From Sandaracinus amylolyticus (GTDB lineage Bacteria > Myxococcota_A > Polyangia > Polyangiales > Sandaracinaceae), in contig NZ_CP011125.1 in assembly GCF_000737325.1 (NCBI RefSeq), positions 4,216,001-4,280,000 of the forward strand: a stretch of 64,000 nucleotides of DNA, read 5' to 3'. Under the pieces are notes generated by a model, which was given only the letters and a program-made list of their open reading frames with translations, made no database searches and was not told the origin of the DNA. Shown one piece after another: positions 1 through 64,000 of the stretch. Numbering within the stretch: position 1 is the first letter of the stretch; the number at the start of each line of letters is the position of its first letter. A program made the position numbers and the translations under genes.

Positions 1-858
1 AACGGTCGGTTCTTCATCGCGTACACGCCGAACGGTGCGCCGTGGCGGAACGTCATCGCCGAGGGATCGCGCAGCAGCGTTCCCGACGTGGCGGAGGACG
101 AGGTCACCGAGATCGTGTCGATCCCGGACGACGCGGGGAACCACAACGGCGGCATGCTCGCGTTCGGTCCGGATGGCTACCTCTACGCCGGCATCGGCGA
201 CGGCGGGCTCCAGCGCGACCCCAACAACCGCGCGCAGGACCTCTCGAGCCTGCTCGGCAAGATCCTCCGTCTCGACGTGAGCGCCCCGGGTGAGGCGCGG
301 GTGCCCGCCGACAACCCGTTCGCCGACAGCGAGATCTGGGCGCTCGGCCTGAGGAACCCGTGGCGCTTCTCGTTCGACCGCGAGAACGGCGACTTCTGGG
401 TCGGCGACGTGGGCAACCAGACCTGGGAGGAGATCAGCGTGGTCACTTCGGAGACGGCACCCGGTGTGAACTTCGGCTGGCCGATCTACGAAGGCTCGCG
501 CGAGTCGCCGAACCGCAACGGGCGTAACCTGGTGGCCGGCACGACGCACCATCCGCCGGTCGCGGAGTACACGCACGAAGACGGCATCTCGATCGTCGGC
601 GGCTACGTCTACCGAGGCTCGGCGATCCCCGGACTGCGGGGCGTCTACTTCTACGGTGACTCGAGCGCCGACGAGTACGTGCGTGGGCTTCGCTACTGCG
701 ACGGAGAGATCACGCGCGGGCCCGAAGCCGTGCCGGGCCTCGAGCGCACGGCGCTGCCGAGCTATGGCCTCGTCTCGTTCGGCGAGGACGAGGACGGCGA
801 GCTCTACACCGTGTACCTCGTGACGGGCGAGGTGATGCGCATCGTCGCCGCCGAGTGA
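1..858 (+). CDS. PQQ-type glucose/sorbosone dehydrogenase family protein (5' end outside window)
   Basis: The reading frame is open from the first base, so the N-terminus lies outside the window and 285 residues are visible. The protein looks like the soluble aldose sugar dehydrogenase (GSDH) beta-propeller family, which oxidises sugars in the periplasm with PQQ. Family-type segments are visible: NHNGGMLAFGPDGYLY, GIGDGG, RAQDLSSLLGKILRLDV, ALGLRNPWRFSFD, GDVGNQTWEEI and GGYVYRG. The stop codon lies directly against the stop of the convergent FG-GAP gene. Substrate and cofactor cannot be read from the sequence, and some family members are not true dehydrogenases. Confidence 0.85.
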   Translation, partial: NGRFFIAYTPNGAPWRNVIAEGSRSSVPDVAEDEVTEIVSIPDDAGNHNGGMLAFGPDGYLYAGIGDGGLQRDPNNRAQDLSSLLGKILRLDVSAPGEARVPADNPFADSEIWALGLRNPWRFSFDRENGDFWVGDVGNQTWEEISVVTSETAPGVNFGWPIYEGSRESPNRNGRNLVAGTTHHPPVAEYTHEDGISIVGGYVYRGSAIPGLRGVYFYGDSSADEYVRGLRYCDGEITRGPEAVPGLERTALPSYGLVSFGEDEDGELYTVYLVTGEVMRIVAAE

Positions 859-2295
859 TCATGGGGCCTGCGCGTCGGGCAGCGGGACGCGCAGGCGCAG
901 CGGGGCGTCGTTCACGTCGCGGCGATCGCCGACGTCGACGACGCCTCGCTCCGCGCTCGGGACGATCACGAGCTCGAGCGAGCGCACTCCGTCGATCGCG
1001 CTCACGCCGAGCAGCACGAGCTCCGGCGTCGCATCGCCGTCGACGTCGGCGAGCACGTGGCGGCGCGGGCCGAGCTCACCGGGGCCGAGCTCGAGGCGCG
1101 TGAGGGCTTCGAACGCGCCGTCCGCGTTGGTGTCGATCACGACGAGGCGCGGGTGGTCCCAGGCGACGATCTCGGCGGCGGCATCGTCGTCGAGCTGCGC
1201 GGTCGTGATCTCGCGCGCGGTCGGCGGCGCGGCGTCGATGCGCGTGACCTCGAGCTCGCCCTCGCTCGCGCGTCGCGCGCGCACCACGACGACGCCGCTC
1301 GCCTCGATCAGCGCGTCGTTCGCGCCGTCACCGTCGACGTCGCCGATCGCGACGCCCGACGCGCCGGGGATCGTGAGCGTGTGGTGGCGCGGGAAGGGGC
1401 CGGTGCCGCTCCCGAAGAAGACGTCGGCGCGGCCCTCGTCGGGCGAGGTCACGATCACGTCGAGCTTGCCGTCGCGATCGAGATCGACGAGGCCCGCGCT
1501 CTGCGCGCCGACCGCGGTGCGCAGCACCGCACGTCGTGCCGGAGACGCGCCGCCCGCGAACACCCAGACCTCGCTCGGCAGGCGCGCGAACGGGTTCGCG
1601 CGGTGCACCACCGCGAGATCGATCGCGTCGCCCTCGTCGACGAGGCCCGCGACCACGCCGACCGCCGCGATCGGCGCGAGCACGCGCGGGTTGTCGAACC
1701 CGCCGAAGCGATCGCGCGGCACGACGTAGAGCCCGCCGCCGCGCGTCGCGCTGCCAGCGCCGTAGAACGCGAGCGGGAGGATCAGATCACGCGCGCCGTC
1801 CGCGTCGAAGTCCGCGGCGAGCGCAGCGCCGGCCATCGGCGCCGACTCGGCGTCGCTCGTGGGCGCGTCGACGCGCGCGACGCGCAGCGGCACGTCGTTC
1901 GTGATCGCGATGATCTCCCAGCGATCGCCGCACCCGACCGCGAGCTCCGCGTGCGCGTCGCCGATCAGATCGATCGCGGCGAGCGAGGGCGCAATCGCCG
2001 GCTCGGGGCACACGATCCAGCGATCGCGGCGGAAGCGCGGCAGCACGGGCGCGGGCGGGCCCGCGTCGATCTCGAGCGCCCCCGCGTCCGCCTCGACGAC
2101 GGCGGCATCGACCTCGCTGGCGGCGTCCACCTCGGCGACGCCCGCGTCCGCGCTCTCGATCGGCGCGTCGCTCGCCGTCTCACCCCCGAGCCCCGCGAAG
2201 GGCAGCACGCCCGCGACGAGCCCGACGATCGCCAGCACCGCCCAGAGACCGAGCAGCACCGCGAGGGTCTGCAGCGTCGCGCGCACCGCTTTCAC
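859..2295 (-). CDS. FG-GAP/VCBS repeat surface protein with N-terminal membrane anchor
   Basis: This 478-residue protein has one hydrophobic segment at about residues 10-33, an Ala/Asp/Glu-rich linker at about 40-75, and then at least five FG-GAP (VCBS) repeats. The repeats are visible as Asp-rich calcium-loop motifs: DLIGDAHAELAVG, ADFDADGARDLIL, VDLDRDGKLDVIV, GDVDGDGANDALI and ADVDGDATPELVL. Such repeats build an integrin-alpha-like beta-propeller and bind calcium. The protein is probably anchored in the inner membrane with the propeller outside the cytoplasm. No enzymatic domain is visible. It converges with the sugar dehydrogenase gene with no gap. The family assignment is firm; the role is unknown. 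Confidence 0.85.
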   Translation of the reverse strand: MKAVRATLQTLAVLLGLWAVLAIVGLVAGVLPFAGLGGETASDAPIESADAGVAEVDAASEVDAAVVEADAGALEIDAGPPAPVLPRFRRDRWIVCPEPAIAPSLAAIDLIGDAHAELAVGCGDRWEIIAITNDVPLRVARVDAPTSDAESAPMAGAALAADFDADGARDLILPLAFYGAGSATRGGGLYVVPRDRFGGFDNPRVLAPIAAVGVVAGLVDEGDAIDLAVVHRANPFARLPSEVWVFAGGASPARRAVLRTAVGAQSAGLVDLDRDGKLDVIVTSPDEGRADVFFGSGTGPFPRHHTLTIPGASGVAIGDVDGDGANDALIEASGVVVVRARRASEGELEVTRIDAAPPTAREITTAQLDDDAAAEIVAWDHPRLVVIDTNADGAFEALTRLELGPGELGPRRHVLADVDGDATPELVLLGVSAIDGVRSLELVIVPSAERGVVDVGDRRDVNDAPLRLRVPLPDAQAP

Positions 2296-2413
2296 GGCGG
2301 CCTTCGTATCGCAGGGCGCGCCGCATCGCCACGTCTCGACATCTCACCTCGGAGCCTTGTTGAACACCCTTCAACTCCTCTAGCGTGCGCGTGGGGTACG
2401 TGGAGGTGGAGCG

Positions 2414-3756
2414 ATGACTCGGCTCAGGGTGGGATCGACCTTCGTGCTCGCGGGCGCTCTGCTCGCGCTCACCGGGTGCGGTGACGACGACGCGAGCGGT
2501 ACCGACACCGACGCCGGCACCGGCGGCGTGGACGCCAGCAACGGTGGCGTCGACGGTGGCGGCGACCCGGGCGACGAGGACGCAGGCCCGATCGGCGACG
2601 TGACCTACTACGGCCACGTCCGGCCGATCCTCGCGGAGAACTGCGTCAGCTGTCACGTCGCGGCGTCGCGCCGCTCGTTCTCGACAGCTACGACAGCGCG
2701 CGCACGTTCGCGACGCGCATCGCCGAGGTCACGCGCGATCGCATCATGCCGCCGTTCCTCGCGGACAACTCTGGCGAGTGCCACACGTGGCGCGACGCGC
2801 GCTGGCTCACCGATCGCGAGATCGCGACGCTCGCCGCGTGGGACGAGCAGGGCGAGCCCGAGGGCGATCCCGCGACGCCGCCGCCCACCGTGCCTCCGCT
2901 CCCCGAGCTCACCGGCACGGTCTCGATGATCCAGACCGAGGTCTACACGCCGGACGACTCCTCGACCGACGACTACCGCTGCTTCGTGGTCGACGGGCCG
3001 GACGCGACCACGTTCCTCACGGGCTACGAGGTGCACCCCGGCAACGCGCCGATCGTGCATCACGTGATCGTCTACGCGCCCACGAACGCCGACGCGGCGA
3101 ACGAAGCGCGCCAGCTCGACGCGAACGAGGCGGGCCCCGGCTACACGTGCTTCGGCGCGTCGAACGTCAACGCGTTCCCGGTCGTGCTCTGGGCGCCGGG
3201 CGGTGGCGCGACGACGTTCCCCGAAGGCACGGGCGTGGAGCTCACGGGCGGCCTGCCCCTGATCATCCAGGTCCACTACAACCTGCTCGCGGGCAACGAG
3301 CCCGATCAGACGAGCGTCGAGCTGCAGACCGCACCGAGCGCGACGCGCGCGCGCATCATCCCGCTCGGCGACTACGACATGTCGATCGGCCCGCGCATGT
3401 CGTCGGTGTCGACGTCGGAGACCGTCGACCTCTCCGACTTCACGCGCGGCATCAACCTGCCGATCACGATCTACGGGATGTTCCCGCACATGCACACGCT
3501 CGGCAGGCAGCTGCAGGTCGATCACATCGCGAACGCCGGCGCCGAGCAGTGCCTGATCGACGTGCCGCGCTGGGACTTCAACTGGCAGCTCGCGTACTTC
3601 TACGAGGAGCCGATCCGCATCTCGTCGCTCGACTCGATGCGGATCACGTGCACGTACGACACGAGCGAGCGCGACGAGACCGTCACGTGGGGCGAGGGCA
3701 CGCAGGACGAGATGTGCCTGAACTTCTTCTACGCGGTGATCGCGACGGGGCTCTGA
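2414..3756 (+). pseudogene. Copper type II ascorbate-dependent monooxygenase-like lipoprotein with c-type heme motif, frameshifted
   Basis: The N-terminal part (from ATG 2414) has a lipoprotein signal with lipobox LALTGC, a Gly/Asp-rich linker and a heme-type motif CVSCH. The frame then shifts at about 2655-2665. The rest continues in another frame as GVAPLVLDSYDSARTF and on to the stop at 3756. One extra G in the run at about 2660 would join the halves (CHVAGVAPLVL) into one protein of about 447 residues. The second half resembles the C-terminal domain of copper type II monooxygenases: HHVIVY, IIQVHYN and FPHMHTLG supply the expected His ligands. The family oxidises C-H bonds with copper outside the cytoplasm. 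The shift may be a true mutation or a sequencing error; both halves otherwise look well conserved. Confidence 0.8.
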
Positions 3757-3760
3757 TCGC

Positions 3761-4792
3761 TCACCGCGGTCGCGACGGCGCGAGCGCGGAGTAGCCCGGC
3801 GGCGCGGGAGGCACCGCGGGCCCACGATCGAGCGCGAAGTTGTGCGAAGCAGCGGCCCGGTGAGCGCGCATGCGCTCCCGGGCCGCGCGCTCTTCGCGGA
3901 GCTGCGTGAGCGCGCGCGCGAACGTCGCCTCGGGGTGCAGCATCAGCGCGTCGCGGATCGTGCGCTCCGCGACCTCGAGGCGCGAGTCCACGTCGGGCTC
4001 ACCCGACGCGCGCGCCGCGAGCCGCCGCGCCTGACCGAGATCGAACATCACGCGCGCGCGCTGCTCGTCGCTGCGCTGCTCGAACGTGCGCCGCGAGACG
4101 ACGCGCTCGAGCGTCGCGAGCGCCTCGCGCGGATGTCCCTCGCGCACCGCCTGCAGCGCCGCGCGCACCTCCGCGTCGTCGACGTCGACGAGCTCGACGT
4201 CGAGCTGTCGCTCGCCGGGATCGACCGCGCCGATCACGCGACGCCGCAGCCGCTCGACGATGCGCATGCGCATCGAGAGCGGATCCGAGCCCTCTTCGCG
4301 CTCCTCGATCGTCAGCTCCTGCAGCAGCCGATCGGTGCGCGCCTCGCTCACGCGCAGCATCACGCGCCCGACGACGACGGGCAGATCCTCGACCACCGAT
4401 CGTCGCACCGTGTTGCACCCCCACGTGGTGCACACGGTGTCTGGCCGCGAGAGGAACGACGGCCGCGCGGTCTCGACCACGTGCGTGTCGACGCGGATGA
4501 TCGCGCTCGCGGGACCGAACGAGCCGTTCGCGCGACGTCGCTCGAGCCCGTCCTCGTCGACGTGCTCCACGCGCAGTCCGTCGCGCGCGCTCGCGGCGAG
4601 GTGATGCGCGAGCGCGTCGGCGACGTCGAAGTCCTCGGGCGCCGTGCCGTGCACGATCGCGACCTCGGGGAACACGCGGATCGGGAGCTCTGGCGGAGTC
4701 TCGACCGTCGCGCGGACCTGCAGCGAGCCCCCACAGCCGCAGGTCAGCAGCGCGACGATCGCCACGATCACGTCGCTGTGTTTCGAGACCAC
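3761..4792 (-). CDS. Putative lipoprotein, 343 aa
   Basis: The N-terminus is hydrophobic and contains a Cys-rich stretch (LLTCGCGG) that could be a lipobox, so the protein is probably a lipoprotein. The middle part alternates beta-like segments (AIIRVDTHVVET, LPVVVGRVMLRVSE, LLQELTIEERE). The C-terminal half is helical and resembles TPR-like repeats (AALQAVREGHPREALATLERVV, ERTIRDALMLHPEATFARALTQLREE). The order suggests an envelope protein that assembles with others, but I recognise no family. It converges with the copper monooxygenase gene, with 4 bases between the stops. The next gene on the same strand starts about 85 bases upstream of it. Confidence 0.75.
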   Translation of the reverse strand: MVSKHSDVIVAIVALLTCGCGGSLQVRATVETPPELPIRVFPEVAIVHGTAPEDFDVADALAHHLAASARDGLRVEHVDEDGLERRRANGSFGPASAIIRVDTHVVETARPSFLSRPDTVCTTWGCNTVRRSVVEDLPVVVGRVMLRVSEARTDRLLQELTIEEREEGSDPLSMRMRIVERLRRRVIGAVDPGERQLDVELVDVDDAEVRAALQAVREGHPREALATLERVVSRRTFEQRSDEQRARVMFDLGQARRLAARASGEPDVDSRLEVAERTIRDALMLHPEATFARALTQLREERAARERMRAHRAAASHNFALDRGPAVPPAPPGYSALAPSRPR

Positions 4793-4878
4793 GACGATCC
4801 ATCGTGTGGCGCACGCCGCCTCGTTACAACTCGCTGCCCTGGGTGTGGCTCGCGTGCGATCGGATCGTCGTCGCGCGA

Positions 4879-5172
4879 TCAGCGGTCGTCGCGTCCGCCG
4901 CGCCCGTGACCTCGGCCCGGCGGGCTCTGTCCGCGATCGCTGCGCGAGCGGCCGCGATCGTCGTCGCGCCGCGCGTGGCCGGGCGGGCTCTCACCGCGAC
5001 CGCTGCGCGAGCGCGAGTCCGCGGGCACACCGAGGCGACGCGGGCTGTCTCCGCGCCGTGCGTCCACCGTCGTGTGCCCCGCGCTCCTGCCTCGGACCAC
5101 CGTCGCGCTGCACGCCGACGTGAGCGCCATCCCGAGCAGCACCGCGAGCACACGAAGCGAGACTCCACGCAT
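4879..5172 (-). CDS. Small Arg/Asp/Ser/Gly-rich lipoprotein
   Basis: The frame is open further upstream, but the ATG at 5172 is preceded by a clear ribosome binding site (AGGAGG, 4-5 bases before it) and starts a good lipoprotein signal (MRGVSLRVLAVLLGMALTSAC), so I chose it. The mature part of about 75 residues is polar, with repeated patterns of the type SPPGHARRDDD / SPPGRGHGRGG, and is likely disordered. No homologue comes to mind. Low-complexity coding sequence of this kind is easily mis-called, but the ribosome site and lipobox make it credible. Confidence 0.6.
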   Translation of the reverse strand: MRGVSLRVLAVLLGMALTSACSATVVRGRSAGHTTVDARRGDSPRRLGVPADSRSRSGRGESPPGHARRDDDRGRSRSDRGQSPPGRGHGRGGRDDR

Positions 5173-5242
5173 CCGAACCTCCTGGTGCAGAGGGAATGAC
5201 CACCAGGAGCGCTCGCCTTCATCGCGGATGTCGGAGCGAGGA

Positions 5243-6457
5243 TCACAGCCGCGCCGCGGAGAGCGCGACGACATCGTCGATGTCGCGCGCTCCGAGCAGC
5301 AGCATCACGAGCCGATCGACACCGAGCGCGTTGCCGCCGCTCGGCGGCATGCCTTCTTCGAGCGCGGCGAGGAAGCGCTCGTCGAGCGGATACACCGGCA
5401 GACCACGCGCCTCACGCGCGCGCTGATCGTGCTGCAAGCGCGCGCGCTGCTCGACCGCGTCGGTGAGCTCGCCGAACCCGTTGCAGAGCTCCATCGCGTC
5501 GACGAACGCCTCGAACCGATCGGCGCGCCCGTTCGGCAGCAGCTGCGCGAGCGATGCCATGCTCGCGGGCCACTCGATCAAGAACACCGGGCGCGCACGA
5601 CCGAGCTCGGGCTCGATCGTCTCGGTGAGGATCCGGAAGAAGCGCTCTTCGTCCGGCAGCACGTCCGCGACGCGCACGCCCGCGTAGCGCTCGAACGCCT
5701 CGTCGACGGTGAGTCGCTCCCACGGAGCCGCGAGCTCGATCGCGCCGCGCTCTCCTTCGACCCGCGTCGTGCCGAGCACGGTGCGCGCGGCGTGCGCGAC
5801 CATCTGCTCGGTGTCGCGCATCACGTCGTCCGAGCCCGCGAGCGCGCGATACCACTCGAGCATCGTGAACTCGGGCTGGTGTCGCGAGCCCTCCTCGCCG
5901 CGCCGATAGCAGCGACAGAGCTGGTAGATGCGCTCGAGCCCGCCGCTCAGGAGCCGCTTCATCTGGTACTCGGGGCTCGTGATCAGCCAGCGCGGCTCGC
6001 GCGCATTGCCGAGCGAGAACGCGTCGAGGTGCAGATCGAGCCCCGGGCTCGGCACCGCGCTCGGCGTCTCGACCTCGACGAACCCCGCGCCGTCGAGCCA
6101 GCCGCGCACCGCGCGCACGATCGCCGCACGCTGCGTCAGCAGCGTCATCCTGCGGCGCGCGTCCTGGTGCGTGCGCACCCACTCGCCGTGCACGCGCCAG
6201 CGCTCGCCGATGGGTGCTCTGAGCACATCGACGCTCAGAGCACGCATCTGCGATCCGTCCCACGCGCCCTCGACGCGCACCCACGCGTAGTCGGGCGGCG
6301 GGGCGCACGCGGCGAGCTCGATCCCGATCGCGCCGCTCGCGTCCTCCACGCGCACGCGATCCGGGCCCACGAACGTGACGCGGCCCGCGACGCACACCGT
6401 GCTCGGTGCCGCGACGCGGGCCAGCTCGTCGATCATCACGCGCGCGCTCGCGCGCAT
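5243..6457 (-). CDS. epmA: EpmA-type EF-P lysyl transferase (lysyl-tRNA synthetase paralogue) with N-terminal OB-like domain
   Basis: The protein (404 aa) carries the class II aminoacyl-tRNA synthetase core of EpmA/GenX: the motifs PSPGLDLHLDAF, WLITSPEYQMKRLL, QLCRCYRRGEEG, HQPEFTMLEWYRA, ELCNGFGELTDA and the motif-3 region GGNALGVDRLVMLLLG. EpmA attaches a (beta-)lysine to a lysine of elongation factor P. The efp gene lies 4 bases upstream in the same operon, which supports this over a true LysRS; the length is also about 100 residues short of LysRS. Unlike E. coli EpmA (325 aa) it has about 95 extra N-terminal residues (VCVAGRVTFVGPDRVRVED) that look like a small OB fold. The start ATG 6457 is plausible; ATG 6436 (MIDEL) is the alternative. 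Confidence 0.9.
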   Translation of the reverse strand: MRASARVMIDELARVAAPSTVCVAGRVTFVGPDRVRVEDASGAIGIELAACAPPPDYAWVRVEGAWDGSQMRALSVDVLRAPIGERWRVHGEWVRTHQDARRRMTLLTQRAAIVRAVRGWLDGAGFVEVETPSAVPSPGLDLHLDAFSLGNAREPRWLITSPEYQMKRLLSGGLERIYQLCRCYRRGEEGSRHQPEFTMLEWYRALAGSDDVMRDTEQMVAHAARTVLGTTRVEGERGAIELAAPWERLTVDEAFERYAGVRVADVLPDEERFFRILTETIEPELGRARPVFLIEWPASMASLAQLLPNGRADRFEAFVDAMELCNGFGELTDAVEQRARLQHDQRAREARGLPVYPLDERFLAALEEGMPPSGGNALGVDRLVMLLLGARDIDDVVALSAARL

Positions 6458-6461
6458 CGGA

Positions 6462-7025
6462 TCACTTCTTCGCGCGCTCGACGTACTCGCCGGTGCGCGT
6501 GTCGATCTTCAGCACGTCGCCTTCGTTGATGAACAGCGGGACCATCACGGTCACGCCGGTGTGCATCTTGGCGGCCTTGAGCGTGTTCGTGCTGGTGTCG
6601 CCCTTGAAGCCGGGCTCGGTCTCGACGACCTTCAGATCGACGTGCGTCGGCGGGGTCACGCCGATCGGCTTCTCGTTCCAGAGCAGGATCTCGACCTGCA
6701 TGTTGTCGACGAGATAGAAGCGGCTGTCGCCGAGCTGCTCCGCCGTCAGGAAGCTCTGCTCGTAGCTCTCGATGTCCATGAAGACGTAGCGATCGCCCTC
6801 GGGGTAGAGGAACGTCATCTGACGCACCTCGAGGTCCGCCTTGGCGAGCTTCTCACCGCTCTTGAACGTGCGCTCGAGCACGTTGCCGGTGAGCATGTTG
6901 CGCAGCTTCGTGCGCGTGAACGCCTGACCCTTGCCGGGCTTCACGAACTGGAAGTCGATCACGACGCAAGGCGCGCCGTCGAGGATGACCTTGAGGTTCT
7001 TCCGGATGTCGGACGTGTCGTACAT
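6462..7025 (-). CDS. efp: Elongation factor P
   Basis: EF-P (187 aa, normal length) binds ribosomes stalled at proline runs and promotes peptide bond formation. All three domains are present. The loop that enters the peptidyl-transferase centre reads FVKPGKGQAFTR, with Lys32 at the position modified in E. coli (Lys34), which fits the EpmA-type gene directly downstream. The C-terminal signature LFINEGDVLKIDTRTGEYVER is intact. The two genes form an operon with a 4-base gap. The downstream enzyme suggests that this EF-P is lysylated rather than rhamnosylated. Confidence 0.97.
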   Translation of the reverse strand: MYDTSDIRKNLKVILDGAPCVVIDFQFVKPGKGQAFTRTKLRNMLTGNVLERTFKSGEKLAKADLEVRQMTFLYPEGDRYVFMDIESYEQSFLTAEQLGDSRFYLVDNMQVEILLWNEKPIGVTPPTHVDLKVVETEPGFKGDTSTNTLKAAKMHTGVTVMVPLFINEGDVLKIDTRTGEYVERAKK

Positions 7026-7107
7026 GGCTGGCGTTCCGCGGCTGAGAGAGCGAGTCGAGAGCGAGGCCTCGCGGAGATGTAACCCCGCGAGGCCGTCGAT
7101 CAGAACG

Positions 7108-7533
7108 TCACTGGCTGACGTTCTGCTGGAAGATCACCGTGTCGCTCGGGGTCGACGTCTCCGTCGCACGCTCGGCGGTGATCATGACGGTGAAGCGCTG
7201 GTGCGGCGTGGTCGCGGTCGCGCGGCCCGTGCGCGAGCTCGGGTCGTACGCGACGTTCGCTTCCATGCTGGCCGGCGCCGAGCCGGTGCGCACCCACAGC
7301 ACGTAGCGCGTGAAGCCGGAGCCGAGGCGATCGGGCGGCGTCATGTTCGTGCCGGAGAAGGTGATGAGCTGGTTGCCGCCGTCGATGCGCTCGACCTGCA
7401 CGCGACCGTCGGCTCCGGGGTCGCGCTGCGAGCCGCGGACCGTGAACGTGCGCGCGCCACCGCAGCCCGCGGCGTACGCGGCGAGCGTGGTGAAGGCGAT
7501 GGCGAGGAGGGCAGAGCGAGCGATACGGAGCAT
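7108..7533 (-). CDS. Small putative lipoprotein, 141 aa
   Basis: The frame opens at 7596, but the ATG at 7533 has a Shine-Dalgarno sequence (AAGGAGA) and begins a typical lipoprotein signal (MLRIARSALLAIAFTTLAAYAAGC), so I placed the start there. The mature part is beta-rich, with segments such as RVQVERIDGGNQLITFSG, RYVLWVRTG and HQRFTVMITAE, which resemble a small Ig- or lipocalin-like sandwich seen in myxobacterial lipoproteins. The gene ends about 80 bases from the efp start. Function unknown. Confidence 0.75.
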   Translation of the reverse strand: MLRIARSALLAIAFTTLAAYAAGCGGARTFTVRGSQRDPGADGRVQVERIDGGNQLITFSGTNMTPPDRLGSGFTRYVLWVRTGSAPASMEANVAYDPSSRTGRATATTPHQRFTVMITAERATETSTPSDTVIFQQNVSQ

Positions 7534-7693
7534 GTTCGGCAGTTCTCCTTCTCTCTCGAGTCGGGCGCTTCTACGCCCGCTCCGAAAGAGCGTCAAGCGT
7601 TGGCAATGACCGCGTGGCGCCCCGCGCAGGGCGACACGCGGAGTCGGTGTCGGGCTTGCAGCGGCCGTCCAGAGACGCTAACCCGCGCTCCTC

Positions 7694-8578
7694 ATGGCCG
7701 ACGTCGACGAGGAGATCCGCGAGATCAAGCGCGAGATCATCGAGTCGCGAGGGCTCGTCATCAAGACGAGCAATCTCACGAACTCGCTCGCCGCCGACAT
7801 CAAGTCGATCGCGAAGCGCCAGGCGGGGTACGAGCGCCGGTTCAACTGGAACTCGTGGGTCGCGTACGTGCTCTTCGCCGTGCTCTCGTTCAGCGGGCTG
7901 TACCTCGCGACGTCCGCACGCATCGGCGAGTACGAGACGACGTCCGCGCAGCTGCAGGAGCGCGTCGACGCGCTCCAGCGCGAGATCGACGAAGAGCGAC
8001 AGCGCGCCGAGCGACGGGCGCACGCCGAGGTCCAGGCCGCGCAATTCTACCGATTGATCCGCGAGCGCCGGCGCGCCGAAGCGGTCGAGCAGTACGCGGA
8101 GATCCGCCGCGAGCAGCTCTCGCCGGCCGAGTCCGCGTTCTTCCGGGACATGATCGACCGGTTCCAAGTCGACCTCTCGGTGCAAGCGTACCAGAACGGC
8201 CTCGATCTCGTCCGCACCGGGCGATACCAGGAAGCGGCCGAGGTGTTCCAGGAAGCGATCCGTCTCGACGACGACGGCACGCACATCCCGGCGGTGCGCC
8301 TCGAGCTCGCGCGCGCGCTGCGTCACCTCGGCAACGACACGCTCGCGAAGCAGTACGCGGCCGAGGTCGCGGAGCAGACGGTCGATCGCGAGCTGCAGGA
8401 CGACGGGCTGCTGCTCTTCGCGCAGTGCGCGGAGAGCCTCGGCGAGATCGACGAAGCGCGCGCCGCGATGCGCACGTACCTGCGACGCTGGCCGCGCGCC
8501 GCGTTCGCGACCGACGTGCGCCGTCATCTCTCGGATCTGAACCGCCGCGCGATGCGCGGCTCGGCGCCTCCGGACTGA
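7694..8578 (+). CDS. Membrane-anchored TPR/coiled-coil protein
   Basis: This 294-residue protein has a charged cytoplasmic N-terminus (about 1-50), one transmembrane helix (about 54-72, WVAYVLFAVLSFSGLYLA), a coiled coil (about 80-125), and then tetratricopeptide-type helices. Examples are LDLVRTGRYQEAAEVFQEAIRLD, with LARALRHLGNDTLAKQYAAEV and FAQCAESLGEIDEARAAMRTYL after it. The layout resembles periplasmic TPR scaffold proteins such as the YfgM type. Its stop overlaps the start of the next lipoprotein gene (TGATG), so the two are probably translated together. The specific partner is unknown. Confidence 0.8.
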   Translation: MADVDEEIREIKREIIESRGLVIKTSNLTNSLAADIKSIAKRQAGYERRFNWNSWVAYVLFAVLSFSGLYLATSARIGEYETTSAQLQERVDALQREIDEERQRAERRAHAEVQAAQFYRLIRERRRAEAVEQYAEIRREQLSPAESAFFRDMIDRFQVDLSVQAYQNGLDLVRTGRYQEAAEVFQEAIRLDDDGTHIPAVRLELARALRHLGNDTLAKQYAAEVAEQTVDRELQDDGLLLFAQCAESLGEIDEARAAMRTYLRRWPRAAFATDVRRHLSDLNRRAMRGSAPPD

Positions 8579-9177
8579 TGCTCGCGCGAGCGCGCGCGGC
8601 GATCGCGCTGCTCGTGATCGGGTGTGCGCCCAGCGTGCCCCCCGTGCGCGCGCCGAGCGCGCCCTCGACGCACCGCGATCCACCGGCGCACGTGCCCGCG
8701 CCCGAGAGCACGCCCAGCACCGGCGAGCTCGTCGGCGTGGTCGCCGCGGGCGGTGAGGATCAAGCGCGCGAGCTGCTCTTCGTGCTGGTGACCGCGATCA
8801 TCGAGGGCGATCGCGAGACGCTCGTCGCGACGCTCGGTGAGGAGGTGTTCCACGGCAGCTCGCTGCGCGCGGGGCGCACGCGCACCCGGAGCTCGGGCAG
8901 CGCCGTCGCCGCGCAGCTGCTCACGCGCGCCCGCGTCGCGCGGCTCGCGCCCGACGCGCGCCTCGAGGACCTCATCGCGGTCGAGTCGATCCGCGTCGAG
9001 CCGGTCGCGAGCCTCATCTCCGGTGAGCCGCTCGCGTCCGAGCTCCAGCCGGGCGATCTCGTCGTGCGCTTCGCCGTGACCAGCGCCGGCCGCGAGCCGC
9101 TCGCGGAGCTCGCGCGCGACGGACACGGCGCGGTGGTCGTGCGGCCCGGAGAAGATCCGCGCGTCATCGCGCGATAG
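8578..9177 (+). CDS. Putative lipoprotein, 199 aa
   Basis: The ATG overlaps the stop of the TPR gene. The N-terminus (MLARARAAIALLVIGC) is a short lipoprotein signal, followed by a Pro/Ser-rich linker (about 17-48). The folded part starts at about residue 55 (ARELLFVLVTAIIEGDRETLVATLGEEVFHG) and resembles the start of an SnoaL/NTF2-like domain, a common cone-shaped binding fold. This similarity is weak. It is probably co-expressed with the TPR protein and lies just upstream of cutA. Confidence 0.65.
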   Translation: MLARARAAIALLVIGCAPSVPPVRAPSAPSTHRDPPAHVPAPESTPSTGELVGVVAAGGEDQARELLFVLVTAIIEGDRETLVATLGEEVFHGSSLRAGRTRTRSSGSAVAAQLLTRARVARLAPDARLEDLIAVESIRVEPVASLISGEPLASELQPGDLVVRFAVTSAGREPLAELARDGHGAVVVRPGEDPRVIAR

Positions 9178-9186
9178 GCTGCGCGC

Positions 9187-9507
9187 ATGAGCGACGACGC
9201 GATCGTGATCCTCTGCACCGTGCCGAGCGTCGAAGTGGGCGAGACGCTCGGGCGCTCGCTGGTCGAAGCGCGCCTCGCCGCGTGCGTGAACGTGATCCCC
9301 GGCCTGCGCTCGATCTATCGCTGGAAGGGCGAGGTGCAGATCGACGCCGAGGCGCAGTGCCTGATCAAGACGCGCGCATCGCTGTTCGAGCGCGTGCGCG
9401 ATCACGTGCTCGCGAATCATCCGTACGAGACGCCGGAGATCGTCGCGCTCCCGGTCACCCGCGGATCCGACGGCTATCTCGCCTGGATCGCGAGCGAGAC
9501 CGCCTAG
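9187..9507 (+). CDS. cutA: CutA-family divalent-cation tolerance protein
   Basis: CutA forms a trimer with a ferredoxin-like fold similar to PII proteins; in E. coli it is linked to copper tolerance, though the molecular role is uncertain. The 106 residues match the full family length. Hallmarks are visible: LGRSLVEARLAACVNVIPG, IYRWKGEVQIDAEAQCLIKT, and HPYETPEIVALPVTRGSDGYLAWI. The gene starts 10 bases after the preceding lipoprotein gene and may belong to its operon. Its last 4 bases overlap the 3' end of the convergent patatin gene. Confidence 0.95.
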   Translation: MSDDAIVILCTVPSVEVGETLGRSLVEARLAACVNVIPGLRSIYRWKGEVQIDAEAQCLIKTRASLFERVRDHVLANHPYETPEIVALPVTRGSDGYLAWIASETA

Positions 9508-10427
9508 GCCTTGCCGATCGTGCGCACGTTCGAGCGCACGTCGAACACGCCGCGCTGCTTCGCGGCCGCGAGCACCTTGAGCGCCTCGCGATAGCCGCGC
9601 TGGAGCAGGTGTCGCGCGTTGCCGCGATCGAGGAACGAATAGCGCCCGAGGTCCGCCGACACGTTCAGGATCGTGAGGTGCGGATAGAGGCGATGGATCA
9701 GGTCGATCCCGCGCTTCTCCTTCTCGCTCAGGATCACGTTCGCGGTCTGCCGGATCATCGCGCCGACGCCGCCGTGCACCAGCGAGGTCTCGCCGGGGCG
9801 CGTCACGTGCGGTCGGTACACGTTCGAGATCACGACGACGTCCGCGCCCGCCTCGACCGCGAGATCGATCGAGAGCGTGCGCACCAGCTCGCCGTCCATG
9901 TAGTAGCGATCGCCGATGCGATACGGCCGGAACAGCACCGGCACGCACGAGCTCGCCGCGACGGCCTGGCTGATCGGAACGTCGTCGAGGTAGCCCTTGC
10001 CGAACACCACGCGCCCGCGCCCGTCGACGTCGGTCGCGGTCACGAGCAGCGGGCGCGTGAGCTTGCGGAAGTCGTTGACCGGCAGCCGATCGCGCAGGAA
10101 GCGCTCGAAGCGATCGATCGAGAAGAGCCCGCTCGTGAGCCATCCCGGCGAGCGCCACTGATCCTTGTTGGGCGCGCCGAGGAAGTAGCGGCCCTTGAGC
10201 GCTCCGTCCTTGTCGTTGCGGACCCAGAACGGACGGAGCCAGTCGACCATCTGATCCGCGGTGAAGCCTTCCGCGAAGAACGCGCCCGCGATCGCGCCCG
10301 TGCTCGCGCCGACGAAGACGTCTGGCGCGAGGCCGAGCTCCTCCATCGCCTTGAGCACGCCCAGGTGGGCGATGCCCTTGGTCGCTCCTCCCGAGCCCAC
10401 GAAGGCGACGCGCGGTGTCGAGCTCAT
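9504..10427 (-). CDS. Patatin-like phospholipase (RssA/YchK-like)
   Basis: The protein (307 aa) has the catalytic dyad pattern of patatin-like lipid acyl hydrolases. The oxyanion loop is GSGGATKG (residues 11-18), the nucleophile is Ser42 in GASTG, and the Asp is in YMDGEL (Asp178). The segment AFVGSGGATKGIAHLGVLKA is typical of bacterial cytosolic family members that release fatty acids from phospholipids. There is no signal peptide. The remaining C-terminus (about 180-307) has no additional domain that I recognise. It converges with cutA with a 4-base overlap. Confidence 0.9.
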   Translation of the reverse strand: MSSTPRVAFVGSGGATKGIAHLGVLKAMEELGLAPDVFVGASTGAIAGAFFAEGFTADQMVDWLRPFWVRNDKDGALKGRYFLGAPNKDQWRSPGWLTSGLFSIDRFERFLRDRLPVNDFRKLTRPLLVTATDVDGRGRVVFGKGYLDDVPISQAVAASSCVPVLFRPYRIGDRYYMDGELVRTLSIDLAVEAGADVVVISNVYRPHVTRPGETSLVHGGVGAMIRQTANVILSEKEKRGIDLIHRLYPHLTILNVSADLGRYSFLDRGNARHLLQRGYREALKVLAAAKQRGVFDVRSNVRTIGKA

Positions 10428-10541
10428 GTCAGCGAGGTCCTATCACGATTCGGGGGCATCGCTCCACGAACCGGCGCGCTTTTCGGGCGCCGTGGTGAAA
10501 AGGATCGCGGCGATCAGTCCGCGAGCCAGTCCACACAGCGC

Positions 10542-11336
10542 TCAGAGATCGACCATCGACGTCGAGAGATCACGCCCGATCACGAGCGCCTGACCCTCCT
10601 TGAGCGCACGCCAGTCGGGCGGCGCCTCGGGCCCGTTGCTCGCGACCATCACGTACCGGAACGTGCTCGCCGGGCTACGCGCTTCGCCGAGCAGATCGCG
10701 CTCGACGAAGTGCATCGGGCCGCCGCGACGCACCGCGTACATCTGGCGGCCGTTCGTGAGCACGAAGCCGAGCGTCGCCGGCGGCGCGCCGATCTCCGAG
10801 ACCAGGCGATCGACCAGCGCGATCGTCGAGCGGATCGCGCCGAGCACGATCTTCGAGTCGATGTCGGGGTTGTCGAGCTGGCCGCGGTCGTGGAGGAACG
10901 AGAGCAGCGCGTGGAAGACGTGCTCGCTGTCGGTCGTGCCGCGGATGTTCCGCTGCAGGAAGTCGGGCATCGGCTCGAGCATCGCCTCGCGCACCGCGTC
11001 GAAGCCGCTGACCGTGCCGTTGTGCGCGAAGAGCCACTGGCGCATCCGGAACGGATGCGTGTTCTCGGAGCGGTAGTCGCCGACGGTCGCGGTGCGGAAG
11101 TGGATGACGGCGCAATCGCTGCGCACGTTCCCCGCGACCTCGCTCCACGAGAGCGACTCGCGGTCACGATCCGACCGTGGCCGCTTCTTGTGCAGGACCT
11201 CGCCGCCCTGATAGAAGCCGATGCCCCACGCGTCGGCATCGATGTCGGACGCAGGGCCGACGGCGACCCTCTCCTCGGTGAGCGCGTCCGCCAGGCGGTC
11301 CGTCCGGTTCGCCATGTACCCGATCAGACGTCCCAT
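10542..11336 (-). CDS. Class II glutamine amidotransferase-like protein lacking the nucleophile Cys
   Basis: This 264-residue protein matches the Ntn-type glutaminase fold of YafJ-like amidotransferases: HFRTATVGD, ENTHPF, FAHNGTVSGF and TDSEHVFHALL are intact. Family members start Met-Cys, and the Cys at position 2 becomes the N-terminal nucleophile. Here the start reads MGRLIGYMAN (codon GGA), so the nucleophile is replaced by Gly. The start is secure: GGAGG lies 5-9 bases upstream, and the usual MCRLLGY alignment fits. The protein may therefore bind but not hydrolyse glutamine, or may have another role. The fold assignment is firm; the inactivity is inferred. Confidence 0.88.
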   Translation of the reverse strand: MGRLIGYMANRTDRLADALTEERVAVGPASDIDADAWGIGFYQGGEVLHKKRPRSDRDRESLSWSEVAGNVRSDCAVIHFRTATVGDYRSENTHPFRMRQWLFAHNGTVSGFDAVREAMLEPMPDFLQRNIRGTTDSEHVFHALLSFLHDRGQLDNPDIDSKIVLGAIRSTIALVDRLVSEIGAPPATLGFVLTNGRQMYAVRRGGPMHFVERDLLGEARSPASTFRYVMVASNGPEAPPDWRALKEGQALVIGRDLSTSMVDL

Positions 11337-11520
11337 GCGTTTCCTCCGGGGGGATGGGGTGGACGGATCCGAAGCACGCGTCCGTGCTGCGCACGCGACG
11401 CGCGTTCGGTCGCAACGAGGGCTCCAGCGCTCCGTCTCGGAGACCTCTGACGCGAGAGCCTCGTTCGAGGCCTTCGCGATCTTAGCAACCTTGGTTCCAC
11501 CGGTCGTCGAACGTCAAGCA

Positions 11521-11754
11521 TCATCGCTGCGGTGCGCTCGCGTTCGCCGACGAATCCTGCGCGCTCGTCGAGGTCTCGCTCGCACGTTCGCGATCGGCAG
11601 CACCACGACGTTCGTGCCACACCTCGTCGATGACACGGCGATGACGTGCCCTCGTGGCGCGCTCCGCCTGCGCCGCCACCACACGCACGACGATCGCTCC
11701 CGCCACCGAGAGCACGACCACCACGCCGGGCCAGACGAGATCCAGTTGGTTCAT
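11521..11754 (-). CDS. Small single-span membrane protein, 77 aa
   Basis: An ATG at 11754 opens a 77-residue protein with one hydrophobic segment (about residues 7-29, VWPGVVVVLSVAGAIVVRVVAA) followed by a charged, probably cytoplasmic, tail. It sits head to head with the large surface-protein gene starting near 11746, so the two starts overlap slightly. The same frame runs on upstream as an antisense shadow of that gene, so the start choice rests on the hydrophobic N-terminus. The ribosome binding site is weak. It could be spurious, but codon usage looks real. Confidence 0.45.
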   Translation of the reverse strand: MNQLDLVWPGVVVVLSVAGAIVVRVVAAQAERATRARHRRVIDEVWHERRGAADRERASETSTSAQDSSANASAPQR

Positions 11755-14475
11755 CTGCGCACGACCAGCCTCGCACCACGCACGCCGCGATGCACGTGGT
11801 TCGTCGCGATCGCGATGCTCGTGTGGAGCGCGACGATCGCCGAGGCCGCGGAACCAGAGCGCTACGAGGTGAGCGCGCGCGTCGATCGCGACGCAGGCGC
11901 GATCACGATCGAGGAGCGCGTGAGGGTGCGCGTCGAGGACGGCGAGCCCGAGGTGCGCCTCTGGGTGTACGCCGATCGCTTGTCGGTGGCGCCGCGCGCG
12001 CTCGGTGAGCGCACCTGGCGATGGCTGTATCCGGGCGACGTGGAGCACGGCGAGGTCGCGATCGATCGCGTGACGATCGACGGCGCGGAGATCGAGCCGC
12101 GATGGCATCGCGAGGAGGGCGGTGATCGCGGGCGCGACGCGCGTGGTGGTGATCTCGTCGTGCCGATCGCGAGCGGAGCGGAGCGCACGATCGAGATCGT
12201 GATCGCGATGCGGCTCCGCGTGCCCGCGCGCTTCGGTCGGCTCGGGCGCGACGGAGGCACGGTCGCGCTCGCGGGGCCGTGGTACCCGCTGGTCGTCGGC
12301 GAGGACGACGGATGGCGCTTCGTCGTCCCGCATCGCGTGTCGGTCGATCTCGACGACGGCGAGCTGTGGCTCGCGGGGCAGGTCGCGCGCACGCGAACGA
12401 GCGTCGAGCGCGAGGTGCCGTACGTGCCTGCGCTGCTCGCGTCGCGCTTGCATCGGTGGACCGGGCGCGTCGCGGGCGTCGCCGTGGCCTGGACCTCGTT
12501 CGAGCCGATCTATGTCGCGCCGGGCCGTGAGGTGCGCGGCGCCGAGGGCCTCGCGGATCTCGTCGCGGTCGATCGCGTGGCTCTGATGCGGCAAGCGCTC
12601 GAGCCCGCGATCGCGACGGCGCGCTGGCTCGGGATCGCGGTGCCGGCGCGCATCGATCTGCTCGACGTGCCCACGCGCACCGAGCTCGCCGCGACGGCAC
12701 CGGGCGCGGTGATCGTGTCCGACCGCTTCGCGCAGGTGTTCCCGGTCGACGTGGTGCAAGCGTTCCATCTGCGCGCGCTGCGTCGCGCGATCCTGGCGTT
12801 GCTCGCGCAGCCGATCGCGGATGCGATCGATCCCGTCGCGGATCGCGGGTGGACCGAGGATCTGCGCGGCGTCGTGCTGCTCGAGCTCGACGAGGTGCGT
12901 CGCTCGTCGCAGGCGCGTACGCCGCAGCAGCTGCTCTCCGCGTTCGCGTTCCATCCCGCGATCGATCAGCTGCTCTACGCGCCGCAGATCGCGTTCGAGG
13001 ACGTGTACTTCTCGGCGATCGACGAGCCCGATCCGTATCGCGACGAGCCGAGCCGTGCGCGCGTGCCCCACGCGCGCGGGCTGCGTCTGCTCGAGAGCGC
13101 GCGCGACGTGCTCGAGCCGCGCGCCTTCGAGCGCTTCGTCGCGATGATCGCGAACGGTCGTCGCTCGGTCCGCGCCGCGCTCGAGCGCGTCGATCCGGCG
13201 GCGCTGCTGCGCCTCCAAACGTGGCTCGACACGCCGCGCCTCGAGACGAACTACCGGCTCGGCGCGATGCGCTCGGAGCGCTTGCCCGACGGTCGATGGC
13301 GCCACGTGATCGAGGTGCTCCGCGAGGGCGCGAGCCGAGTCGAGCCGGTGGAGGTGGAGGTCGAGGACGCGACGGGCGCGCGCACGATCGGCGTGTGGGA
13401 CGCGCCGGGCGAGCGCGGTGAGGTCGTGATCGAGACCGACGCCGAGCGGCGCTCGGTCACGATCGATCCGAGACAGCGCGTGCCCCAGAGCGCGGCGATC
13501 GCCGACGGACATCCGCGCGCCGACGACGCGACCGATCAACCGTGGCGTCCTCCGGTGTTCACCGGGTTCGCGTTCGAGATCCTCGCGAGCGAAGGCAACG
13601 TGACCGGCTTGATCGATGTCGTGCTGAGGCAGCGATACGATCTCGAGCACACGTTCAATCTGCGCCTGTTGCGAACGGCTGCGCGCACCGGAGGACGGAT
13701 TCGATATCTGCAGGGCGTCGGGCCCAAGGTGCATACGAATCGTCGCTCGGTGACGGTCGGCGGAGGCGTCGGCTTCTACAACGTGCACCAGGGCTTCGGC
13801 GGCCCCGACGTGCCGGGCGGTTGGGCGGCGGACGCGGATCTCTCGCTCTATCTCGACACGCGCAGTTATCTCTACGACTGGCGAGAGGGCCTGTCGGTGC
13901 TGGTGCAGGGACAGGCGACTGCCACGTTCCTCGACGACGGCACGTTCGGCGCGACGGGCCGGATCAGCGCGCGATTCTCGGGCACGATCGGGATCGGCAA
14001 CCTCCACGCGATCGTGCTCGTCGGGCACGCGGGCGTGTCGATCAATCCCGTCGTGGATGCCAATCGACAGTCGATCGGTGGGCGATACGGGCTGCGCGGA
14101 TACGCGAACGACGAGCTGCTCGGGACGAGCGTCGTCTACGGTGTCGCGGAGCATCGGTTCACCGCGGTGACCGACCTCGCGTGGAACGTCTTCCACGGCA
14201 TCTGGGCGCGCGAGCTCCAGCTCGCGTGGTGGCTCGGCGCGGGCACGGTGCTCGGAACGAGCGACGGTCGCGACGTCGTCGGTGCTGCGGAAGCGGGCGT
14301 CGGGCTGCGCGTCCACTACGAGTACGCGGGGATCCAGCCGGGCGTGCTCGCGCTCGACTTCGGCGTTCCGTTCGGGCGGTGGATCGAGGGTGATCCGCCG
14401 TGCGCGTTCGCGAACGGCGCGTGCGACGATCGTCCGCCGTTCGGCTTCTACATCTCGGTCGATCAGTACTACTGA
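11746..14475 (+). CDS. Gluzincin-like domain fused to Omp85-type beta-barrel, outer membrane protein
   Basis: The export signal (RTTSLAPRTPRCTWFVAIAM, then LVWSATIAEA) fits a TTG start at 11746; an ATG at 11641 is possible but would overlap the small divergent gene, and ATG 11815 leaves too short a signal. The N-terminal half (about 30-560) resembles M1-type aminopeptidase architecture: beta sandwich, then a helical domain. The HExxH zinc motif is missing: the equivalent helix reads QAFHLRALRRAILALL. The C-terminal third is a transmembrane barrel with the Omp85/surface-antigen signature GGRYGLRGYANDELLG plus YGVAEHRF, ending in a family-like FYISVDQYY. Such fusions are known in delta-type proteobacteria, but the function is uncertain. 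Confidence 0.75.
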   Translation: MVHLRTTSLAPRTPRCTWFVAIAMLVWSATIAEAAEPERYEVSARVDRDAGAITIEERVRVRVEDGEPEVRLWVYADRLSVAPRALGERTWRWLYPGDVEHGEVAIDRVTIDGAEIEPRWHREEGGDRGRDARGGDLVVPIASGAERTIEIVIAMRLRVPARFGRLGRDGGTVALAGPWYPLVVGEDDGWRFVVPHRVSVDLDDGELWLAGQVARTRTSVEREVPYVPALLASRLHRWTGRVAGVAVAWTSFEPIYVAPGREVRGAEGLADLVAVDRVALMRQALEPAIATARWLGIAVPARIDLLDVPTRTELAATAPGAVIVSDRFAQVFPVDVVQAFHLRALRRAILALLAQPIADAIDPVADRGWTEDLRGVVLLELDEVRRSSQARTPQQLLSAFAFHPAIDQLLYAPQIAFEDVYFSAIDEPDPYRDEPSRARVPHARGLRLLESARDVLEPRAFERFVAMIANGRRSVRAALERVDPAALLRLQTWLDTPRLETNYRLGAMRSERLPDGRWRHVIEVLREGASRVEPVEVEVEDATGARTIGVWDAPGERGEVVIETDAERRSVTIDPRQRVPQSAAIADGHPRADDATDQPWRPPVFTGFAFEILASEGNVTGLIDVVLRQRYDLEHTFNLRLLRTAARTGGRIRYLQGVGPKVHTNRRSVTVGGGVGFYNVHQGFGGPDVPGGWAADADLSLYLDTRSYLYDWREGLSVLVQGQATATFLDDGTFGATGRISARFSGTIGIGNLHAIVLVGHAGVSINPVVDANRQSIGGRYGLRGYANDELLGTSVVYGVAEHRFTAVTDLAWNVFHGIWARELQLAWWLGAGTVLGTSDGRDVVGAAEAGVGLRVHYEYAGIQPGVLALDFGVPFGRWIEGDPPCAFANGACDDRPPFGFYISVDQYY

Positions 14476-15158
14476 GCGCGCCCGGCGAGCTTGCCCGTCC
14501 ACGCGGGCAGCACTTCGTTTTCGAAACGCTCGCGTTGCGTTTCCGCTACGGCGTACGCGAGCTCGCGCAGCGCGCGCTTGGTCGAGCCGTACGCGTGGCG
14601 CGGCAGCTTCGCGCGCGCATCGAGCCGAGCGCGCGCGACCTCGTGGAGGCGCTCACGCGGCGCGAGCTCATCGACCAATCCGAGCCGCAGCGCGTCGGTC
14701 GGCGCGTATCGATCCGCACCGAGCAGCACGGTCTCGACGTGCGGCGGCGGCACGCGCTGCGCGAACACCGCAGGCACGAAGGGCGGGTAGGTGAGCCCGA
14801 TCGCGACGCCGGTCATCCCGATGCGCACGCTCGGATCGTCGGCGCACACGCGCCAGTCGCAGCACTGCACGACGAGACATCCACCCGCGACGGCGTGTCC
14901 GTTCACCTTCGCGATCGTCGGCGCGGGGTGCAGGAAGAGCTTCCGCACCACGCGCTCCATCGTGATCAGCAGCTTCGTCACGTGCGCGGCATCGGCGACG
15001 CGCAGCTCGTCGAGATCGAGGCCTGCGGAGAACGCATCGCCCGCGCCGGTGATCATCAGCGGCTCTTCGTGCGCCTGATCCAGCGAGCGCTCGAACGACT
15101 CGAGCATCGCGAGCGACATCGTGTTCGGTCCGCGGCCGTGCAGCGTGATCTCGATCAT
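14469..15158 (-). CDS. Enoyl-CoA hydratase/isomerase family protein
   Basis: A crotonase-fold protein of 229 residues, shorter than the usual 255-260. The CoA-binding and oxyanion segments ITGAGDAFSAGLDLDEL and APTIAKVNGHAVAGGCLV are clear. The catalytic Glu pair of classical hydratases is not obvious: the region after the oxyanion loop reads CDWRVCADDPSVRIGMTGVAIG, so another crotonase reaction is possible. The frame runs upstream to 15359, but that part lies across the repeat region; ATG 15158 (MIEITLHGRG) aligns with family starts. The end overlaps the convergent surface-protein gene by 7 bases. Confidence 0.88.
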   Translation of the reverse strand: MIEITLHGRGPNTMSLAMLESFERSLDQAHEEPLMITGAGDAFSAGLDLDELRVADAAHVTKLLITMERVVRKLFLHPAPTIAKVNGHAVAGGCLVVQCCDWRVCADDPSVRIGMTGVAIGLTYPPFVPAVFAQRVPPPHVETVLLGADRYAPTDALRLGLVDELAPRERLHEVARARLDARAKLPRHAYGSTKRALRELAYAVAETQRERFENEVLPAWTGKLAGRAQ

Positions 15159-15200
15159 GCGGGTCGGAAGGTACCGCCGCCGGAGCCGTGAGGCAGGAGA

Positions 15201-15284
15201 GAATTCACCGCAGCGGGCCGCGGAGGGCCGCGGAGGAGAACGAAATCTCTCTGCGGTCCTCTGCGGCCCTCCGTGGTTCAATTC
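15201..15284. repeat. Imperfect palindromic dispersed repeat, copy 1
   Basis: The 84-base element has two arms: left GAATTCACCGCAGCGGGCCG and onward, right (read on the other strand) GAATTGAACCACGGAGGGCC and onward. The arms match over about 35 bases with a few mismatches and one gap. Inside each arm the unit CGGAGGGCCGCRGAGG is repeated. A third related arm lies at 39090-39129. The element sits between two divergent genes (enoyl-CoA hydratase and xerD). It resembles the dispersed 'CCGCAGAGG' type repeats found in many bacteria. It can form a long hairpin, and no transposase is near. Confidence 0.8.
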
Positions 15285-15321
15285 TTCTTCTCGAGTCGGC
15301 GTGCGTGCGACGATCCGCGCG

Positions 15322-16215
15322 ATGTCCGAGAGCGACCTGCTCGTCGACGCGTATCTCACGCATCTGAAGGTCGAGCGCGGGCTCGGCGCCGCGACGATCC
15401 AGGCGTACGCGACCGATCTCTCGCGCTACGCGCGACACCTCGAGTCCGAGTCGCTCGACGTCGCGAGCGCGGACGGCGCCGCGATCAGTGGGTTCCTCTA
15501 CGCGCTCTCGAAGTCCGAGCTCTCGGCGCGCTCGCAGGCCCGATATCTCTCGTCGCTGCGCGGCCTCTACAAGTGGCTGCTCTCCGAGAAGCACGTCGCG
15601 CGCGATCCCACCGAGCTCGTCGACTCACCGCGCCTGCCGCGCAAGCTCCCCGTCGTGCTCTCGAAGGACGAGATCCTCGCGCTCCTCGGCGCGCCCGATC
15701 TCGACGACACGCCGCTCGGTATCCGCGACGCCGCGATGCTCCACACGATGTACGCCGCGGGCCTGCGCGTGAGCGAGCTCGTGCGCCTCGAGCTCGGCGA
15801 CGTGAACCTCGAGACCGGCTTCGTCCAAGCGTTCGGCAAGGGGCGCAAGCGACGCATCGTCCCGCTCGGCACGCCCGCGCGCCGCCGCATCGAGCGCTGG
15901 AAGAGCGAGGTCCGCGGGCGCTGGGCCGCGGACTCGTCGCGCTTCCTCTTCGTGACCGAGCTCGGCACGCCGATGACGCGCCAGAACTTCTTCGCGCGCG
16001 TGCGTCACTGGGCGCTCGCCGCGGGCATCTCGCGCCCGATCAGCCCGCACAAGCTGCGGCACTCGTTCGCGACGCACCTGCTGCTCGGCGGCGCGGACCT
16101 GCGCGCGGTGCAGACGATGCTCGGGCACGCCGACGTGACGACCACCCAGGTCTACACGCACGTCACCGGCGAGCACCTCTCCTCGATGCACCGCCGCTAC
16201 CATCCGCGAGGGTAG
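15322..16215 (+). CDS. xerD: Tyrosine site-specific recombinase, XerD-like
   Basis: The 297-residue protein has the length and layout of XerC/XerD, which resolve chromosome dimers at dif. The N-terminal SAM-like core-binding domain (about 1-100) contains FLYALSKSELSARSQARYLSSLRGLYKWL. The catalytic domain has all active residues: Arg in AAGLRVSELVRL, Lys in FGKGRKRRIVPLG, HKLRHSFATHLL, His in MLGHADVTTTQVYTHV and the Tyr nucleophile in the same motif. The start ATG 15322 (MSESDLLVDAY) matches XerD starts. No phage genes or att-like repeats are near, so a housekeeping role is more likely than an integrase. XerC cannot be excluded. Confidence 0.92.
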   Translation: MSESDLLVDAYLTHLKVERGLGAATIQAYATDLSRYARHLESESLDVASADGAAISGFLYALSKSELSARSQARYLSSLRGLYKWLLSEKHVARDPTELVDSPRLPRKLPVVLSKDEILALLGAPDLDDTPLGIRDAAMLHTMYAAGLRVSELVRLELGDVNLETGFVQAFGKGRKRRIVPLGTPARRRIERWKSEVRGRWAADSSRFLFVTELGTPMTRQNFFARVRHWALAAGISRPISPHKLRHSFATHLLLGGADLRAVQTMLGHADVTTTQVYTHVTGEHLSSMHRRYHPRG

Positions 16216-16455
16216 GCGACCACGCGAAACACTCCGGAAACGCGAGAAGAATCGTGGTCTCGCGTGACAGCGCTCACAATCGGGGCCAAGCCTCGGGGGC
16301 GCGCGCTCCGGGTCGCACGATCGGCGGCCTGGTTCGTGGTACAAGGGCGGCCCGCGCGCCGGCCCAGGCGCGCGCGCCATCACGCGCTCACGCTCGCCGC
16401 GCCGCCCTCACGCGGGCGCCGCGACGCGACGACAGCATCCCCGAGGAGGACTCCG

Positions 16456-18710
<2,255 letters not shown>

Positions 18711-18711
<1 letters not shown>

Positions 18712-19889
18712 TGAACATCCACGAGTATCAGGGAAAGCAGATCTTCCAGCGCTACGGCGTCCCCACGCCGAAGGGCATTCCCGCGTTCACCGTGCCCGAG
18801 GCGGCGGCCGCGGCGAAGCAGCTCATCAGCGACACCGGCAACGAGGTCGTCGTCGTCAAGGCGCAGATCCACGCAGGTGGTCGCGGCAAGGCGGGCGGCG
18901 TGAAGGTCGTGAAGGGCGCTGCCGCGGCCGAAGAGGCGGCGAAGGCGCTCCTCGGCGCGACGCTCGTAACGCCGCAGACCGGCCCGAAGGGCAAGGTCGT
19001 GCAGCGCCTCTACGTCGAGCAGGGCCTCGCGATCGAGCGCGAGATCTACATGGCGATGCTCGTGGATCGCGAAGTGCGCCGCGTGCTCTTCATGGCGAGC
19101 ACGGAAGGCGGCGTCGAGATCGAGAAGGTCGCCGAAGAGACGCCCGAGAAGATCCTCAAGGTGTGGATCGATCCGGCGACCGGCCTGATGCCCTATCAGG
19201 CGCGCAAGATCGGGTTCGCGCTCGGTCTGAGCGGCAAGACGCTCAACCAGTTCTCGGCGATGGCGGGCAAGCTCTACGAGATGTTCGTCGCCGAGGATTG
19301 CTCGATGGTCGAGGTCAATCCGTTCTGCGTGCTGAAGGACGGAACCGCGGTCGCGCTCGATGCGAAGGTGAACTTCGACGAGAACGCGAGCTTCCGGCAC
19401 AAGGAGTGGGAAGACCTCCGCGACGCGAGCGAGGAGAACGCGGTCGAGACGGCGGCGAAGCAGGCCGGTCTCAGCTACGTCGCGCTCGACGGCAACATCG
19501 GCTGTCTCGTCAACGGCGCGGGCCTCGCGATGTCGACGATGGACATCATCAAGCACTTCGGCGGTCAGCCCGCGAACTTCCTCGACGTCGGCGGCGGCGC
19601 GACGAAGGAGCAGGTCACCGAGGCGTTCACGATCATCACCAAGGACCCGAGCGTCCGCGGGATCTTCGTCAACATCTTCGGCGGGATCATGAAGTGCGAC
19701 GTCATCGCCGCGGGCGTCATCGCCGCGACGAAGGCGGTCGGTCTGAAGGTGCCGCTCGTCGTGCGCCTCGAGGGCACGAACGTGGAGCTCGGTCGCAAGA
19801 TGCTCGAGGAGTCGGGCCTCGCGATCACGCCTGCGAACGACATGAAGGACGGCGCGCAGAAGATCGTCGCGCTCGCAGGGAAGGGCTGA
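18711..19889 (+). CDS. sucC: Succinyl-CoA synthetase (ADP/GDP-forming) beta subunit
   Basis: SucC binds nucleotide and, with SucD, converts succinyl-CoA to succinate with ATP/GTP formation. The 392 residues match the family length (388 in E. coli). The ATP-grasp domain starts [40 protein letters not shown] follows, and the C-terminal part has [20 protein letters not shown] and [15 protein letters not shown]. The ATG overlaps the mdh stop. The sucD start lies 3 bases after the stop, so the two subunits are made together. Confidence 0.97.
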
Positions 19890-19892
19890 TTC

Positions 19893-20780
19893 ATGGCGAT
19901 TCTCGTCGGAGAGAACACGCGCGTCGTCGTTCAGGGCATCACGGGCTCGGCGGGTGGATTCCACGCCGACATGTGCATGGCCTACGGGACGAAGATCGTC
20001 GGCGGCGTGACGCCCGGGAAGGGCGGCACGACGTTCGAGGGCAAGACCAGCGGCAAGAAGGCGCCCGTCTTCGACACGATGGTCGACGCGGTCGAGAAGA
20101 CCGGCGCCAACTGCTCGCTGATCTTCGTGCCGCCGCCGTTCGCGGCGGACTCGATCCTCGAGGCGATCGACGCGGGCGTCGACCTCGTCGTCTGCATCAC
20201 CGAGGGCATCCCGGTCACCGACATGCTGAAGGTGCGCCGCGTCCTCGACTCGCAGACGAAGACGCGCCTGATCGGCCCGAATTGCCCGGGAATCATCACG
20301 CCGGGCGCGTGCAAGATCGGCATCATGCCGGGCCACATCCACCGCCCCGGCCACATCGGCGTCGTCTCGAAGTCGGGCACGCTGACGTACGAGGCGGTGC
20401 ACCAGCTCACGTCGCTCGGGCTCGGTCAGAGCACGGCGGTGGGCATCGGCGGCGACCCGGTGAACGGCACCGACTTCGTCGACGTGCTCGAGATGTTCAA
20501 CGCGGATCCCGACACGCACGGCGTGATCCTGATCGGCGAGATCGGCGGCAGCGCGGAAGAGCGCGCGGCCGAGTACATCAAGAAGCACTTCAAGAAGCCG
20601 GTCGCCGGGTTCATCGCGGGCGTGACCGCGCCGCCGGGCAAGCGCATGGGCCACGCGGGCGCCGTGATCAGCGGCGGCAAGGGCACGGCGGCGGAGAAGC
20701 AGAAGGCGCTCATCGAGGCCGGCGTGAAGATCGCGCCGACTCCGAGCGACATGGGCGCGACGCTGAAGTCGCTCCTGTGA
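19893..20780 (+). CDS. sucD: Succinyl-CoA synthetase alpha subunit
   Basis: SucD carries the CoA-binding domain and the catalytic histidine that is phosphorylated. The 295-residue protein has [14 protein letters not shown], the CoA-binding segment [13 protein letters not shown] and [15 protein letters not shown]. The histidine is in [19 protein letters not shown], and [20 protein letters not shown] is also present. It ends the operon. A strong intrinsic terminator follows 30 bases after the stop, so ndk is expressed separately. Confidence 0.97.
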
Positions 20781-20810
20781 GCTGATTCCCGATTCAGCTG
20801 CTCACACACA

Positions 20811-20853
20811 CGAAGCGTCCCGTCGATTTACGACGGGACGCTTCGTTGCTTTT
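20811..20853 (+). terminator. Rho-independent terminator after sucD
   Basis: A perfect 15-base-pair stem CGAAGCGTCCCGTCG (20811-20825) pairs with CGACGGGACGCTTCG (20831-20845), with a 5-base loop (ATTTA). A T-rich tract TTGCTTTT follows. A smaller hairpin AGCTGA/TCAGCT (20780-20799) lies just upstream at the sucD stop. This is the clearest intrinsic terminator in the window and separates the TCA operon from ndk. Confidence 0.9.
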
Positions 20854-20918
20854 GCACGAGCCGCAGTGTTGCTTTTGCGCTATAGGCGGCGCCGAAAATC
20901 AAGGAGAACGAGCTCACC

Positions 20919-21335
20919 ATGGCCACCGAGAAGACGTTCGCGATCGTGAAGCCCGACGCGGTCGAGAAGAATCACATCGGCGCGATCCTCGCGCTCATCG
21001 AGAAGAACGGGCTCAAGATCCGCGCGCTGCGCATGATGCACATGAGCCGTCCGATCGCGGAGGGCTTCTATCACGTGCACAAGGCGCGTCCGTTCTTCGG
21101 CGAGCTCGTCGAGTTCATGACGCGCGGGCCGTGCGTCGTGATGGTGCTCGAGGGCGAGAACGCGATCGCGAAGTGGCGCGAGCTGATGGGCGCGACCGAC
21201 CCGGCGAAGGCCGCGGAGGGCACGGTGCGCAAGCTCTACGGCGCGAACGTCGGCGAGAACGCGACGCACGGCTCGGACGGCCCGGACACGGCGAAGTTCG
21301 AGATCGGCTGGTTCTTCCCCGGCTACGACGTGTGA
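20919..21335 (+). CDS. ndk: Nucleoside diphosphate kinase
   Basis: Ndk balances nucleoside triphosphates by moving the terminal phosphate through a phosphohistidine. The 138-residue protein has full family length. [19 protein letters not shown] opens it, and the active-site segment is [20 protein letters not shown] with the catalytic His. The Shine-Dalgarno AAGGAGA lies 12 bases upstream of the ATG. The gap after the sucD terminator has an 11-base direct repeat (GTTGCTTTTGC at 20845 and 20868) and a possible -10 box TATAGG at 20881; no good -35 is seen. Confidence 0.97.
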
Positions 21336-21393
21336 GTGACGAGGACGCGGAGGGGCTCGCGACGGCTCCCTCCGCGTCCTACTCTGTTCGTTC

Positions 21394-23463
21394 GTGGTCC
21401 GCGTCGTCCGTGCCGTGCTCGGAGCCGCGCTCGCGCTCGTCGCGAGCTGCGGTGGAGCGCAGGACGACGGCGAGACCACCGCGCGCGAGGAGACTGCAAC
21501 GCTGGACGAGGCCACGCGCCTCGCGATGCTGCTGCCCTCGAGCGCGGATCGCTGCTCGGTCGCGCGACCTTCGCTCGTCGCGGATCGTCGTCGCCCGCTG
21601 ATCCTGCACGCGTCGCAGGGCGACGTGCTCGCGTGGTCTCGTGATCTGCGCATCGTCGCGTACGCGTCGTCGCGCCGCCTCGACGAGCGTGGTCGCGCGC
21701 AGAGCGTGACGCTGCTGAGCCTCGCGGGCGGCCAGGGCGAGCGGCGCGAGGAGCTCGAGGCCGCGCTGCCGGTGCGCGTGCGCTGGGAGGGCGAGCCGTG
21801 TCGCGCGGACCAGTGCGATCTGCCGCGCGCGTCGATGCTCGACGGGCGCACCCTGCGGATCGAGCGCGGCGCGCCGAGCGAAGCTCGCGCGGGTGGCTCG
21901 CCGTGTGTCGATCTCGCGATCGCGTGGCCCTCGGCGGTCGAGCTCGACGTGTCGCGACAGGACTGCGAGGAGGCGCGCGCCGAAGGCTGCGTGCAGCGAC
22001 GCATCCTCGAGCCGACCGACGACGGACTGCGACAGCGCGTGGAGGACGCGCTCGAGAGCGAGCGCGCCGCGATGCGCGCGCTCGAGTCGCTGCGGCTCGT
22101 GCCGGGGATCGAAGGCGGCATCGACGTCGATCGTCGCGGCGCGACGGTCGTCACGCTCCGCGCGATCTCGTGGGCCGAGCTCGAGCTCTTGCTCGAGGAC
22201 GAGCGCATCGAGCGCGCCGCGTACCGCCGCCGCGACGAAGCGCGTCGCACGCGCGCGCTCGACGACGTCGACGTGGAGAGCCTGCCGCTCGTGCGGCAGC
22301 AGGTGCAGCTGCGCGAAGAGCGCCTCGCGCGGTTGCACGGCGAGGGACGACGACGTGCAGCGGACGAGCTCGCGACGTTGCTCTCTGCCGCGACCACGCG
22401 TCACCTCGCGACGCGTCCGGCGGACGCCCTCGATCTCGCGCGGCGCTTGGTGCGTGTGCAGCTCGACGAGCTCGACGATCCCGCGGGCGCCGCGCAGACG
22501 ATCGACGCCGCGCTCGCGACCGGCACCGCTCCGCGCGAGACGTGGCGCGGCCTCAGACGCGAGGCGCGCATCGCATCGCTCGTGCGAGCGCTCGCCACGC
22601 CCGACGAGGCGAGCGCGCTCGACGATGCCGCGAGCGCGATGCGCGAAGACGGCCTCGCGCCCGACGACACGACGGCGCGCGCTGCGGCGCGTGATCTCGC
22701 GGCGCTGCGTGCCGCCGGCGCGACCCACGAGCTCGCCGAGAGCGCGTGGACGCACGCACGCGCGGTGACCCGTCGCGCGATGCCGCTGCGCGCGATGCCG
22801 AGCGGTGCCGGCGCGCCGATCGCGGCGCTCCCCGCGACGCTCGCCTGGCTCGCCGAGCTCGGCGGTGATCCCGGGCCGTTCTCGGTGTTCGTGGTCGTGC
22901 GCGGGACGCTCGCCGAGGGTGCGCGCGCGGTCACCGGCGACGACGCGCCCGTGCTCCGCTTCGAGCACCTCGCCGATCGCGCGACGCTCGCCGGTAGTGG
23001 TGCGTCCATCGATGCGCTCCTGCGCCTCGGGGCGTCGATCGAGTCGGCCCTCGCGCCGGGACCGCTCACCATCGACGTCGTGCTCACGTCGATCTCGACG
23101 CCGTCGGTCGAGCGCACGCTCCGCTTCGAAGGCGAGCTCGGCATCGGACGGGTGCGCATCGCTCGCGGCGACGCGTGGATCGCGCGCCACGACTGGCCCG
23201 CGGTCGAGCGCTACCTCGCGGACCCGCTGCGCGCGATGGGCGCGCGCCTGTTCCCGCCGCCGGAGCTCGTGGTGCGCGCGACGAGCGAGGAAGAAGCCGC
23301 ACGCCTCGCGCGCATCGGCGACGATCCGCCCCAGGCGCGCTGCGCCGCGGAGGGCCCGGAGGTGCGCTGCATCCCGCGCCCCGACTCCGACGCGCGCGGC
23401 GCGCTGAGTCGCATCGTGCGCGCGTCGCTCGGCTCCGGGCTCGCTCCTGCGACGAGCGAGTGA
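21394..23463 (+). CDS. Large putative lipoprotein, 689 aa, unknown function
   Basis: It starts with GTG 21394 and a lipoprotein signal (VRAVLGAALALVASCGG, lipobox LVASC). The protein has no domain that I recognise. The N-terminal third has beta-like segments (RRPLILHASQGDVLAWSRDL, LRIVAYASSRRLDE) and Cys pairs. The central part is Arg/Ala/Glu-rich and helical, TPR-like in texture (AADELATLLSAATTRHLATRPADALDLARR). The C-terminal part has GPFSVFVVVRGTLAEGARAV and TIDVVLTSISTPSVERTLRFEG. It lies 58 bases after ndk and converges with terC with a 3-base gap. Myxobacterial-type orphan protein. Confidence 0.75.
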   Translation: MVRVVRAVLGAALALVASCGGAQDDGETTAREETATLDEATRLAMLLPSSADRCSVARPSLVADRRRPLILHASQGDVLAWSRDLRIVAYASSRRLDERGRAQSVTLLSLAGGQGERREELEAALPVRVRWEGEPCRADQCDLPRASMLDGRTLRIERGAPSEARAGGSPCVDLAIAWPSAVELDVSRQDCEEARAEGCVQRRILEPTDDGLRQRVEDALESERAAMRALESLRLVPGIEGGIDVDRRGATVVTLRAISWAELELLLEDERIERAAYRRRDEARRTRALDDVDVESLPLVRQQVQLREERLARLHGEGRRRAADELATLLSAATTRHLATRPADALDLARRLVRVQLDELDDPAGAAQTIDAALATGTAPRETWRGLRREARIASLVRALATPDEASALDDAASAMREDGLAPDDTTARAAARDLAALRAAGATHELAESAWTHARAVTRRAMPLRAMPSGAGAPIAALPATLAWLAELGGDPGPFSVFVVVRGTLAEGARAVTGDDAPVLRFEHLADRATLAGSGASIDALLRLGASIESALAPGPLTIDVVLTSISTPSVERTLRFEGELGIGRVRIARGDAWIARHDWPAVERYLADPLRAMGARLFPPPELVVRATSEEEAARLARIGDDPPQARCAAEGPEVRCIPRPDSDARGALSRIVRASLGSGLAPATSE

Positions 23464-23466
23464 GCG

Positions 23467-24483
23467 TCACTCGCTCGCGCGCGCCTCGCCCTCGTTCTTC
23501 GGCTCGTGCTCCTTCTTCTCCTTTTCCGGCGGCGCGGGGAGGAGCTTCGAGAGCACGATCGATCCGATCAGCAGCGTCGCGACGACGGTCAGCGAGATCG
23601 ACGTCGGGAAGTGATCCCATCCGATCAGATGGATCAGATCCATCGACAGGATCTTCACCGCGATGAAGAGCAGCACGAGCGCGACGCCGGTCTTCAGGAA
23701 CCGGAACATCGGGAGCAGCACCGACAGCACGAAGTAGATCGAGCGCAGCCCGAGGATCGCGAACATGTTCGACGTGAACACGATGAACGGGTTCGTCGTG
23801 ACCGCGAAGATCGCCGGGATCGAGTCGAGCGCGAACACCACGTCGGAGAGCTCGATCACGCAGAGCACGAGGAGCAGCGGCGTCGCGAGGCGCTTGCCGT
23901 TCTCCACCACGAAGAAGCGGTCCTTGCGATACGTGTCGGTCATCCGATCGCCGAGCACGCGCCGCACGAGCTTCACGGCGCCGCTCTGCTCGATGTCCGC
24001 CTCTTCGTCCTCGCCGCCCGCGAAGAGAAGGCGCCCGCCCGTCCAGAGCAGGATCACGCCGAAGATGTAGAGGACCCAGTGGAAGCGCGCGATGATCGCG
24101 GCGCCGAGCCCGATGAACACGCCGCGGAGGACGACCGCGCCGACGATGCCCCAGAAGAGAACGCGGTGCTCGTACGCCTTCGGCACCGCGAAGGTGCTGA
24201 AGATGACGACGAACACGAACATGTTGTCGACCGAGAGCGCGAGCTCGAGCAGGTAGCCCGTCAGGTACTCGCCGGTCGCGCGCGAGCCGAACCCGGGGAG
24301 GAAATACAGCAGCCCCGCGAAGACGGCCGAGCAGGTCATCCAGACCAGCGTCCAAGCGACGGCCTCGCGGAACGTGACCTCGCGCGTCGTCCGATGGAAC
24401 ACGCCGAGGTCGATCGCGACCATCGCTCCGATGAACACGAGGAAGCCCGCCCAGAGCACGGGCATCTCCAACGACTCGAACAT
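23467..24483 (-). CDS. TerC-family integral membrane protein
   Basis: TerC/Alx proteins are membrane exporters linked to manganese homeostasis, alkaline pH response or tellurite tolerance. The 338-residue protein has seven to nine hydrophobic segments. Both family repeats carry their acidic metal-type motifs: LELALSVDNMFVFVVIFSTF and VIELSDVVFALDSIPAIFAVT. A charged cytoplasmic insert lies between them (GGEDEEADIEQSG) and the C-terminus is Lys/Glu-rich (PPEKEKKEHEPKNEGEARAS). Some alx/terC genes are preceded by a manganese riboswitch; I looked at 24484-24683 and did not recognise one. The substrate cannot be read from sequence. Confidence 0.93.
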   Translation of the reverse strand: MFESLEMPVLWAGFLVFIGAMVAIDLGVFHRTTREVTFREAVAWTLVWMTCSAVFAGLLYFLPGFGSRATGEYLTGYLLELALSVDNMFVFVVIFSTFAVPKAYEHRVLFWGIVGAVVLRGVFIGLGAAIIARFHWVLYIFGVILLWTGGRLLFAGGEDEEADIEQSGAVKLVRRVLGDRMTDTYRKDRFFVVENGKRLATPLLLVLCVIELSDVVFALDSIPAIFAVTTNPFIVFTSNMFAILGLRSIYFVLSVLLPMFRFLKTGVALVLLFIAVKILSMDLIHLIGWDHFPTSISLTVVATLLIGSIVLSKLLPAPPEKEKKEHEPKNEGEARASE

Positions 24484-24683
24484 CCGCGACGACTCCTATC
24501 CGGCCGCGCTCTCTCGCGCGACGCCGGTACCCGCCGATCCGGCTCGGCGCGTACCTTCGCACAGAAAAGTCACGCGTGCTCGTTCGCCCCGCGGGGCCAG
24601 CGAGCCCACCGATCGAGCAGGTCTACGCGGCCGCGGTCACGGTCCTTGCGCCTCGCCGCGCATCGCCCTAGCGTGCTCGCTCC

Positions 24684-25370
24684 GTGCTGCGTTTCTCGAC
24701 CCGACACCAGCTCTTCCTCGTGCTGGTCGCGCTCTTCGTCACGTGCTTGCTCGTGGCGGACATCGTGGCCGGGAAGTACTTCCAGGTCGGCGCGCTCGAG
24801 ATGTCGGTCGGGACCGTGACCTTCCCGATCGCGTTCCTACTGACCGACATCGTCAACGAGTACTACGGCCGACCTGGCGCGCGGATGATGACCGGCATCG
24901 GCATGGCGATGCTCGTGGTCGCGTTCTCGCTGATCTACATGTCGCGCACGCTGCCGGTCTCCGATGGCAGCCCGGTCGGTCAGGAGCCGTTCGACGCGGT
25001 GTTCGGGATCAGCATGCGGCTCTTCGTCGCGTCGCTCGTCGCGTACCTGATCAGCCAGATCGTCGACATCCACGCGTTCCACTTCGTGAAGGGCATCACG
25101 GAGAGCAAGCACCTCTGGCTGCGTGCCATCGGCTCCACCGCGGTCTCGCAGGTGGTCGACACGTTCGTCGTCACGTTCGGGTGCCTCGCGGGGCTGCGCT
25201 CGACGAGCGACATCCTCGTCATCTTCGGGACCAGCTATCTCTACAAGATCATCGTCGCGGTGATGCTCACGCCGCTCGTCTACGTCGCGCACGACCTGAT
25301 CACGCGGCGCATGGGCATCGAGCCCGCGCCGCACGACGAGCGCGAGCTCGCCGCGATGCCGGCGGAGTAG
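24684..25370 (+). CDS. yhhQ: Queuosine precursor transporter (YhhQ/QueT family)
   Basis: The 228-residue protein has six hydrophobic segments. The VUT_1/YhhQ family features are visible: LVADIVAGKYFQVG, TVTFPIAFLLTDIVNEYYGR, SQIVDIHAFHFVKGITESKHLWLR and TVVSQ-like VSQVVDTFVVTF. In E. coli YhhQ imports queuine-pathway precursors (preQ0/preQ1) for tRNA modification. It starts with GTG 24684 and is divergent from terC across about 200 bases. The next gene starts 8 bases after its stop. Confidence 0.9.
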   Translation: MLRFSTRHQLFLVLVALFVTCLLVADIVAGKYFQVGALEMSVGTVTFPIAFLLTDIVNEYYGRPGARMMTGIGMAMLVVAFSLIYMSRTLPVSDGSPVGQEPFDAVFGISMRLFVASLVAYLISQIVDIHAFHFVKGITESKHLWLRAIGSTAVSQVVDTFVVTFGCLAGLRSTSDILVIFGTSYLYKIIVAVMLTPLVYVAHDLITRRMGIEPAPHDERELAAMPAE

Positions 25371-25377
25371 GGCGCGC

Positions 25378-26385
25378 ATGACGGAGCGTCGCGTCGCACG
25401 GCTCGACCCTTCGATGCGCGCGATGGTGCGCACACGGCGCGAGCTCTTCTACGACGCGGGCGCGGACCCTGCGATCGATCGACCGGCGCACGTGCGCTCG
25501 GGCTCGGGGCTCGCGTGGCTCGGCTCGCGGCTCGTGATCGCGCAGGACGATGCGAGCTTCCTCGCGCTGCTCGACGCATCGCTCGCGCACGTGTCGTCGA
25601 TCACGCTCGATCACGTCGTCGACGGCGCGCGGCAGTTCGACGCCGTTCGCGGCAACAAGAAGCAGAAGCTCGACCTCGAGGCGTGCTCGGTGCTCACGTG
25701 CGATGGGCGCGAGGTGCTCGTCGCGTGGGGCTCGGGATCGCTCCCGGCGCGCGAGCGGCTCGTCGTGCTGGAGCGCGACGCGGATCGTGCGCGCGTGGTC
25801 GAGGCGCAGTCGCTCTATGCGAGCCTGCGCGCGCGCATCGAGTTCGCGGGGAGCGAGATGAACATCGAGGGCGCGGCGCCCATCGGCGGGGATCGCGTGC
25901 GTATCTTCCAGCGCGGCAACGGCGCGCCGCACGGCGACCTCGTGCCGATCGACGCGATGGGCGATCTCGATCTGCGCGCGCTGCTCGCGTGGATCGCGGA
26001 TCCGACGCGCCCGGTGCCGGCGCTGCGCGACGTGGTGCAATGGGATCTCGGTCGTGTGTCCGACGTGCGCCTCACGTTCACCGATGCGTGCCCTGCGCCG
26101 GGCGGATCGATCGCGTACCTCGCGGCGGCGGAAGCGTCGCCCGATGCCATCGAGGACGGCGTGGTGGTCGGCGTCGCGATGGGCGTGATCGACGCGCGCG
26201 GAGAGGCGCGCTACGCGCTCGTCACGACGCCCGACGGCGCGCCGTTCGTGGGCAAGTGCGAGGGGCTCGCGTGGGTGCCGGGCGCCACCGGGAAGCGCGC
26301 GCTGGTCGTCGTCGATCGCGACGATCCGGGCGCGCCTTCGGAGCTCCTGGAGCTCGATCTCGAAGGCTTTCCCAACGGCTCTTGA
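25378..26385 (+). CDS. Conserved hypothetical beta-propeller-like protein (DUF6929-like)
   Basis: The 335-residue protein has no signal peptide and shows a run of beta-rich segments. The Lys/Leu-rich motif GNKKQKLDLEACSVL and FQRGNGAPHGDLVPID resemble a family of cytoplasmic proteins that I associate with DUF6929. That assignment is from memory of motif appearance and is not certain. It starts 8 bases after yhhQ, so the two could be co-transcribed. No catalytic motif is evident. Confidence 0.65.
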   Translation: MTERRVARLDPSMRAMVRTRRELFYDAGADPAIDRPAHVRSGSGLAWLGSRLVIAQDDASFLALLDASLAHVSSITLDHVVDGARQFDAVRGNKKQKLDLEACSVLTCDGREVLVAWGSGSLPARERLVVLERDADRARVVEAQSLYASLRARIEFAGSEMNIEGAAPIGGDRVRIFQRGNGAPHGDLVPIDAMGDLDLRALLAWIADPTRPVPALRDVVQWDLGRVSDVRLTFTDACPAPGGSIAYLAAAEASPDAIEDGVVVGVAMGVIDARGEARYALVTTPDGAPFVGKCEGLAWVPGATGKRALVVVDRDDPGAPSELLELDLEGFPNGS

Positions 26386-26398
26386 CGTTGGAATGGTT

Positions 26399-26415
26399 GA
26401 GGATCCAGGATCCTC
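26399..26415. promoter_or_regulatory. Perfect 17-base palindrome before the peroxiredoxin gene, possible operator
   Basis: The sequence GAGGATCCAGGATCCTC is a perfect palindrome: 8-base arms GAGGATCC and GGATCCTC around a central A. It lies 14 bases after the stop of the preceding gene and 60 bases before the peroxiredoxin ATG. A short symmetrical site in that position is the classic layout of a repressor or activator operator. Which regulator reads it is unknown, and a chance palindrome cannot be excluded. Confidence 0.45.
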
Positions 26416-26474
26416 GCGATATTTCCACATCGGACAAGTCGAGAATCTCTCGACGCGCAGGAGGAACGACGACG

Positions 26475-27113
26475 ATGGGTCTCCACATCGGCAGCACCGC
26501 GCCCGACTTCGAGCAGGACTCCACCGAGGGCCGCATTCGATTCCACGAGTGGGCCGGCGACAAGTGGGTCGTGCTCTTCTCGCACCCCGCCGACTACACG
26601 CCGGTCTGCACCACCGAGCTCGGCCTCGTCGCGCGCCTCAAGGACAAGTTCGCGCAGCGCAACGCGAAGGTGATCGCGCTCAGCGTGGACCCGGTCGACT
26701 CGCACCTCGGCTGGGTGAAGGACATCGAGGACACGCAGGGCGTGAAGATGAATTATCCGATCCTCGCCGACGGGGATCAGAAGGTCAGCAAGCTCTACGA
26801 CATGGTGCATCCGGAGTGCGATCCGAAGATCACCGTGCGCTCCGTCTACTTCATCGACCCGAAGAAGAAGATCCGCGCGACGTTCACGTATCCGCCGAGC
26901 GCCGGGCGCAACTTCGACGAGGTGCTGCGCGTCCTCGACTCGCTGCAGCTGACCGACAACCACTCGGTCGCGACCCCGGGCAACTGGAAGGACGGAGACG
27001 ACGTCGTGATCGTCCCGTCGCTCAAGGACCCGGAGGTCATGAAGCAGAAGTTCCCCAAGGGATGGAAGGAGCTCCGCCCCTACCTGCGCATGACGCCTCA
27101 GCCCAACAAGTGA
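26475..27113 (+). CDS. 1-Cys peroxiredoxin (Prx6 subfamily)
   Basis: The enzyme reduces hydrogen peroxide and organic hydroperoxides through a catalytic cysteine. The protein has 212 residues. The peroxidatic Cys45 is in HPADYTPVCTTELG. The family C-terminal extension (RFHEWAGDKWVVLFSHPAD, YPPSAGRNFDEVLRVLDSLQ, PGNWKDGDDVVIVPSL and FPKGWKELRPYLR) is characteristic of Prx6 enzymes. A second Cys in HPECDPK might still form a disulfide, so single-Cys chemistry is not certain. A longer upstream open frame exists, but ATG 26475 (MGLHIGSTAPDF) is the family start. Confidence 0.95.
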   Translation: MGLHIGSTAPDFEQDSTEGRIRFHEWAGDKWVVLFSHPADYTPVCTTELGLVARLKDKFAQRNAKVIALSVDPVDSHLGWVKDIEDTQGVKMNYPILADGDQKVSKLYDMVHPECDPKITVRSVYFIDPKKKIRATFTYPPSAGRNFDEVLRVLDSLQLTDNHSVATPGNWKDGDDVVIVPSLKDPEVMKQKFPKGWKELRPYLRMTPQPNK

Positions 27114-27156
27114 GCACCGCCGAACGGGTGCTCACGATGCGGGCGTGAACGCGTGA

Positions 27157-27579
27157 TCACGCAGCGTCGCTCCGAGGAGGAGCGGTCTCGGTCTCCGGCG
27201 CGGAGGCGGGCCGCTCCTTCTTCGTTCCGTCGGCGGCCACAGGCGCGACGATCTGCAGCATCGCGATCTTCCCGATGGCGATCACCGCGACCGTCGCCGA
27301 TGCGGCGTGGAGGAACGCATCGGACGACGCGAACGTCGCGACCGCGAGCATCACGACCGCGGCCGCCTCGACGCCGACGACGAACACGGAGTCGAGGACG
27401 CCCCCGCGCGTGCCGATGCCGATCAGCGCGATGACCAGGACGAACATCGTCGACAGATCGTGGTGGATCCAGTCCGCGATCGAGGCGACGCAGAGTGCCG
27501 CGATCAGGGCGAGCATCCCCACACGCATCGTGCGCTGTGTGATCTCGCGGTCGGTCCCCGAGCTCGTCTTCTCCGCCAT
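27157..27579 (-). CDS. Small membrane protein with about three transmembrane segments
   Basis: ATG 27579 has the Shine-Dalgarno GGAGGGG a few bases upstream. The 140-residue protein has a hydrophilic N-terminus (MAEKTSSGTDREITQRTM), and then hydrophobic segments at about 22-36, 43-70 and 75-110 (VGMLALIAALCVASIA, FVLVIALIGIGTRGGVL, VAVIAIGKIAMLQIV). The tail is Pro/Glu/Thr-rich. It stands alone between the peroxiredoxin gene (convergent) and the Wzc-like gene (divergent). The longer frame upstream is an antisense shadow. Function unknown. Confidence 0.6.
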   Translation of the reverse strand: MAEKTSSGTDREITQRTMRVGMLALIAALCVASIADWIHHDLSTMFVLVIALIGIGTRGGVLDSVFVVGVEAAAVVMLAVATFASSDAFLHAASATVAVIAIGKIAMLQIVAPVAADGTKKERPASAPETETAPPRSDAA

Positions 27580-27663
27580 CTGCCCCTCCGTACACGCGAG
27601 ACGGTACCACGGTGGCCGTCTCGAACGAGGGTTGCCCACTTCTTGCTGAGCTTGCCGCGGGGC

Positions 27664-30117
27664 ATGGTTATGCAAGCACTCTCGACCGCGACCGTGAGGC
27701 ACGAGGCCACAAGAGAAGCGCCCAAGCGCGCAGGGACGCCCATCGATCCTTCGTGGATCCTCGGGATGTTGCGCCGTGGATGGCGCGTGCTCGGAGCCGC
27801 GGCGCTCGGCGGTCTCCTCGTCGGCGGCATCGTCGCGATGCTCGTCGTTCCTTCGACCTGGGAGAGCGAAGCGCTCGTCGTCGCCGACGTCGAGCCCAAT
27901 CCAGCCGACCCCTGGGCGTCGCAGAACGCGCTCAGCGAGGGCGCCGAGCTGATGATGCATCCCTCGACGCTCGCCGCCGTGCGGGCGCGTGTGGGGGCGG
28001 ACGGCACCGTCGAGGCGCTCGCGCGCCGCGTCGAGGCGGAGGAGGATCGCCAGGCAGGCGTGATCCGCGTGACCGCGCGTGATGGATCGCGCGAAGGGGC
28101 GGCCGCCCTCGCGAACGCGATGGTGGACTCGTTCCTCGACGTGCGGCGCGAGAGCGAGCGCGCGCGCCTCGCCGAGCGCGCGCGCCTGCGCCGGCTCGAG
28201 CTGACCGCGGCCGAGCAACAGCTCGCCGACGCACGCAGCGAGTACGACGCGTTCCGTCAGGAGCACGGGATCACCGACCTCAGCGCGCAGCAGGAGGCCG
28301 CGATCACCGAGGCCGCACGCCTGAGCGCGGAGGCGGACGAGGAGAGCGTGGCGGCGATCAGCTCGGCCGCGCGCATGGACGTGCTGCGCCGCGAGGCGCG
28401 GCGTCTCCCTGCGATGACGACGTCGAGCGCGAGCAGCACCGATCTCGTGCAGTCGGAGCTCGCCGAGGCGCGCGCCGAGCTCGCGCGCGCGAGGGCGCGT
28501 TACACGCAGGATCACCCGACGGTGCAGGGGCTCGAGGCGCGCGTCGCGACGCTCGAGCAGGAGCGGCGTCGCGGTGGGCGTGCGCTGCGCACCGACGCGA
28601 CGACGTCGACGAACCCGATCCGCGACGAGCTCGAGGGCAACGTCGCGATCGCGGCGGCGGATCGCGCGACCTCGGCGCAGCGCGAGGAAGGGCTGCGCCG
28701 CCTCGCGGAGCAGGCGCGCGAGCGCGTGCGCGAGCTGACCGAGCTCGAGGGCCAGGCGAGCCTGCTGCTCGCGGCAGTGCGCATCGGCGAGCAGCAGGTC
28801 GAGGCGCTCCGTCGCGACATCGCGCAGGCGGAGGACCGTCTCGGCGATCCGCCTCCGGGCTTCCACGTCACGGCGCGCGCCGCGCTCGCGGACTCGCCGC
28901 TGCCGTCGAAGAACCGGCTGCTCGCGTGGGTGCTCCCGCCGATGCTGTCGCTGCTGGTCGCGTTCGGTCTCGTGTTCTTCCGCGAGCGCGGCGGGCCGCG
29001 CACGCAGACCGCGGCCGAGGTCGCGTGGTGGGGCCATGCGCCGGTGATCGGCACGACGACGTGGCCGCGCGAGCCCGAGGCGCTCGATCTGCTCGTCGCC
29101 GAGCTCGAGGATCTCGGCACCTACGCCGCGGGCCGCACGCTCGTCGTGCCCGCGACGCCCAACGAGAAGGACCTCGCCACCGAGTTCGCTGCGAAGCTCG
29201 CCGAGGCGCCGTGGCTCGCCGCGGGCGTGCTCGACGTCGACGAGTCGCCGCGCAGCGAGCCTCCGCGCGCGCTGCTGCCCGACGACGTGCGGGTGCCGGG
29301 CCACCGCCCGACGCTGCCCATGCCGATGATCGTGACGCCCGCGCCGGTCGACGCGGCGAGCGCGAGCGGCGAGAGCGATCCGTCGACGCGCGTGCGGCGC
29401 GCGACCGTGCAGCTGATGATGGACAACCCGACCGGGAGCGAGCCGTCGACCGAGCTGCCGGTGCTGCCCGAGGCGCCGCGCTCGCGGAAGATCTCCGGGC
29501 GCTTCACCCTGAGCGCGCCGACGGTGCTGGTCGGGCAGGACGTGCGCGTCGGCAACATCGTGCGCGTCGGCGAGGAGCCGGTGCGCACGGCGGCCGCGGT
29601 CTGGACGCGCCCGCCGGCCGAGGCGAGCGCGGAGCAGCGCACGATCCACGTCAGCGGCACCGTCGACGATGGTCGCGGCGCGCCGCAGCCGTTCGAGGTG
29701 CGCGCGGAGGCGCCGGCGAAGCAGGACGCGGTGCTCATGCTCGCGATGCGCATCCTCGGCGACGTCGATCCCGAGGCCGGGCGCGCGACGATGCTCGACG
29801 CGCGACCGCCGAAGCACCGCGCGCTCGACGCGACCGAGTCGCGCGCGCCGCACGAGCAGGCCGTCGCGCTCGCGTGGACCGGTGCGATGGAGGGGCCGAC
29901 GCTGCGCCGCGCGGCGCGCCTCGCGGATCGTGTGATCGTGCTGGTGCGCGAGGGCACGCTCTCGCCGGCCGATCTCGCGAAGCTGCAGGTGCGCCTCGGG
30001 CGCGAGGACGCGATCGGCTTCCTCGTGGTCGGTGCGGACGAGGAGTCGGCGAAGGGCCCGGATCGCGTGGGCGCGGTCGCCGAGTTCTGGACGACGCGCA
30101 AGCGTCTGCCGGGCTGA
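27664..30117 (+). CDS. Wzc/Wzz-like polysaccharide co-polymerase with degenerate tyrosine-kinase domain
   Basis: The 817-residue protein has TM1 at about 43-65, a long periplasmic coiled coil (about 150-390, with Wzz/GNVR-type sequences such as YTQDHPTVQGLEARVATLEQE), and TM2 at about 418-440. The PCP proline motif ADSPLPSKNRLL precedes TM2. In Wzc the cytoplasmic domain is a BY-kinase with Walker A GxGKS. Here the equivalent reads TLVVPATPNEKDLATEFAAKL, and the Asp-rich motif is altered to GVLDVDESPRSEP. A poorly conserved insert of roughly 200 residues follows before ADRVIVLVREGTLSPADLAKL. It may control polysaccharide chain length without kinase activity; the role is inferred. No Wzx/Wzy genes lie near. 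Confidence 0.78.
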   Translation: MVMQALSTATVRHEATREAPKRAGTPIDPSWILGMLRRGWRVLGAAALGGLLVGGIVAMLVVPSTWESEALVVADVEPNPADPWASQNALSEGAELMMHPSTLAAVRARVGADGTVEALARRVEAEEDRQAGVIRVTARDGSREGAAALANAMVDSFLDVRRESERARLAERARLRRLELTAAEQQLADARSEYDAFRQEHGITDLSAQQEAAITEAARLSAEADEESVAAISSAARMDVLRREARRLPAMTTSSASSTDLVQSELAEARAELARARARYTQDHPTVQGLEARVATLEQERRRGGRALRTDATTSTNPIRDELEGNVAIAAADRATSAQREEGLRRLAEQARERVRELTELEGQASLLLAAVRIGEQQVEALRRDIAQAEDRLGDPPPGFHVTARAALADSPLPSKNRLLAWVLPPMLSLLVAFGLVFFRERGGPRTQTAAEVAWWGHAPVIGTTTWPREPEALDLLVAELEDLGTYAAGRTLVVPATPNEKDLATEFAAKLAEAPWLAAGVLDVDESPRSEPPRALLPDDVRVPGHRPTLPMPMIVTPAPVDAASASGESDPSTRVRRATVQLMMDNPTGSEPSTELPVLPEAPRSRKISGRFTLSAPTVLVGQDVRVGNIVRVGEEPVRTAAAVWTRPPAEASAEQRTIHVSGTVDDGRGAPQPFEVRAEAPAKQDAVLMLAMRILGDVDPEAGRATMLDARPPKHRALDATESRAPHEQAVALAWTGAMEGPTLRRAARLADRVIVLVREGTLSPADLAKLQVRLGREDAIGFLVVGADEESAKGPDRVGAVAEFWTTRKRLPG

Positions 30118-30218
30118 CTCCTTGCCGGGCGCGCGCCCGGCGCGCGGACGGTAGGGACCGGCGGGCGATGTTCGAGTGATCGACTCCGAAGCTCGAGCAC
30201 GAGCGCGTCGCCTGCGGG

Positions 30219-31109
30219 TCAGGCGGCGCGCTCGATCGTCTTGGAGATCGCGTCGATCAGCGCGGGCCAGTGCGCCTCGGGCAGGTCGTGCGCGAGGTCG
30301 TCGATGACGCGCAGATCGGCGCCCGGGATCGCCGATGCGGTGGCGCGACCGTGTGCGATGGGCACCAGCGGATCGAGCGCGCCGTGCACGACGGTCGCGG
30401 CGATCTCCAGCGTTCGCAGCGCGGGTGAGCGCGGCGGTGACGAGAGGATCGCATCGAGCTGGCGCGCCGTGCCGAGGCGATAGCTCGAGCGGTCGTACGA
30501 CTCCGCGGCGCGCGCGCGAATGCGTGCCTCGTCGAAGTGCTTCGGACTGCCGATCACGCGGAACAGCTCGACGACCTGATCGAGCGCCTGATCGCGCGTC
30601 CGAGGCACCGGGCGCAGCAGCATCGCGCGTGCGGCCTGCGTCGGAGGCGGCAGTCGGTAGTCGCCCGGGCTCGACATGATCGACGTGAGCGAGAGAGTCC
30701 GACTGCGATGCTCGATGGCGAGCGTCTGCGCGATCATCCCGCCCATCGACACTCCGACCACGTGCGCCGCGCGGATCGCGAGCCCGTCGAGCACGCCGAC
30801 GGCGTCGCGCGCCATGTCGGAGAGCGTATATGCCGGCCGCGCTGCGCCCCACGTGCGGAGCAGGAGCGTGCGCGCGATCGAGGGCACGGGCGCGCCGTGG
30901 ATCTTCGTCGAGAGCCCGACGTCGCGATTGTCGAATCGAATGACGTGGAGACCGAGCGACGCGAGCGACTCGCAGAACTCGGTGCGCCACGCGATCATCT
31001 GCGTCCCGAGCCCCATCACGAGGAGCACGGCGGGATCGCGCGAGTCGCCGAACGTGTCGTAGTGGAGCGTCAGTCCGTTCGAGACGATCTCGGGCATGTC
31101 ACCACTCAC
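30219..31109 (-). CDS. Alpha/beta hydrolase
   Basis: The 296-residue protein has the alpha/beta-hydrolase fold. The nucleophile Ser121 is in GVSMGGMIAQ. The oxyanion/first strand region is LLVMGLGTQMIAW, and RFDNRDVGLSTKI is typical. The Asp in HGALDPLVPIAHG and the His in IDDLAHDLPEAHW complete the expected triad. The sequence is close to 3-oxoadipate-enol-lactonase or proline-iminopeptidase-like hydrolases but the substrate cannot be told. The start overlaps the end of the glyoxalase gene by 11 bases on the same strand, so they form an operon. Confidence 0.88.
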   Translation of the reverse strand: MSGDMPEIVSNGLTLHYDTFGDSRDPAVLLVMGLGTQMIAWRTEFCESLASLGLHVIRFDNRDVGLSTKIHGAPVPSIARTLLLRTWGAARPAYTLSDMARDAVGVLDGLAIRAAHVVGVSMGGMIAQTLAIEHRSRTLSLTSIMSSPGDYRLPPPTQAARAMLLRPVPRTRDQALDQVVELFRVIGSPKHFDEARIRARAAESYDRSSYRLGTARQLDAILSSPPRSPALRTLEIAATVVHGALDPLVPIAHGRATASAIPGADLRVIDDLAHDLPEAHWPALIDAISKTIERAA

Positions 31110-31524
31110 CGACGTTCGACATCGACTTCCACGGCTCGATCGGCGCCAGCGCGCCTCCGCGCTGCAGGAGCTCGACGGAGTGGCCGTCGGGCGACTTCAC
31201 GAAGGCCGTCCGACCATCGCGCGGCGGACGATGGATGACGACTCCGGAGTCGCGCAGGCGCGCGCACGTCGCGTGGATGTCGTCGACCTCGAACGCGAGA
31301 TGTCCGAAGAAGCGCCCCGTCGGATAGGGCTCTTCCTGATCCCAATTGTGCGTCAGCTCGATCTGCGCGGAGTCGTGCTCCGCGCCGGTCGCGAGGAACA
31401 CGAGCGTGAATCTCCCCGCTTCGTGGTCGGTGCGCCGGAGTACGTGCAGACCGAGCTTGGTGACGAAGAAATCCAATGCAACGTCGAGATCTCGAACGCG
31501 CAGCATCGTGTGCAGGAAACGCAT
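31099..31524 (-). CDS. gloA: Glyoxalase I / VOC-family metalloenzyme
   Basis: Glyoxalase I converts the glutathione hemithioacetal of methylglyoxal into lactoylglutathione. The protein (141 aa) shows the four metal ligands of the family: His5 (RFLHTM), Glu56 (QIELTHNW), His75 (FFGHLAFEV) and Glu118 (HSVELLQR). RDLDVALDFFVTKLGLHVL and GRFTLVFLATG also match. The gene is upstream in an operon with the hydrolase. A role with thiols other than glutathione is possible. The assignment to GloA is good; the exact thiol is not known. Confidence 0.88.
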   Translation of the reverse strand: MRFLHTMLRVRDLDVALDFFVTKLGLHVLRRTDHEAGRFTLVFLATGAEHDSAQIELTHNWDQEEPYPTGRFFGHLAFEVDDIHATCARLRDSGVVIHRPPRDGRTAFVKSPDGHSVELLQRGGALAPIEPWKSMSNVGEW

Positions 31525-31585
31525 GAGGCGAGGATAGCGTGGCCGGAACGGGCTTTCAGTCTCACACGACTCCTACGCTGGCACA

Positions 31586-31612
31586 TTGACAAGCACTCTC
31601 GAATCGAATACT
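31586..31612 (+). promoter_or_regulatory. Possible sigma-70 promoter of the AT-hook gene
   Basis: In the 244-base divergent region a perfect -35 box TTGACA (31586-31591) is followed after 15 bases by AATACT (31607-31612), which matches four of six -10 positions. It points toward the AT-hook gene and leaves a leader of about 150 bases. The local sequence is less GC-rich than its surroundings, as expected for a promoter. The short spacer makes this tentative. Confidence 0.35.
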
Positions 31613-31768
31613 TGGGAAATCGTCGCGATTCGCTCACTCACGAACAACCCTTCGAGCAGGGCGGCCACTCTCTCCTCTCGTCGGCCGACGGACGACCGGT
31701 ATCGACGGGGCGTATTGCCGAGAGCAGCCGAATCGAGCTCGGAGTCGCGACGACGGAACGGAGCGCAG

Positions 31769-32311
31769 ATGAGCCTTACGCAAGAGATCGAAGCCCGCAT
31801 CGAGAAGTTCGTATCCGAGCTGAACGAGCTCGTGCGCAAGCAGGCGCTGGACGCGGTGGCCAGCGCGCTGGGCACCGGTGGCGCTCCGGTGCGCCGTGGT
31901 CCGGGCCGTCCTCCGAAGTCGGCGGCCGGCAATGGCGCGGCAGCCGCCGTCGCGGCGCCGTCGGCGAAGGCGCGCGCGGCGAAGTCGCGCAAGAAGGGTG
32001 AGAAGCGGACTGCCGACGAGCTCGCGCAGCTCGAGGGCTCGCTCGAGAATTTCGTGCGCACGAATCCCGGTCAGGGAATCGAGGCGATCGGCAAGGCGAT
32101 CGGCTTCGCGACGGCGGAGCTGGCGCGTCCGATGAAGAAGCTCGTGCAGCGCGGCGCGGTGCGCACCGAGGGCGAGAAGCGCGCGACGAAGTACTACCCG
32201 GGCGAGGGCGGCGCGTCGGCGAGCGCGAGCGAGGGCGGCGAGGCCGCTCCGAAGCGCCGTGGTCGTCCTCCGGGCAAGGCCGGCGGCAAGAAGAAGGGCA
32301 AGAAGAAGTGA
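31769..32311 (+). CDS. AT-hook DNA-binding protein with Lys-rich tail (histone-like)
   Basis: The 180-residue protein has a helical N-terminus (1-35), an AT-hook RRGPGRPPK (42-50), a Lys/Ala-rich stretch, a helix-turn-helix or winged-helix-like segment at about 82-145 (GIEAIGKAIGFATAELARPM, then KKLVQRGAVRTEGEKRATKYYPG), a second AT-hook KRRGRPPGK (162-170) and the basic tail GGKKKGKKK. AT-hooks bind the minor groove of AT-rich DNA. The layout recalls eukaryote-like histone H1/HMGA proteins and CarD/CarF-type architecture in myxobacteria. The longer frame upstream has no ribosome site; ATG 31769 gives MSLTQEIEAR. A terminator follows. Confidence 0.82.
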   Translation: MSLTQEIEARIEKFVSELNELVRKQALDAVASALGTGGAPVRRGPGRPPKSAAGNGAAAAVAAPSAKARAAKSRKKGEKRTADELAQLEGSLENFVRTNPGQGIEAIGKAIGFATAELARPMKKLVQRGAVRTEGEKRATKYYPGEGGASASASEGGEAAPKRRGRPPGKAGGKKKGKKK

Positions 32312-32356
32312 GCTGATCGGAAGGCGCGTCGACGCGCGCCTCCATCGCCCGACGCA

Positions 32357-32400
32357 GGGCAGTCCGACCCGGTGCTGGCGCGGGACGGACTGCCCTTCCT
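32357..32400. terminator. Bidirectional terminator between convergent genes
   Basis: GGGCAGTCCG (32357-32366) pairs perfectly with CGGACTGCCC (32386-32395), with a 19-base loop, followed by TTCCT on the plus strand. It lies 45 bases after the stop of the AT-hook gene and adjoins the stop of the convergent secreted-protein gene, so it may serve both. The T tract is short. Confidence 0.6.
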
Positions 32401-32810
32401 CAATTCCCGAGGAACGAGACGTGTCGAACGTACACGACCCCGCCGGGGTCCGTTCGTGCCGTGGTGAGCGATACCCGCCCCGCTGATGCCGCGTGTGCCT
32501 GCAGCGCGAGCAGGAGCGTGCGGATTTCGTCGCCGTTCATGTGGTACTGCGCGGGGCCGCACCACTCGGGGTTGCCACCGCTGGAGCAGAGATACGCGCC
32601 CTCGACGGACGTGCCCCCGCAGTTGGGCTGCGAGTACGTCTCGACGAAGAGGCTACCAGCTTGCCCGAACGCGGGGTGCGTGTTCGAGTTCCGATAGCTG
32701 ACGCGGCAGATGTAGCCGACGGCTGCGTGCACTGAACCGGGGATCGATACGAACAGCGTGAACGCCGCAATCGCAGTGACGAGTCGCGTGAGCCTTGTTT
32801 TCCGAACCAT
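32400..32810 (-). CDS. Small secreted protein, 136 aa
   Basis: The N-terminal signal peptide (MVRKTRLTRLVTAIAAFTLF, cleavage near VHA-AV) directs export. The mature part has Cys residues in ICRVSY, QPNCGG and YLCSSGG and EWCGPAQY, so two disulfides are likely in an exported protein of about 107 residues. I recognise no family. It lies about 80 bases downstream of the Cys-rich lipoprotein gene on the same strand and could share a transcript. Confidence 0.65.
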   Translation of the reverse strand: MVRKTRLTRLVTAIAAFTLFVSIPGSVHAAVGYICRVSYRNSNTHPAFGQAGSLFVETYSQPNCGGTSVEGAYLCSSGGNPEWCGPAQYHMNGDEIRTLLLALQAHAASAGRVSLTTARTDPGGVVYVRHVSFLGN

Positions 32811-32893
32811 CTGAGCCTCCTAGTTGCTGACGAACGCGTCGTTGCGTGCGCCTGTCCCGACGCGAAGTCAACCAACCGCATTGGCGGCTCAGG

Positions 32894-33769
32894 TCAGCTC
32901 GGTCCTCCACAGTAGTCCGACGCATCCGGGCAGGTGCGGAGCATCGGGCACTGCAGGTTGTCGGCGCAGGCATACGTGCACGTGTTGGCGATCCCGGCGA
33001 CGGTCCCGCAGACCGCGCCCGGAGCCGACGTGCAGTCGGTTGCGAGCCCAGAGGGACAGTCCTCGCCGAACACGAGCACTGCCTCGCAAGTCGTGACCGC
33101 CTCGTCGATTCCGCAGTACATCTCGCCGGTCTTGCCCGAGAGCGTCCTGCGGCCCGCAATCGGAACGCTGTACGGCCGCGAGCAGCCGAGCGACAGGCGA
33201 CGGAGGCAATAGCCGCCGTCGCGCGGCGTTCCCATGTAGTTCATCGGGACGCAGTCGAATCCTTCGCCGCAGTGGCTGTCCGCGATGCACGCGCCGCACG
33301 CGCCCACCATGCCGCGCACGGCGGTCTCGGAGCAGCTCCCGTCTGCCGGGTCACACACGAACGCAGGCGGGCAGACCGCCTCTTCGGTCTCGGGCGTGCA
33401 GTCGACACACCCGCCTTCGTGACATTCGTGCAGCCCGAGTCGCGAGCACTGATCGTCCGTCGTGCAATCGCCGCACTCGCCGACGCTGCAGACAGGCGCG
33501 CTCGCATTCGTGCACTCGTCGTCACCGAGGCACTCGAGACAACGTCCGCTCGAGACGTCGCAGTGGTCGAGATCGCACTCACCCGCGCACGGGCCGGCGT
33601 CGGGCCCCGCGTCGATCGGTTCCTGCGCGCCGTCGTGGCCACCGTCGAGTCCGGGGACGCACTCCGCGCCGAAGTACCGCTGTCCCTCGGGGCAGCTCGT
33701 CGTCTCGGGGCAACCCGCGAGCATCGCCGCCGCGAGCACGAACCAAGCGAGATGAGAGAAGCGACTCAT
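32894..33769 (-). CDS. Cys-rich surface lipoprotein, 291 aa
   Basis: The lipoprotein signal (MSRFSHLAWFVLAAAMLAGC) has lipobox LAGC. The mature protein has more than 25 cysteines in repeating patterns: CLECLGDDECTN, CGDCTTDDQCSR, CVDCTPETEEAVCPPAFVC, and a C-terminal CTYACADNLQCPM. These are EGF-like/Cys-rich repeats common in myxobacterial surface proteins (DUF-type, e.g. 'CxxDxxC'), stabilised by disulfides. It follows the PEGA protein gene on the same strand with a gap of about 20 bases. Possible role in adhesion; unproven. Confidence 0.75.
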   Translation of the reverse strand: MSRFSHLAWFVLAAAMLAGCPETTSCPEGQRYFGAECVPGLDGGHDGAQEPIDAGPDAGPCAGECDLDHCDVSSGRCLECLGDDECTNASAPVCSVGECGDCTTDDQCSRLGLHECHEGGCVDCTPETEEAVCPPAFVCDPADGSCSETAVRGMVGACGACIADSHCGEGFDCVPMNYMGTPRDGGYCLRRLSLGCSRPYSVPIAGRRTLSGKTGEMYCGIDEAVTTCEAVLVFGEDCPSGLATDCTSAPGAVCGTVAGIANTCTYACADNLQCPMLRTCPDASDYCGGPS

Positions 33770-33788
33770 TCGTTCGACTCCCGTGCTC

Positions 33789-34862
33789 TCAGAAACGACC
33801 GGAGACCTGGATTCCCGCGCTCGTCGGCGACACCGTCACGGTGGTCGTCACCGGCTGCACGATCATCACCACCGCGCCACCGACGATCGCCGCGATGCCG
33901 ACGCCCATCAGCACGCCGCTCTGCGCGCCGAAGCTGACGTACTCCGTGCCCTCGTCGCCCCACGCGTCGCCCTCGACCGCGAGCGTCCACACCGGCGAGA
34001 TCAGCGCGCCGAGGCCCGCCGCGATCAGTCCGCCGCCGATCAGGAAGTTCGACCAGTGCGGCTCGTCGCGCGTCTCGACGGGCGGCAGCGTCGTCTGCTG
34101 CTCGCCACCGATGACGTCGCCCGCTGCGCTGCCACCGCCGCCGTGCGTCGGGTCCTCGCCCTCACCGGGCGTCAGCGTGATCGCGATCTCGCGCTCTTCG
34201 TGGCGGTCGATCGTGATCTCGCGCGTCACCGAGCGATATCCTTCGAGCGTCGCGCGCAGCGTGTGCACGCCCGAGCGCGTGAGCCGGCGGATCGGCGACC
34301 GACCGAGCGACGCACCGTCGAGCTCCACGAACGCGCCGGGCGGCGTCGTGGTCACGACGATGTAGCCCTGCTGCGCAGCGGCCCAGCGATCCCACGCCGC
34401 GGTGAACGCCGCGCGCGTCGCAGCCGCGACGTCACCCGCGACGACCTCTGCCTGTCCGCCCACCGACTCGCCGTCCTCGAGGCCGATCAGCGCGACGTTC
34501 ACCATCGTGATCCGCCCGCCGACCCACGCGATCTCGGTGAGCACCGCGAACCCCGTCCCGAGGAAGCGATTCACCGCCGCCGCGCAGTCGATGGCCGCGC
34601 AGTCGCGCACCGACTGTCCCATCATGCGCAGCTGCGCGTCACGCGGGCCGAGCACGACGTTGCCGTGCTCGCGCAGCTCCTCGGTGACGATCGCCTGCAC
34701 CTGCTCGCGCGCGCTCTCGGGCGCGGTCGTCGAGGGCGATGGGAGCATCACGCACGTCTCGGTCTGCGCGCGCGCGACGGAAGGAAAGGCAGCGGTCACG
34801 GGAACGACGCTCGACAGCGCGACGGCCGCGAGCGCGATGGAGAGGAGCAGATCACGTCTCAT
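33789..34862 (-). CDS. Exported PEGA-domain protein with C-terminal membrane segments
   Basis: Start ATG 34862 gives a signal peptide (MRRDLLLSIALAAVALSSV, cleavage near ARAQ); the frame runs on upstream only as a shadow. The N-terminal domain (about 35-160, EQVQAIVTEELREHGNVVLG) resembles a periplasmic Lpp20/TolB-N-like fold. A PEGA domain follows at about 165-235 (GYIVVTTTPPGAFVELDGAS, IRRLTRSGVHTLRATLEGY). Two hydrophobic segments lie at about 275-345 (FLIGGGLIAAGLGALISPVW, VLMGVGIAAIVGGAVVMIV). PEGA domains bind surface or cell-wall structures. The divergent kup gene starts about 240 bases away. Confidence 0.75.
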   Translation of the reverse strand: MRRDLLLSIALAAVALSSVVPVTAAFPSVARAQTETCVMLPSPSTTAPESAREQVQAIVTEELREHGNVVLGPRDAQLRMMGQSVRDCAAIDCAAAVNRFLGTGFAVLTEIAWVGGRITMVNVALIGLEDGESVGGQAEVVAGDVAAATRAAFTAAWDRWAAAQQGYIVVTTTPPGAFVELDGASLGRSPIRRLTRSGVHTLRATLEGYRSVTREITIDRHEEREIAITLTPGEGEDPTHGGGGSAAGDVIGGEQQTTLPPVETRDEPHWSNFLIGGGLIAAGLGALISPVWTLAVEGDAWGDEGTEYVSFGAQSGVLMGVGIAAIVGGAVVMIVQPVTTTVTVSPTSAGIQVSGRF

Positions 34863-35103
34863 CGCGAGAGCACCCTCCGGGAGCCGAGCGTGCTCCCGAG
34901 CAACGCGCAGACACGCGCGCGCTGCGACCGAACCCCGAACGAAGCAGTGAGCGCAGCATAACGAAGCGAGCATCCTCTGGCGCACTTCTCTGGGTGCCTC
35001 ACCGCGCTCCCGTCCCGGCCGGTAGCATCCGTGGATCACCGCAGCAAGCGGGGGAAGCCCCGTGTGTTGCGCGCTCCGAGGCGCGGGGGTAGAGCGCTCC
35101 GCC

Positions 35104-37071
35104 ATGTCGGGAGCGACCCCAGGCACCGAGAGCGCCGGCCCACCGTCCGGTGGTGCGAGCGGGACCACGACGAGCGAGACCACGCGCGATCCGCACGTCG
35201 GGCACCACCACCACGGTGCGCTCGGGACGCTCGCGCTCGGCGCGCTCGGGGTCGTGTACGGGGACATCGGAACCTCGCCGCTCTACGCGCTGCGCGAGTG
35301 CTTCCACGAGTCCTCGGGGATCACGCCGACGCACGAGAACGTGCTCGGCGTGCTCTCGCTCTTCGTGTGGGCGATGACGCTCGTCGTCGTCGTGAAGTAC
35401 ATCGTGTTCGTCACGCGCGTGGACAACGGCGGCGAGGGCGGGATCCTCGCGCTGCTCGCGCTCGTGCTGCCGAAGCGCGGCGGCGCGCGCGTCGGCGCGC
35501 TCGTCCTCATGGGCCTCTTCGGCGCGTCGTTGCTCTACGCCGATGGCATGCTGACGCCCGCGATCTCCGTCGTGTCGGCGGTCGAGGGCATCGAGCAGAT
35601 CGAGGGCATCGGGCACGCGCTCGATCGGTGGATCGTGCCGATCGCGATCGCGATCCTCGTCGTGCTCTTCCTCGCGCAGAAGCGCGGCACCGGCGGCGTC
35701 GGGCTGATCTTCGGCCCGGTCATGCTGCTGTGGTTCGTGGTGATCGGCGCGCTCGGCGCGGTGCAGATCGCGCAGCATCCCGAGGTGCTCGCGGCGATCT
35801 CGCCGCACCACGCGGTGATCTTCTTCGCGCGCCATCAGCTCGTCGGCTTCCTCGTGCTCGGGAGCGTCGTGCTGTGCATCACCGGCGGCGAGGCGCTCTA
35901 CGCGGACATGGGCCACTTCGGCCGGCGACCGATCGTGCTCGCGTGGTTCGCGGTCGCGTTCCCCGGGCTGATCCTCAACTACCTCGGGCAGGGCGCGCTC
36001 CTGCTCGCGCATCCCGAGCACGCGCACGCGCCGTTCTTCTCGATGGCCGCGGGGTGGATGCGCATCCCGCTCGTGATCCTCGCGACGCTCGCGACGGTGA
36101 TCGCGTCGCAGGCCCTCATCTCGGGCGCGTTCTCGCTCACGCGCCAGGCGATCCAGCTCGGCTATCTGCCGCGCCTCGAGATCCGCCACACGTCGAGCAT
36201 GACCGAAGGGCAGGTCTATCTGCCCGAGGTCAACCGCATCCTGATGGTGGCGTGCATCGCGCTCGTGATCGCGTTCGAGAGCTCGAGCCGCATGGCCGCC
36301 GCGTACGGCATCGCGGTGACCGGCACGATGGGCATCACGACGGTGTTGTTCTACGTCGTCGTGCGTAAGTGGTGGGGCACGGCGCGCGCTCTCGCGGTGT
36401 GCGTGCCGATGCTGATCGTGGATCTCGCGTTCTTCGGAGCGAACGTCGTCAAGATCGCGAGCGGCGGATGGGTCCCGATCGTGGTCGCGTTCGGTGTGCT
36501 CGCGGTGATGACGAGCTGGAAGAAGGGACGCGAGCGCGTCGCGCGATTCCTGCAGAATCGCTCGGTGCCGCTCGACGAGTTCATCCCGCGCATCGAGCGC
36601 GAGAGCCCGTTCCGCGTGAAGGGCACCGCGGTGTTCATGACCGCATCCGCGAACGGAACGCCCCCGGTCCTGGTGCACCACTATCGGCACAACCAGGTCC
36701 TGCACGAGCAGATCATGTTGCTCAGCATCCAGGTGCAGGACGTACCCTTCGTGCCCAAGGACGAGAGCGTGACCGTCGACGATCTCGGGCACGGTATCTA
36801 TCGCGTCACCGCCAAGTACGGCTTCATGCAGTCGCCGCGCGTGACCGAGATCCTGCGCGCGGCGGAAAAGCAGCACGGGCTCGCGACGCGCCCCGAGAAG
36901 ACGAGCTTCTACCTCGGTCGCGAGAAGCTCGTGGTCACGAAGAACCCGGGCATGGCGCAGTGGCGCAAGGTGCTCTTCACGTTCTTGTCGAGGAACGCGC
37001 GTCCCGCGTCGGACTACTTCAAGCTGCCACCCGATCGCGTGCTCGAGATCGGCATGCAGCTCGAGCTCTGA
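35104..37071 (+). CDS. kup: KUP-family potassium transporter, first tandem copy
   Basis: Kup proteins import K+ with protons through 12 membrane helices. The 655-residue protein has LGVVYGDIGTSPLYALREC, VDNGGEGGILALLAL, GASLLYADGMLTPAISVVSAVEG, CITGGEALYADMGHFGRRP, and IASQALISGAFSLTRQAIQLG. The cytoplasmic C-terminal domain (about 440-655) is present. The N-terminus contains a His cluster (HVGHHHH). I chose ATG 35104 (MSGATPGTES) over the longer 35062 frame by family length. The second copy starts 1 base after its stop. A 5' leader of about 240 bases separates it from the divergent PEGA gene. Confidence 0.95.
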   Translation: MSGATPGTESAGPPSGGASGTTTSETTRDPHVGHHHHGALGTLALGALGVVYGDIGTSPLYALRECFHESSGITPTHENVLGVLSLFVWAMTLVVVVKYIVFVTRVDNGGEGGILALLALVLPKRGGARVGALVLMGLFGASLLYADGMLTPAISVVSAVEGIEQIEGIGHALDRWIVPIAIAILVVLFLAQKRGTGGVGLIFGPVMLLWFVVIGALGAVQIAQHPEVLAAISPHHAVIFFARHQLVGFLVLGSVVLCITGGEALYADMGHFGRRPIVLAWFAVAFPGLILNYLGQGALLLAHPEHAHAPFFSMAAGWMRIPLVILATLATVIASQALISGAFSLTRQAIQLGYLPRLEIRHTSSMTEGQVYLPEVNRILMVACIALVIAFESSSRMAAAYGIAVTGTMGITTVLFYVVVRKWWGTARALAVCVPMLIVDLAFFGANVVKIASGGWVPIVVAFGVLAVMTSWKKGRERVARFLQNRSVPLDEFIPRIERESPFRVKGTAVFMTASANGTPPVLVHHYRHNQVLHEQIMLLSIQVQDVPFVPKDESVTVDDLGHGIYRVTAKYGFMQSPRVTEILRAAEKQHGLATRPEKTSFYLGREKLVVTKNPGMAQWRKVLFTFLSRNARPASDYFKLPPDRVLEIGMQLEL

Positions 37072-37072
37072 C

Positions 37073-38989
37073 ATGGCCGACACCGCAGCCAGCAGCGCCT
37101 CGCCGTCGCACTCCGGCGCGCACTCGCACGGGAGGCATCACCACCGCACGGGCGCGCTGGCGCTGACCCTCGGCGCGCTCGGCGTGGTGTACGGAGACAT
37201 CGGCACCTCCCCGCTCTACGCGCTCCGCGAGTGTTTCCACGGGCCGCACGCGGTCGCGCCGACGCAGGCGAACGTCTACGGCGTGCTCTCGCTCTTCGTG
37301 TGGACGCTGACGCTCGTCATCGTCGTGAAGTACCTCGGGTTCGTGACGCGCGCGGACAACGGCGGTGAGGGCGGCACGCTCGCGCTGCTCGCGCTCGCGC
37401 TGCCGAAGCGTGGAGCGCGCCCCACGGTGCTCGTGCTGATGGGGCTCTTCGGCACCTCGCTGCTGTGCAGCGAGGGCATGCTGACGCCGGCCATCTCGGT
37501 GCTCAGCGCGGTCGAGGGCATCGGCGGCGTCGCGCACGGGATGCAGCGCTTCGTCGTGCCGCTCGCGCTCGTGATCATCGTCGTGCTCTTCCTCGCGCAG
37601 AAGCGCGGGACCGGGCGCGTGGGCGCGGTGTTCGGGCCCGTGATGGTCGTGTGGTTCGTGACGCTCGGCGCGATGGGCATCTATTGGATCGCGCAGCACC
37701 CCGAGATCCTCGGCGCGCTCTCGCCGCACCACGCGGTCTCGTACTTCGTGCGGAACGGGCTCGAGGGGTTCTGGATCCTCGGCAGCGTCGTGCTGTGCAT
37801 CACCGGTGGCGAGGCGCTCTACGCCGACCTCGGGCACTTCGGGCGCACGCCGATCCGCAACGCGTGGTTCAGCGTCGTCATGCCCGGGCTGATCCTGAAC
37901 TACTTCGGGCAGGGCGCGATGTTGCTCGAGCACCCGGAGCGCGCGGAGGACTCGTTCTACGGCCTCGTCGGCGACGGGTTCCGCATCCCGCTCGTGCTGC
38001 TCGCGACGCTCGCGACCGTCATCGCATCTCAAGCGCTGATCTCCGGCACGTTCTCGCTGACGCGACAGGCGATCCAGCTCGGGTACCTGCCGCGCCTCGA
38101 GGTGCGGCACACGTCGAGCGAGACCGAAGGCCAGATCTACGTGCCCGAGATGAACCGCCTGCTGATGGTCGCGTGCATCGCGCTCGTGCTGGTGTTCCAG
38201 ACGAGCTCGAGCCTCGCCGCGGCGTACGGCATGTCGGTGATGGGCACGATGACCATCACGAGCGTGCTCTTCTTCATCGTCGCGCGCCGTTGGTGGGGCG
38301 CGACGCGCGCAGGCGTGCTGTGCGCGTTGATGCTCGCGGTCGACATCCCGTTTCTGCTCGCGAACGTCGACAAGCTGCCGCACGGCGGCTGGTTCCCGAT
38401 CGCGACCGCGGCGGTGATGCTGGCGATCCTGACGACGTGGAAGGCCGGGCGGGACCGCGTGGGGCGCTTCCTGCGCGAGCGCTCGCGACCGCTCGACGAG
38501 TTCCTCGACGAGGTGGACGCGAAGGATCCCTTGCGCGTGCCCGGCACCGCCGTGTTCATGACGTCGCAGCTCGGCGGCACGCCGCCGGTGCTGCTCCATC
38601 ACTTCAAGCACAACAAGGTGCTGCACCACCAGGTCGTGCTGCTGAGCGTCGTGACCGACGACGTGCCGACGGTGCCGCGCAGCCAGCGCGTGAAGGTGGA
38701 GCGACTGCGCGAGAACTTCTTCCAGGTCACCGCGCACTACGGGTTCATGCAGTCGCCGCGCGTGACGGACATCCTGCGTGCCTGTCACGAGGAAGGGCTG
38801 CACACGAAGCCCGAGGACACGAGCTTCTATCTCGGTCGAGAGAAGCTGGTGATCACGAAGAACCCGGGACTGGCGCACTGGCGCAAGGTGCTCTTCTCGT
38901 TCCTGTCGAGGAACGCGCGCCCCGCGACCGATTTCTTCCGACTGCCGCCCGATCGAGTCGTCGAGATGGGCATGCAGCTCGAGCTCTGA
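37073..38989 (+). CDS. kup: KUP-family potassium transporter, second tandem copy
   Basis: The 638-residue protein is paralogous to the preceding gene and shares the same motifs: LGVVYGDIGTSPLYALREC, ADNGGEGGTLALLAL, CSEGMLTPAISVLSAVEGI, CITGGEALYADLGHFGRTP and SLTRQAIQLGYLPRLEVRHT. The N-terminus again carries a His cluster (HSGAHSHGRHHH). The two genes are separated by a single base and form one transcription unit. The close similarity (many identical stretches) points to duplication and later divergence, possibly for different K+ affinities or pH conditions. Confidence 0.95.
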   Translation: MADTAASSASPSHSGAHSHGRHHHRTGALALTLGALGVVYGDIGTSPLYALRECFHGPHAVAPTQANVYGVLSLFVWTLTLVIVVKYLGFVTRADNGGEGGTLALLALALPKRGARPTVLVLMGLFGTSLLCSEGMLTPAISVLSAVEGIGGVAHGMQRFVVPLALVIIVVLFLAQKRGTGRVGAVFGPVMVVWFVTLGAMGIYWIAQHPEILGALSPHHAVSYFVRNGLEGFWILGSVVLCITGGEALYADLGHFGRTPIRNAWFSVVMPGLILNYFGQGAMLLEHPERAEDSFYGLVGDGFRIPLVLLATLATVIASQALISGTFSLTRQAIQLGYLPRLEVRHTSSETEGQIYVPEMNRLLMVACIALVLVFQTSSSLAAAYGMSVMGTMTITSVLFFIVARRWWGATRAGVLCALMLAVDIPFLLANVDKLPHGGWFPIATAAVMLAILTTWKAGRDRVGRFLRERSRPLDEFLDEVDAKDPLRVPGTAVFMTSQLGGTPPVLLHHFKHNKVLHHQVVLLSVVTDDVPTVPRSQRVKVERLRENFFQVTAHYGFMQSPRVTDILRACHEEGLHTKPEDTSFYLGREKLVITKNPGLAHWRKVLFSFLSRNARPATDFFRLPPDRVVEMGMQLEL

Positions 38990-39089
38990 CGCGGAGACGG
39001 GGACTTCTTAGGAGAGCAGGAAAGGCCCAGGAACACCACGTACATGGGCCCGCCTGCCGACGCGATCCATCCGCGGGGGCTCGAACATG

Positions 39090-39129
39090 GAATTCACCAC
39101 GGAGGGCCGCCGAGGGCCGCAGAGGAGAG
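39090..39129. repeat. Dispersed repeat, single arm, copy 2
   Basis: The 40-base segment starts GAATTCACCACGGAGGGCCG and ends GCCGCAGAGGAGAG. It matches both arms of the palindromic repeat at 15201-15284. The opposite arm here is badly decayed: CTCTCAGCGATCTCTGCGGTGA follows, only partly complementary. It lies in the 276-base gap between the second kup gene and the convergent ABC gene, a typical resting place for such elements. Confidence 0.75.
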
Positions 39130-39265
39130 TTGCTCGGCTCTCAGCGATCTCTGCGGTGATTTCTCCGGTCGAGCACGATGGATGCTGCACGTCGTGCGGA
39201 AGACTCATCGACGTGGGCTTCCTTCTCCTCCTGCTCTCCTCAGAGAATCCGACGACGGCGATCGA

Positions 39266-41128
39266 TCAGCTCGCGTCGTCGTCGGCTTCGCGCGCGGGTG
39301 CGAGGCTGTTGCGCCCCAGATAGCCTGCTGCCTGCAGCTTGAAGAGGCGCGCGTAGAGCCCTTCGTTCTCCATCAGCGCGTCGTGCGGCCCCTGCTCGAC
39401 CACTCGGCCCTCGTCGAGCACCACGATGCGATCGGCCATCCGCACCGAGCCGAATCGATGCGAGATGAGCAGCGCCATGCGCTGCCCGCGCGTCTGCTGC
39501 ACGTGCTCGAAGATCTTCACCTCGGCGTCGGGATCGAGCGCGCTCGTCGGCTCGTCGAGCACCAGGATCGCATCGCGCTCGCGCATGAACGCGCGCGAGA
39601 GCGCGATCTTCTGCCACTGACCGCCCGAGAGCTCCTGGCCGCCCTTGAACCACTTGCCGAGCTGCGTGTGGTAGCCCTCGGGCAGCTCCGACACGAACTC
39701 GTGCGCGAGGCCGAGCTTCGCCGCGTCGATCCATCGCTGCTCGTCGTGCCAGTGCTCGACGTCGCCCGCGCCGACGTTCTCGCCCGCCTTCATCCGGAAG
39801 CGCACGAAGTCCTGGAACACCGGCGCGAAGCGATGCCGCAGCGCGTGCACGTCCCACTCGCAGACGTCGAGCCCGTCGAGGAAGATGCGCCCGCGCGGCA
39901 CGTCGTAGAGGCGCGTGATCAGCTTGATCAGCGTCGTCTTGCCGGAGCCGTTCTGTCCGACGAGCGCGATGATCTCGCCAGGCGCGATCGCGAACGACAC
40001 GTTCTCGAGCGCGGGCACCGTCGCGCCCGGGTACGTGAACGAGAGGTTCTTCACGACGAGCCCGGCGCTCGGATCGCGACCCTCGGTCTTCGTGCCCGTG
40101 ATCGTCGTGACGGGGAGCGCGAGAAACGACTCGAGGTCGCGCAGGTAGAGGTGGTCGTCGAGCATCATCCCGAGGCTCGCGAGCCCCTGCGTCACGCCCT
40201 GCTGCGCCTGCCGGAAGATGACGAGGTACATCGTCATCTGACCGAGCGTGAGGTGCTCGTTGACGGTGCGTCGCACGATCCACGCGTACGCGAGATAGAA
40301 CGCGGCCGTGCCGATCAGGTTGAGCAGCGTGCCCCACCAGTTCCGGCGCAGCGTGATCGCGCGCTCTTCCTGCTCGATGCGCAGCGCGATGGTGCGGAAC
40401 CGATCGAGCAGCGGCTCGGCGAGCTCGTAGAGCTTCACCTCCTTCGCGAAGTCCTCGCGCGTGAGCACGGCCTCGAGGTACGCCTGCTCGCGCTGCTCCG
40501 GCGTGCGCTTGCGCTGCTGATCGAAGATCTGCTGCGAGAACGAGAGCTCCGCGACGAACGCCGGCAGCCCCGCGAGCACGACGAGCAGCACGGCCCACCA
40601 CGAGAGCCCGAGCAGCACGACGATCGACGCCGCGAGCGTCACGAGGTTGCGCGAGACGACGAAGACGCCCGTCACGAGGTTGTACGGGCGCACGCCCGCG
40701 TCGCGCCGCGCGCGCGTGAGCCGATCGTGCACCTCGGGGTCTTCGAAGTGCGCGAGCTCGAGCGTCGTCGCCTTCGCGAGGATCATCTCGGCGACGCGGT
40801 TCGCGATGCGCGTCTTGAGGATCGCCTGCGCCGCGCTCTGCGCGCGCTGCGCCGCGACGAGCAGGCCGATCAGCGAGCCCTCGAGCGCGACGAGCATCCA
40901 CAGCGTCGGCTTGTACTGGCCCCAGCCGGTCTCGCGCAGCGGCAGCGCGAGCACGACGGTGTCGACGATCCACTTGCCCACGTACGCCGCGGCCGCGGGG
41001 AGAACGCCGATCGCGATCGTGCAGATCACCATCGCGATCGTCGCGCGCGGGGCGGCGCGGAACGCGAGCCGCAGCACCCACAGGCTCGCCGCGATGCGCC
41101 CGCCGCCGTTCGAGCCGGTCGTGCTCAA
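39266..41128 (-). CDS. ABC exporter, fused permease and ATPase
   Basis: The 620-residue half-transporter of the MsbA type has about six membrane helices (about 15-320), then the nucleotide-binding domain. The Walker A is ALVGQNGSGKTTLIKLI, the Q-loop region FAPVFQDFVRFRM, the signature LSGGQWQKIALSRAF, the Walker B AILVLDEPTSALD and the H-loop LISHRFGSVRMAD. It would act as a homodimer and export a lipid, lipid-linked sugar or peptide. The start overlaps the end of the upstream glycosyltransferase-like/sulfotransferase fusion gene by 4 bases (ATGA), so it is translationally coupled to it. The substrate is inferred from this partner only. Confidence 0.95.
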   Translation of the reverse strand: MSTTGSNGGGRIAASLWVLRLAFRAAPRATIAMVICTIAIGVLPAAAAYVGKWIVDTVVLALPLRETGWGQYKPTLWMLVALEGSLIGLLVAAQRAQSAAQAILKTRIANRVAEMILAKATTLELAHFEDPEVHDRLTRARRDAGVRPYNLVTGVFVVSRNLVTLAASIVVLLGLSWWAVLLVVLAGLPAFVAELSFSQQIFDQQRKRTPEQREQAYLEAVLTREDFAKEVKLYELAEPLLDRFRTIALRIEQEERAITLRRNWWGTLLNLIGTAAFYLAYAWIVRRTVNEHLTLGQMTMYLVIFRQAQQGVTQGLASLGMMLDDHLYLRDLESFLALPVTTITGTKTEGRDPSAGLVVKNLSFTYPGATVPALENVSFAIAPGEIIALVGQNGSGKTTLIKLITRLYDVPRGRIFLDGLDVCEWDVHALRHRFAPVFQDFVRFRMKAGENVGAGDVEHWHDEQRWIDAAKLGLAHEFVSELPEGYHTQLGKWFKGGQELSGGQWQKIALSRAFMRERDAILVLDEPTSALDPDAEVKIFEHVQQTRGQRMALLISHRFGSVRMADRIVVLDEGRVVEQGPHDALMENEGLYARLFKLQAAGYLGRNSLAPAREADDDAS

Positions 41129-42615
41129 TCGTCGACTTCGAGGTTCGCGTGCTTCTCTGCCATGCGCTCGCTCAGCCGCTTTCCTTTGTGCGGGAACGGC
41201 TGCTCGGGCACGGGCACGCCGAGGAAGGGCGCGAGCTTCTCGTATCCGTCGCCGCGCGCGATGTCGAGCACGAGGAGATCGTCGGGCCGGTCCGCGAAGT
41301 AGCGCGTGACGTTCTCGACGTGACGGCGATACGCGCGCTCGAAGCGCGCCTCGTCGAACTCGTAGCTCGCGTACACGGCCGCGCGCAGGAAGCGGCGGAT
41401 CTCCATGTGCACGCGGTGCTCCTCGGCCGCGATCGGATCACTCGTCGACGCTTCTTCGTACGCCGAGCGACCGGTCCAGTGGTTGCGACAGCTCTGGAGC
41501 CACGCGGGCGTGTCGCGCACGGTGAGCACGAACTTGCTGCCGGGGTAGAGACGGTCGAAGTCCTCGAAGTACGGCGCCGTCGTGATGTCGGTCATGCCGT
41601 CGTAGTGATCGAGCAGCGGGAAGCGCGCGTCGCCGCGCACGAGCGTGTCGAGCGTCGCGCGATCGGTCGGGTAGTGCACCGTGTCGAAGCCGAGCACGTG
41701 CAGCGCCGCGGTGAGCGAGCGCGTGCCGGTGCGCGAGAGGCCGAGCCCGAAGACCTTCGGTTTCTTGGGTGCCGGACCAAGTTTCGTCGGATCGCCGTTC
41801 ACCGCTGCCTCGACCTCCTCCATCGTGACCTGTCCGCTCTGCTCGAGGCCCATGTTCCGGACCTCGACCTCCGCGATGTACGGGAGGTTGCGGATGTAGA
41901 GCTCGACGTGCTTCGCCTTCGCGTCCTCGGGCACCGTGCTCGCCGCGTGCTGCACCGCGCGTCGCGCGACGTCGTAGTCGGTGCCTTCGCCCCAGCGCGC
42001 CATCGACGCGGCGAGGCGCTTCTTCTGGAACTCGGTGCGGCTCCGCAGCTCGCGCAGCGCGTACTTCGCGAAGATGTCGGTGTAGCGCTGGAAGTGGTCG
42101 TGCAGGATGTGGAAGCTCTTCAGTTGCTTCTCGAGCGCGAGCTCGGCGAGCGCCATGTTGCGCAGGCGCGACTCGGGGCGGAGCACGTACGCGAGATCGT
42201 CGAGCGGCTCGGGAATCGCGCGCATCTTGTCGACCACGTCGATGCGCGTGACGTGCACGCCGCAGTGGATGCGGCCGCGGAAGCGATCGCGCACGTAGCA
42301 GTCGACGTACGGGAGCGTGTTCGCGTCGAGGAACGGACGCATGTCCTCGAGGATCAGGCAGTCCGCGTCCATGTGGACGACGTGATCGCAGTGGTGCTCG
42401 ATCTCGAGCATCTTGCGCACCGCGAGCGCGAAGGGCTTCACGTCGCGGATCACGTGCGCGCGCGTCGGCTTCACGTGCTCGAGGGCGAGCTGCAGCGCGA
42501 GGTCGCTCGTGCGCTCTCCGACGGTGCGGAACACGAGCTCGATCGGTCGCGCGCCCGGCGGCGCGTAGGTGCCCTGGAGCGTCTCGACGACGCCTTCTTC
42601 GATGCTGGCTCTCAC
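41125..42615 (-). CDS. GT-A-like glycosyltransferase domain fused to sulfotransferase domain
   Basis: The N-terminal half (about 1-230) looks like a nucleotide-sugar glycosyltransferase with a DxD motif in HVVHMDADCLILEDMRPFLD (residues 83-85). FGRIHCGVH-like RGRIHCGVHVTRIDVVDKM is consistent with a GT-A fold. The C-terminal half (about 285-496) resembles the Sulfotransfer_4 family: the PAPS 5'-phosphosulfate loop GLGLSRTGTRSLTAAL (about 290-305) and the 3'-phosphate motif SKFVLTVRDTPAWLQSCRN. The two halves are joined in one 496-residue chain. The gene is in an operon with the upstream sulfotransferase (ATGA overlap) and the downstream exporter. The GT assignment is weaker than the sulfotransferase one. 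Confidence 0.75.
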   Translation of the reverse strand: MRASIEEGVVETLQGTYAPPGARPIELVFRTVGERTSDLALQLALEHVKPTRAHVIRDVKPFALAVRKMLEIEHHCDHVVHMDADCLILEDMRPFLDANTLPYVDCYVRDRFRGRIHCGVHVTRIDVVDKMRAIPEPLDDLAYVLRPESRLRNMALAELALEKQLKSFHILHDHFQRYTDIFAKYALRELRSRTEFQKKRLAASMARWGEGTDYDVARRAVQHAASTVPEDAKAKHVELYIRNLPYIAEVEVRNMGLEQSGQVTMEEVEAAVNGDPTKLGPAPKKPKVFGLGLSRTGTRSLTAALHVLGFDTVHYPTDRATLDTLVRGDARFPLLDHYDGMTDITTAPYFEDFDRLYPGSKFVLTVRDTPAWLQSCRNHWTGRSAYEEASTSDPIAAEEHRVHMEIRRFLRAAVYASYEFDEARFERAYRRHVENVTRYFADRPDDLLVLDIARGDGYEKLAPFLGVPVPEQPFPHKGKRLSERMAEKHANLEVDD

Positions 42616-43442
42616 GTGCTCTCTTCACCCCACGCGTACGCGCGGTTCAGGTCTCCGGCGACCTCGTCGAACGCAGCGCGCGCGTCGTCGCTCAGCTCGC
42701 GCTTCCAGCGCAGGTCGAGGACGATGCCGCGCGGATGCGCGCCGTAGTGATCGCGCGTCTTGTCGGTGAGCGCGACGACGCCGCCCTCGTTGCCGCGCAT
42801 CAGGAACTGCGTGCCGTTGTTGCCGCCGAGCGGGTGCTGCTCGGTGGTCCACGGCGCGCTCATCGCGGGCGCGTAGTCGACGCCGAGGAACGTCGCGACC
42901 TCGCGCATCGTGGGCTCGGGCGCGGACGCGAGCGCCTCGTAGCGCACGCGCAGCACGGTGCCCGGGAAGCGCGCGGCGAGCGCCTCGGTCGCGCGGATCT
43001 GCGCCGCCCAGTCCTCGGCGTGCTCGCGCGCGCTTCGCTCGGGGTACTTGCGAAGGCGCGAGCACACGACGGCGCGTCCATCGCGCGCGAGGAAGATCAG
43101 GTGTCGATCGACGTCGCGCCGCGACAGCGTCTCGAGCTGCTCGCCCGTCCACGAGAGGTTCTTGGTCGAGTCGACGACGATGCGGCGCCCCGTGCGGCGC
43201 ACGAGCGTCGCGTAGAGGTCCTCGCCCGGCGCGCGGCCGAGCTCGCCCCAGATCGGACAGCTCGGCCCGCACAGCTTGCAGACGCGCTTCTTGAGCGGCT
43301 TGCTCTCGTCGCCGAGGAAGAGGCTCTTGCGCGCCTCGCCCGCGTAGAAGACCTCCGGGTGCGCGCCCAGCATCAGGCCCAGCAGCGTCGAGCCCGAATG
43401 GCCCGCGCCGCCGATGAACACCACCTTCTCGCGCTCGCGCAT
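42612..43442 (-). CDS. Sulfotransferase family protein
   Basis: The 276-residue protein has a P-loop-like PAPS-binding site GGAGHSGSTLLGLML (residues 11-25), where PAPS is the sulfate donor. The 3'-phosphate-binding region is HLIFLARDGRAVVCSRLRK. A Cys cluster CKLCGPSC (55-62) is present in several bacterial members. AQIRATEALAARFPGTVLRV and RYEALASAPEPTMREVATFLG are family-like. It is the first gene of the operon with the fusion gene (4-base overlap) and the ABC exporter. The acceptor (sugar, lipid or tyrosine) is unknown. Confidence 0.88.
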   Translation of the reverse strand: MREREKVVFIGGAGHSGSTLLGLMLGAHPEVFYAGEARKSLFLGDESKPLKKRVCKLCGPSCPIWGELGRAPGEDLYATLVRRTGRRIVVDSTKNLSWTGEQLETLSRRDVDRHLIFLARDGRAVVCSRLRKYPERSAREHAEDWAAQIRATEALAARFPGTVLRVRYEALASAPEPTMREVATFLGVDYAPAMSAPWTTEQHPLGGNNGTQFLMRGNEGGVVALTDKTRDHYGAHPRGIVLDLRWKRELSDDARAAFDEVAGDLNRAYAWGEEST

Positions 43443-43505
43443 GCGCCCGTCCGACGGAACCTCCGCGCGGCGGATTCTGCCACGCGGCGACGCCGGCGGC
43501 GCGGC

Positions 43506-44000
43506 TCACTCGTCGAGCGAGATCGAGAGCGTGCTCGAGCCGTCGTCGGAGCCGGTCTGCGGCCGGAGCCACGCGTCGACCGAGCCGTTCGTCGCGTGCG
43601 ACGCCTGGATCGTCAGGCCGATCGTGCAGTCGACCTCGCGGGACGGGCAGAGGGTCGCGAGCGATGCCGGGTCGATCTCGATCACGGCGCTCGAGCTCGT
43701 CGACTGCTCGACGAGCGCGTCGAGCGGCTCGTCGTCGGGCACGACGAGGATCGTGTGGGACGCGTCCTCGAGGCTCGCGGCGATGCGCAGCCCGGTGTCG
43801 CCGCGCGCGATTCCGGCAGCGCTCGCGAGGATGGTCACGTGGACCGCCTCGCCCGCGTCGAAGGAGAGGAGCCTCGATGCCGTCCTGGGCGCGGGGCCGT
43901 CGTACTCGGCCGGACATCCGAGCGTGAAGGGCATCGCGCTCGTGATCACGGCGAGCGCGAGCGCGCCCATCGTCGTCCTGCGGCGTGCCATTCCGTGCAT
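43506..44000 (-). CDS. Putative exported protein or lipoprotein, 164 aa
   Basis: The N-terminus has a signal region (MARRRTTMGALALAVITSAM, then PFTLGC), and the lipobox FTLGC suggests a lipoprotein. The mature part is beta-rich, with Asp/Ser-rich segments (SFDAGEAVHVTILAS, TLCPSREVDCTIGLTIQASH) and two Cys. The C-terminus is acidic. It resembles a small Ig-like surface domain, but I recognise no family. It lies 64 bases upstream of the sulfotransferase gene on the same strand. Confidence 0.6.
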   Translation of the reverse strand: MHGMARRRTTMGALALAVITSAMPFTLGCPAEYDGPAPRTASRLLSFDAGEAVHVTILASAAGIARGDTGLRIAASLEDASHTILVVPDDEPLDALVEQSTSSSAVIEIDPASLATLCPSREVDCTIGLTIQASHATNGSVDAWLRPQTGSDDGSSTLSISLDE

Positions 44001-44042
44001 CGCGAGACCCCCCGCGCCGACGAGAGCACCGCGCGTGCCGGC

Positions 44043-44876
44043 TCAGCGTCGCGAGGGCGGCTGGGACTCGGGACGTCGCGCCAGGAGCGCGAGCAGGCGC
44101 GCCGCGCGCCCGTTGTCGGGATCGAGCACACGCACCTGCTCGAGCGCCTGCTTCATGCCCTCGACGTTGCGTCGCTCGAAGAGCGCGTGCGCGAGCGCGA
44201 ACAGCGCCTCGAGCGCAGCGCCGCGCATCTCGTGCGCCACGTAGAGCTCCGCGATGCGGCGCAGGAGGAGGAGATCGCGCGGGTACACGAGGCGCAGCGA
44301 CTCGAGCTCGGCGCCGACCTGCGCTGCGTGCCCGTAGCGCAGCAGCACGTCCATGTCGGCGAGCTTCCGATCGAGCTCGCCCGCGGGGATCTGCCCGTCC
44401 TCGCTGCCCTCTTGCGGGAGCTGGGGCGGCGGGGGCACCGACGCGACGTCGGGCACGACGCGCGCGGCTTCCACGCGCTGCGTCGTCTCGGAGCGCTCCT
44501 GCACCGCGCTCCGCCATGCACGCGCGCGCTTGCGGCGCGCGCGCGGCCCAGCCGACGCGAGGATCTCCGCTTCGCTGCGCCGCACCGTCTGCTCGGGATC
44601 GCGCTCGGGCTCGGGCGGTGGCTGCGACTTCTGGTTCGTGAGGAGCACGATGCGATCGGTGCCGCGATCGCTCGTCGCGGGCTCGTGCTCGTCGGTGAGC
44701 TCGTCGAGCGCGACGACCTCGTCGCTGTCGACCTCGTGCGTCGTCGGATCGGGCTCGGTCAGCAGCGCCTCGACCGACGCGACCCACTCGGTGTTCGCGC
44801 GCCGCACGAAGTCCGCGAAGATGTCGTCGGGCGCGGGCTCGGCGTCGGGATCGCGCGGTGGATCGCGGTGACGCAT
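44043..44876 (-). CDS. TPR-like protein with disordered N-terminus
   Basis: I chose ATG 44876 (MRHRDPPRDPDAEPAPDDIF) over earlier starts in the same frame because the preceding part is low-complexity. Residues 1-150 are charged and Pro/Asp-rich (likely disordered). The C-terminal part (about 170-277) consists of tetratricopeptide-like helices (LLRYGHAAQVGAELESLRLV, LRRIAELYVAHEMRGAALEA and FALAHALFERRNVEGMKQAL). No signal peptide is seen. It is divergent from the following surface gene. Function unknown. Confidence 0.7.
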   Translation of the reverse strand: MRHRDPPRDPDAEPAPDDIFADFVRRANTEWVASVEALLTEPDPTTHEVDSDEVVALDELTDEHEPATSDRGTDRIVLLTNQKSQPPPEPERDPEQTVRRSEAEILASAGPRARRKRARAWRSAVQERSETTQRVEAARVVPDVASVPPPPQLPQEGSEDGQIPAGELDRKLADMDVLLRYGHAAQVGAELESLRLVYPRDLLLLRRIAELYVAHEMRGAALEALFALAHALFERRNVEGMKQALEQVRVLDPDNGRAARLLALLARRPESQPPSRR

Positions 44877-45041
44877 GGCGCGGCGAGATGGTGCCGCGCG
44901 CGTTCGAACGAGAGCAAGCCTCGCCATCGGACGCGCGCGCGAGGTCGCGTGGGCCAATCGCGGAAATTCCGCCGGCATCATTCGTGTACCTGTTCACCGC
45001 ACGAAGCGTCGGACTATCATCGCGGCGAGGGAGGCGACGAC

Positions 45042-45875
45042 TTGCTTCGAGCGACGAACACATGGGTCGCGGCGATGGTGTGCGCGTGCGCCGTCGCGTG
45101 CATCGCGGCGGGTGCCGAGGCGCAGGACGATCAGCGCGCGAGGCTCCACTTCGAGTCGGGCGCGTCGTACTACGAGGCCGGCGAGTACGAGGACGCGCTG
45201 CGCGAGTTCCAGCGCGCGTACGACCTGAGCCACCGTCCGCAGCTCTTCTACAACCTCTCGCTCTGCTACCAGAACCTCGGCGATCTCCCGCAGGCCGCGA
45301 GCTACCTCGAGCGCTATCTCGCCGAGGTCGCGGAGATCGAGAACCGCGCGAACCTCGAGATCCGACTGCGCAACCTCCGCGAGCGCATCGCGCGCGAGCA
45401 GGCGGGCGAGCCCGAGCCGGAGCCGTCGCCCGAGACCACCGAGACCGCGGAGCCGACGACGACCACCACGACCGCCGTGGAGACGACGAGCACGACGACC
45501 ACGACGGAGCCGATCGCGCCCGTGCCGCCGCGCGAAGCACCGCTCAACGTGCCCGCGATCGCCGGCTTCTCGGTCGCGGCCGCAGGGCTCCTCACCGCGG
45601 TGATCTTCGGCCCGCTCACGATCGCCGAGGACTCGTCGCTCTCGAACGGATGCGGCGCGACGCGCTCCTGCACGGACGGCGATCTGTCGACGATGCGCGC
45701 GTTCGCGGCGGTGACCGACGTCGGGCTCGGCGTCGCGCTCGCGGGCGCGGCCGTCGGCGTGATCTTCCTGATCGTCGGCCCGGGCGAGGCCGACACGAGC
45801 GAGCGCGCGGCGATCGACGTCGTGCCGATGGCATCGCGCGAGGGCGCGGGGATCGTGATCGGAGGGAGCTTCTGA
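45042..45875 (+). CDS. Exported TPR protein with Thr-rich linker and C-terminal membrane segments
   Basis: The likely start is TTG 45042: GGGAGG lies about 6-8 bases upstream and the translation (MLRATNTWVAAMVCACAVAC) is a good signal peptide. ATG 45075 is the alternative. After the signal come TPR-like repeats (FESGASYYEAGEYEDALREF, LFYNLSLCYQNLGDLPQAAS), an acidic/Thr-rich linker (PEPSPETTETAEPTTTTTTA), and two hydrophobic stretches (AGFSVAAAGLLTAVIFG, VGLGVALAGAAVGVIFLIVG). The stop overlaps the ATG of the next lipoprotein gene. Confidence 0.75.
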   Translation: MLRATNTWVAAMVCACAVACIAAGAEAQDDQRARLHFESGASYYEAGEYEDALREFQRAYDLSHRPQLFYNLSLCYQNLGDLPQAASYLERYLAEVAEIENRANLEIRLRNLRERIAREQAGEPEPEPSPETTETAEPTTTTTTAVETTSTTTTTEPIAPVPPREAPLNVPAIAGFSVAAAGLLTAVIFGPLTIAEDSSLSNGCGATRSCTDGDLSTMRAFAAVTDVGLGVALAGAAVGVIFLIVGPGEADTSERAAIDVVPMASREGAGIVIGGSF

Positions 45876-47485
45876 TGGGCCGCGCGCTGAGGACCTCCAT
45901 CGCGATCGCGCTCGTGGGCATGACGCTGCCCGCGTGCTCGGTGCTCTTCGACGGCTCGGACTACACGGGCGGGGGCGGGCAGGCGGACGCCGGCGGCAGC
46001 GACGCCGCCGCCGCGGACGCGCAAGCACCGGACGACGCGGCGCCGAGGCCCTGCGAGACCAACGACGAGTGCGACGACGGCGAGTGGTGCGACGACGGCG
46101 AGTGCGACGCGTGCGACGAGGACGGCGACGGCTATCAGATCGCCGAGTGCTCGCCCGAGACGCCGATCGACTGCGACGACGACGACGCCGACATCCACCC
46201 GGGCGCCACGCCGATCTGCGCGAACGGCGTCGACGAGGCGTGCGCCTCGACCGCGCCGGTGAACCTCCAGCTCAACACCGAGGTCGACGAGCTCGGCTTC
46301 ATCGAGGCGCGGCCGATCCAGGGCCCGACGCAGCGCCCGCACCGCCTGAGCGTGCGCGCGTTCGGTGGTGAGAGCCCGCGCGCGCTCGTGCTCTGGCAGA
46401 TCGACGACGGCCGCGGGACCATGCTGGTGTCGCAGCCGACGATCGGCGACGAGACGCTCACGTCGCAGGCGCTGCACGAGCTCGTCGAGCAGCCGCTGCC
46501 GCCGGGCGCGAACACGATCGTCTACGACCATCAGGTCAGCGACGTGACGCAGACGAGCTTCGTCGGGACGCTCTTCACCGACGGCGAGGGCGCGCTCCAC
46601 GCGCGCGGCGCCGTGTTCGCGGTCGACGGCGAGGTGGACGGCGCGCCGGACGAGGTGATCGTGCCGGATCCGACGCAGTTCCCCTCGTTCCGCATCGAGA
46701 GCCAGCCTGCGCTCGTGCATCCCGCCGAGGATCCGAACGCGACCAGCTACGACGTCGCGGTGATCGGCTCGTGGCTCGAGGCAGGCACGCGCCGGCGCGG
46801 GCTCGTCCGCATCGAGCCCGGCTCGGGGACGATCACGCGCATCTCGCCGGACGCGGGCGAGGATCGCTGGTCGCACTCCGACGGGCGCGCCGCGGTGTTC
46901 TCCGGCTATGCCGACGGCATCGTGGTGTGGAACGGCGCGTCGGAAGGCGAGCCGAACGCGACGCGCATCGTTCCGCGCGATGCGCCGCTCACCGGCGAGC
47001 CCGCGGTGCACGTGCTGCGCGGCCCGACCGCAGGGCAGGTCGCGTACACCGTGCTGGTGCCCGAGGCGAGCCAGCTCGAGATCATGCGCGGGCTCTGTGC
47101 GCCCGGCGCGGTGCTCGCGGGCTGCGCGTTCGACACCGCGCAGACGTACGCGATGCCGTGGGGCGACGGGCGCGTGACCATGAGCTCGCTGCGCTTCAGC
47201 GAGACCGCGTTCGGCCTGCTCTGGGGCGATCCCGGCGTGGGCGCGACGTCGCTGCGCTTCGCGAGCGTGGAGACCGAGCCGCTCGCCGAGGAGATCACGC
47301 CGATCGAGATCCCGGCGCCGGGCGTGGGCAACATCATCGAGACCGCCGCGCACTTCGTGTTCCAGCCGCTCGGCGCGACGGGGGCGGTGATCACGATCGT
47401 CTACGCCTACGTGCGCGGCGACGGCACGATGGGCCGCGTGCACGTCGGCGCGGCGCGGGCGTGCCTCGGCAACGGCGGCGTCTGA
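45875..47485 (+). CDS. Lipoprotein with MopE-like metal-binding motif
   Basis: ATG 45875 overlaps the upstream stop. The signal has lipobox LPAC (MGRALRTSIAIALVGMTLPA). After an Asp/Ala linker comes a Cys/Asp-rich region (ETNDECDDGEWCDDGECDAC) and then a MopE-like motif (DEDGDGYQIAECSPETPIDC, DDDDADIHPGATPICANGVDEAC). In MopE-family proteins such motifs bind copper or calcium. The remaining about 400 residues are beta-rich with no known domain. The protein (536 aa) is probably at the cell surface. A hairpin follows the stop. Confidence 0.75.
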   Translation: MGRALRTSIAIALVGMTLPACSVLFDGSDYTGGGGQADAGGSDAAAADAQAPDDAAPRPCETNDECDDGEWCDDGECDACDEDGDGYQIAECSPETPIDCDDDDADIHPGATPICANGVDEACASTAPVNLQLNTEVDELGFIEARPIQGPTQRPHRLSVRAFGGESPRALVLWQIDDGRGTMLVSQPTIGDETLTSQALHELVEQPLPPGANTIVYDHQVSDVTQTSFVGTLFTDGEGALHARGAVFAVDGEVDGAPDEVIVPDPTQFPSFRIESQPALVHPAEDPNATSYDVAVIGSWLEAGTRRRGLVRIEPGSGTITRISPDAGEDRWSHSDGRAAVFSGYADGIVVWNGASEGEPNATRIVPRDAPLTGEPAVHVLRGPTAGQVAYTVLVPEASQLEIMRGLCAPGAVLAGCAFDTAQTYAMPWGDGRVTMSSLRFSETAFGLLWGDPGVGATSLRFASVETEPLAEEITPIEIPAPGVGNIIETAAHFVFQPLGATGAVITIVYAYVRGDGTMGRVHVGAARACLGNGGV

Positions 47486-47523
47486 GCGCGATCGAGATCG
47501 TTGGAGCTCAAACGATCGGCCCT

Positions 47524-47558
47524 CCCCGCGCGCGTGGGGTGACATCGCGCGCGCGGGG
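47524..47558. terminator. Possible terminator hairpin before the trehalose gene
   Basis: CCCCGCGCGCG (47524-47534) pairs with CGCGCGCGGGG (47548-47558) over 11 base pairs with a 13-base loop. No T tract follows, so it may act only as a pause or attenuation element. A further inverted repeat GATCGTT/AACGATC lies upstream at 47496-47517. Confidence 0.4.
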
Positions 47559-47581
47559 ACCATGACTGTCGGGGCACCCTC

Positions 47582-49792
47582 ATGGACGCACGAGGCCCCA
47601 AGCTGCTGGAGACCATCGCGCGCGCGCCGCACGTCGCGCTGATCCTCGATCTCGACGGCACGCTGATCCCGTTCGCGGCGACACCGGCTCAGGCGACCGT
47701 CGACGCGCCCACGCACGAGCTGGTCTCCGGGCTCGCGCGGACACCGGGCGTCACCGTCGCGGTGGTGAGCGGGCGCAAGCGCGAGGAGCTCGAGGCGCGG
47801 CTCGGCGACGTGCCCGGCGTGCTCCTCGCGGCCGAGCACGGCGCGTGGCGGCGCGACGAGAGCGGGTGGGCGCAGCTCGAGCTCCACGGCGCGGATCCGG
47901 CGCCGATCGAGCGCGCGCTCCGCGCGCTGGCGCGACCTCGCGCGGGCGCGCTCGTCGAGCGGAAGACGTGGTCGGTCACGCTGCACTTCCGGCGTGTGGC
48001 CGAGAGCGAGCGCGAGGCGCTGATCGTCGAGGCGTCGGACGCGATCGAGACCTGGGCGCGCGAGCACCCGGAGTACGAGCTGCTCGAGGGCGATCAGGTG
48101 CTCGAGGTACGGCACCGCGGCGCGCACAAGGGCAGCGCGGTCGAGTGGGTGCGCGGGCACGTCCCCCCGGGATCGTGCTTCGTCGCGCTCGGGGACGATC
48201 GCACCGACGAGGACACGTTCGCGGCGTTGCGCGACGAGGACGTGCCGATCCTCGTGGGCGACGCCGATCGTCCGACACGCGCGAAGGCGAGGCTCGACGA
48301 TCCGCGCGCGGTGCGCTCGTTCCTGCGTACGCTGCTGCGCGCCCGGCAGGAGGTCGATCCCAGCGGCGAGCTCGCGATCCCGCGGCCGCTCCCGCGCACC
48401 GCGCCCGACGCGCGCGCGTCGTTCCTGGTGATCTCGAACCGGCTGCCCGACGCGCCCAGCGCCGCTGCGGGCGAGAGCGAGCGCGCGCGCAACGTCGGCG
48501 GCCTCGTGTCGGGGCTCGCGCCCGCGCTCGCGGCGCGCGGCGGTGTGTGGCTCGGGTGGAGCGGCGGGCGGCGTCCCGGCGCGCTCGAGCTCGCCGTCGA
48601 TGCGTCGTCGACGCCGGCGCGCGCGTCGTTCGACTTCCATCCCGAGTGGCACACCCGCTTCTACAACGGGTTCGCGAACCGCAGCCTCTGGCCGATCTTC
48701 CACGGCTTCCCGGGGCGCGCGCGCTACGACGAGAGCGAGTGGCGCGCGTACGTCGAGGTGAACGACGTGTTCGCCGAGATGGCGACGCGGCTCGTCGCGC
48801 CGGGCGGCACGGTGTGGGCGCACGACTATCACCTGCTGCTCGTCGCGGCCTCGATGCGCGCGCGCGGGCACTCGGGGCCGCTCGGGCTCTTCCTCCACAT
48901 CCCGTTCCCGGCGCTCGATCTCTTCGAGACGATCCCGTGGTCGCGCGCGCTGCTCGACGGGATGCTCGCGTTCGATCTCGTCGGGTTCCACACGCGGCGC
49001 TACGCGCAGAGCTTCGTGCGATGCGCGGAGGAGCTCGCGCGCGCGACCGCGACGTCGTCGGGCGTGCGCGTCGACGGGCGCGAGGTGCGCGTCGGCGTGT
49101 TCCCGCTGGGGATCGACGCCGCGCCGTTCGAGGAGATCGACGCCGCGACCGAGGGCGAGATCGCGGAGCTGCAGGCCGCGCTGCGCGGCCGCAGGCTCGT
49201 GCTCGGGGTCGATCGCCTCGACTACACGAAGGGCATCGTCGAGCGGCTCGATGCGTTCGGGCGGATGCTCGAGCTGCATCCCGAGTGGCGAGGTCGCGTC
49301 TCGATGCTGCAGGTCGCAGTGCCTTCGCGCGCCGACGTGCCGGAGTACGCGGAGCAGCGGCGCGCCATCGAGACGCTCGTCGGCCGCATCAACGGCGAGC
49401 ACGGCGAGGCGCACTGGATGCCGGTGCGGTACGTGTATCGCTCGTACGGGCGCGGACAGCTCGCGGCGCTCTATCGCGCGGCAGACGTCGGGTACGTCAC
49501 GCCGCTGCGCGATGGGATGAACCTCGTCGCGAAGGAGTACGTCGCGGCGCAGCATCCGACGAGCCCGGGCGTGCTGTTGCTGTCGAGGTTCGCGGGTGCG
49601 GCCGACGAGCTCGAGGGCGCGATCCTGACGAACCCGCACGACCGCGACGGGATGGCGCGCGATCTCGTGCGCGCGCTGGAGATGCCCGCGGAGGAACGGA
49701 TCGCGCGGCACGCGCCGATGCTCGAGCGAGTGCGCCGGAGCACGCCCGAAGTGTGGGCCGACGCGTTCCTGCACGAGCTCGAGCGGCGCTGA
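47582..49792 (+). CDS. otsBA: Bifunctional trehalose-6-phosphate phosphatase/synthase, phosphatase domain first
   Basis: The protein (736 aa) has an N-terminal trehalose-6-phosphate phosphatase (HAD fold) with LILDLDGTLIPFA, VVSGRKREELEARLG, HKGSAVEWVRGHVPPGSCFVALGDDRTDEDTF. The C-terminal domain (about 280-736) is the GT20 synthase with HDYHLLLVAASM, HIPFPALDLFETIPW, VGVFPLGIDAAPF, GVDRLDYTKGIVERLDAFG and PLRDGMNLVAKEYVA. Together they convert UDP-glucose plus glucose-6-phosphate to trehalose. In plants, yeast and some bacteria the order is synthase then phosphatase; here it is reversed. It starts 96 bases after the lipoprotein gene. The symbol reflects domain order and is not an established name. 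Confidence 0.9.
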   Translation: MDARGPKLLETIARAPHVALILDLDGTLIPFAATPAQATVDAPTHELVSGLARTPGVTVAVVSGRKREELEARLGDVPGVLLAAEHGAWRRDESGWAQLELHGADPAPIERALRALARPRAGALVERKTWSVTLHFRRVAESEREALIVEASDAIETWAREHPEYELLEGDQVLEVRHRGAHKGSAVEWVRGHVPPGSCFVALGDDRTDEDTFAALRDEDVPILVGDADRPTRAKARLDDPRAVRSFLRTLLRARQEVDPSGELAIPRPLPRTAPDARASFLVISNRLPDAPSAAAGESERARNVGGLVSGLAPALAARGGVWLGWSGGRRPGALELAVDASSTPARASFDFHPEWHTRFYNGFANRSLWPIFHGFPGRARYDESEWRAYVEVNDVFAEMATRLVAPGGTVWAHDYHLLLVAASMRARGHSGPLGLFLHIPFPALDLFETIPWSRALLDGMLAFDLVGFHTRRYAQSFVRCAEELARATATSSGVRVDGREVRVGVFPLGIDAAPFEEIDAATEGEIAELQAALRGRRLVLGVDRLDYTKGIVERLDAFGRMLELHPEWRGRVSMLQVAVPSRADVPEYAEQRRAIETLVGRINGEHGEAHWMPVRYVYRSYGRGQLAALYRAADVGYVTPLRDGMNLVAKEYVAAQHPTSPGVLLLSRFAGAADELEGAILTNPHDRDGMARDLVRALEMPAEERIARHAPMLERVRRSTPEVWADAFLHELERR

Positions 49793-49842
49793 TCGCGCGA
49801 GGGGCTTGCGCGGAGCCGGGCAATGCGCGCGAGAATGCGCGC

Positions 49843-50253
49843 GTGCGGCACGGGTCGCGGGCGAGCGTGAAGGAGAGGGCGCGGGAGATCCCCGCGCTGC
49901 TCTTCGCGCTCGCGTGGCTCGTCGGCTTCGAGGTCGGCCCAGCGCTGCACCTCGCGCGACACGCGTCGCTCGGCGCGCACGAGCACGGCGCGCGCGCGGC
50001 GACGCACTGCCACGACGGCGTCTGCCACGAAGACGACGGCGCGAGCGAGCGACACGAGCGACCGGCGCCCGATCACGGCGCAGGGAGCCTCGAGCACGGA
50101 GGCGTCGCAGCGCTCGCGCCGGCACCGGTGCTCGGCGCGCTGGTCGGCCCGTGCATCGCGGAGATCGTCGCGCCAGAGCGCGACGCGCAGGCGGCACCCA
50201 CGGCGCGCGCCGAGCGAGCGCGCGCGAGGGGCCCGCCGCGCGCGCACGCGTGA
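49843..50253 (+). CDS. Small His-rich membrane protein, possibly metal-related
   Basis: The start is probably GTG 49843, or GTG 49867 (VKERAREIPALLFALAWLVG). The 136-residue protein has a hydrophobic N-terminus (about 17-33), then a His-rich segment (HLARHASLGAHEHGARAATH and HCHDGVCHEDDGASERHERP). A second hydrophobic segment (VAALAPAPVLGALVGPC) follows. The His/Cys pairs suggest metal binding, and the arrangement recalls DUF2946-type proteins next to metal TonB receptors; this comparison is by layout only. It lies 51 bases after the trehalose gene and upstream of the TonB receptor gene, with a gap of 229 bases in which I see no gene. Confidence 0.6.
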   Translation: MRHGSRASVKERAREIPALLFALAWLVGFEVGPALHLARHASLGAHEHGARAATHCHDGVCHEDDGASERHERPAPDHGAGSLEHGGVAALAPAPVLGALVGPCIAEIVAPERDAQAAPTARAERARARGPPRAHA

Positions 50254-50482
50254 GCCGGACGACGTGCGTGGCGCATGCGTGCTCGGGTGAGCGCGCCGCG
50301 CGGGCATCGACGTGGTCGCGCGCGCCCGCGTGACCGTCGCGCGCTGCGTCGCGACGACGGCATCGCATCGCGGTGCTTCCCCGCGGCGCGCGTGAGCGCG
50401 CGTGTGCGCATCGCATCGGAACGAATCGCGGACGAGCTCGCGAGCTGCGCGAACGCGCGGCGAGCGGCCGAGAGGAACGAGC

Positions 50483-52723
50483 GTGGAACGCGGAGTGGCA
50501 CGAGCGCGCGCGCAGCGAGCGCGCGCCCTGACGATCCTGGGTGTCGCGACATGGCTCGCGATGCCGTGCGTCGTCGTGCGCGCGCAACCGGACGCGCCGC
50601 CGGCCTCGGACTCCGCCTCGGACTCGGAGTCGGCCTCGGACTCGGATCCCCCGCCCGTCTTCCACGCGCGCGCAGTCGCGTCCCCTGCACCACCGCTCGT
50701 CACCGATCTCCCGCTCGCGCCGTTCCGCATCGTCCCGCGTCGCACGGCCGAGTCGTTCCTCACGCTCGTGCCCGGCCTCTTCCTCCTCAACCACGCGGGC
50801 GCGTACCACGCGTCGACCGTGTTGCTCCGCGGCTTCGACGCCGGGGAAGGGCGCGATCTCGCGGTGCTCGTCCATGGCGTGCCCATCAACGAGCCGTCGA
50901 ACGCGCACGGCCACGGCTACGCCGACACGCACTTCGTGATCCCCGAGCTCGTCGAGTCGCTGCGCGTCACCGAAGGCCCGTTCGCGCCCGAGCAGTCCGA
51001 CTTCGCGCTCGCCGGCAGCGTCGAGCACCGGCTCGGCGTGCGCGCTCGCGGCCTGCGCGTGCAGGGCGAGCTCGGCTCGTTCGACACGCGCCGTCTCTTG
51101 CTCTCGTGGGCGCCCGTCGGCGCGGAGCGCGGGACGTTCGCCGCCGTCGATCTCCGCGACGCGCGCGGGTTCGGTCGCCATCGCGCGTCCACGTCGCTCG
51201 CGCTCAACGCGGGCTACGAGCACGTCGTCTCGTCCGACGTCCGCATCGCGCTGCTCGGCTTCGCGCACTTCGCCGACTTCGACTCCGCCGGCGTGCTCCG
51301 CGCCGACGACGTGGCCGCGCGCACGCTGCCGTGTGCACCGAGCGATCGCGCCCAGCGCCTCTGCGCGTACGACGACGCCCAGGGCGGCACGTCGTCGCGC
51401 GCGATGCTGGTCGCGACACTGTCGTGGACGCGCCCGGGCACGCGCCTCGAGCAGACGATCTGGGGCGGCTGGCGCCGCCTCCGCATGCGCGAGAATTTCA
51501 CGGGTTTCCTCCTCGATCCGCGCGGCGACCTCGTCGATCAGCAGTACGAGACCGGACAGGCGGGCCTGCGCGGCAGCTATCGCGCGACGACGCGCGCGCT
51601 CGACGATCGTCCGCAGCACCTCGAGCTCGGGTGGATCGCGCGCCACGACGCGGGAACCACGCGCGCGCTGCGCCTCCGCGCGTCCGACGGCGCGCCCTAC
51701 CGCGCCGACTTCGACGATGCGATCGCGATCACCCACGTCGGTGCGCACGTCGCGGCCGAGCTCGACTTCGCCGACTGGATCGCGCTCCGCGCCGCGCTGC
51801 GCGCCGATGGATTCGCGTACACCACGACCGATCACACCGAGCCCGAGCGCGATCGCGAGGGAGAGCGCCTGCCGTTCCGCACCACCGACGCGCTCGGCAT
51901 CTCGCTGCAGCCGCGAGGCACGCTACGCGTTCGCTTCGCGCCGTGGCTCGAGTGGCAGAGCAGCGCCGGCGTCGGCGCGCGCTCGTCCGATGCCGTCGCG
52001 CTCTCGGACGGAGAGCGGGCGCCGTTCGCGCGCGCGATCGCGATCGAGAGCGCGCTCGCGCTGGGCCTCGCCGAGCAGGGCGCGTGGGCGCTCGATGCGC
52101 GCCTCGCCGCGTTCCACACCCACGTCGATCGCGAGCTCGTCTTCGACCCCGAGCGCGCGCGCAACGTCGACGCCGGTGCGTCGAGCCGCCTCGGCGCGCT
52201 CGCCTCGGCGCGCCTGCGCGTCGCGCGCTGGCTCGACGTGCTCGCGAGCGGCGCGTGGACCGAGGCGTTCCTCCTCGCGGAGCGCGCGGAGTGGCAGGAC
52301 TTCACGAGCGACGAGCGCCTGCCGTACGTGCCGCGCTGGACGCTGCGTCTCGACGTCGCGACGCACCACGCGATCACGATCGCGGGCGAGACGATCACGA
52401 TCGGCGGAGGCCTCGGCATCGGCGCGCTCGGCGAGCGCCCGCTCCCGCTCGGTCGCGTGGCGCCGGCGTTCGCGCTCGTCGACGTCGGGATCGTGGTGCG
52501 ATGGCGGATCGTCGAGGTCGGCGCGCAGATCACGAACCTCTTCGACGCGGGCTGGGACCAGAACGTCTTCTTCTACCCGTCGAGCTTCGACGCGGGCGCG
52601 ACGCCCTCGCGCCTGCCCGAGCTCCACGCCGCCGCGGGCGCGCCACGCGCCGCGCTGATCACGCTCGCGCTCCTGATCGACGAGAGCGATCCCCTGCGCG
52701 GGATCGCGGAGGAGATCCCATGA
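50483..52723 (+). CDS. TonB-dependent outer membrane receptor
   Basis: GTG 50483 is preceded by AGAGGA, and gives MERGVARARAQRARALTILG plus signal peptide cleaved near VRA-QP. The plug domain contains TAESFLTLVPGLFLLNHAGA, LRGFDAGEGRDLAVLVHGVP and HGHGYADTHFVIPELVESL. A 22-strand barrel follows, ending in RAALITLALLI; 14 further residues (DESDPLRGIAEEIP) replace the usual terminal aromatic residue. TonB-dependent receptors take up siderophores, heme, B12, sugars or metal complexes. The stop overlaps the first lipoprotein gene (ATGA). The substrate is unknown; the His-rich neighbour hints at a metal. Confidence 0.9.
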   Translation: MERGVARARAQRARALTILGVATWLAMPCVVVRAQPDAPPASDSASDSESASDSDPPPVFHARAVASPAPPLVTDLPLAPFRIVPRRTAESFLTLVPGLFLLNHAGAYHASTVLLRGFDAGEGRDLAVLVHGVPINEPSNAHGHGYADTHFVIPELVESLRVTEGPFAPEQSDFALAGSVEHRLGVRARGLRVQGELGSFDTRRLLLSWAPVGAERGTFAAVDLRDARGFGRHRASTSLALNAGYEHVVSSDVRIALLGFAHFADFDSAGVLRADDVAARTLPCAPSDRAQRLCAYDDAQGGTSSRAMLVATLSWTRPGTRLEQTIWGGWRRLRMRENFTGFLLDPRGDLVDQQYETGQAGLRGSYRATTRALDDRPQHLELGWIARHDAGTTRALRLRASDGAPYRADFDDAIAITHVGAHVAAELDFADWIALRAALRADGFAYTTTDHTEPERDREGERLPFRTTDALGISLQPRGTLRVRFAPWLEWQSSAGVGARSSDAVALSDGERAPFARAIAIESALALGLAEQGAWALDARLAAFHTHVDRELVFDPERARNVDAGASSRLGALASARLRVARWLDVLASGAWTEAFLLAERAEWQDFTSDERLPYVPRWTLRLDVATHHAITIAGETITIGGGLGIGALGERPLPLGRVAPAFALVDVGIVVRWRIVEVGAQITNLFDAGWDQNVFFYPSSFDAGATPSRLPELHAAAGAPRAALITLALLIDESDPLRGIAEEIP

Positions 52724-53394
52724 GACGTTCGCTCGCCGTGCTCTCGATCGCGCTCTCGGTGCTCGCGGTGCTCGCGTGCGCGGGCACCAGCGGGCGCGCC
52801 GTCGTGTTCCCGGTCGTCGCACGCGCGAGCGCGCCGGCGACGTTCACCACGAGCACGGGCTGGGACGTCGTGCTCGACGAGGCGAGCGTCACGCTTCGCG
52901 CGCTGCGCGTGCTCGCGGCCGACGACGACGCGCTGTCGCAGCTCCTCTCGTCGCCGGTCGCGCGCGCGCACGGCGGGCACGCGCTCGAGCGCGGCGTGCG
53001 CGCGGAGCTGCTCGGCCCGATCGAGCTCGACGCGCTCGCGCCCGAGCCGACCGAGATCGGCATCGCGCACGGGAGCGCCGGGCCCGCGCGCGCGATCGAT
53101 CTCGAGCTCGGCGAGTCCGACGTCGTCGCGCGGGTGCGTGGTGTCGCGACGCGCGGTGACGAGCAGGTCGTGATCGCGGGAGAGCTCGTCGTGCCGGGCG
53201 GGCTGCGGCTCGAAGGTCTTCCGCTCGACGCGAGCATCGACGAGCTCGGCGCGCTCCACGTGTCGATCTCCGTCGACCGGTGGCTCGATCAGGCGCGCTT
53301 CGACGAGGCGTCGTACGCGCTCGCGTGGTCGCTCGGCATCCGCGACGCGCGGGCGTTCGTCGTGACGTGGGATCCGGAAGGAGGCATGGAGTGA
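52720..53394 (+). CDS. Lipoprotein linked to TonB receptor, unknown family
   Basis: ATG 52720 overlaps the receptor stop. The signal (MRRSLAVLSIALSVLAVLAC) has lipobox LAVLAC. The mature domain (about 200 residues) is beta-rich: FTTSTGWDVVLDEASVTLRA, GIAHGSAGPARAIDLELGES and VIAGELVVPGGLRLEGLPLD. It contains an AHGGH segment that could bind a metal. I do not recognise a family. Coupling to the receptor suggests that it handles the same ligand in the periplasm. Confidence 0.75.
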   Translation: MRRSLAVLSIALSVLAVLACAGTSGRAVVFPVVARASAPATFTTSTGWDVVLDEASVTLRALRVLAADDDALSQLLSSPVARAHGGHALERGVRAELLGPIELDALAPEPTEIGIAHGSAGPARAIDLELGESDVVARVRGVATRGDEQVVIAGELVVPGGLRLEGLPLDASIDELGALHVSISVDRWLDQARFDEASYALAWSLGIRDARAFVVTWDPEGGME

Positions 53395-54245
53395 AACGAC
53401 TGGCGATGATGGCATGTCTGCTCGCGGCGTGCGGCGATGCGCGCGGGACGCTCGCGGTGCGGGTCGGCGGCGAAGAGGCCGCCGAGCGCGGATGGCCGCT
53501 CGAGATCGACGGAGAGACGATCGCGTTCGCCGACGGATGGTCGCTCGAATTCGATCGTGTGCTGGCCTCCGTCGTCGCGTTCTCGATCGCCGGGAGCGAC
53601 GGAGAGCGCGTCGCGCTCGAGGTCGATCCCGTGGTCGCCGATCTCCACGGAGGACAGATCGAGGCATGGCGCTTCGAGGCCCTCGCCGCGCGTCGATGGG
53701 AGCGGCTCGACTGGCGCATCGCGCCGCCCACCGCGAGCGCGCGCACGATCGGCGGCGTGCAGAGCGAGCACGTGACGCGGATGAGCGACGCGGGCTGGTC
53801 GATGTTGCTCGAGGGCCGCGCGACGCACCCCGAGCACGGCGCGTACGAGCTCTCGCTCGGGCTTCCGCTCGACGTCGACAACGTGCGCTGCGAGCTCGAG
53901 GACGGAACGCTCGGCATCGTCGTGCCCGAGGGCGGCGTCGCGGACACGGAGCTCACGTTCCATCTCGATCACGTGTTCTTCGACGACCTCGGTGCCGAGC
54001 CCGAGATGCGCTTCGAGGCGTGGGCCGCGGCCGCCGGCGAGGACCGCGTGATCACGCTCGACGACCTCGCGTCGCAGTCGCTTGCGGATCTGCGCGGCAT
54101 CGACGGCGAGCCCCTGGGCGTCACCTACGATCCCGGCGCGACGCCGCTCGCATCGGGTGATCTCCGCGCGTTCGTGATCGCAGCCGCGACGAGCGTCGGC
54201 CATCTGAACGGAGAAGGGCACTGCGAGTACGACGTCGCGCGCTGA
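53391..54245 (+). CDS. Lipoprotein linked to TonB receptor, second unknown family
   Basis: GTG 53391 overlaps the stop of the preceding lipoprotein (GTGA). The signal (MKRLAMMACLLAACGDARG) has lipobox LLAAC. The mature part has segments such as LAVRVGGEEAAERGWPLEID, VLASVVAFSIAGSDGERVAL and TELTFHLDHVFFDDLGAEPE; His residues occur in VADLHGG, THPEHGAY and FHLDHVFF. It may share its general layout with the preceding lipoprotein, hinting at a duplicated beta-sandwich. Function unknown; gene order implies the same system as the receptor. Confidence 0.72.
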   Translation: MKRLAMMACLLAACGDARGTLAVRVGGEEAAERGWPLEIDGETIAFADGWSLEFDRVLASVVAFSIAGSDGERVALEVDPVVADLHGGQIEAWRFEALAARRWERLDWRIAPPTASARTIGGVQSEHVTRMSDAGWSMLLEGRATHPEHGAYELSLGLPLDVDNVRCELEDGTLGIVVPEGGVADTELTFHLDHVFFDDLGAEPEMRFEAWAAAAGEDRVITLDDLASQSLADLRGIDGEPLGVTYDPGATPLASGDLRAFVIAAATSVGHLNGEGHCEYDVAR

Positions 54246-54252
54246 GCGCGGC

Positions 54253-54849
54253 GTGACGGAGCGCGCGCGCGACCGCCAATCGTCTGCACTCACCGTGCAA
54301 CACCTTCTCTTGCATCTGCTCGTCGCTTCTCTCTTCCTCACCGCGTGCGGCAACGAGGCCGGCGCCGGCGATCCCACGACGGACGCCGGCCCCGCCGTCG
54401 ACGCCGCGACCTTCGACGCTGCCGTCGTCGACGCGTCGTCGCCCGACGACGACGACGCGGGCACACCCGCGGAGGACGCGGGTCAGCCCATCGACGCCGA
54501 CGTCCCCGACTGCCGCGGCAACGCAGTGACCTGCTACGGCCGCGACGTGCCGGCGTGCGAGATCGGCATCGGCTGCGTCGTCATCCCGCGCTGCCTCGGC
54601 GTGCCGGCGCGCTGCTTCGAGCAGCCCACGCCCGACGACTGCAGCGCCGTGGCCGGCTGCACCTGGAACGACGGCCTCGGCCGCTGCGGCGGCGCTCAGC
54701 GCCAGTGCGCGACGTTCGACGAGGACACCTGCGAGACACAGCCCGGGTGCTTCTACGGCGGCGTCTGCGGCGGCCAGATCACGCGCTGCGCGCTGCTCGA
54801 CGAGCAGACCTGCGACACGCAGATCGGCTGCACCTGGGACCCGAGCTGA
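54253..54849 (+). CDS. Cys-rich lipoprotein with threefold repeat
   Basis: Start is GTG 54253 or GTG 54295. The signal ends in lipobox FLTAC. An Asp/Ala-rich linker (about 35-85) leads to a Cys-rich domain with three related repeats: DDCSAVAGCTWNDGLGRCGG, EDTCETQPGCFYGGVCGG and EQTCDTQIGCTWDPS. Such repeats form small disulfide-bonded modules seen in myxobacterial surface proteins. It follows the lipoprotein pair by 7 bases, so it may belong to the operon. It converges with the MazF-like gene. Confidence 0.7.
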   Translation: MTERARDRQSSALTVQHLLLHLLVASLFLTACGNEAGAGDPTTDAGPAVDAATFDAAVVDASSPDDDDAGTPAEDAGQPIDADVPDCRGNAVTCYGRDVPACEIGIGCVVIPRCLGVPARCFEQPTPDDCSAVAGCTWNDGLGRCGGAQRQCATFDEDTCETQPGCFYGGVCGGQITRCALLDEQTCDTQIGCTWDPS

Positions 54850-54856
54850 GCGCGCG

Positions 54857-55201
54857 TCAGCGCTCGAAGAACGACAGCTGCTGGAACCGCAGGCCCGCGA
54901 GGATCTGATCCACGCGGGCTTGCGAGAGCGCTCCGATCCGCGCGCCCAAGCGGCTCTTCTCGACCGACGAGATCTGCGAGACGACGACCACGCTCTGCTT
55001 CGGCAGGCTCGCCTCACCCGGCTCGAGCAGCACGTTCCCCGGCTCGCTCGCGCGGTGCAGGTTCGTCGTCAGCGCGCACACCACGACCGTCGTGATGCGC
55101 GAGTGATTGAGCACGTCGTCCTGCACCACGACGTGCGGGTGCGGGTACCCATTCGCGTCGTCGGGCGCGACCCAGAACACGTCACCGCGGTCGATGCGCA
55201 T
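54857..55201 (-). CDS. MazF/PemK-family toxin-like protein
   Basis: MazF-type toxins are sequence-specific endoribonucleases. The 114-residue protein has the fold signature RGDVFWVAPDDANGYPHPHV, VCALTTNLHRASEPGNVLLE and a typical C-terminal part (KQSVVVVSQISSVEKSRLG, then ARIGALSQARVDQILAGL). No antitoxin gene lies on either side: upstream is leuS (25 bases), downstream is the convergent Cys-rich lipoprotein. It could be co-transcribed with leuS. It may be a solitary toxin, or a domesticated housekeeping nuclease. Confidence 0.88.
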   Translation of the reverse strand: MRIDRGDVFWVAPDDANGYPHPHVVVQDDVLNHSRITTVVVCALTTNLHRASEPGNVLLEPGEASLPKQSVVVVSQISSVEKSRLGARIGALSQARVDQILAGLRFQQLSFFER

Positions 55202-55226
55202 GCGTCCGGATCGCGCCCCTCGCGCG

Positions 55227-57902
55227 CTACTTCACGACGATCGTGAGGATGCGTCCCGGGACGTACTGCTCCTTCACGAGCTGCTTGCCCTCGAGCCACT
55301 TCGCGACGGCCTCGTCGGCCTTCGCCGCCGCGACCACGACGTCGGCGCTCGCGTCGGCCGCGACCTTCACGCGGCCGCGCACCTTCCCGTTCACCTGCAC
55401 GGGCACTTCGATCTCCGCATCGACGCACTTCGCAGGATCGAACTGCGGCCACGGCGCGCGCTGCACGCTCTGCGCGTGACCGACGCGCTGCCACAGCTCC
55501 TCCGCGATGTGCGGCGCGAGCGGGTGCAGCAGCTGCACGAGCACCTCGATCGCGCGCTTCGGCGGCTGCTCGATCGCGAAGAGCTCGTTGGTGAGCTGCA
55601 TCAGCGTGCTGATCGCGGTGTTGAACCGCAGCCCTTCGATGTCCTCGCCGACCTTGCGGATCGTCTTGTGGAGCGTGCGCTCGAGCGCGTCGCTCGGCGG
55701 CGCCTCGTCGAGCGTGCGCGTGGACACGGTCCACACGCGATCGAGGAAGCGCTTCACGCCCGCGATGCTGCTCGTGGACCACGGCTTGGTCGCCTCGAGC
55801 GGGCCCATGAACATCTCGTAGAGGCGCAGCGAGTCCGCACCGAACTGCTGCACGATGTGATCGGGGTTGATCACGTTGCCGCGCGACTTGCTCATCTTGT
55901 GCGCCCGCGCGTCGACCGCGACGTTCGGGTGCGCCTTGAGCACGAACTCGCCGCCGCGCTTCTCGATCTCTTCTTCCTTCACGCGCACGGGCTGCACGCC
56001 GCCCCCGTTGCGCTCGTCGAGATGCTCGGTGCCGCCGACGGGATCGGCCTTCTCGACGACGTTCTCGCGGCTCACGTACACGCCGTCCGCCGCGACGTAG
56101 GTCGTGTACTCGATCTCACCGAGGATCATGCCCTGGTGCACGAGCTTCGCGAACGGCTCGGCCACGGGGACCAGCCCCGCGTCGAACAGCACCTTGTGCC
56201 AGAAGCGCGCGTACAGCAGGTGCAGCACCGCGTGCTCCGCGCCACCGACGTACAGGTCGACCGGCAGCCAGCGCTTCACCTTCTCGGGGTCGAAGATGCG
56301 CTCGCGGTTCTTCGGATCGATGAAGCGCAGGTAGTACCAGCACGAGCCCGCCCACTGCGGCATCGTGTTGGTCTCGCGCGCGTACCACTGGCCGTCCTTC
56401 TGGAAGAAGCGCCAGTCCTTCGCGCGCGCGAGCGGCCCCGCGGGATCGTCGCCCGGCTTGAAGTCCTCGAGGTCCGGCAGGCGCACCGGCAGCTCCTCGC
56501 GCGACACCGCGATCGGCTTCGAGAAGTCGATCTTCACATTCTCGCTCGGCAGCGCGCGCGGATCGCCGTCGCACTCGACCGGGAAGTAGATCGGGAACGG
56601 CTCGCCCCAATAGCGCTGACGCGAGAAGATCCAGTCGCGCAGCTTGTACTCGACGCGCTTCTTGCCGGCGCCGCGCTGCTCGAGATCCGCGGTGATGCGC
56701 TTCTTGAAATCGTTGGTGCTCAAACCATCGTACGCGCCCGAGTGGCACGCGAGGCCCTCGCCGACGAACGCCGTCTCGAGCGGCGCGTTCGGATCGCTGC
56801 CCGCCTCGTGCACCACGCGCGCGATCGGCAGACCGAGCTTCTTCGCGAACTCGAAGTCGCGCTCGTCGTGGCCCGGCACCGCCATGATCGCGCCCGTGCC
56901 GTAGCCCCAGAGCACGTAGTCGGCGATCCAGATCGGGATCGTCCGCCCGTTCACCGGGTTGATCGCGTACGCGCCGGTCGCGACGCCCGTCTTCTCCTTG
57001 TTCTCGCGGCGATCGCGCTCGCTGCGCCGCTTCGCGCGCTCGACGTACTGCTGCACCTGGACGGTGTGCTCGCGCGTCGTGATCTCCGCGACCAGCGGGT
57101 GCTCGGGCGCGAGCACCATGAACGTCGCGCCGAACAGCGTGTCCGGCCGCGTCGTGAAGATCTCGACCTTCTTGCCCGGGTGCCCGTCGATCGCGAAGTC
57201 GACCTCGGCGCCCTCGCTGCGGCCGATCCACTCGACCTGCATCACGCGCGTGCCCTCGGGCCACGTGACGTCCGCGAGATCCTCGAGCAGTCGATCGGCG
57301 TACGCCGTGATCTTCAGCATCCACTGGCGCAGCGGGACGCGGAACACCGGGTGACCGCCGCGCTCGCTGCGGCCGTCCTTCACCTCTTCGTTCGCGAGCA
57401 CGGTGCCGAGCGCGGGGCACCAGTTCACCGGCAGCTCGGCCTGGTACGCGAGCCCGCGATCGAACAGCTCGAGGAAGATCCACTGCGTCCACTTCACGTA
57501 CTCGGGATCGGTCGTGTCGACCTCGCGATCCCAGTCGTACGAGAAGCCCAGCGACTTCAGCTGACGCTTGAACGTCGCGATGTTCTTCTGCGTCGTCTCG
57601 GCGGGGTGCGTGCCGGTGTTGATCGCGTGCTGCTCCGCGGGCAGACCGAACGCGTCCCAGCCCATCGGGTGCAGCACCGCCGTGCCCTTCGCGCGGAGGT
57701 AGCGCGCGACGATGTCCGTCGCGGTGTAGCCCTCCGGGTGTCCGACGTGCAGGCCCGCTCCCGACGGGTACGGGAACATGTCGAGGACGTACGCCTTGGG
57801 CTTGTTGGGATCTTCGTCGGTCGCGAAGGTGCGGTCCTTCTCCCAGAAGGCCTGCCACTTCGGCTCGATCTCGGCGGGCGTGTAACGTTCGTCGCGCGAC
57901 AT
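55227..57902 (-). CDS. leuS: Leucyl-tRNA synthetase
   Basis: LeuS charges tRNA-Leu. The 891-residue protein has family length. The HIGH-type motif is [17 protein letters not shown]-like ([20 protein letters not shown]). The class I signature [18 protein letters not shown] supplies KMSKS. The CP1 editing domain (about 220-420) and the C-terminal anticodon-binding domain ([20 protein letters not shown]) are present. It lies in a same-strand row with the kinases upstream and the MazF-like gene downstream. Confidence 0.97.
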
Positions 57903-57958
57903 GGGAGCGAACGACTAGCACGCGGATCGCGGCGCCGGAAAGTGCGCGCGGTGCGGGA

Positions 57959-59869
57959 TTACGGGAGCTCTTGCGTCGTCCCGACCGCAGGGCGCAGATC
58001 CGCGCGCAGGCGCAGGTTGCGCTCGGCCGTGAACTCGAGGCGTCGATCCTCGTAGCCCGGCGCGCGGATCTCGAGCACGTGAGCCCCGCCGCGACGCACG
58101 CGGAGCGGGAGCGTCGCGCCGGGCAATCCGTCGAGCCGGAGCTGCGCGCCCGGAGGCACACCGTCGACCTCGATCAGCACCCAGTCGCGCGCGACGGGCG
58201 CATCGGGCGTCGCGGGCACCACGGGGTCGCCCGTCGCGACGTCGGCGCCCGGCGGGAGCTCCTCGCCGGGCCGCACGATGAAGCGCACCGCGGCGACGAT
58301 GCCGACGAACAGCACGAGGCCGACGATGCCGAGCACGATCGCGCGGCGCGTTCCGTCCGAGAGCTCGCTCCAGCGCTCTCGCGCGCCGGGCGCGGGGGGC
58401 GCCTTCGAGGGCGGTGTGCTCGTCGCGCGCGAGGGCGGATCGGAGCGCGCCGGCACCGGCGGTGTCGGCGCGACGGCGCGCGCGACCGCGTCGCTGCTCG
58501 TGCGCGTCGCGGCCATGCGCGGCGTGCTCGTGGACGACGCGGTCGCGCGCTGCGCCGGGATCGATCGCTCCGACACCGCGCGCTCGATCGGGCGCGGATC
58601 GGCGCGCTCGACGCGGTGATCGGTGCCGCTGCGGTCGCTCGCGTTGCGCTCGATGATGATGCGCTGCTGGCCCGAGGCGGGCGCGCGCGCGGGGAGGGCG
58701 CTCTCGTCGAGCTCGAGCGAGAGCGAGCTCGATGCCGAGAGCGGATCGTCGAGCGCGTCGAGGCTCGTGCTGCCGCTCTTCGCGTCGAGGTGGAGCGGCG
58801 TGCGAGGCGCGCTCGTGGCGGCGGGCTTCGCGGGAGGCTGCAGCGCGAGCCCCTCGAGCTCGTCGCCGACCGCGAGATCGAACGAGCTCGAGCTCGGCGC
58901 CTCGCGCGGGCGCACGGCCGAGGAGACGGCTGCCGGGCGCGGCGTGGGCGTCGGCGTGCGCGGCACGTCGCTCGGCTTCGCGAAGCTCGCGGACGCCGTG
59001 CGACGCGGCGCGGGCGCCGACACGGGACGCGCGGCGGCGCGCAGCTCCTCGAGCAGCTCGCGCGCGGTCTGCGGGCGCTTGTCGCGCTCCTTCTCGATCG
59101 CGCGGAGGATCACGCGCTCCACCCGCTCGTCGACGATCGCGCCGCGCTTGCTCGGCGGGACCGGCTCTTCGTCGAGGATGACGCGCAGCAGCTTGTTGTA
59201 GTTGGGCGCGTCGAACGGCACGTCGCCCACGAGGCACTCGTAGAGCACGACGCCCGCGCCGTAGATGTCGACGCGGCGATCGAGCGTGGTCTCGCCCATC
59301 GCCTGCTCGGGCGACATGTAGTGCGGCGTCCCGAGCACCGAGCCCGTCATCGTGAGCTTGGCCTGCGCCTCGTCGTCTTTGTGCGAGATGCCGAAGTCGA
59401 GGATCTTCACGATCTCGCCGCGACGCCCCGCGGGCACGAGGTAGATGTTGTCCGGCTTGAGGTCGCGATGGACGACGCCGTGTTGGTGCGCGGCCTCGAG
59501 CGCCTCGAGCAGCATCACGCCGATGCGCACGACCTCGTCCTGCGAGAGGCGCTTCTTGCGATCGATGCGCGAGCTGATCGTCTCGCCCTCGAGGAACTCC
59601 ATCACGAGGAAGGGCAGGCCCTCCTCGGTCTGATCGAGGTCGAGGACCTCGACGATGCCCTCGTGCTGGATCGCGCTCGCCGCGCGCGCCTCGCGACCGA
59701 AGCGCTGCACGACGTTCACGTTCGAGAGGAAGCGCTCGTCGAGGACCTTGATCGCGACCTTGCGCCCGGTGACGACGTGCGCGCCGCGCCACACCGTGCC
59801 CATGCCGCCCTGACCGAGCTGGCCGTCGATGCGGTACTTGCCGAGGAGAGTGCGTCCCGCGAGGTCCAC
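57959..59869 (-). CDS. Hanks-type Ser/Thr protein kinase with C-terminal PEGA domain
   Basis: The kinase domain (about 10-280) has all active residues: Gly loop GQLGQGGMGTVWRG, Lys41 in KVAIKVLDE, HRDLKPDN (134-141), DFG (158-160) and the APE-like SPEQAMGE. A Pro/Ala-rich linker follows (about 290-520). One membrane helix is at about 530-555 (AIVLGIVGLVLFVGIVAAVRF). The exported C-terminus is a PEGA domain (PPGAQLRLDGLPGATLPLRV). It belongs to the PknB-type kinases that are abundant in myxobacteria. It lies 57 bases from leuS and follows the pseudokinase gene on the same strand. Confidence 0.92.
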   Translation of the reverse strand: MDLAGRTLLGKYRIDGQLGQGGMGTVWRGAHVVTGRKVAIKVLDERFLSNVNVVQRFGREARAASAIQHEGIVEVLDLDQTEEGLPFLVMEFLEGETISSRIDRKKRLSQDEVVRIGVMLLEALEAAHQHGVVHRDLKPDNIYLVPAGRRGEIVKILDFGISHKDDEAQAKLTMTGSVLGTPHYMSPEQAMGETTLDRRVDIYGAGVVLYECLVGDVPFDAPNYNKLLRVILDEEPVPPSKRGAIVDERVERVILRAIEKERDKRPQTARELLEELRAAARPVSAPAPRRTASASFAKPSDVPRTPTPTPRPAAVSSAVRPREAPSSSSFDLAVGDELEGLALQPPAKPAATSAPRTPLHLDAKSGSTSLDALDDPLSASSSLSLELDESALPARAPASGQQRIIIERNASDRSGTDHRVERADPRPIERAVSERSIPAQRATASSTSTPRMAATRTSSDAVARAVAPTPPVPARSDPPSRATSTPPSKAPPAPGARERWSELSDGTRRAIVLGIVGLVLFVGIVAAVRFIVRPGEELPPGADVATGDPVVPATPDAPVARDWVLIEVDGVPPGAQLRLDGLPGATLPLRVRRGGAHVLEIRAPGYEDRRLEFTAERNLRLRADLRPAVGTTQELP

Positions 59870-60008
59870 GCCGCGGTCGCAGCGTATCGCACGGGCGCGA
59901 CGAATCGGAAGCGAAAGGGCCGCCCGACCGAGGGTACGGTCCGCGTGCTCCGCGCGACCGCGAACGGCTCACGCAGCCGAGCTGACGCTCACACCTTCGC
60001 GGACGAGG

Positions 60009-61571
60009 TCACGCCTTCCACTCGACGCGATACACGTCGTGCGCGTCGCCGAGCGCCTCGCAGGACGTCAGCGTCACGTCGCACTCGCGCACGCCGCTCT
60101 GGCGAATCGCCGCGCGCAGGAGGCCCGCGACGAACCCCGAGAGCTCGAGCGAGGGCTGCGCCTGATCGCGCACCGCGAGGCGCGCCGAGCGCGCGTCGCG
60201 CTCGAGCACCATCGCGGTGCCCTGACGCGTGATGCGCGACCACACGTACGGGAACCCGTCGATCAGCGCCTCGACGACCATCGGGCTCGGCAGATCGGGG
60301 AGCAGCCGGCGCAGCCCGCGATGCGCGACCGCCTCGGTGATCTCGGTGAGCATCGAGAGATCGCCGCGCCCCGCGATCGCGTCCGCCGCGCTCACGATCT
60401 GCGCGAAGAGCGCGATCTTCACGCCCGTCGCGAGGTGCAGCTCGGTGTTGCCCGAGCCCGGCAGCAGATCGTCGACGCCCGGCACCTCGGTCGCGAGCTG
60501 CGACCACGCGTCCTCGCCGAGCCGCCGATAGATCGCCTCGATCGTGAGCAGCACCGGCAGCAGGTGGATCTTCGCGACGCCCTCGGGCGCGGTGCGCTGA
60601 CCGTGGCGCGTGGTGCGCCGCATCGACAGCCAGTGCAGGTCCGCGGCGAGCGGATCCTGCGGCGTCGGCATCTCGTCGCGCGGCCTGCGGCCCTCGCTCG
60701 GCACGAGCAGCGACACCGCCTGCATCAGCACGTCGACGTCGGGGAAGCGCTCGTCGGGATCCTCCGCGGTCGCGCGCTCGATCGCGCGGCGCGCGGTGTC
60801 GGGCACCGGATGGATCGACTGGGTGCGCCCCGTGATCAGGTGCCGGAGCATCATGCCCGCGGAGTAGATGTCGACGCGCGGATCGAGCCCCGCGCTGCCC
60901 CGCCGGATCTCGGGCGCGATCCACGGCGTGTACGGGATCTCGTCGCGCGGCGCGGGCTCCGCGAGGAACGCTGCGCGCTCGAGCGCGCGCAGCTTCACGG
61001 GCTCGTCCTCGTCGTCGTCGCGCGGCGGGAGCACCACGACGTTCTCGGGGCCGAGCCCACGCACCACGACCCCGGCGCGATGCATCGCGCGCATCGCCTC
61101 GAGCGCGCCGAGCACGATTCGCCCCGCGCGCACCGCGCCGATCCCGCCGGGCGTCTGCGCGAGCAGCTCCGAGACGCGCACGCCGCGCAGCGCTTCGTAG
61201 ACGACGTACGGGCGCCCATCGGGATCGGTGCCCGAGTCGACGACGCTCTGGATCGCGGCGTGCGACACCGAGCCCATCGCGCGCGCCTCGCGCAGGAGCC
61301 GCTCGGCCTCGGGGCCCGGCCAGGGCACGCCCTGCGCGAGCGTCTCGAGCTCGACCTGGCGGCGGATGCCGGTGTGCTCCGCGAGGAAACGAACGGTGTC
61401 TGTCCCACCGTCGAGGGTCTCGATGAGGCGGAACTTCCCGTCCACCACCCGCGGCATGGACGGTGGTCTCGCGGAGCTGCGGGACACGGGGGTGACGATA
61501 TCACGCGGTCTCGCCATCGCACCCACCCCGCGTACGACCGTCGTCCCGCCACTCGATCGGTACACGGTCAT
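60009..61571 (-). CDS. Pseudokinase with C-terminal myxobacterial DUF2378-like domain
   Basis: The 520-residue protein has a Ser/Thr kinase fold at about 45-325 but lacks catalytic residues: the VAIK lysine position reads VELETL (73-78), HRDLKPEN is VVVRGLGPENVVV (168-180) and DFG is replaced by LRALERAAF (194-202). The APE-like motif IAPEIRRG is kept. The C-terminal part (about 350-520, TGVKIALFAQIVSAADAIAG, GFPYVWSRITRQGTAMVLE) resembles the DUF2378/TIGR02265 family found in Myxococcales. Start ATG 61571 follows GGGAG. The active kinase gene lies 139 bases downstream, so the pair may form a regulatory unit. Confidence 0.8.
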   Translation of the reverse strand: MTVYRSSGGTTVVRGVGAMARPRDIVTPVSRSSARPPSMPRVVDGKFRLIETLDGGTDTVRFLAEHTGIRRQVELETLAQGVPWPGPEAERLLREARAMGSVSHAAIQSVVDSGTDPDGRPYVVYEALRGVRVSELLAQTPGGIGAVRAGRIVLGALEAMRAMHRAGVVVRGLGPENVVVLPPRDDDEDEPVKLRALERAAFLAEPAPRDEIPYTPWIAPEIRRGSAGLDPRVDIYSAGMMLRHLITGRTQSIHPVPDTARRAIERATAEDPDERFPDVDVLMQAVSLLVPSEGRRPRDEMPTPQDPLAADLHWLSMRRTTRHGQRTAPEGVAKIHLLPVLLTIEAIYRRLGEDAWSQLATEVPGVDDLLPGSGNTELHLATGVKIALFAQIVSAADAIAGRGDLSMLTEITEAVAHRGLRRLLPDLPSPMVVEALIDGFPYVWSRITRQGTAMVLERDARSARLAVRDQAQPSLELSGFVAGLLRAAIRQSGVRECDVTLTSCEALGDAHDVYRVEWKA

Positions 61572-61676
61572 GGCGTGCTCCCACGTCGTGCCCTCTGTTG
61601 GCGTGCATGGCCGCGTTCCGTCCGTCCTTGACCGCACCTCCGCGCGCGAGCGCGCATCGTGTACCGTCCGAGGCGC

Positions 61677-62534
61677 ATGCATCGCCTCACATCGCCTCTC
61701 GCGCTCCTCGTCTGCGTGCTCGCGCTCGTCGCGTGCGAAGAGGGCGCGCAGCACGCGCAGCAAGAGATCATCCAGACCCACGCGCGGCGCGTGCAGGAGA
61801 TCGTGCGTGACGACCTCCAGCGCGGCGTGCGCGGCGTGGAGCAGGCGGGCACGAAGCTCGCGCGCGGCTTCCTCGTCGAGGATCCCGAGCGCCGTCAGCG
61901 CGAGATGCGCACCGCGCTCCACCTGCTGCGTCAGCCGCCGCGCGGGATCCAGGAGCTGATGATCTCGCCGATCTCGTTCGTCGCCGCGGTCGACGCGAAC
62001 GGGATCGTCGTCGCGCGCGACGCCGAGCCGGACCCGATGGCGGGCTTCGACGCGGGCGAGGCGTTCCCGATGGTGCGTCGCGCGCTGCAAGAAGGCTGGT
62101 CGGGCTACGAGCTCGAGGAGTTCCCCGCGCTGATCCCCGATCAGCCTCCGTCGCAGACGGTGCTCTACGTCGCCCCGGCGCGAACGCGCGACGGTCGCAT
62201 CGTGGGCGCGGTGCTCGCGGGCACGCCGCTGTGGCGCACCGCGCAGCGGGTCGGCCGCCAGCTCCAGGCGGACCAGGCGAGCGAGATCAGCGAGGGCCTG
62301 ATCCTCTGGGTCTACCTCTACCGCGGCGACCAGCTGCACCACCACGGCACGCCCGCGGACCTCGACACGATCGTGCCCGACGCTGCCGCCCGAAACGCCG
62401 GCTTCGCGCGCAGCCCGGGCGGCTTCACCGGCGAGGTCGCGCAGTTCGGCCGCTGGTACGCCTACGGCGTCGTGCCCCTCCCGCGCATCGCCGACGACGT
62501 GGGCGCGGTCATCTTCCGCAGCGATCCTCCGTGA
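61677..62534 (+). CDS. Sensor-like lipoprotein, 285 aa
   Basis: ATG 61677 starts the lipoprotein signal MHRLTSPLALLVCVLALVAC. The mature protein has an N-terminal helical region (HAQQEIIQTHARRVQEIVRD), and then a PAS/Cache-like domain: AAVDANGIVVARDAEPDPMA, VLYVAPARTRDGRIVGAVLA and TPLWRTAQRVGRQLQADQA. The Cache fold usually binds small ligands outside the cytoplasm. No cytoplasmic signalling part is attached. It is divergent from the pseudokinase gene, and one possible model is that it signals to that pair; this is speculation. Confidence 0.7.
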   Translation: MHRLTSPLALLVCVLALVACEEGAQHAQQEIIQTHARRVQEIVRDDLQRGVRGVEQAGTKLARGFLVEDPERRQREMRTALHLLRQPPRGIQELMISPISFVAAVDANGIVVARDAEPDPMAGFDAGEAFPMVRRALQEGWSGYELEEFPALIPDQPPSQTVLYVAPARTRDGRIVGAVLAGTPLWRTAQRVGRQLQADQASEISEGLILWVYLYRGDQLHHHGTPADLDTIVPDAAARNAGFARSPGGFTGEVAQFGRWYAYGVVPLPRIADDVGAVIFRSDPP

Positions 62535-62537
62535 GCG

Positions 62538-63302
62538 CTACTCGAGCTTCCCGCCGCGACCCGCGCCGCCGACGAAGCGCATCACCGAGGCGATCATCTC
62601 CGGGTCCGCGAGCGACCTCATCCCGTGCTGCAGCTCGTTCGCCAGCGCGGCGTCGATCGACATCCCGTCCTGCTCGTACGCGCTCAGCCGATCCTCGCGC
62701 ATGCACGTCTGCGGGAAGCTCGCGATCAGCTTCGCGAGCGCGACCGCTTCTTCGCGCGCGCGCCCCTTCGGGACCACGCGGTTCGCGAGCCCCATCGCGA
62801 GCGCTTCCTGCGCGTCCACCGCGCGACCCGTCAGGATGAGATCGAGCGCGCGCCCGAGCCCCACGATCCGCGGCAGGCGCACCGTGCCTCCGTCGATCAG
62901 CGGCACGCCCCAGCGCCGGCAGAACACGCCCATCACCGCGTCCTCTTCGACGACGCGCAGATCGCACCAGAGCGCCAGCTCGAGCCCGCCCGCGACCGCG
63001 TGCCCCGCGATCGCCGCGACCACCGGCTTGCGCAGCAGCATGCGCGAAGGGCCCATCGGACCGTCGCCGTCGGGCGCGATCCGGTTCGGCGTCCCGCGCG
63101 AGAACGCCTTCAGATCCGCGCCCGCGCAGAACGTCCCGTGATCGCCCGCGAGCACCGCCACGCGCGCGGTCTCGTCGGCGTCGAACGCGCGGAACGCGTC
63201 GGCGAGCGCGTCCGCGGTCACGCGATCGACCGCGTTCTTCGCCTCGCGACGATCGATCACGACGATCGTGATCTCCCCGTCCTTCTCGACGCGCACGCTC
63301 AT
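62538..63302 (-). CDS. Enoyl-CoA hydratase/isomerase family protein
   Basis: A crotonase of 254 residues (full length). VAVLAGDHGTFCAGADLKAF and GHAVAGGLELALWCDLRVVEEDAVMGVF are the CoA/oxyanion regions; the Glu in the second segment (VEEDAVMG) is at the usual catalytic location. RWGVPLIDGGTVRLPRIVGL and MRSLADPEMIASVMRFVGGA are also family-like. The convergent sensor-like gene ends 3 bases before its stop. It starts 18 bases after the FHA gene on the same strand. The substrate is not evident. Confidence 0.9.
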   Translation of the reverse strand: MSVRVEKDGEITIVVIDRREAKNAVDRVTADALADAFRAFDADETARVAVLAGDHGTFCAGADLKAFSRGTPNRIAPDGDGPMGPSRMLLRKPVVAAIAGHAVAGGLELALWCDLRVVEEDAVMGVFCRRWGVPLIDGGTVRLPRIVGLGRALDLILTGRAVDAQEALAMGLANRVVPKGRAREEAVALAKLIASFPQTCMREDRLSAYEQDGMSIDAALANELQHGMRSLADPEMIASVMRFVGGAGRGGKLE

Positions 63303-63320
63303 GGCTCCTCCTCGCGACCG

Positions 63321-64000
63321 CTAGCGACGAAGCGCGGTCCAGCGCAGCTCGACGCCGTCGCTGCCCGCGAGCTGCACCACCGGCGCGTCCACGTCGAGCT
63401 CGACCGCGCGCACCCGACGTCCCGCGAGCATCGTCCCGTTCGTCGACGCGCAGTCGTAGAGCATCACGCGCCCGTCGATCTCGATCACCACCGCGTGCAC
63501 CCGCGAGACGCGGATCGTGAGCAGCGCCTTGAGCCCGGCGTCGCACTTGTCGGCGCGCCCCACGAGCACGCCCGCGCGCAGCGCGCGACGTCCGACGGTG
63601 ATGCGCGCGCGCTCTCCGTCACGCGCCGCACCGAGCAGCCCGACCGCATCGGGCGTCGCGCTCCCGCTCGCGATCTCGGCGACCATCGTGATCGGCCGCG
63701 GCAGCGCGGTGATCACGGTGCGCGACCGACCGACCGCCGCCTCGCGATAGGGGCCGTGACCGTGCGAGGCGCTCGCCGGCGCCTCGCGCACCGGCGCGTC
63801 CTCCGCGCTCTCGTCCACGCGCTCCGAGCGCGGGAGATCGTGCGGCGGCGCCGGCTGTCCCGGCCCGATCGGGAACCCACCGATCACGTAGCGACCGAGC
63901 CGCACCGCGAACGGCCCCTGCGCGAGCAGCGAGCGCTGCGCCGAGTCGTCGTCGAGGTGCATCGGCATCGATCCCTGCAGATCGACGAGCCGCAGCCCCG
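63321..64000 (-). CDS. FHA-domain protein, truncated by window end
   Basis: The reading frame continues to the window edge without a stop, so the N-terminus is outside; 226 residues are visible. A complete FHA domain occupies the C-terminus (about residues 120-225): GRRALRAGVLVGRADKCDAG, TIRVSRVHAVVIEIDGRVM and YDCASTNGTMLAGRRVRAVE. The RVSRVH and STNGT motifs bind phosphothreonine. The visible upstream end (LRLVDLQGSMPMHLDDDSAQ) looks like the end of another FHA repeat. A Pro-rich linker connects them. It may read phosphorylation by Hanks kinases such as the nearby one. Confidence 0.85.
   Translation of the reverse strand, partial: GLRLVDLQGSMPMHLDDDSAQRSLLAQGPFAVRLGRYVIGGFPIGPGQPAPPHDLPRSERVDESAEDAPVREAPASASHGHGPYREAAVGRSRTVITALPRPITMVAEIASGSATPDAVGLLGAARDGERARITVGRRALRAGVLVGRADKCDAGLKALLTIRVSRVHAVVIEIDGRVMLYDCASTNGTMLAGRRVRAVELDVDAPVVQLAGSDGVELRWTALRR

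Follow-up and report, generated by a model that had tools for sequence, protein, structure and literature searches.

A Wzc-like protein of Sandaracinus amylolyticus with a fused, predicted BY pseudokinase domain, encoded outside polysaccharide clusters

The closest described systems to the protein analyzed here are PCP-2 proteins that carry, or are bound by, a BY-kinase-like domain. EcpK of Myxococcus xanthus is described as a stand-alone BY pseudokinase that binds the PCP-2 protein EpsV and for which a scaffold role has been proposed (PMC12004946), and the same source names fused PCP-2/BY pseudokinases, SMc01795 and others, which are thus already in print. PssP2 of Rhizobium leguminosarum, a fused PCP-2 protein reported to be involved in EPS chain length, is described as having no Walker A, A′ or B motif and no Tyr cluster (PMC4182512), and PslE of Pseudomonas aeruginosa has been described as a Wzc homologue (PMC6813494). 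With canonical Wzc, as found in E. coli and encoded in its own genome at about 4785800, the protein studied here shares its domain order, its PCP region and a predicted BY-kinase fold linked to TM2, but it differs in having no P-loop, Walker B Asp or Tyr tail, in carrying a disordered insert and in having no wza, wzx or wzy near its gene. It resembles EcpK in combining a predicted BY-kinase fold with the absence of Walker motifs and C-terminal Tyr, yet it is a fused single chain encoded outside an EPS cluster, whereas the EcpK/HfsB type is stand-alone and encoded with a PCP-2 partner in a polysaccharide cluster. Unlike our protein, which is matched by no kinase model and carries a 200-residue insert, PssP2 has 586 aa and still matches the AAA Pfam model PF13614.

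The window, that is, the whole stretch of 64,000 nucleotides analyzed here, corresponds to G000:C1:4216001-4280000 of the S. amylolyticus genome, which consists of one contig of 10,327,335 bases. The open reading frame at 27664-30117 (plus strand) was confirmed, with 817 codons and with coding constraint throughout, as third-position GC stays at 0.87-0.98 between about 27757 and the stop codon. Translation may start at Met1, Met3 or slightly further in, and homology begins at about residue 22. The product is a PCP-2a-like protein with a fused, putative BY pseudokinase domain, and the Wzc-like architecture proposed in the earlier note is borne out by both the sequence and an AlphaFold model. 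In the model, two transmembrane helices flank a periplasmic alpha/beta and coiled-coil region in the PCP-2 layout: TM1 spans residues 40-61 (27781-27846), a hydrophobic helix; the periplasmic PCP region (27856-28905), delimited also by profile and Foldseek matches, contains long coiled-coil helices at residues 143-247 and 318-393; and the Pro motif (SPLPSK) precedes TM2 (residues 411-442 together, 28894-28989), with TM2 itself modeled at 416-442. The cytosolic domain that follows, delimited by AlphaFold, structure comparison and dN/dS, is BY-kinase-like and Rossmann-type in its predicted fold, with an N-terminal half at residues 446-526 (28999-29241) and a C-terminal half at residues 731-813 (29854-30102). 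Splitting the two is the long mid-domain insert that had also been noted, a Pro/Ser-rich segment of about 200 residues (527-730; 29242-29853) that is predicted to be disordered, with 527-694 and 696-730 below a pLDDT of 50.

Sequence searches with this protein register mainly its PCP region. The Pfam scan returned only Wzz, weakly (0.0004, below the curated cut-off), the NCBIfam scan returned TIGR03007 (chain-length determinant) at 1.7e-21, below that model's own cut-off, and the EpsV model NF041864 matched weakly (0.027); the cytosolic part matched no kinase model in either Pfam or NCBIfam. A profile of 26 relatives reached the structures of PslE (PDB 9v75, 9v6l; 5.3e-13, the best sequence-profile match) and Wzc (9e-11) through the PCP region, which is the only part of PslE compared. 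With the protein alone, phmmer against the PDB gave coiled-coil and weak Wzc matches only, and hhalign found no significant match between the pseudokinase family profile and eight canonical Wzc kinases (probability 0.6%). Structure prediction, which the earlier note had put forward as a check, points to Wzc. Full-length Wzc provided the top Foldseek matches to the full-length model (9.4e-13) and the best VIA match (Z 15.9 over 366 residues spanning 29-798, at an rmsd of 11.7), with further matches to WzzE and KpsE. The modeled cytosolic domain has alpha/beta strands at 461-464, 491-496, 518-523, 733-738, 756-762 and 784-789, mostly confident. For the domain-alone fold comparison, we modeled the cytosolic portion of L053, a short relative, in place of the protein's own domain, which has the same strand and helix order at high pLDDT. 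The best 16 VIA entries for the L053 domain were all BY-kinases (Z 9.9-12.5), the next, unrelated entry scoring 6.3, and Foldseek ranked Wzc first at only 7.2e-3, with no E-value below 0.001. On these models, the domain after TM2 is a BY-kinase-like fold, though sequence profiles alone miss it.

The catalytic motifs expected of such a fold are gone. At the position of the Walker A motif (TLVVPATPNEKDLA; 29134-29178) there is no Gly/Lys P-loop, and residues 496-505 read PATPNEKDLA, as the earlier note had it. This is no misreading of an intact ATP-binding site, as GK[ST] is absent from the whole cytosolic part and from that of all 28 aligned family members, none of those examined being intact. 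Where the P-loop would be, most members of one lineage of the family carry VGAT..E and those of the other RTLVVPAT..E, and 24 of 28 have E at the nearly invariant position of E501. The Walker B equivalent (AVALAWTGAMEGP; 29860-29898) has Thr739 in place of Asp, a column that across 26 family members reads N in 14, D in 5, T in 3, E in 3 and G in 1; a D.P expression matched 5 of the 26, mostly as WDGP variants and never as DSPP or DTPP. This bears out the changed Asp motif of the earlier note, with the qualification that the Walker A′ equivalent (AAGVLDVDES, 29218-29247) keeps D524 and D526, the first in common with 18 of the 28 relatives in the alignment (7 have a gap there) and the second with 2 of 28. 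Only three Tyr (194, 280 and 487) occur in the 817 residues and none in the last 120, and the family C-terminus ends instead in DR.G.v..FW, here DRVGAVAEFW (30061-30090), which replaces the Tyr-rich tail. Canonical Wzc of the same bacterial family, by comparison, retain GK[ST] and Tyr-rich tails in 8 of 8 cases, with 7-8 Tyr in the last 70 residues; one of them is the intact Wzc of the same genome (G000:C1, about 4785800). The kept D524 and D526 and the near-invariant E501 are what might be expected of an active, non-canonical kinase binding ATP without a classical P-loop, but the domain has no Gly-rich loop, conserved Lys, conserved Walker B Asp or Tyr-rich tail, and we consider this alternative very improbable. 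Judged from its motifs, the kinase domain is catalytically dead, a BY pseudokinase, and its inactivation is an old, clade-wide trait and not a recent loss in this gene. The inactivation proposed in the earlier note therefore stands as regards the motifs, but the loss is not particular to this gene, and the domain is under strong purifying selection.

That selection was estimated against the orthologue in a second species of the genus (G008), which is 92% identical. The dN/dS was 0.14 for the whole gene, with dS of about 0.28 gene-wide, 0.137 for the PCP region, 0.206 for the insert, and 0.069 and 0.052 for the N- and C-terminal halves of the pseudokinase domain; all are single pairwise estimates, and the two halves hold 4 and 2 non-synonymous differences, respectively. 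The canonical Wzc kinase domain gave 0.024 in the same genome comparison. The pseudokinase domain is thus the most constrained part of the gene (0.05-0.07), which indicates that the gene is not decaying. A wzc pseudogene in early erosion would account for the lost catalytic motifs and the orphan location, but it is contradicted by this selection test, by the open frame, by an orthologue with the same neighbourhood in a second species and by the conservation of the motifs across distant relatives, and we give it next to no credence.

The same comparison singles out the 5′ end of the gene. Within 27300-30300, the longest stretches identical to G008 are 27440-27573 (134 bp) and 27659-27768 (plus strand; 110 bp, covering the first 35 codons with no synonymous change). 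They fall where the coding regions of two divergently transcribed genes open, and in the Wzc-like gene the first 28 codons show no synonymous change although dS over the whole gene is about 0.28. A shared regulatory element overlapping both divergent starts is possible. Searching 27400-27900 against Rfam gave no match at gathering level and two under an E-value of 1, both far below the gathering scores. The divergent gene (27157-27579, minus strand) encodes a 140-aa membrane protein that has no Pfam match and is kept beside the Wzc-like gene in G008.

Members or fragments of the kinase-dead family, at least one per genome, were found in 10 of 10 genomes of the same bacterial family, with further relatives coming from named MAGs of the Myxococcota and from Corallococcus carmarthensis. 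Among 144 genomes of the class, 65 had a match at E ≤ 0.001 and only 11 exceeded 250 bits; the best matches of the remaining genomes reach at most 57 bits and are probably ordinary PCPs. A single-protein query of genome contigs confirmed no close relatives of the protein, and tblastn against plasmids gave no match. Judged from these sequences, the family splits into two lineages, A and B, with our gene in B. In a tree of 19 rows, a branch with 100/99 support sets apart our gene, the copies of its genus, L078 and the MAG proteins with long inserts; this tree excludes the fragments L060, L062 and L076 as well as L075, L026, L067, L074, L071, L064, L066 and the canonical Wzc rows. A first tree, from which the fragments were removed and which retains more long branches, shows the corresponding fork more weakly (90/85), with L075 included. 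L078 and L035 form long branches in the trees. Both lineages coexist in G000, G031, G040 and G141. The AU test rejects (p-AU 7.6e-7) a grouping of the copies in the window and its genus with the lineage-A genes of that genus, and with it a recent duplication of the latter.

Wherever neighbourhoods were annotated, which covers some of its loci, lineage A is located in polysaccharide clusters. Those of Sandaracinaceae contain OPX, an NRPS-like formyl-transferase/luciferase-like protein and PssD/PssE glycosyltransferases, that of G031 contains PGT, OPX, Wzx and a weak Wzy match, and that of G130 contains OPX; of the proteins of L117, L118 and L119, those tested matched nothing related to polysaccharides. 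The NRPS-like gene lies just before the lineage-A PCP in L037:9840-14000 with L038:1-510 and in L043:5506-10119, and encodes formyl-transferase, adenylation, luciferase-like monooxygenase and carrier domains; a PPTase gene is also present in the L043 polysaccharide cluster.

Lineage B lies outside polysaccharide clusters, and this placement is a trait of the lineage. In all 10 loci with usable downstream sequence, which come from other organisms, mutA follows the lineage-B PCP on the same strand, with 4-290 nt (mostly 45-84) between the PCP stop and the candidate mutA starts; mutB follows mutA, and MeaB was found in 9 of 10. Directly upstream, 9 lineage-B loci have an opposite-strand membrane protein, which lies some 6 kb away in L078 and to which the 140-aa protein of the window is by eye unrelated. 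The gene caller, whose training set was GC-rich loci, overlooked many genes in lower-GC ones; key lineage-B neighbours were redone by tblastn. Among the annotated neighbours (Pfam names in L078 and L070) there are no polysaccharide genes. The mutA of L078 (L078:10596-14830) is poorly conserved relative to other lineage-B loci (about 42-44% identity), and mutB is about 77% identical. Large inserts occur in lineage B at the place of the 527-730 insert. Our literature search found no paper joining methylmalonyl-CoA mutase, chain length determinant and myxobacteria, and no description of lineage B with its insert outside polysaccharide clusters. At the level of gene order, the association with methylmalonyl-CoA mutase is real.

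The S. amylolyticus genome departs from this arrangement. Its mutA, mutB and meaB occupy about 4571100-4575800, where the lineage-B gene is missing and no copy of the kinase-dead family was found beside them; the copy in the window adjoins peroxiredoxin and DUF6929 genes, a setting shared by G008 and G009. The Sandaracinus copies have therefore moved away. The gene order, the neighbourhoods free of polysaccharide genes and the large insert that belongs to lineage B would all fit a repurposed PCP, in which lineage B forms a membrane scaffold tied to the mutase operon and no longer serves polysaccharide assembly, for example by holding or regulating the B12 enzyme or another partner through its disordered insert. 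The Sandaracinus copies, however, left the mutase neighbourhood and are still under strong selection, gene order may reflect inheritance instead of function, and the PCP periplasmic region is retained, as are the Pro motif and the coiled coil; we regard this reading as unlikely, if worth keeping in view. More doubtful is the broader proposal that lineage B is a distinct kinase-dead Wzc class outside polysaccharide clusters, co-transcribed in several Myxococcota with B12-dependent methylmalonyl-CoA mutase genes, which would couple envelope polymer assembly to mutase metabolism, or be controlled by it, via the insert.

The absence of Wzx and Wzy neighbours claimed earlier was upheld, as a Pfam scan of 40 proteins of the window gave no match to models of OPX, Wzx or Wzy. 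Elsewhere in the window, 35062-38989 (plus strand) holds a tandem pair of K_trans (Kup-type) potassium transporter genes, and at 41125-43442 (minus strand) two neighbouring sulfotransferase-domain proteins adjoin an ABC transporter. Three OPX loci occur in the genome, all of them close to some other PCP-like match, and the window gene is a fourth PCP, without OPX; its protein would hence have to act in trans or on something else. An accessory subunit that joins and modulates the rings of the lineage-A PCP (G000:C1, about 4967800) or of canonical Wzc (about 4785800) would fit this distribution, as well as the fold that the protein has in common with the lineage-A protein. Lineages A and B are, nonetheless, old and separate, a genus-level duplication is rejected, and such a role seems to us rather unlikely, slightly more so than repurposing.

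The explanation we favor, and hold to be probably correct, is that the gene encodes a PCP-2 co-polymerase whose fused BY pseudokinase acts as a non-catalytic scaffold, independently of phosphorylation. By analogy with EcpK and PssP2, the pseudokinase domain may lie as a scaffold beneath the membrane ring, where it would maintain or determine how the PCP oligomerizes through protein-protein contacts and not through cycles of Tyr phosphorylation. Candidate contact surfaces, all conserved, are LRRAAR, the C-terminal DRxG.v..FW and, following TM2, the stretch E..W...PV.....WP, and a partner may dock on the long disordered insert. The protein may regulate chain length, as the earlier note suggested, with the insert as a possible new control input. 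As its gene comes with neither a polymerase nor a flippase nor an outer-membrane exporter, the protein would act in trans on a polysaccharide pathway encoded elsewhere; the location of the gene without polysaccharide neighbours, and of lineage B by methylmalonyl-CoA mutase genes, leaves room for a non-polysaccharide role.

EcpK/EpsV recently exemplified the question of how PCP-2 proteins function without phosphorylation cycles. Here, a clade-wide, putatively kinase-dead Wzc in one chain, in a genome that also encodes an intact Wzc, provides a natural comparison, and a lineage placed outside polysaccharide clusters and linked to the mutase genes raises the question of whether PCP rings may have been recruited elsewhere.

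Follow-up and report, generated by a model that had tools for sequence, protein, structure and literature searches.

A conserved receptor-lipoprotein module of Myxococcota with a predicted role in transition-metal uptake across the outer membrane

Introduction

TonB-dependent receptors (TBDRs) usually take ligands, and some of them are paired with a lipoprotein, as in SusCD, BtuB-BtuG and TbpAB, in which the SusD-, BtuG- and TbpB-type partners act as capture lids. Another partner protein relevant here is AztD, known to work with the AztABC transporter. Zinc uptake by TBDRs under the control of Zur is already established, as for ZnuK and ZnuL of Caulobacter (PMC4176598; reviewed in PMC6103462), and aztABC has been listed in the Zur regulon of Paracoccus (PMC6103462). 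For the MbnP/MbnH pair, a location near MbnT-like receptors and a comparison with MopE/CorA have been reported (PMC3621798). Beyond a few Proteobacteria, little is known about how zinc and nickel cross the bacterial outer membrane. The literature search yielded no paper on zinc uptake through the outer membrane of myxobacteria, nor one on MbnP-like lipoproteins of TBDRs.

The locus described here lies in a 64,000-nucleotide stretch of Sandaracinus amylolyticus DNA (the window). Like SusCD, BtuB-BtuG and TbpAB, it encodes a receptor together with lipoprotein partners, but fold and predicted substrates are different and its two lipoproteins form one family. Membership of the SusCD group was ruled out, as the fold differs.

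Results

Organization of the locus

The sequence-only reading had described a row consisting of a His/Cys-rich membrane protein, a TBDR and two lipoproteins, and this row is present, beginning with a His-rich membrane-anchored protein (Table 1). The ATGA overlap of the TBDR and lipoA genes, as well as the GTGA overlap of lipoA and lipoB, was confirmed in the sequence. All five open reading frames show the high-GC codon bias recognized by the gene caller. The TBDR is the only one with matches in Pfam and NCBIfam; the plug (E 3.6e-7) and barrel (E 1.6e-10) domains both exceed the gathering score, which identifies it as a TonB-dependent receptor. A PDB sequence search with the TBDR and an Rfam scan of the 64-kb window gave no match.

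Table 1. Genes of the locus and the gene preceding it, with positions in the window
Feature	Position	Strand	Remarks
otsBA, fused trehalose gene	47582-49792	+	upstream of the His-rich gene
His-rich protein (P0001)	49843-50253	+	GTG start at 49843 or 49867; ORF list, translation, codon-bias gene caller
TBDR (TonB-dependent receptor)	50483-52723	+	Pfam PF07715 Plug, PF00593 barrel
lipoA (lipoprotein A)	52720-53394	+	ATGA overlap with TBDR stop
lipoB (lipoprotein B)	53391-54245	+	GTGA overlap with lipoA; alternative ATG at 53406
Cys-rich lipoprotein (P0005)	54253-54849	+	ORF list, codon-bias gene caller

The Cys-rich lipoprotein that was said to end the row exists, but its membership of the unit did not hold up: its only relative was found in the sister species (locus L033), within the same genus, and it is therefore regarded as a neighbour and not as a component. 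The otsBA gene, separated from the His-rich gene by 50-75 bp on the same strand and syntenic in that sister species (L033), was likewise rejected as a component, as the gene upstream of the module changes in relatives outside the genus. Downstream of the row, on the opposite strand, are a PemK/MazF-like gene and leuS.

Conservation of the module in Myxococcota

TBDR-lipoA-lipoB is a conserved three-gene module, widespread in Myxococcota. A lipoB search found the gene in 37 of 56 related genomes; when 40 neighbourhoods were gene-called and clustered, TBDR, lipoA and lipoB came out as one recurrent block, which is present in about 100 of 120 loci (some loci being duplicates). Scanning 84,980 species with a 13-row alignment yielded 152 relatives. 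Wherever the records give a name, the best 80 of these 152 belong to Myxococcota; among them are Myxococcus xanthus, Corallococcus, Polyangium, Minicystis and Sandaracinus. Within the order, lipoB is present in 87 of 115 genomes, and within the phylum, at a strict threshold, in 72 of 235. Thus, the co-occurrence in other genomes that the sequence-only reading had proposed as a check extends, for the order TBDR-lipoA-lipoB, across the phylum. The window's genome has three copies of the module: the window copy and those at 1.84 Mb and 9.76 Mb. One relative is filed as Comamonas, and its synteny is of the Myxococcus type.

Sequence and predicted fold of the two lipoproteins

The His motifs pointed out in the lipoproteins are real. 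In 55-sequence alignments key residues of AHGGH (lipoA 83-87) and of FHLDHVFF (lipoB 190-197) are at least 90% conserved and invariant, respectively, so the motifs are not due to chance. The conserved features of lipoA are the lipobox Cys20 and A83-H84-x-G86, with H84 and G86 kept in at least 90% of sequences; AHxGH persists in the relatives and is preceded by a long variable loop, and in one branch the His loop is absent and a Cys pair is found instead. In lipoB the family motif is TxHxDHxFF, and E28, C167, T189, H191, D193, H194, R207, H271 and C278 are invariant. Its relatives share the lipobox Cys, the Cys pair C167/C278 and a C-terminal GHxxGEGxC, and many of them have an EF-hand-like loop. 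We infer from this conservation that lipoA and lipoB may bind metal through their His motifs.

Profile comparison shows that lipoA is related to lipoB (probability 99.2% over 229 columns, with a one-pair E-value and the signal peptide included). Neither has a match in Pfam or NCBIfam, and no member of either family matches PF20243 (MbnP). In profile-profile comparison with MbnP, lipoB reached a probability of 21% and lipoA gave nothing, neither result being significant. The PDB sequence search returned only calmodulin EF-hand loops for the lipoB profile and nothing significant for lipoA. The AlphaFold2 models are confident (pLDDT 88.8 for lipoA and 94.8 for lipoB) and have the same top match in the PDB, the Methylosinus trichosporium MbnP structure 7L6G, with a VIA Z of 9.3 over 169 residues for lipoA (next entry 5.2) and 10.1 over 193 residues for lipoB (next entry 6.8). 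All six chains of 7L6G occupy ranks 1-6 in both Foldseek lists, with E-values of only about 1e-3 (lipoA 2.3e-3, lipoB 7.1e-4). A fold match combined with the lack of a significant profile match places lipoA and lipoB, as modelled, on a divergent branch of the MbnP fold outside PF20243. The claim that the system is not described by known families is thus correct with respect to Pfam and NCBIfam, but not with respect to structure, in which both modelled lipoproteins resemble 7L6G.

The small His-rich protein

The protein encoded at the head of the row has an N-terminal hydrophobic segment, the conserved elements LHLxxH, HxHG and HGxGSxEH, a CHxxxCH motif, and a C-terminus that reads RGPP in the conserved pattern and RGPP or PQGP among these proteins. 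P33, H36, H46, H48, H78, S82, H85 and P131 are invariant in 13 relatives, nearly all of which are encoded directly upstream of a TBDR-lipoA-lipoB module. It was found neither in Pfam nor in NCBIfam (Pfam E up to 1), and three of its relatives did not match Pfam, DUF2946 (PF11162) included (E up to 0.1). It resembles DUF2946 proteins, an example of which, Caulobacter CC2720, lies beside a metal system (PMC4176598), in being short, with an N-terminal hydrophobic segment and a His/Cys cluster, and in its position beside metal systems; it differs from them in having no Pfam match and in its distinct HGxGSxEH and RGPP/PQGP signatures. No palindrome common to the upstream regions of the His-rich gene was found in 27 loci. 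The protein can be considered an accessory of 'His-type' modules. Since Corallococcus, Myxococcus and Archangium, a Myxococcaceae clade whose copies group with the nickel-type ones, also have this kind of protein in front of the module, it is not in itself indicative of zinc, and it marks a mode of use, perhaps a third metal.

Regulatory sites and neighbouring genes

A de novo search, made without prior expectation, found the palindrome TGCAACnnnGTTGCA upstream of module-type genes. It equals the Zur box ATGCAACNNNGTTGCAT predicted in 2004 for Desulfovibrio (PMC545781). With at most one mismatch, TGCAACnnnGTTGCA has 17 sites in 1.66 Mb of loci, 13 of them before TBDR, lipoprotein, AztD, ZigA or Fur genes, a position in which neither the reversed pattern nor any of five scrambled control palindromes had a site. 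The window's genome carries this box before copy 2 (AztD-TBDR-lipoA-lipoB) and ZigA, before copy 3, and also before a Fur-type regulator (encoded at 9771850-9772350), a MerC gene and exbB-exbD-tonB. In 31 of 108 loci, genes of the module are preceded by the predicted NikR box, GTGTTAC-N13/14-GTAACAC in either orientation (PMC545781), or its C/T variant, with at most two mismatches; the four control patterns gave 0, 1, 0 and 9 such loci. Nickel-type copies have NikR boxes and NikR genes. Loci with Zur boxes, NikR boxes and His-rich proteins do not overlap, except for two weak Zur matches (L126, L133), which are 2-mismatch matches at lipoB starts and were judged to be chance; the small His-rich protein never occurs together with either box at the examined loci.

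The neighbours of the module in relatives include AztD, the GTPase ZigA, Fur-family regulators and GTP cyclohydrolase I. The AztD neighbours have E-values from 1e-51 to 7e-15 against NF038015, below the NCBI curated cut-off. In 115 genomes, 9 of 16 AztD genes lie 2.0-4.4 kb from lipoB, and 10 of 30 ZigA genes are at most 8 kb away from lipoB or from lipoB2, a longer variant, so their proximity is not a matter of chance. Other module loci contain NikR (PF08753, 96 bits) and nickel-permease-like proteins. In samples of the order, NikR was near the module in 2 of 44 cases and MbnP in 2 of about 78; MbnP/MbnH genes stand beside a few members (L073/L038, L125 and L141). Because of the Zur and NikR boxes and the AztD, ZigA, Fur, NikR and nickel-permease neighbours, a role in transition-metal uptake is well supported for the module family.

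Assignment of the window copy

The window copy is of the His type, with the His-rich protein in place of Zur or NikR boxes. A search for Fur/Zur sites had been suggested as a check; no Zur box with up to two mismatches was found anywhere in the window, and Zur boxes stand before sister copies 2 and 3. The window operon has no NikR box, the window's genome has no NikR gene, and a NikR-box search of that genome gave fewer matches than the control. Lacking both boxes, the window copy escapes the regulators by which the metal of its relatives can be recognized. In the trees it belongs to a clade of zinc-type, His-type and unclassified copies without any nickel-type copy (support 1.0 for TBDR, 0.995 for lipoA and 0.997 for lipoB). 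Its nearest relatives outside the His type are zinc-type, and in the lipoB tree the His type is flanked on either side by zinc-type branches. The simplest reading of these patterns is that the window copy would be an importer of the zinc family which lost its Zur control and acquired the His-rich protein.

Discussion

The module shares traits with several described systems. Similarly to ZnuD and Caulobacter ZnuK/ZnuL/ZnuM, its sister copies have a TBDR under a Zur box, and ZigA, AztD and ExbB-ExbD-TonB genes carry the same box. However, an MbnP-fold lipoprotein pair is not described with those receptors in the literature found, and the window copy is without a Zur box. AztD (NF038015) genes stand beside the module in relatives as well as in copy 2 of the window's genome; therefore, AztD and the module are likely to form one zinc pathway, although the AztD-like proteins here adjoin an outer-membrane receptor and not AztABC. 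With MbnP, lipoA and lipoB share the predicted fold over their whole length and the position beside a TBDR gene (for MbnP, near MbnT-like receptors; PMC3621798). Unlike MbnP, they are two tandem paralogues with their own conserved His motifs, do not match PF20243 and are linked to zinc and nickel control, not copper; in contrast to the MbnP/MbnH copper pair, the window operon lacks the di-haem partner MbnH.

Since the relatives of the module are under zinc or nickel control, uptake of a scarce metal, for example zinc, is the most likely function of the window copy, and it is probably a His-type outer-membrane importer of a divalent transition metal, zinc being the foremost candidate. Copper comes into consideration because MbnP, the sole solved relative of the fold, binds copper and because MbnP/MbnH genes stand beside a few members, among them the close relative L073/L038. 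The window copy would then import copper, with the His-rich protein acting like DUF2946-type proteins and the lipoproteins binding copper as MbnP does; the CHxxxCH motif and the missing Zur box fit such a role. It is nevertheless unlikely, as no MauG/MbnH gene was found in the window operon, the Pfam comparisons of the His-rich protein with DUF2946 and of the lipoproteins with MbnP were negative, and the Trp segment FWNWQGGYKF of the MbnP proteins of L054/L141, the type of segment used for kynurenine formation in the MbnP/MbnH pair, is absent from both lipoprotein consensus sequences. The rarity of MbnP near the module in the order and the zinc-type nearest relatives also argue against copper.

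By analogy with receptor-partner lipoproteins, the module might also take a metal complex, either a metallophore or a protein-bound metal, in place of a free ion, with lipoA and lipoB serving as capture lids of the SusD, BtuG or TbpB type. The general preference of TBDRs for ligands, the two overlapping lipoprotein genes that follow the receptor gene and the variable loop of lipoA agree with this, but we consider it doubtful: no genes for metallophore biosynthesis were noticed around the examined copies, direct binding of metal would agree with the conserved His motifs, and the Zur-regulated ZnuK and ZnuL of Caulobacter serve zinc uptake (PMC4176598). Of the proposed import of a 'metal or metallophore', it is the metal that boxes and neighbours indicate for the family. 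That the window copy has diverged from the zinc family to a sugar or another non-metal substrate, perhaps in one operon with otsBA, is highly improbable. The short same-strand distance to otsBA, kept in the sister species, and the missing metal box could be read in this way, but the upstream gene differs outside the genus, the metal-type His motifs of both lipoproteins are all retained in the window copy, and the His-rich protein is an addition and not a loss.

For the preferred reading, import of a divalent transition metal, most likely zinc, the following mechanism is proposed. LipoA and lipoB, anchored in the outer membrane, would capture the metal through AHxGH in the former and TxHxDH with the C-terminal His in the latter, and would pass it to the TBDR, which would be opened by TonB-ExbB-ExbD. 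In the periplasm the metal could be received by the His-rich protein in the window copy or by AztD in the Zur-type copies, and an inner-membrane carrier, for example a ZnuA-type system (the window's genome has one ZnuA), would complete uptake. The surface location of the lipoproteins, the direction of transport, the order of hand-over and zinc as the metal of the window copy are what we infer. The system had been called self-contained, which is doubtful because TonB-ExbB-ExbD is encoded elsewhere under a Zur box.

Summarizing, what is new here is the MbnP-fold lipoprotein pair and one chassis that appears to switch between metals. It is an evenly balanced proposition that the module represents a new, phylum-wide class of outer-membrane transition-metal importers, in which the tandem MbnP-fold pair would be the capture stage and the chassis would be re-tuned through regulators and accessories to zinc, nickel and a third metal marked by the His-rich protein. 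If this is true, two unnamed lipoprotein families would acquire a function, and the MbnP fold, hitherto associated with copper and kynurenine, would extend to other metals and become a general metal-capture fold. Moreover, Myxococcota, including the experimentally tractable Myxococcus xanthus, would gain a defined outer-membrane machine for the uptake of zinc and nickel.

Results and discussion

The fused trehalose gene upstream of the window operon encodes a phosphatase domain followed by a synthase domain, and its synteny is kept within the genus. The only relative of the Cys-rich lipoprotein is found in the sister species of the same genus (L033). No antitoxin gene was noticed adjoining the PemK/MazF-like gene.

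Features of the window and of fetched loci (L positions are locus-internal)
Feature	Location	Position	Strand	Remarks
Fused trehalose gene	window	47582-49792	+	directly upstream of operon
Cys-rich lipoprotein	window	54253-54849	+	repeated Cys motifs
PemK/MazF-like toxin gene	window	54857-55201	-	Pfam E 5e-22; between operon and leuS
NikR-type regulator adjoining module	L111; also L115, L148, L119, L126	4917-5483 (L111)		Labilithrix and relatives
Fur-family regulator, candidate Zur	L188 (G000:C1:9768500-9775500)	3351-3848	-	Zur-type box, site 3841
MerC-family membrane protein	L183	2920-3348	-	Zur-type box, site 3333
exbB-exbD-tonB operon	L184 (G000:C1:3257000-3264000)	3337-5286 (genes)		Zur-type box upstream, site 3238

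The module, a TonB-dependent receptor (TBDR) with the lipoproteins lipoA and lipoB, varies among relatives. A longer lipoB variant of 390-410 aa, lipoB2 (L164, L165, L167-L170), adjoins the zinc accessory protein ZigA or is accompanied by its own TBDR and lipoA. A His-type cluster in L038/L073 retains both lipoproteins, lipoA and lipoB, but a receptor gene is missing between lipoA and the His-rich gene; an MbnP-MbnH pair adjoins this cluster.

At nickel-type copies, NikR boxes precede the TBDR, lipoA or lipoB in many loci, and the NikR-type regulators of L111 and L115 carry His-rich C-terminal tails. The Zur-type box of zinc-type copies was also found at the candidate Zur and MerC genes; a MerC protein also adjoins a module in L041. 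The same box precedes exbB-exbD-tonB, which suggests a zinc-dedicated TonB system in the window's genome.
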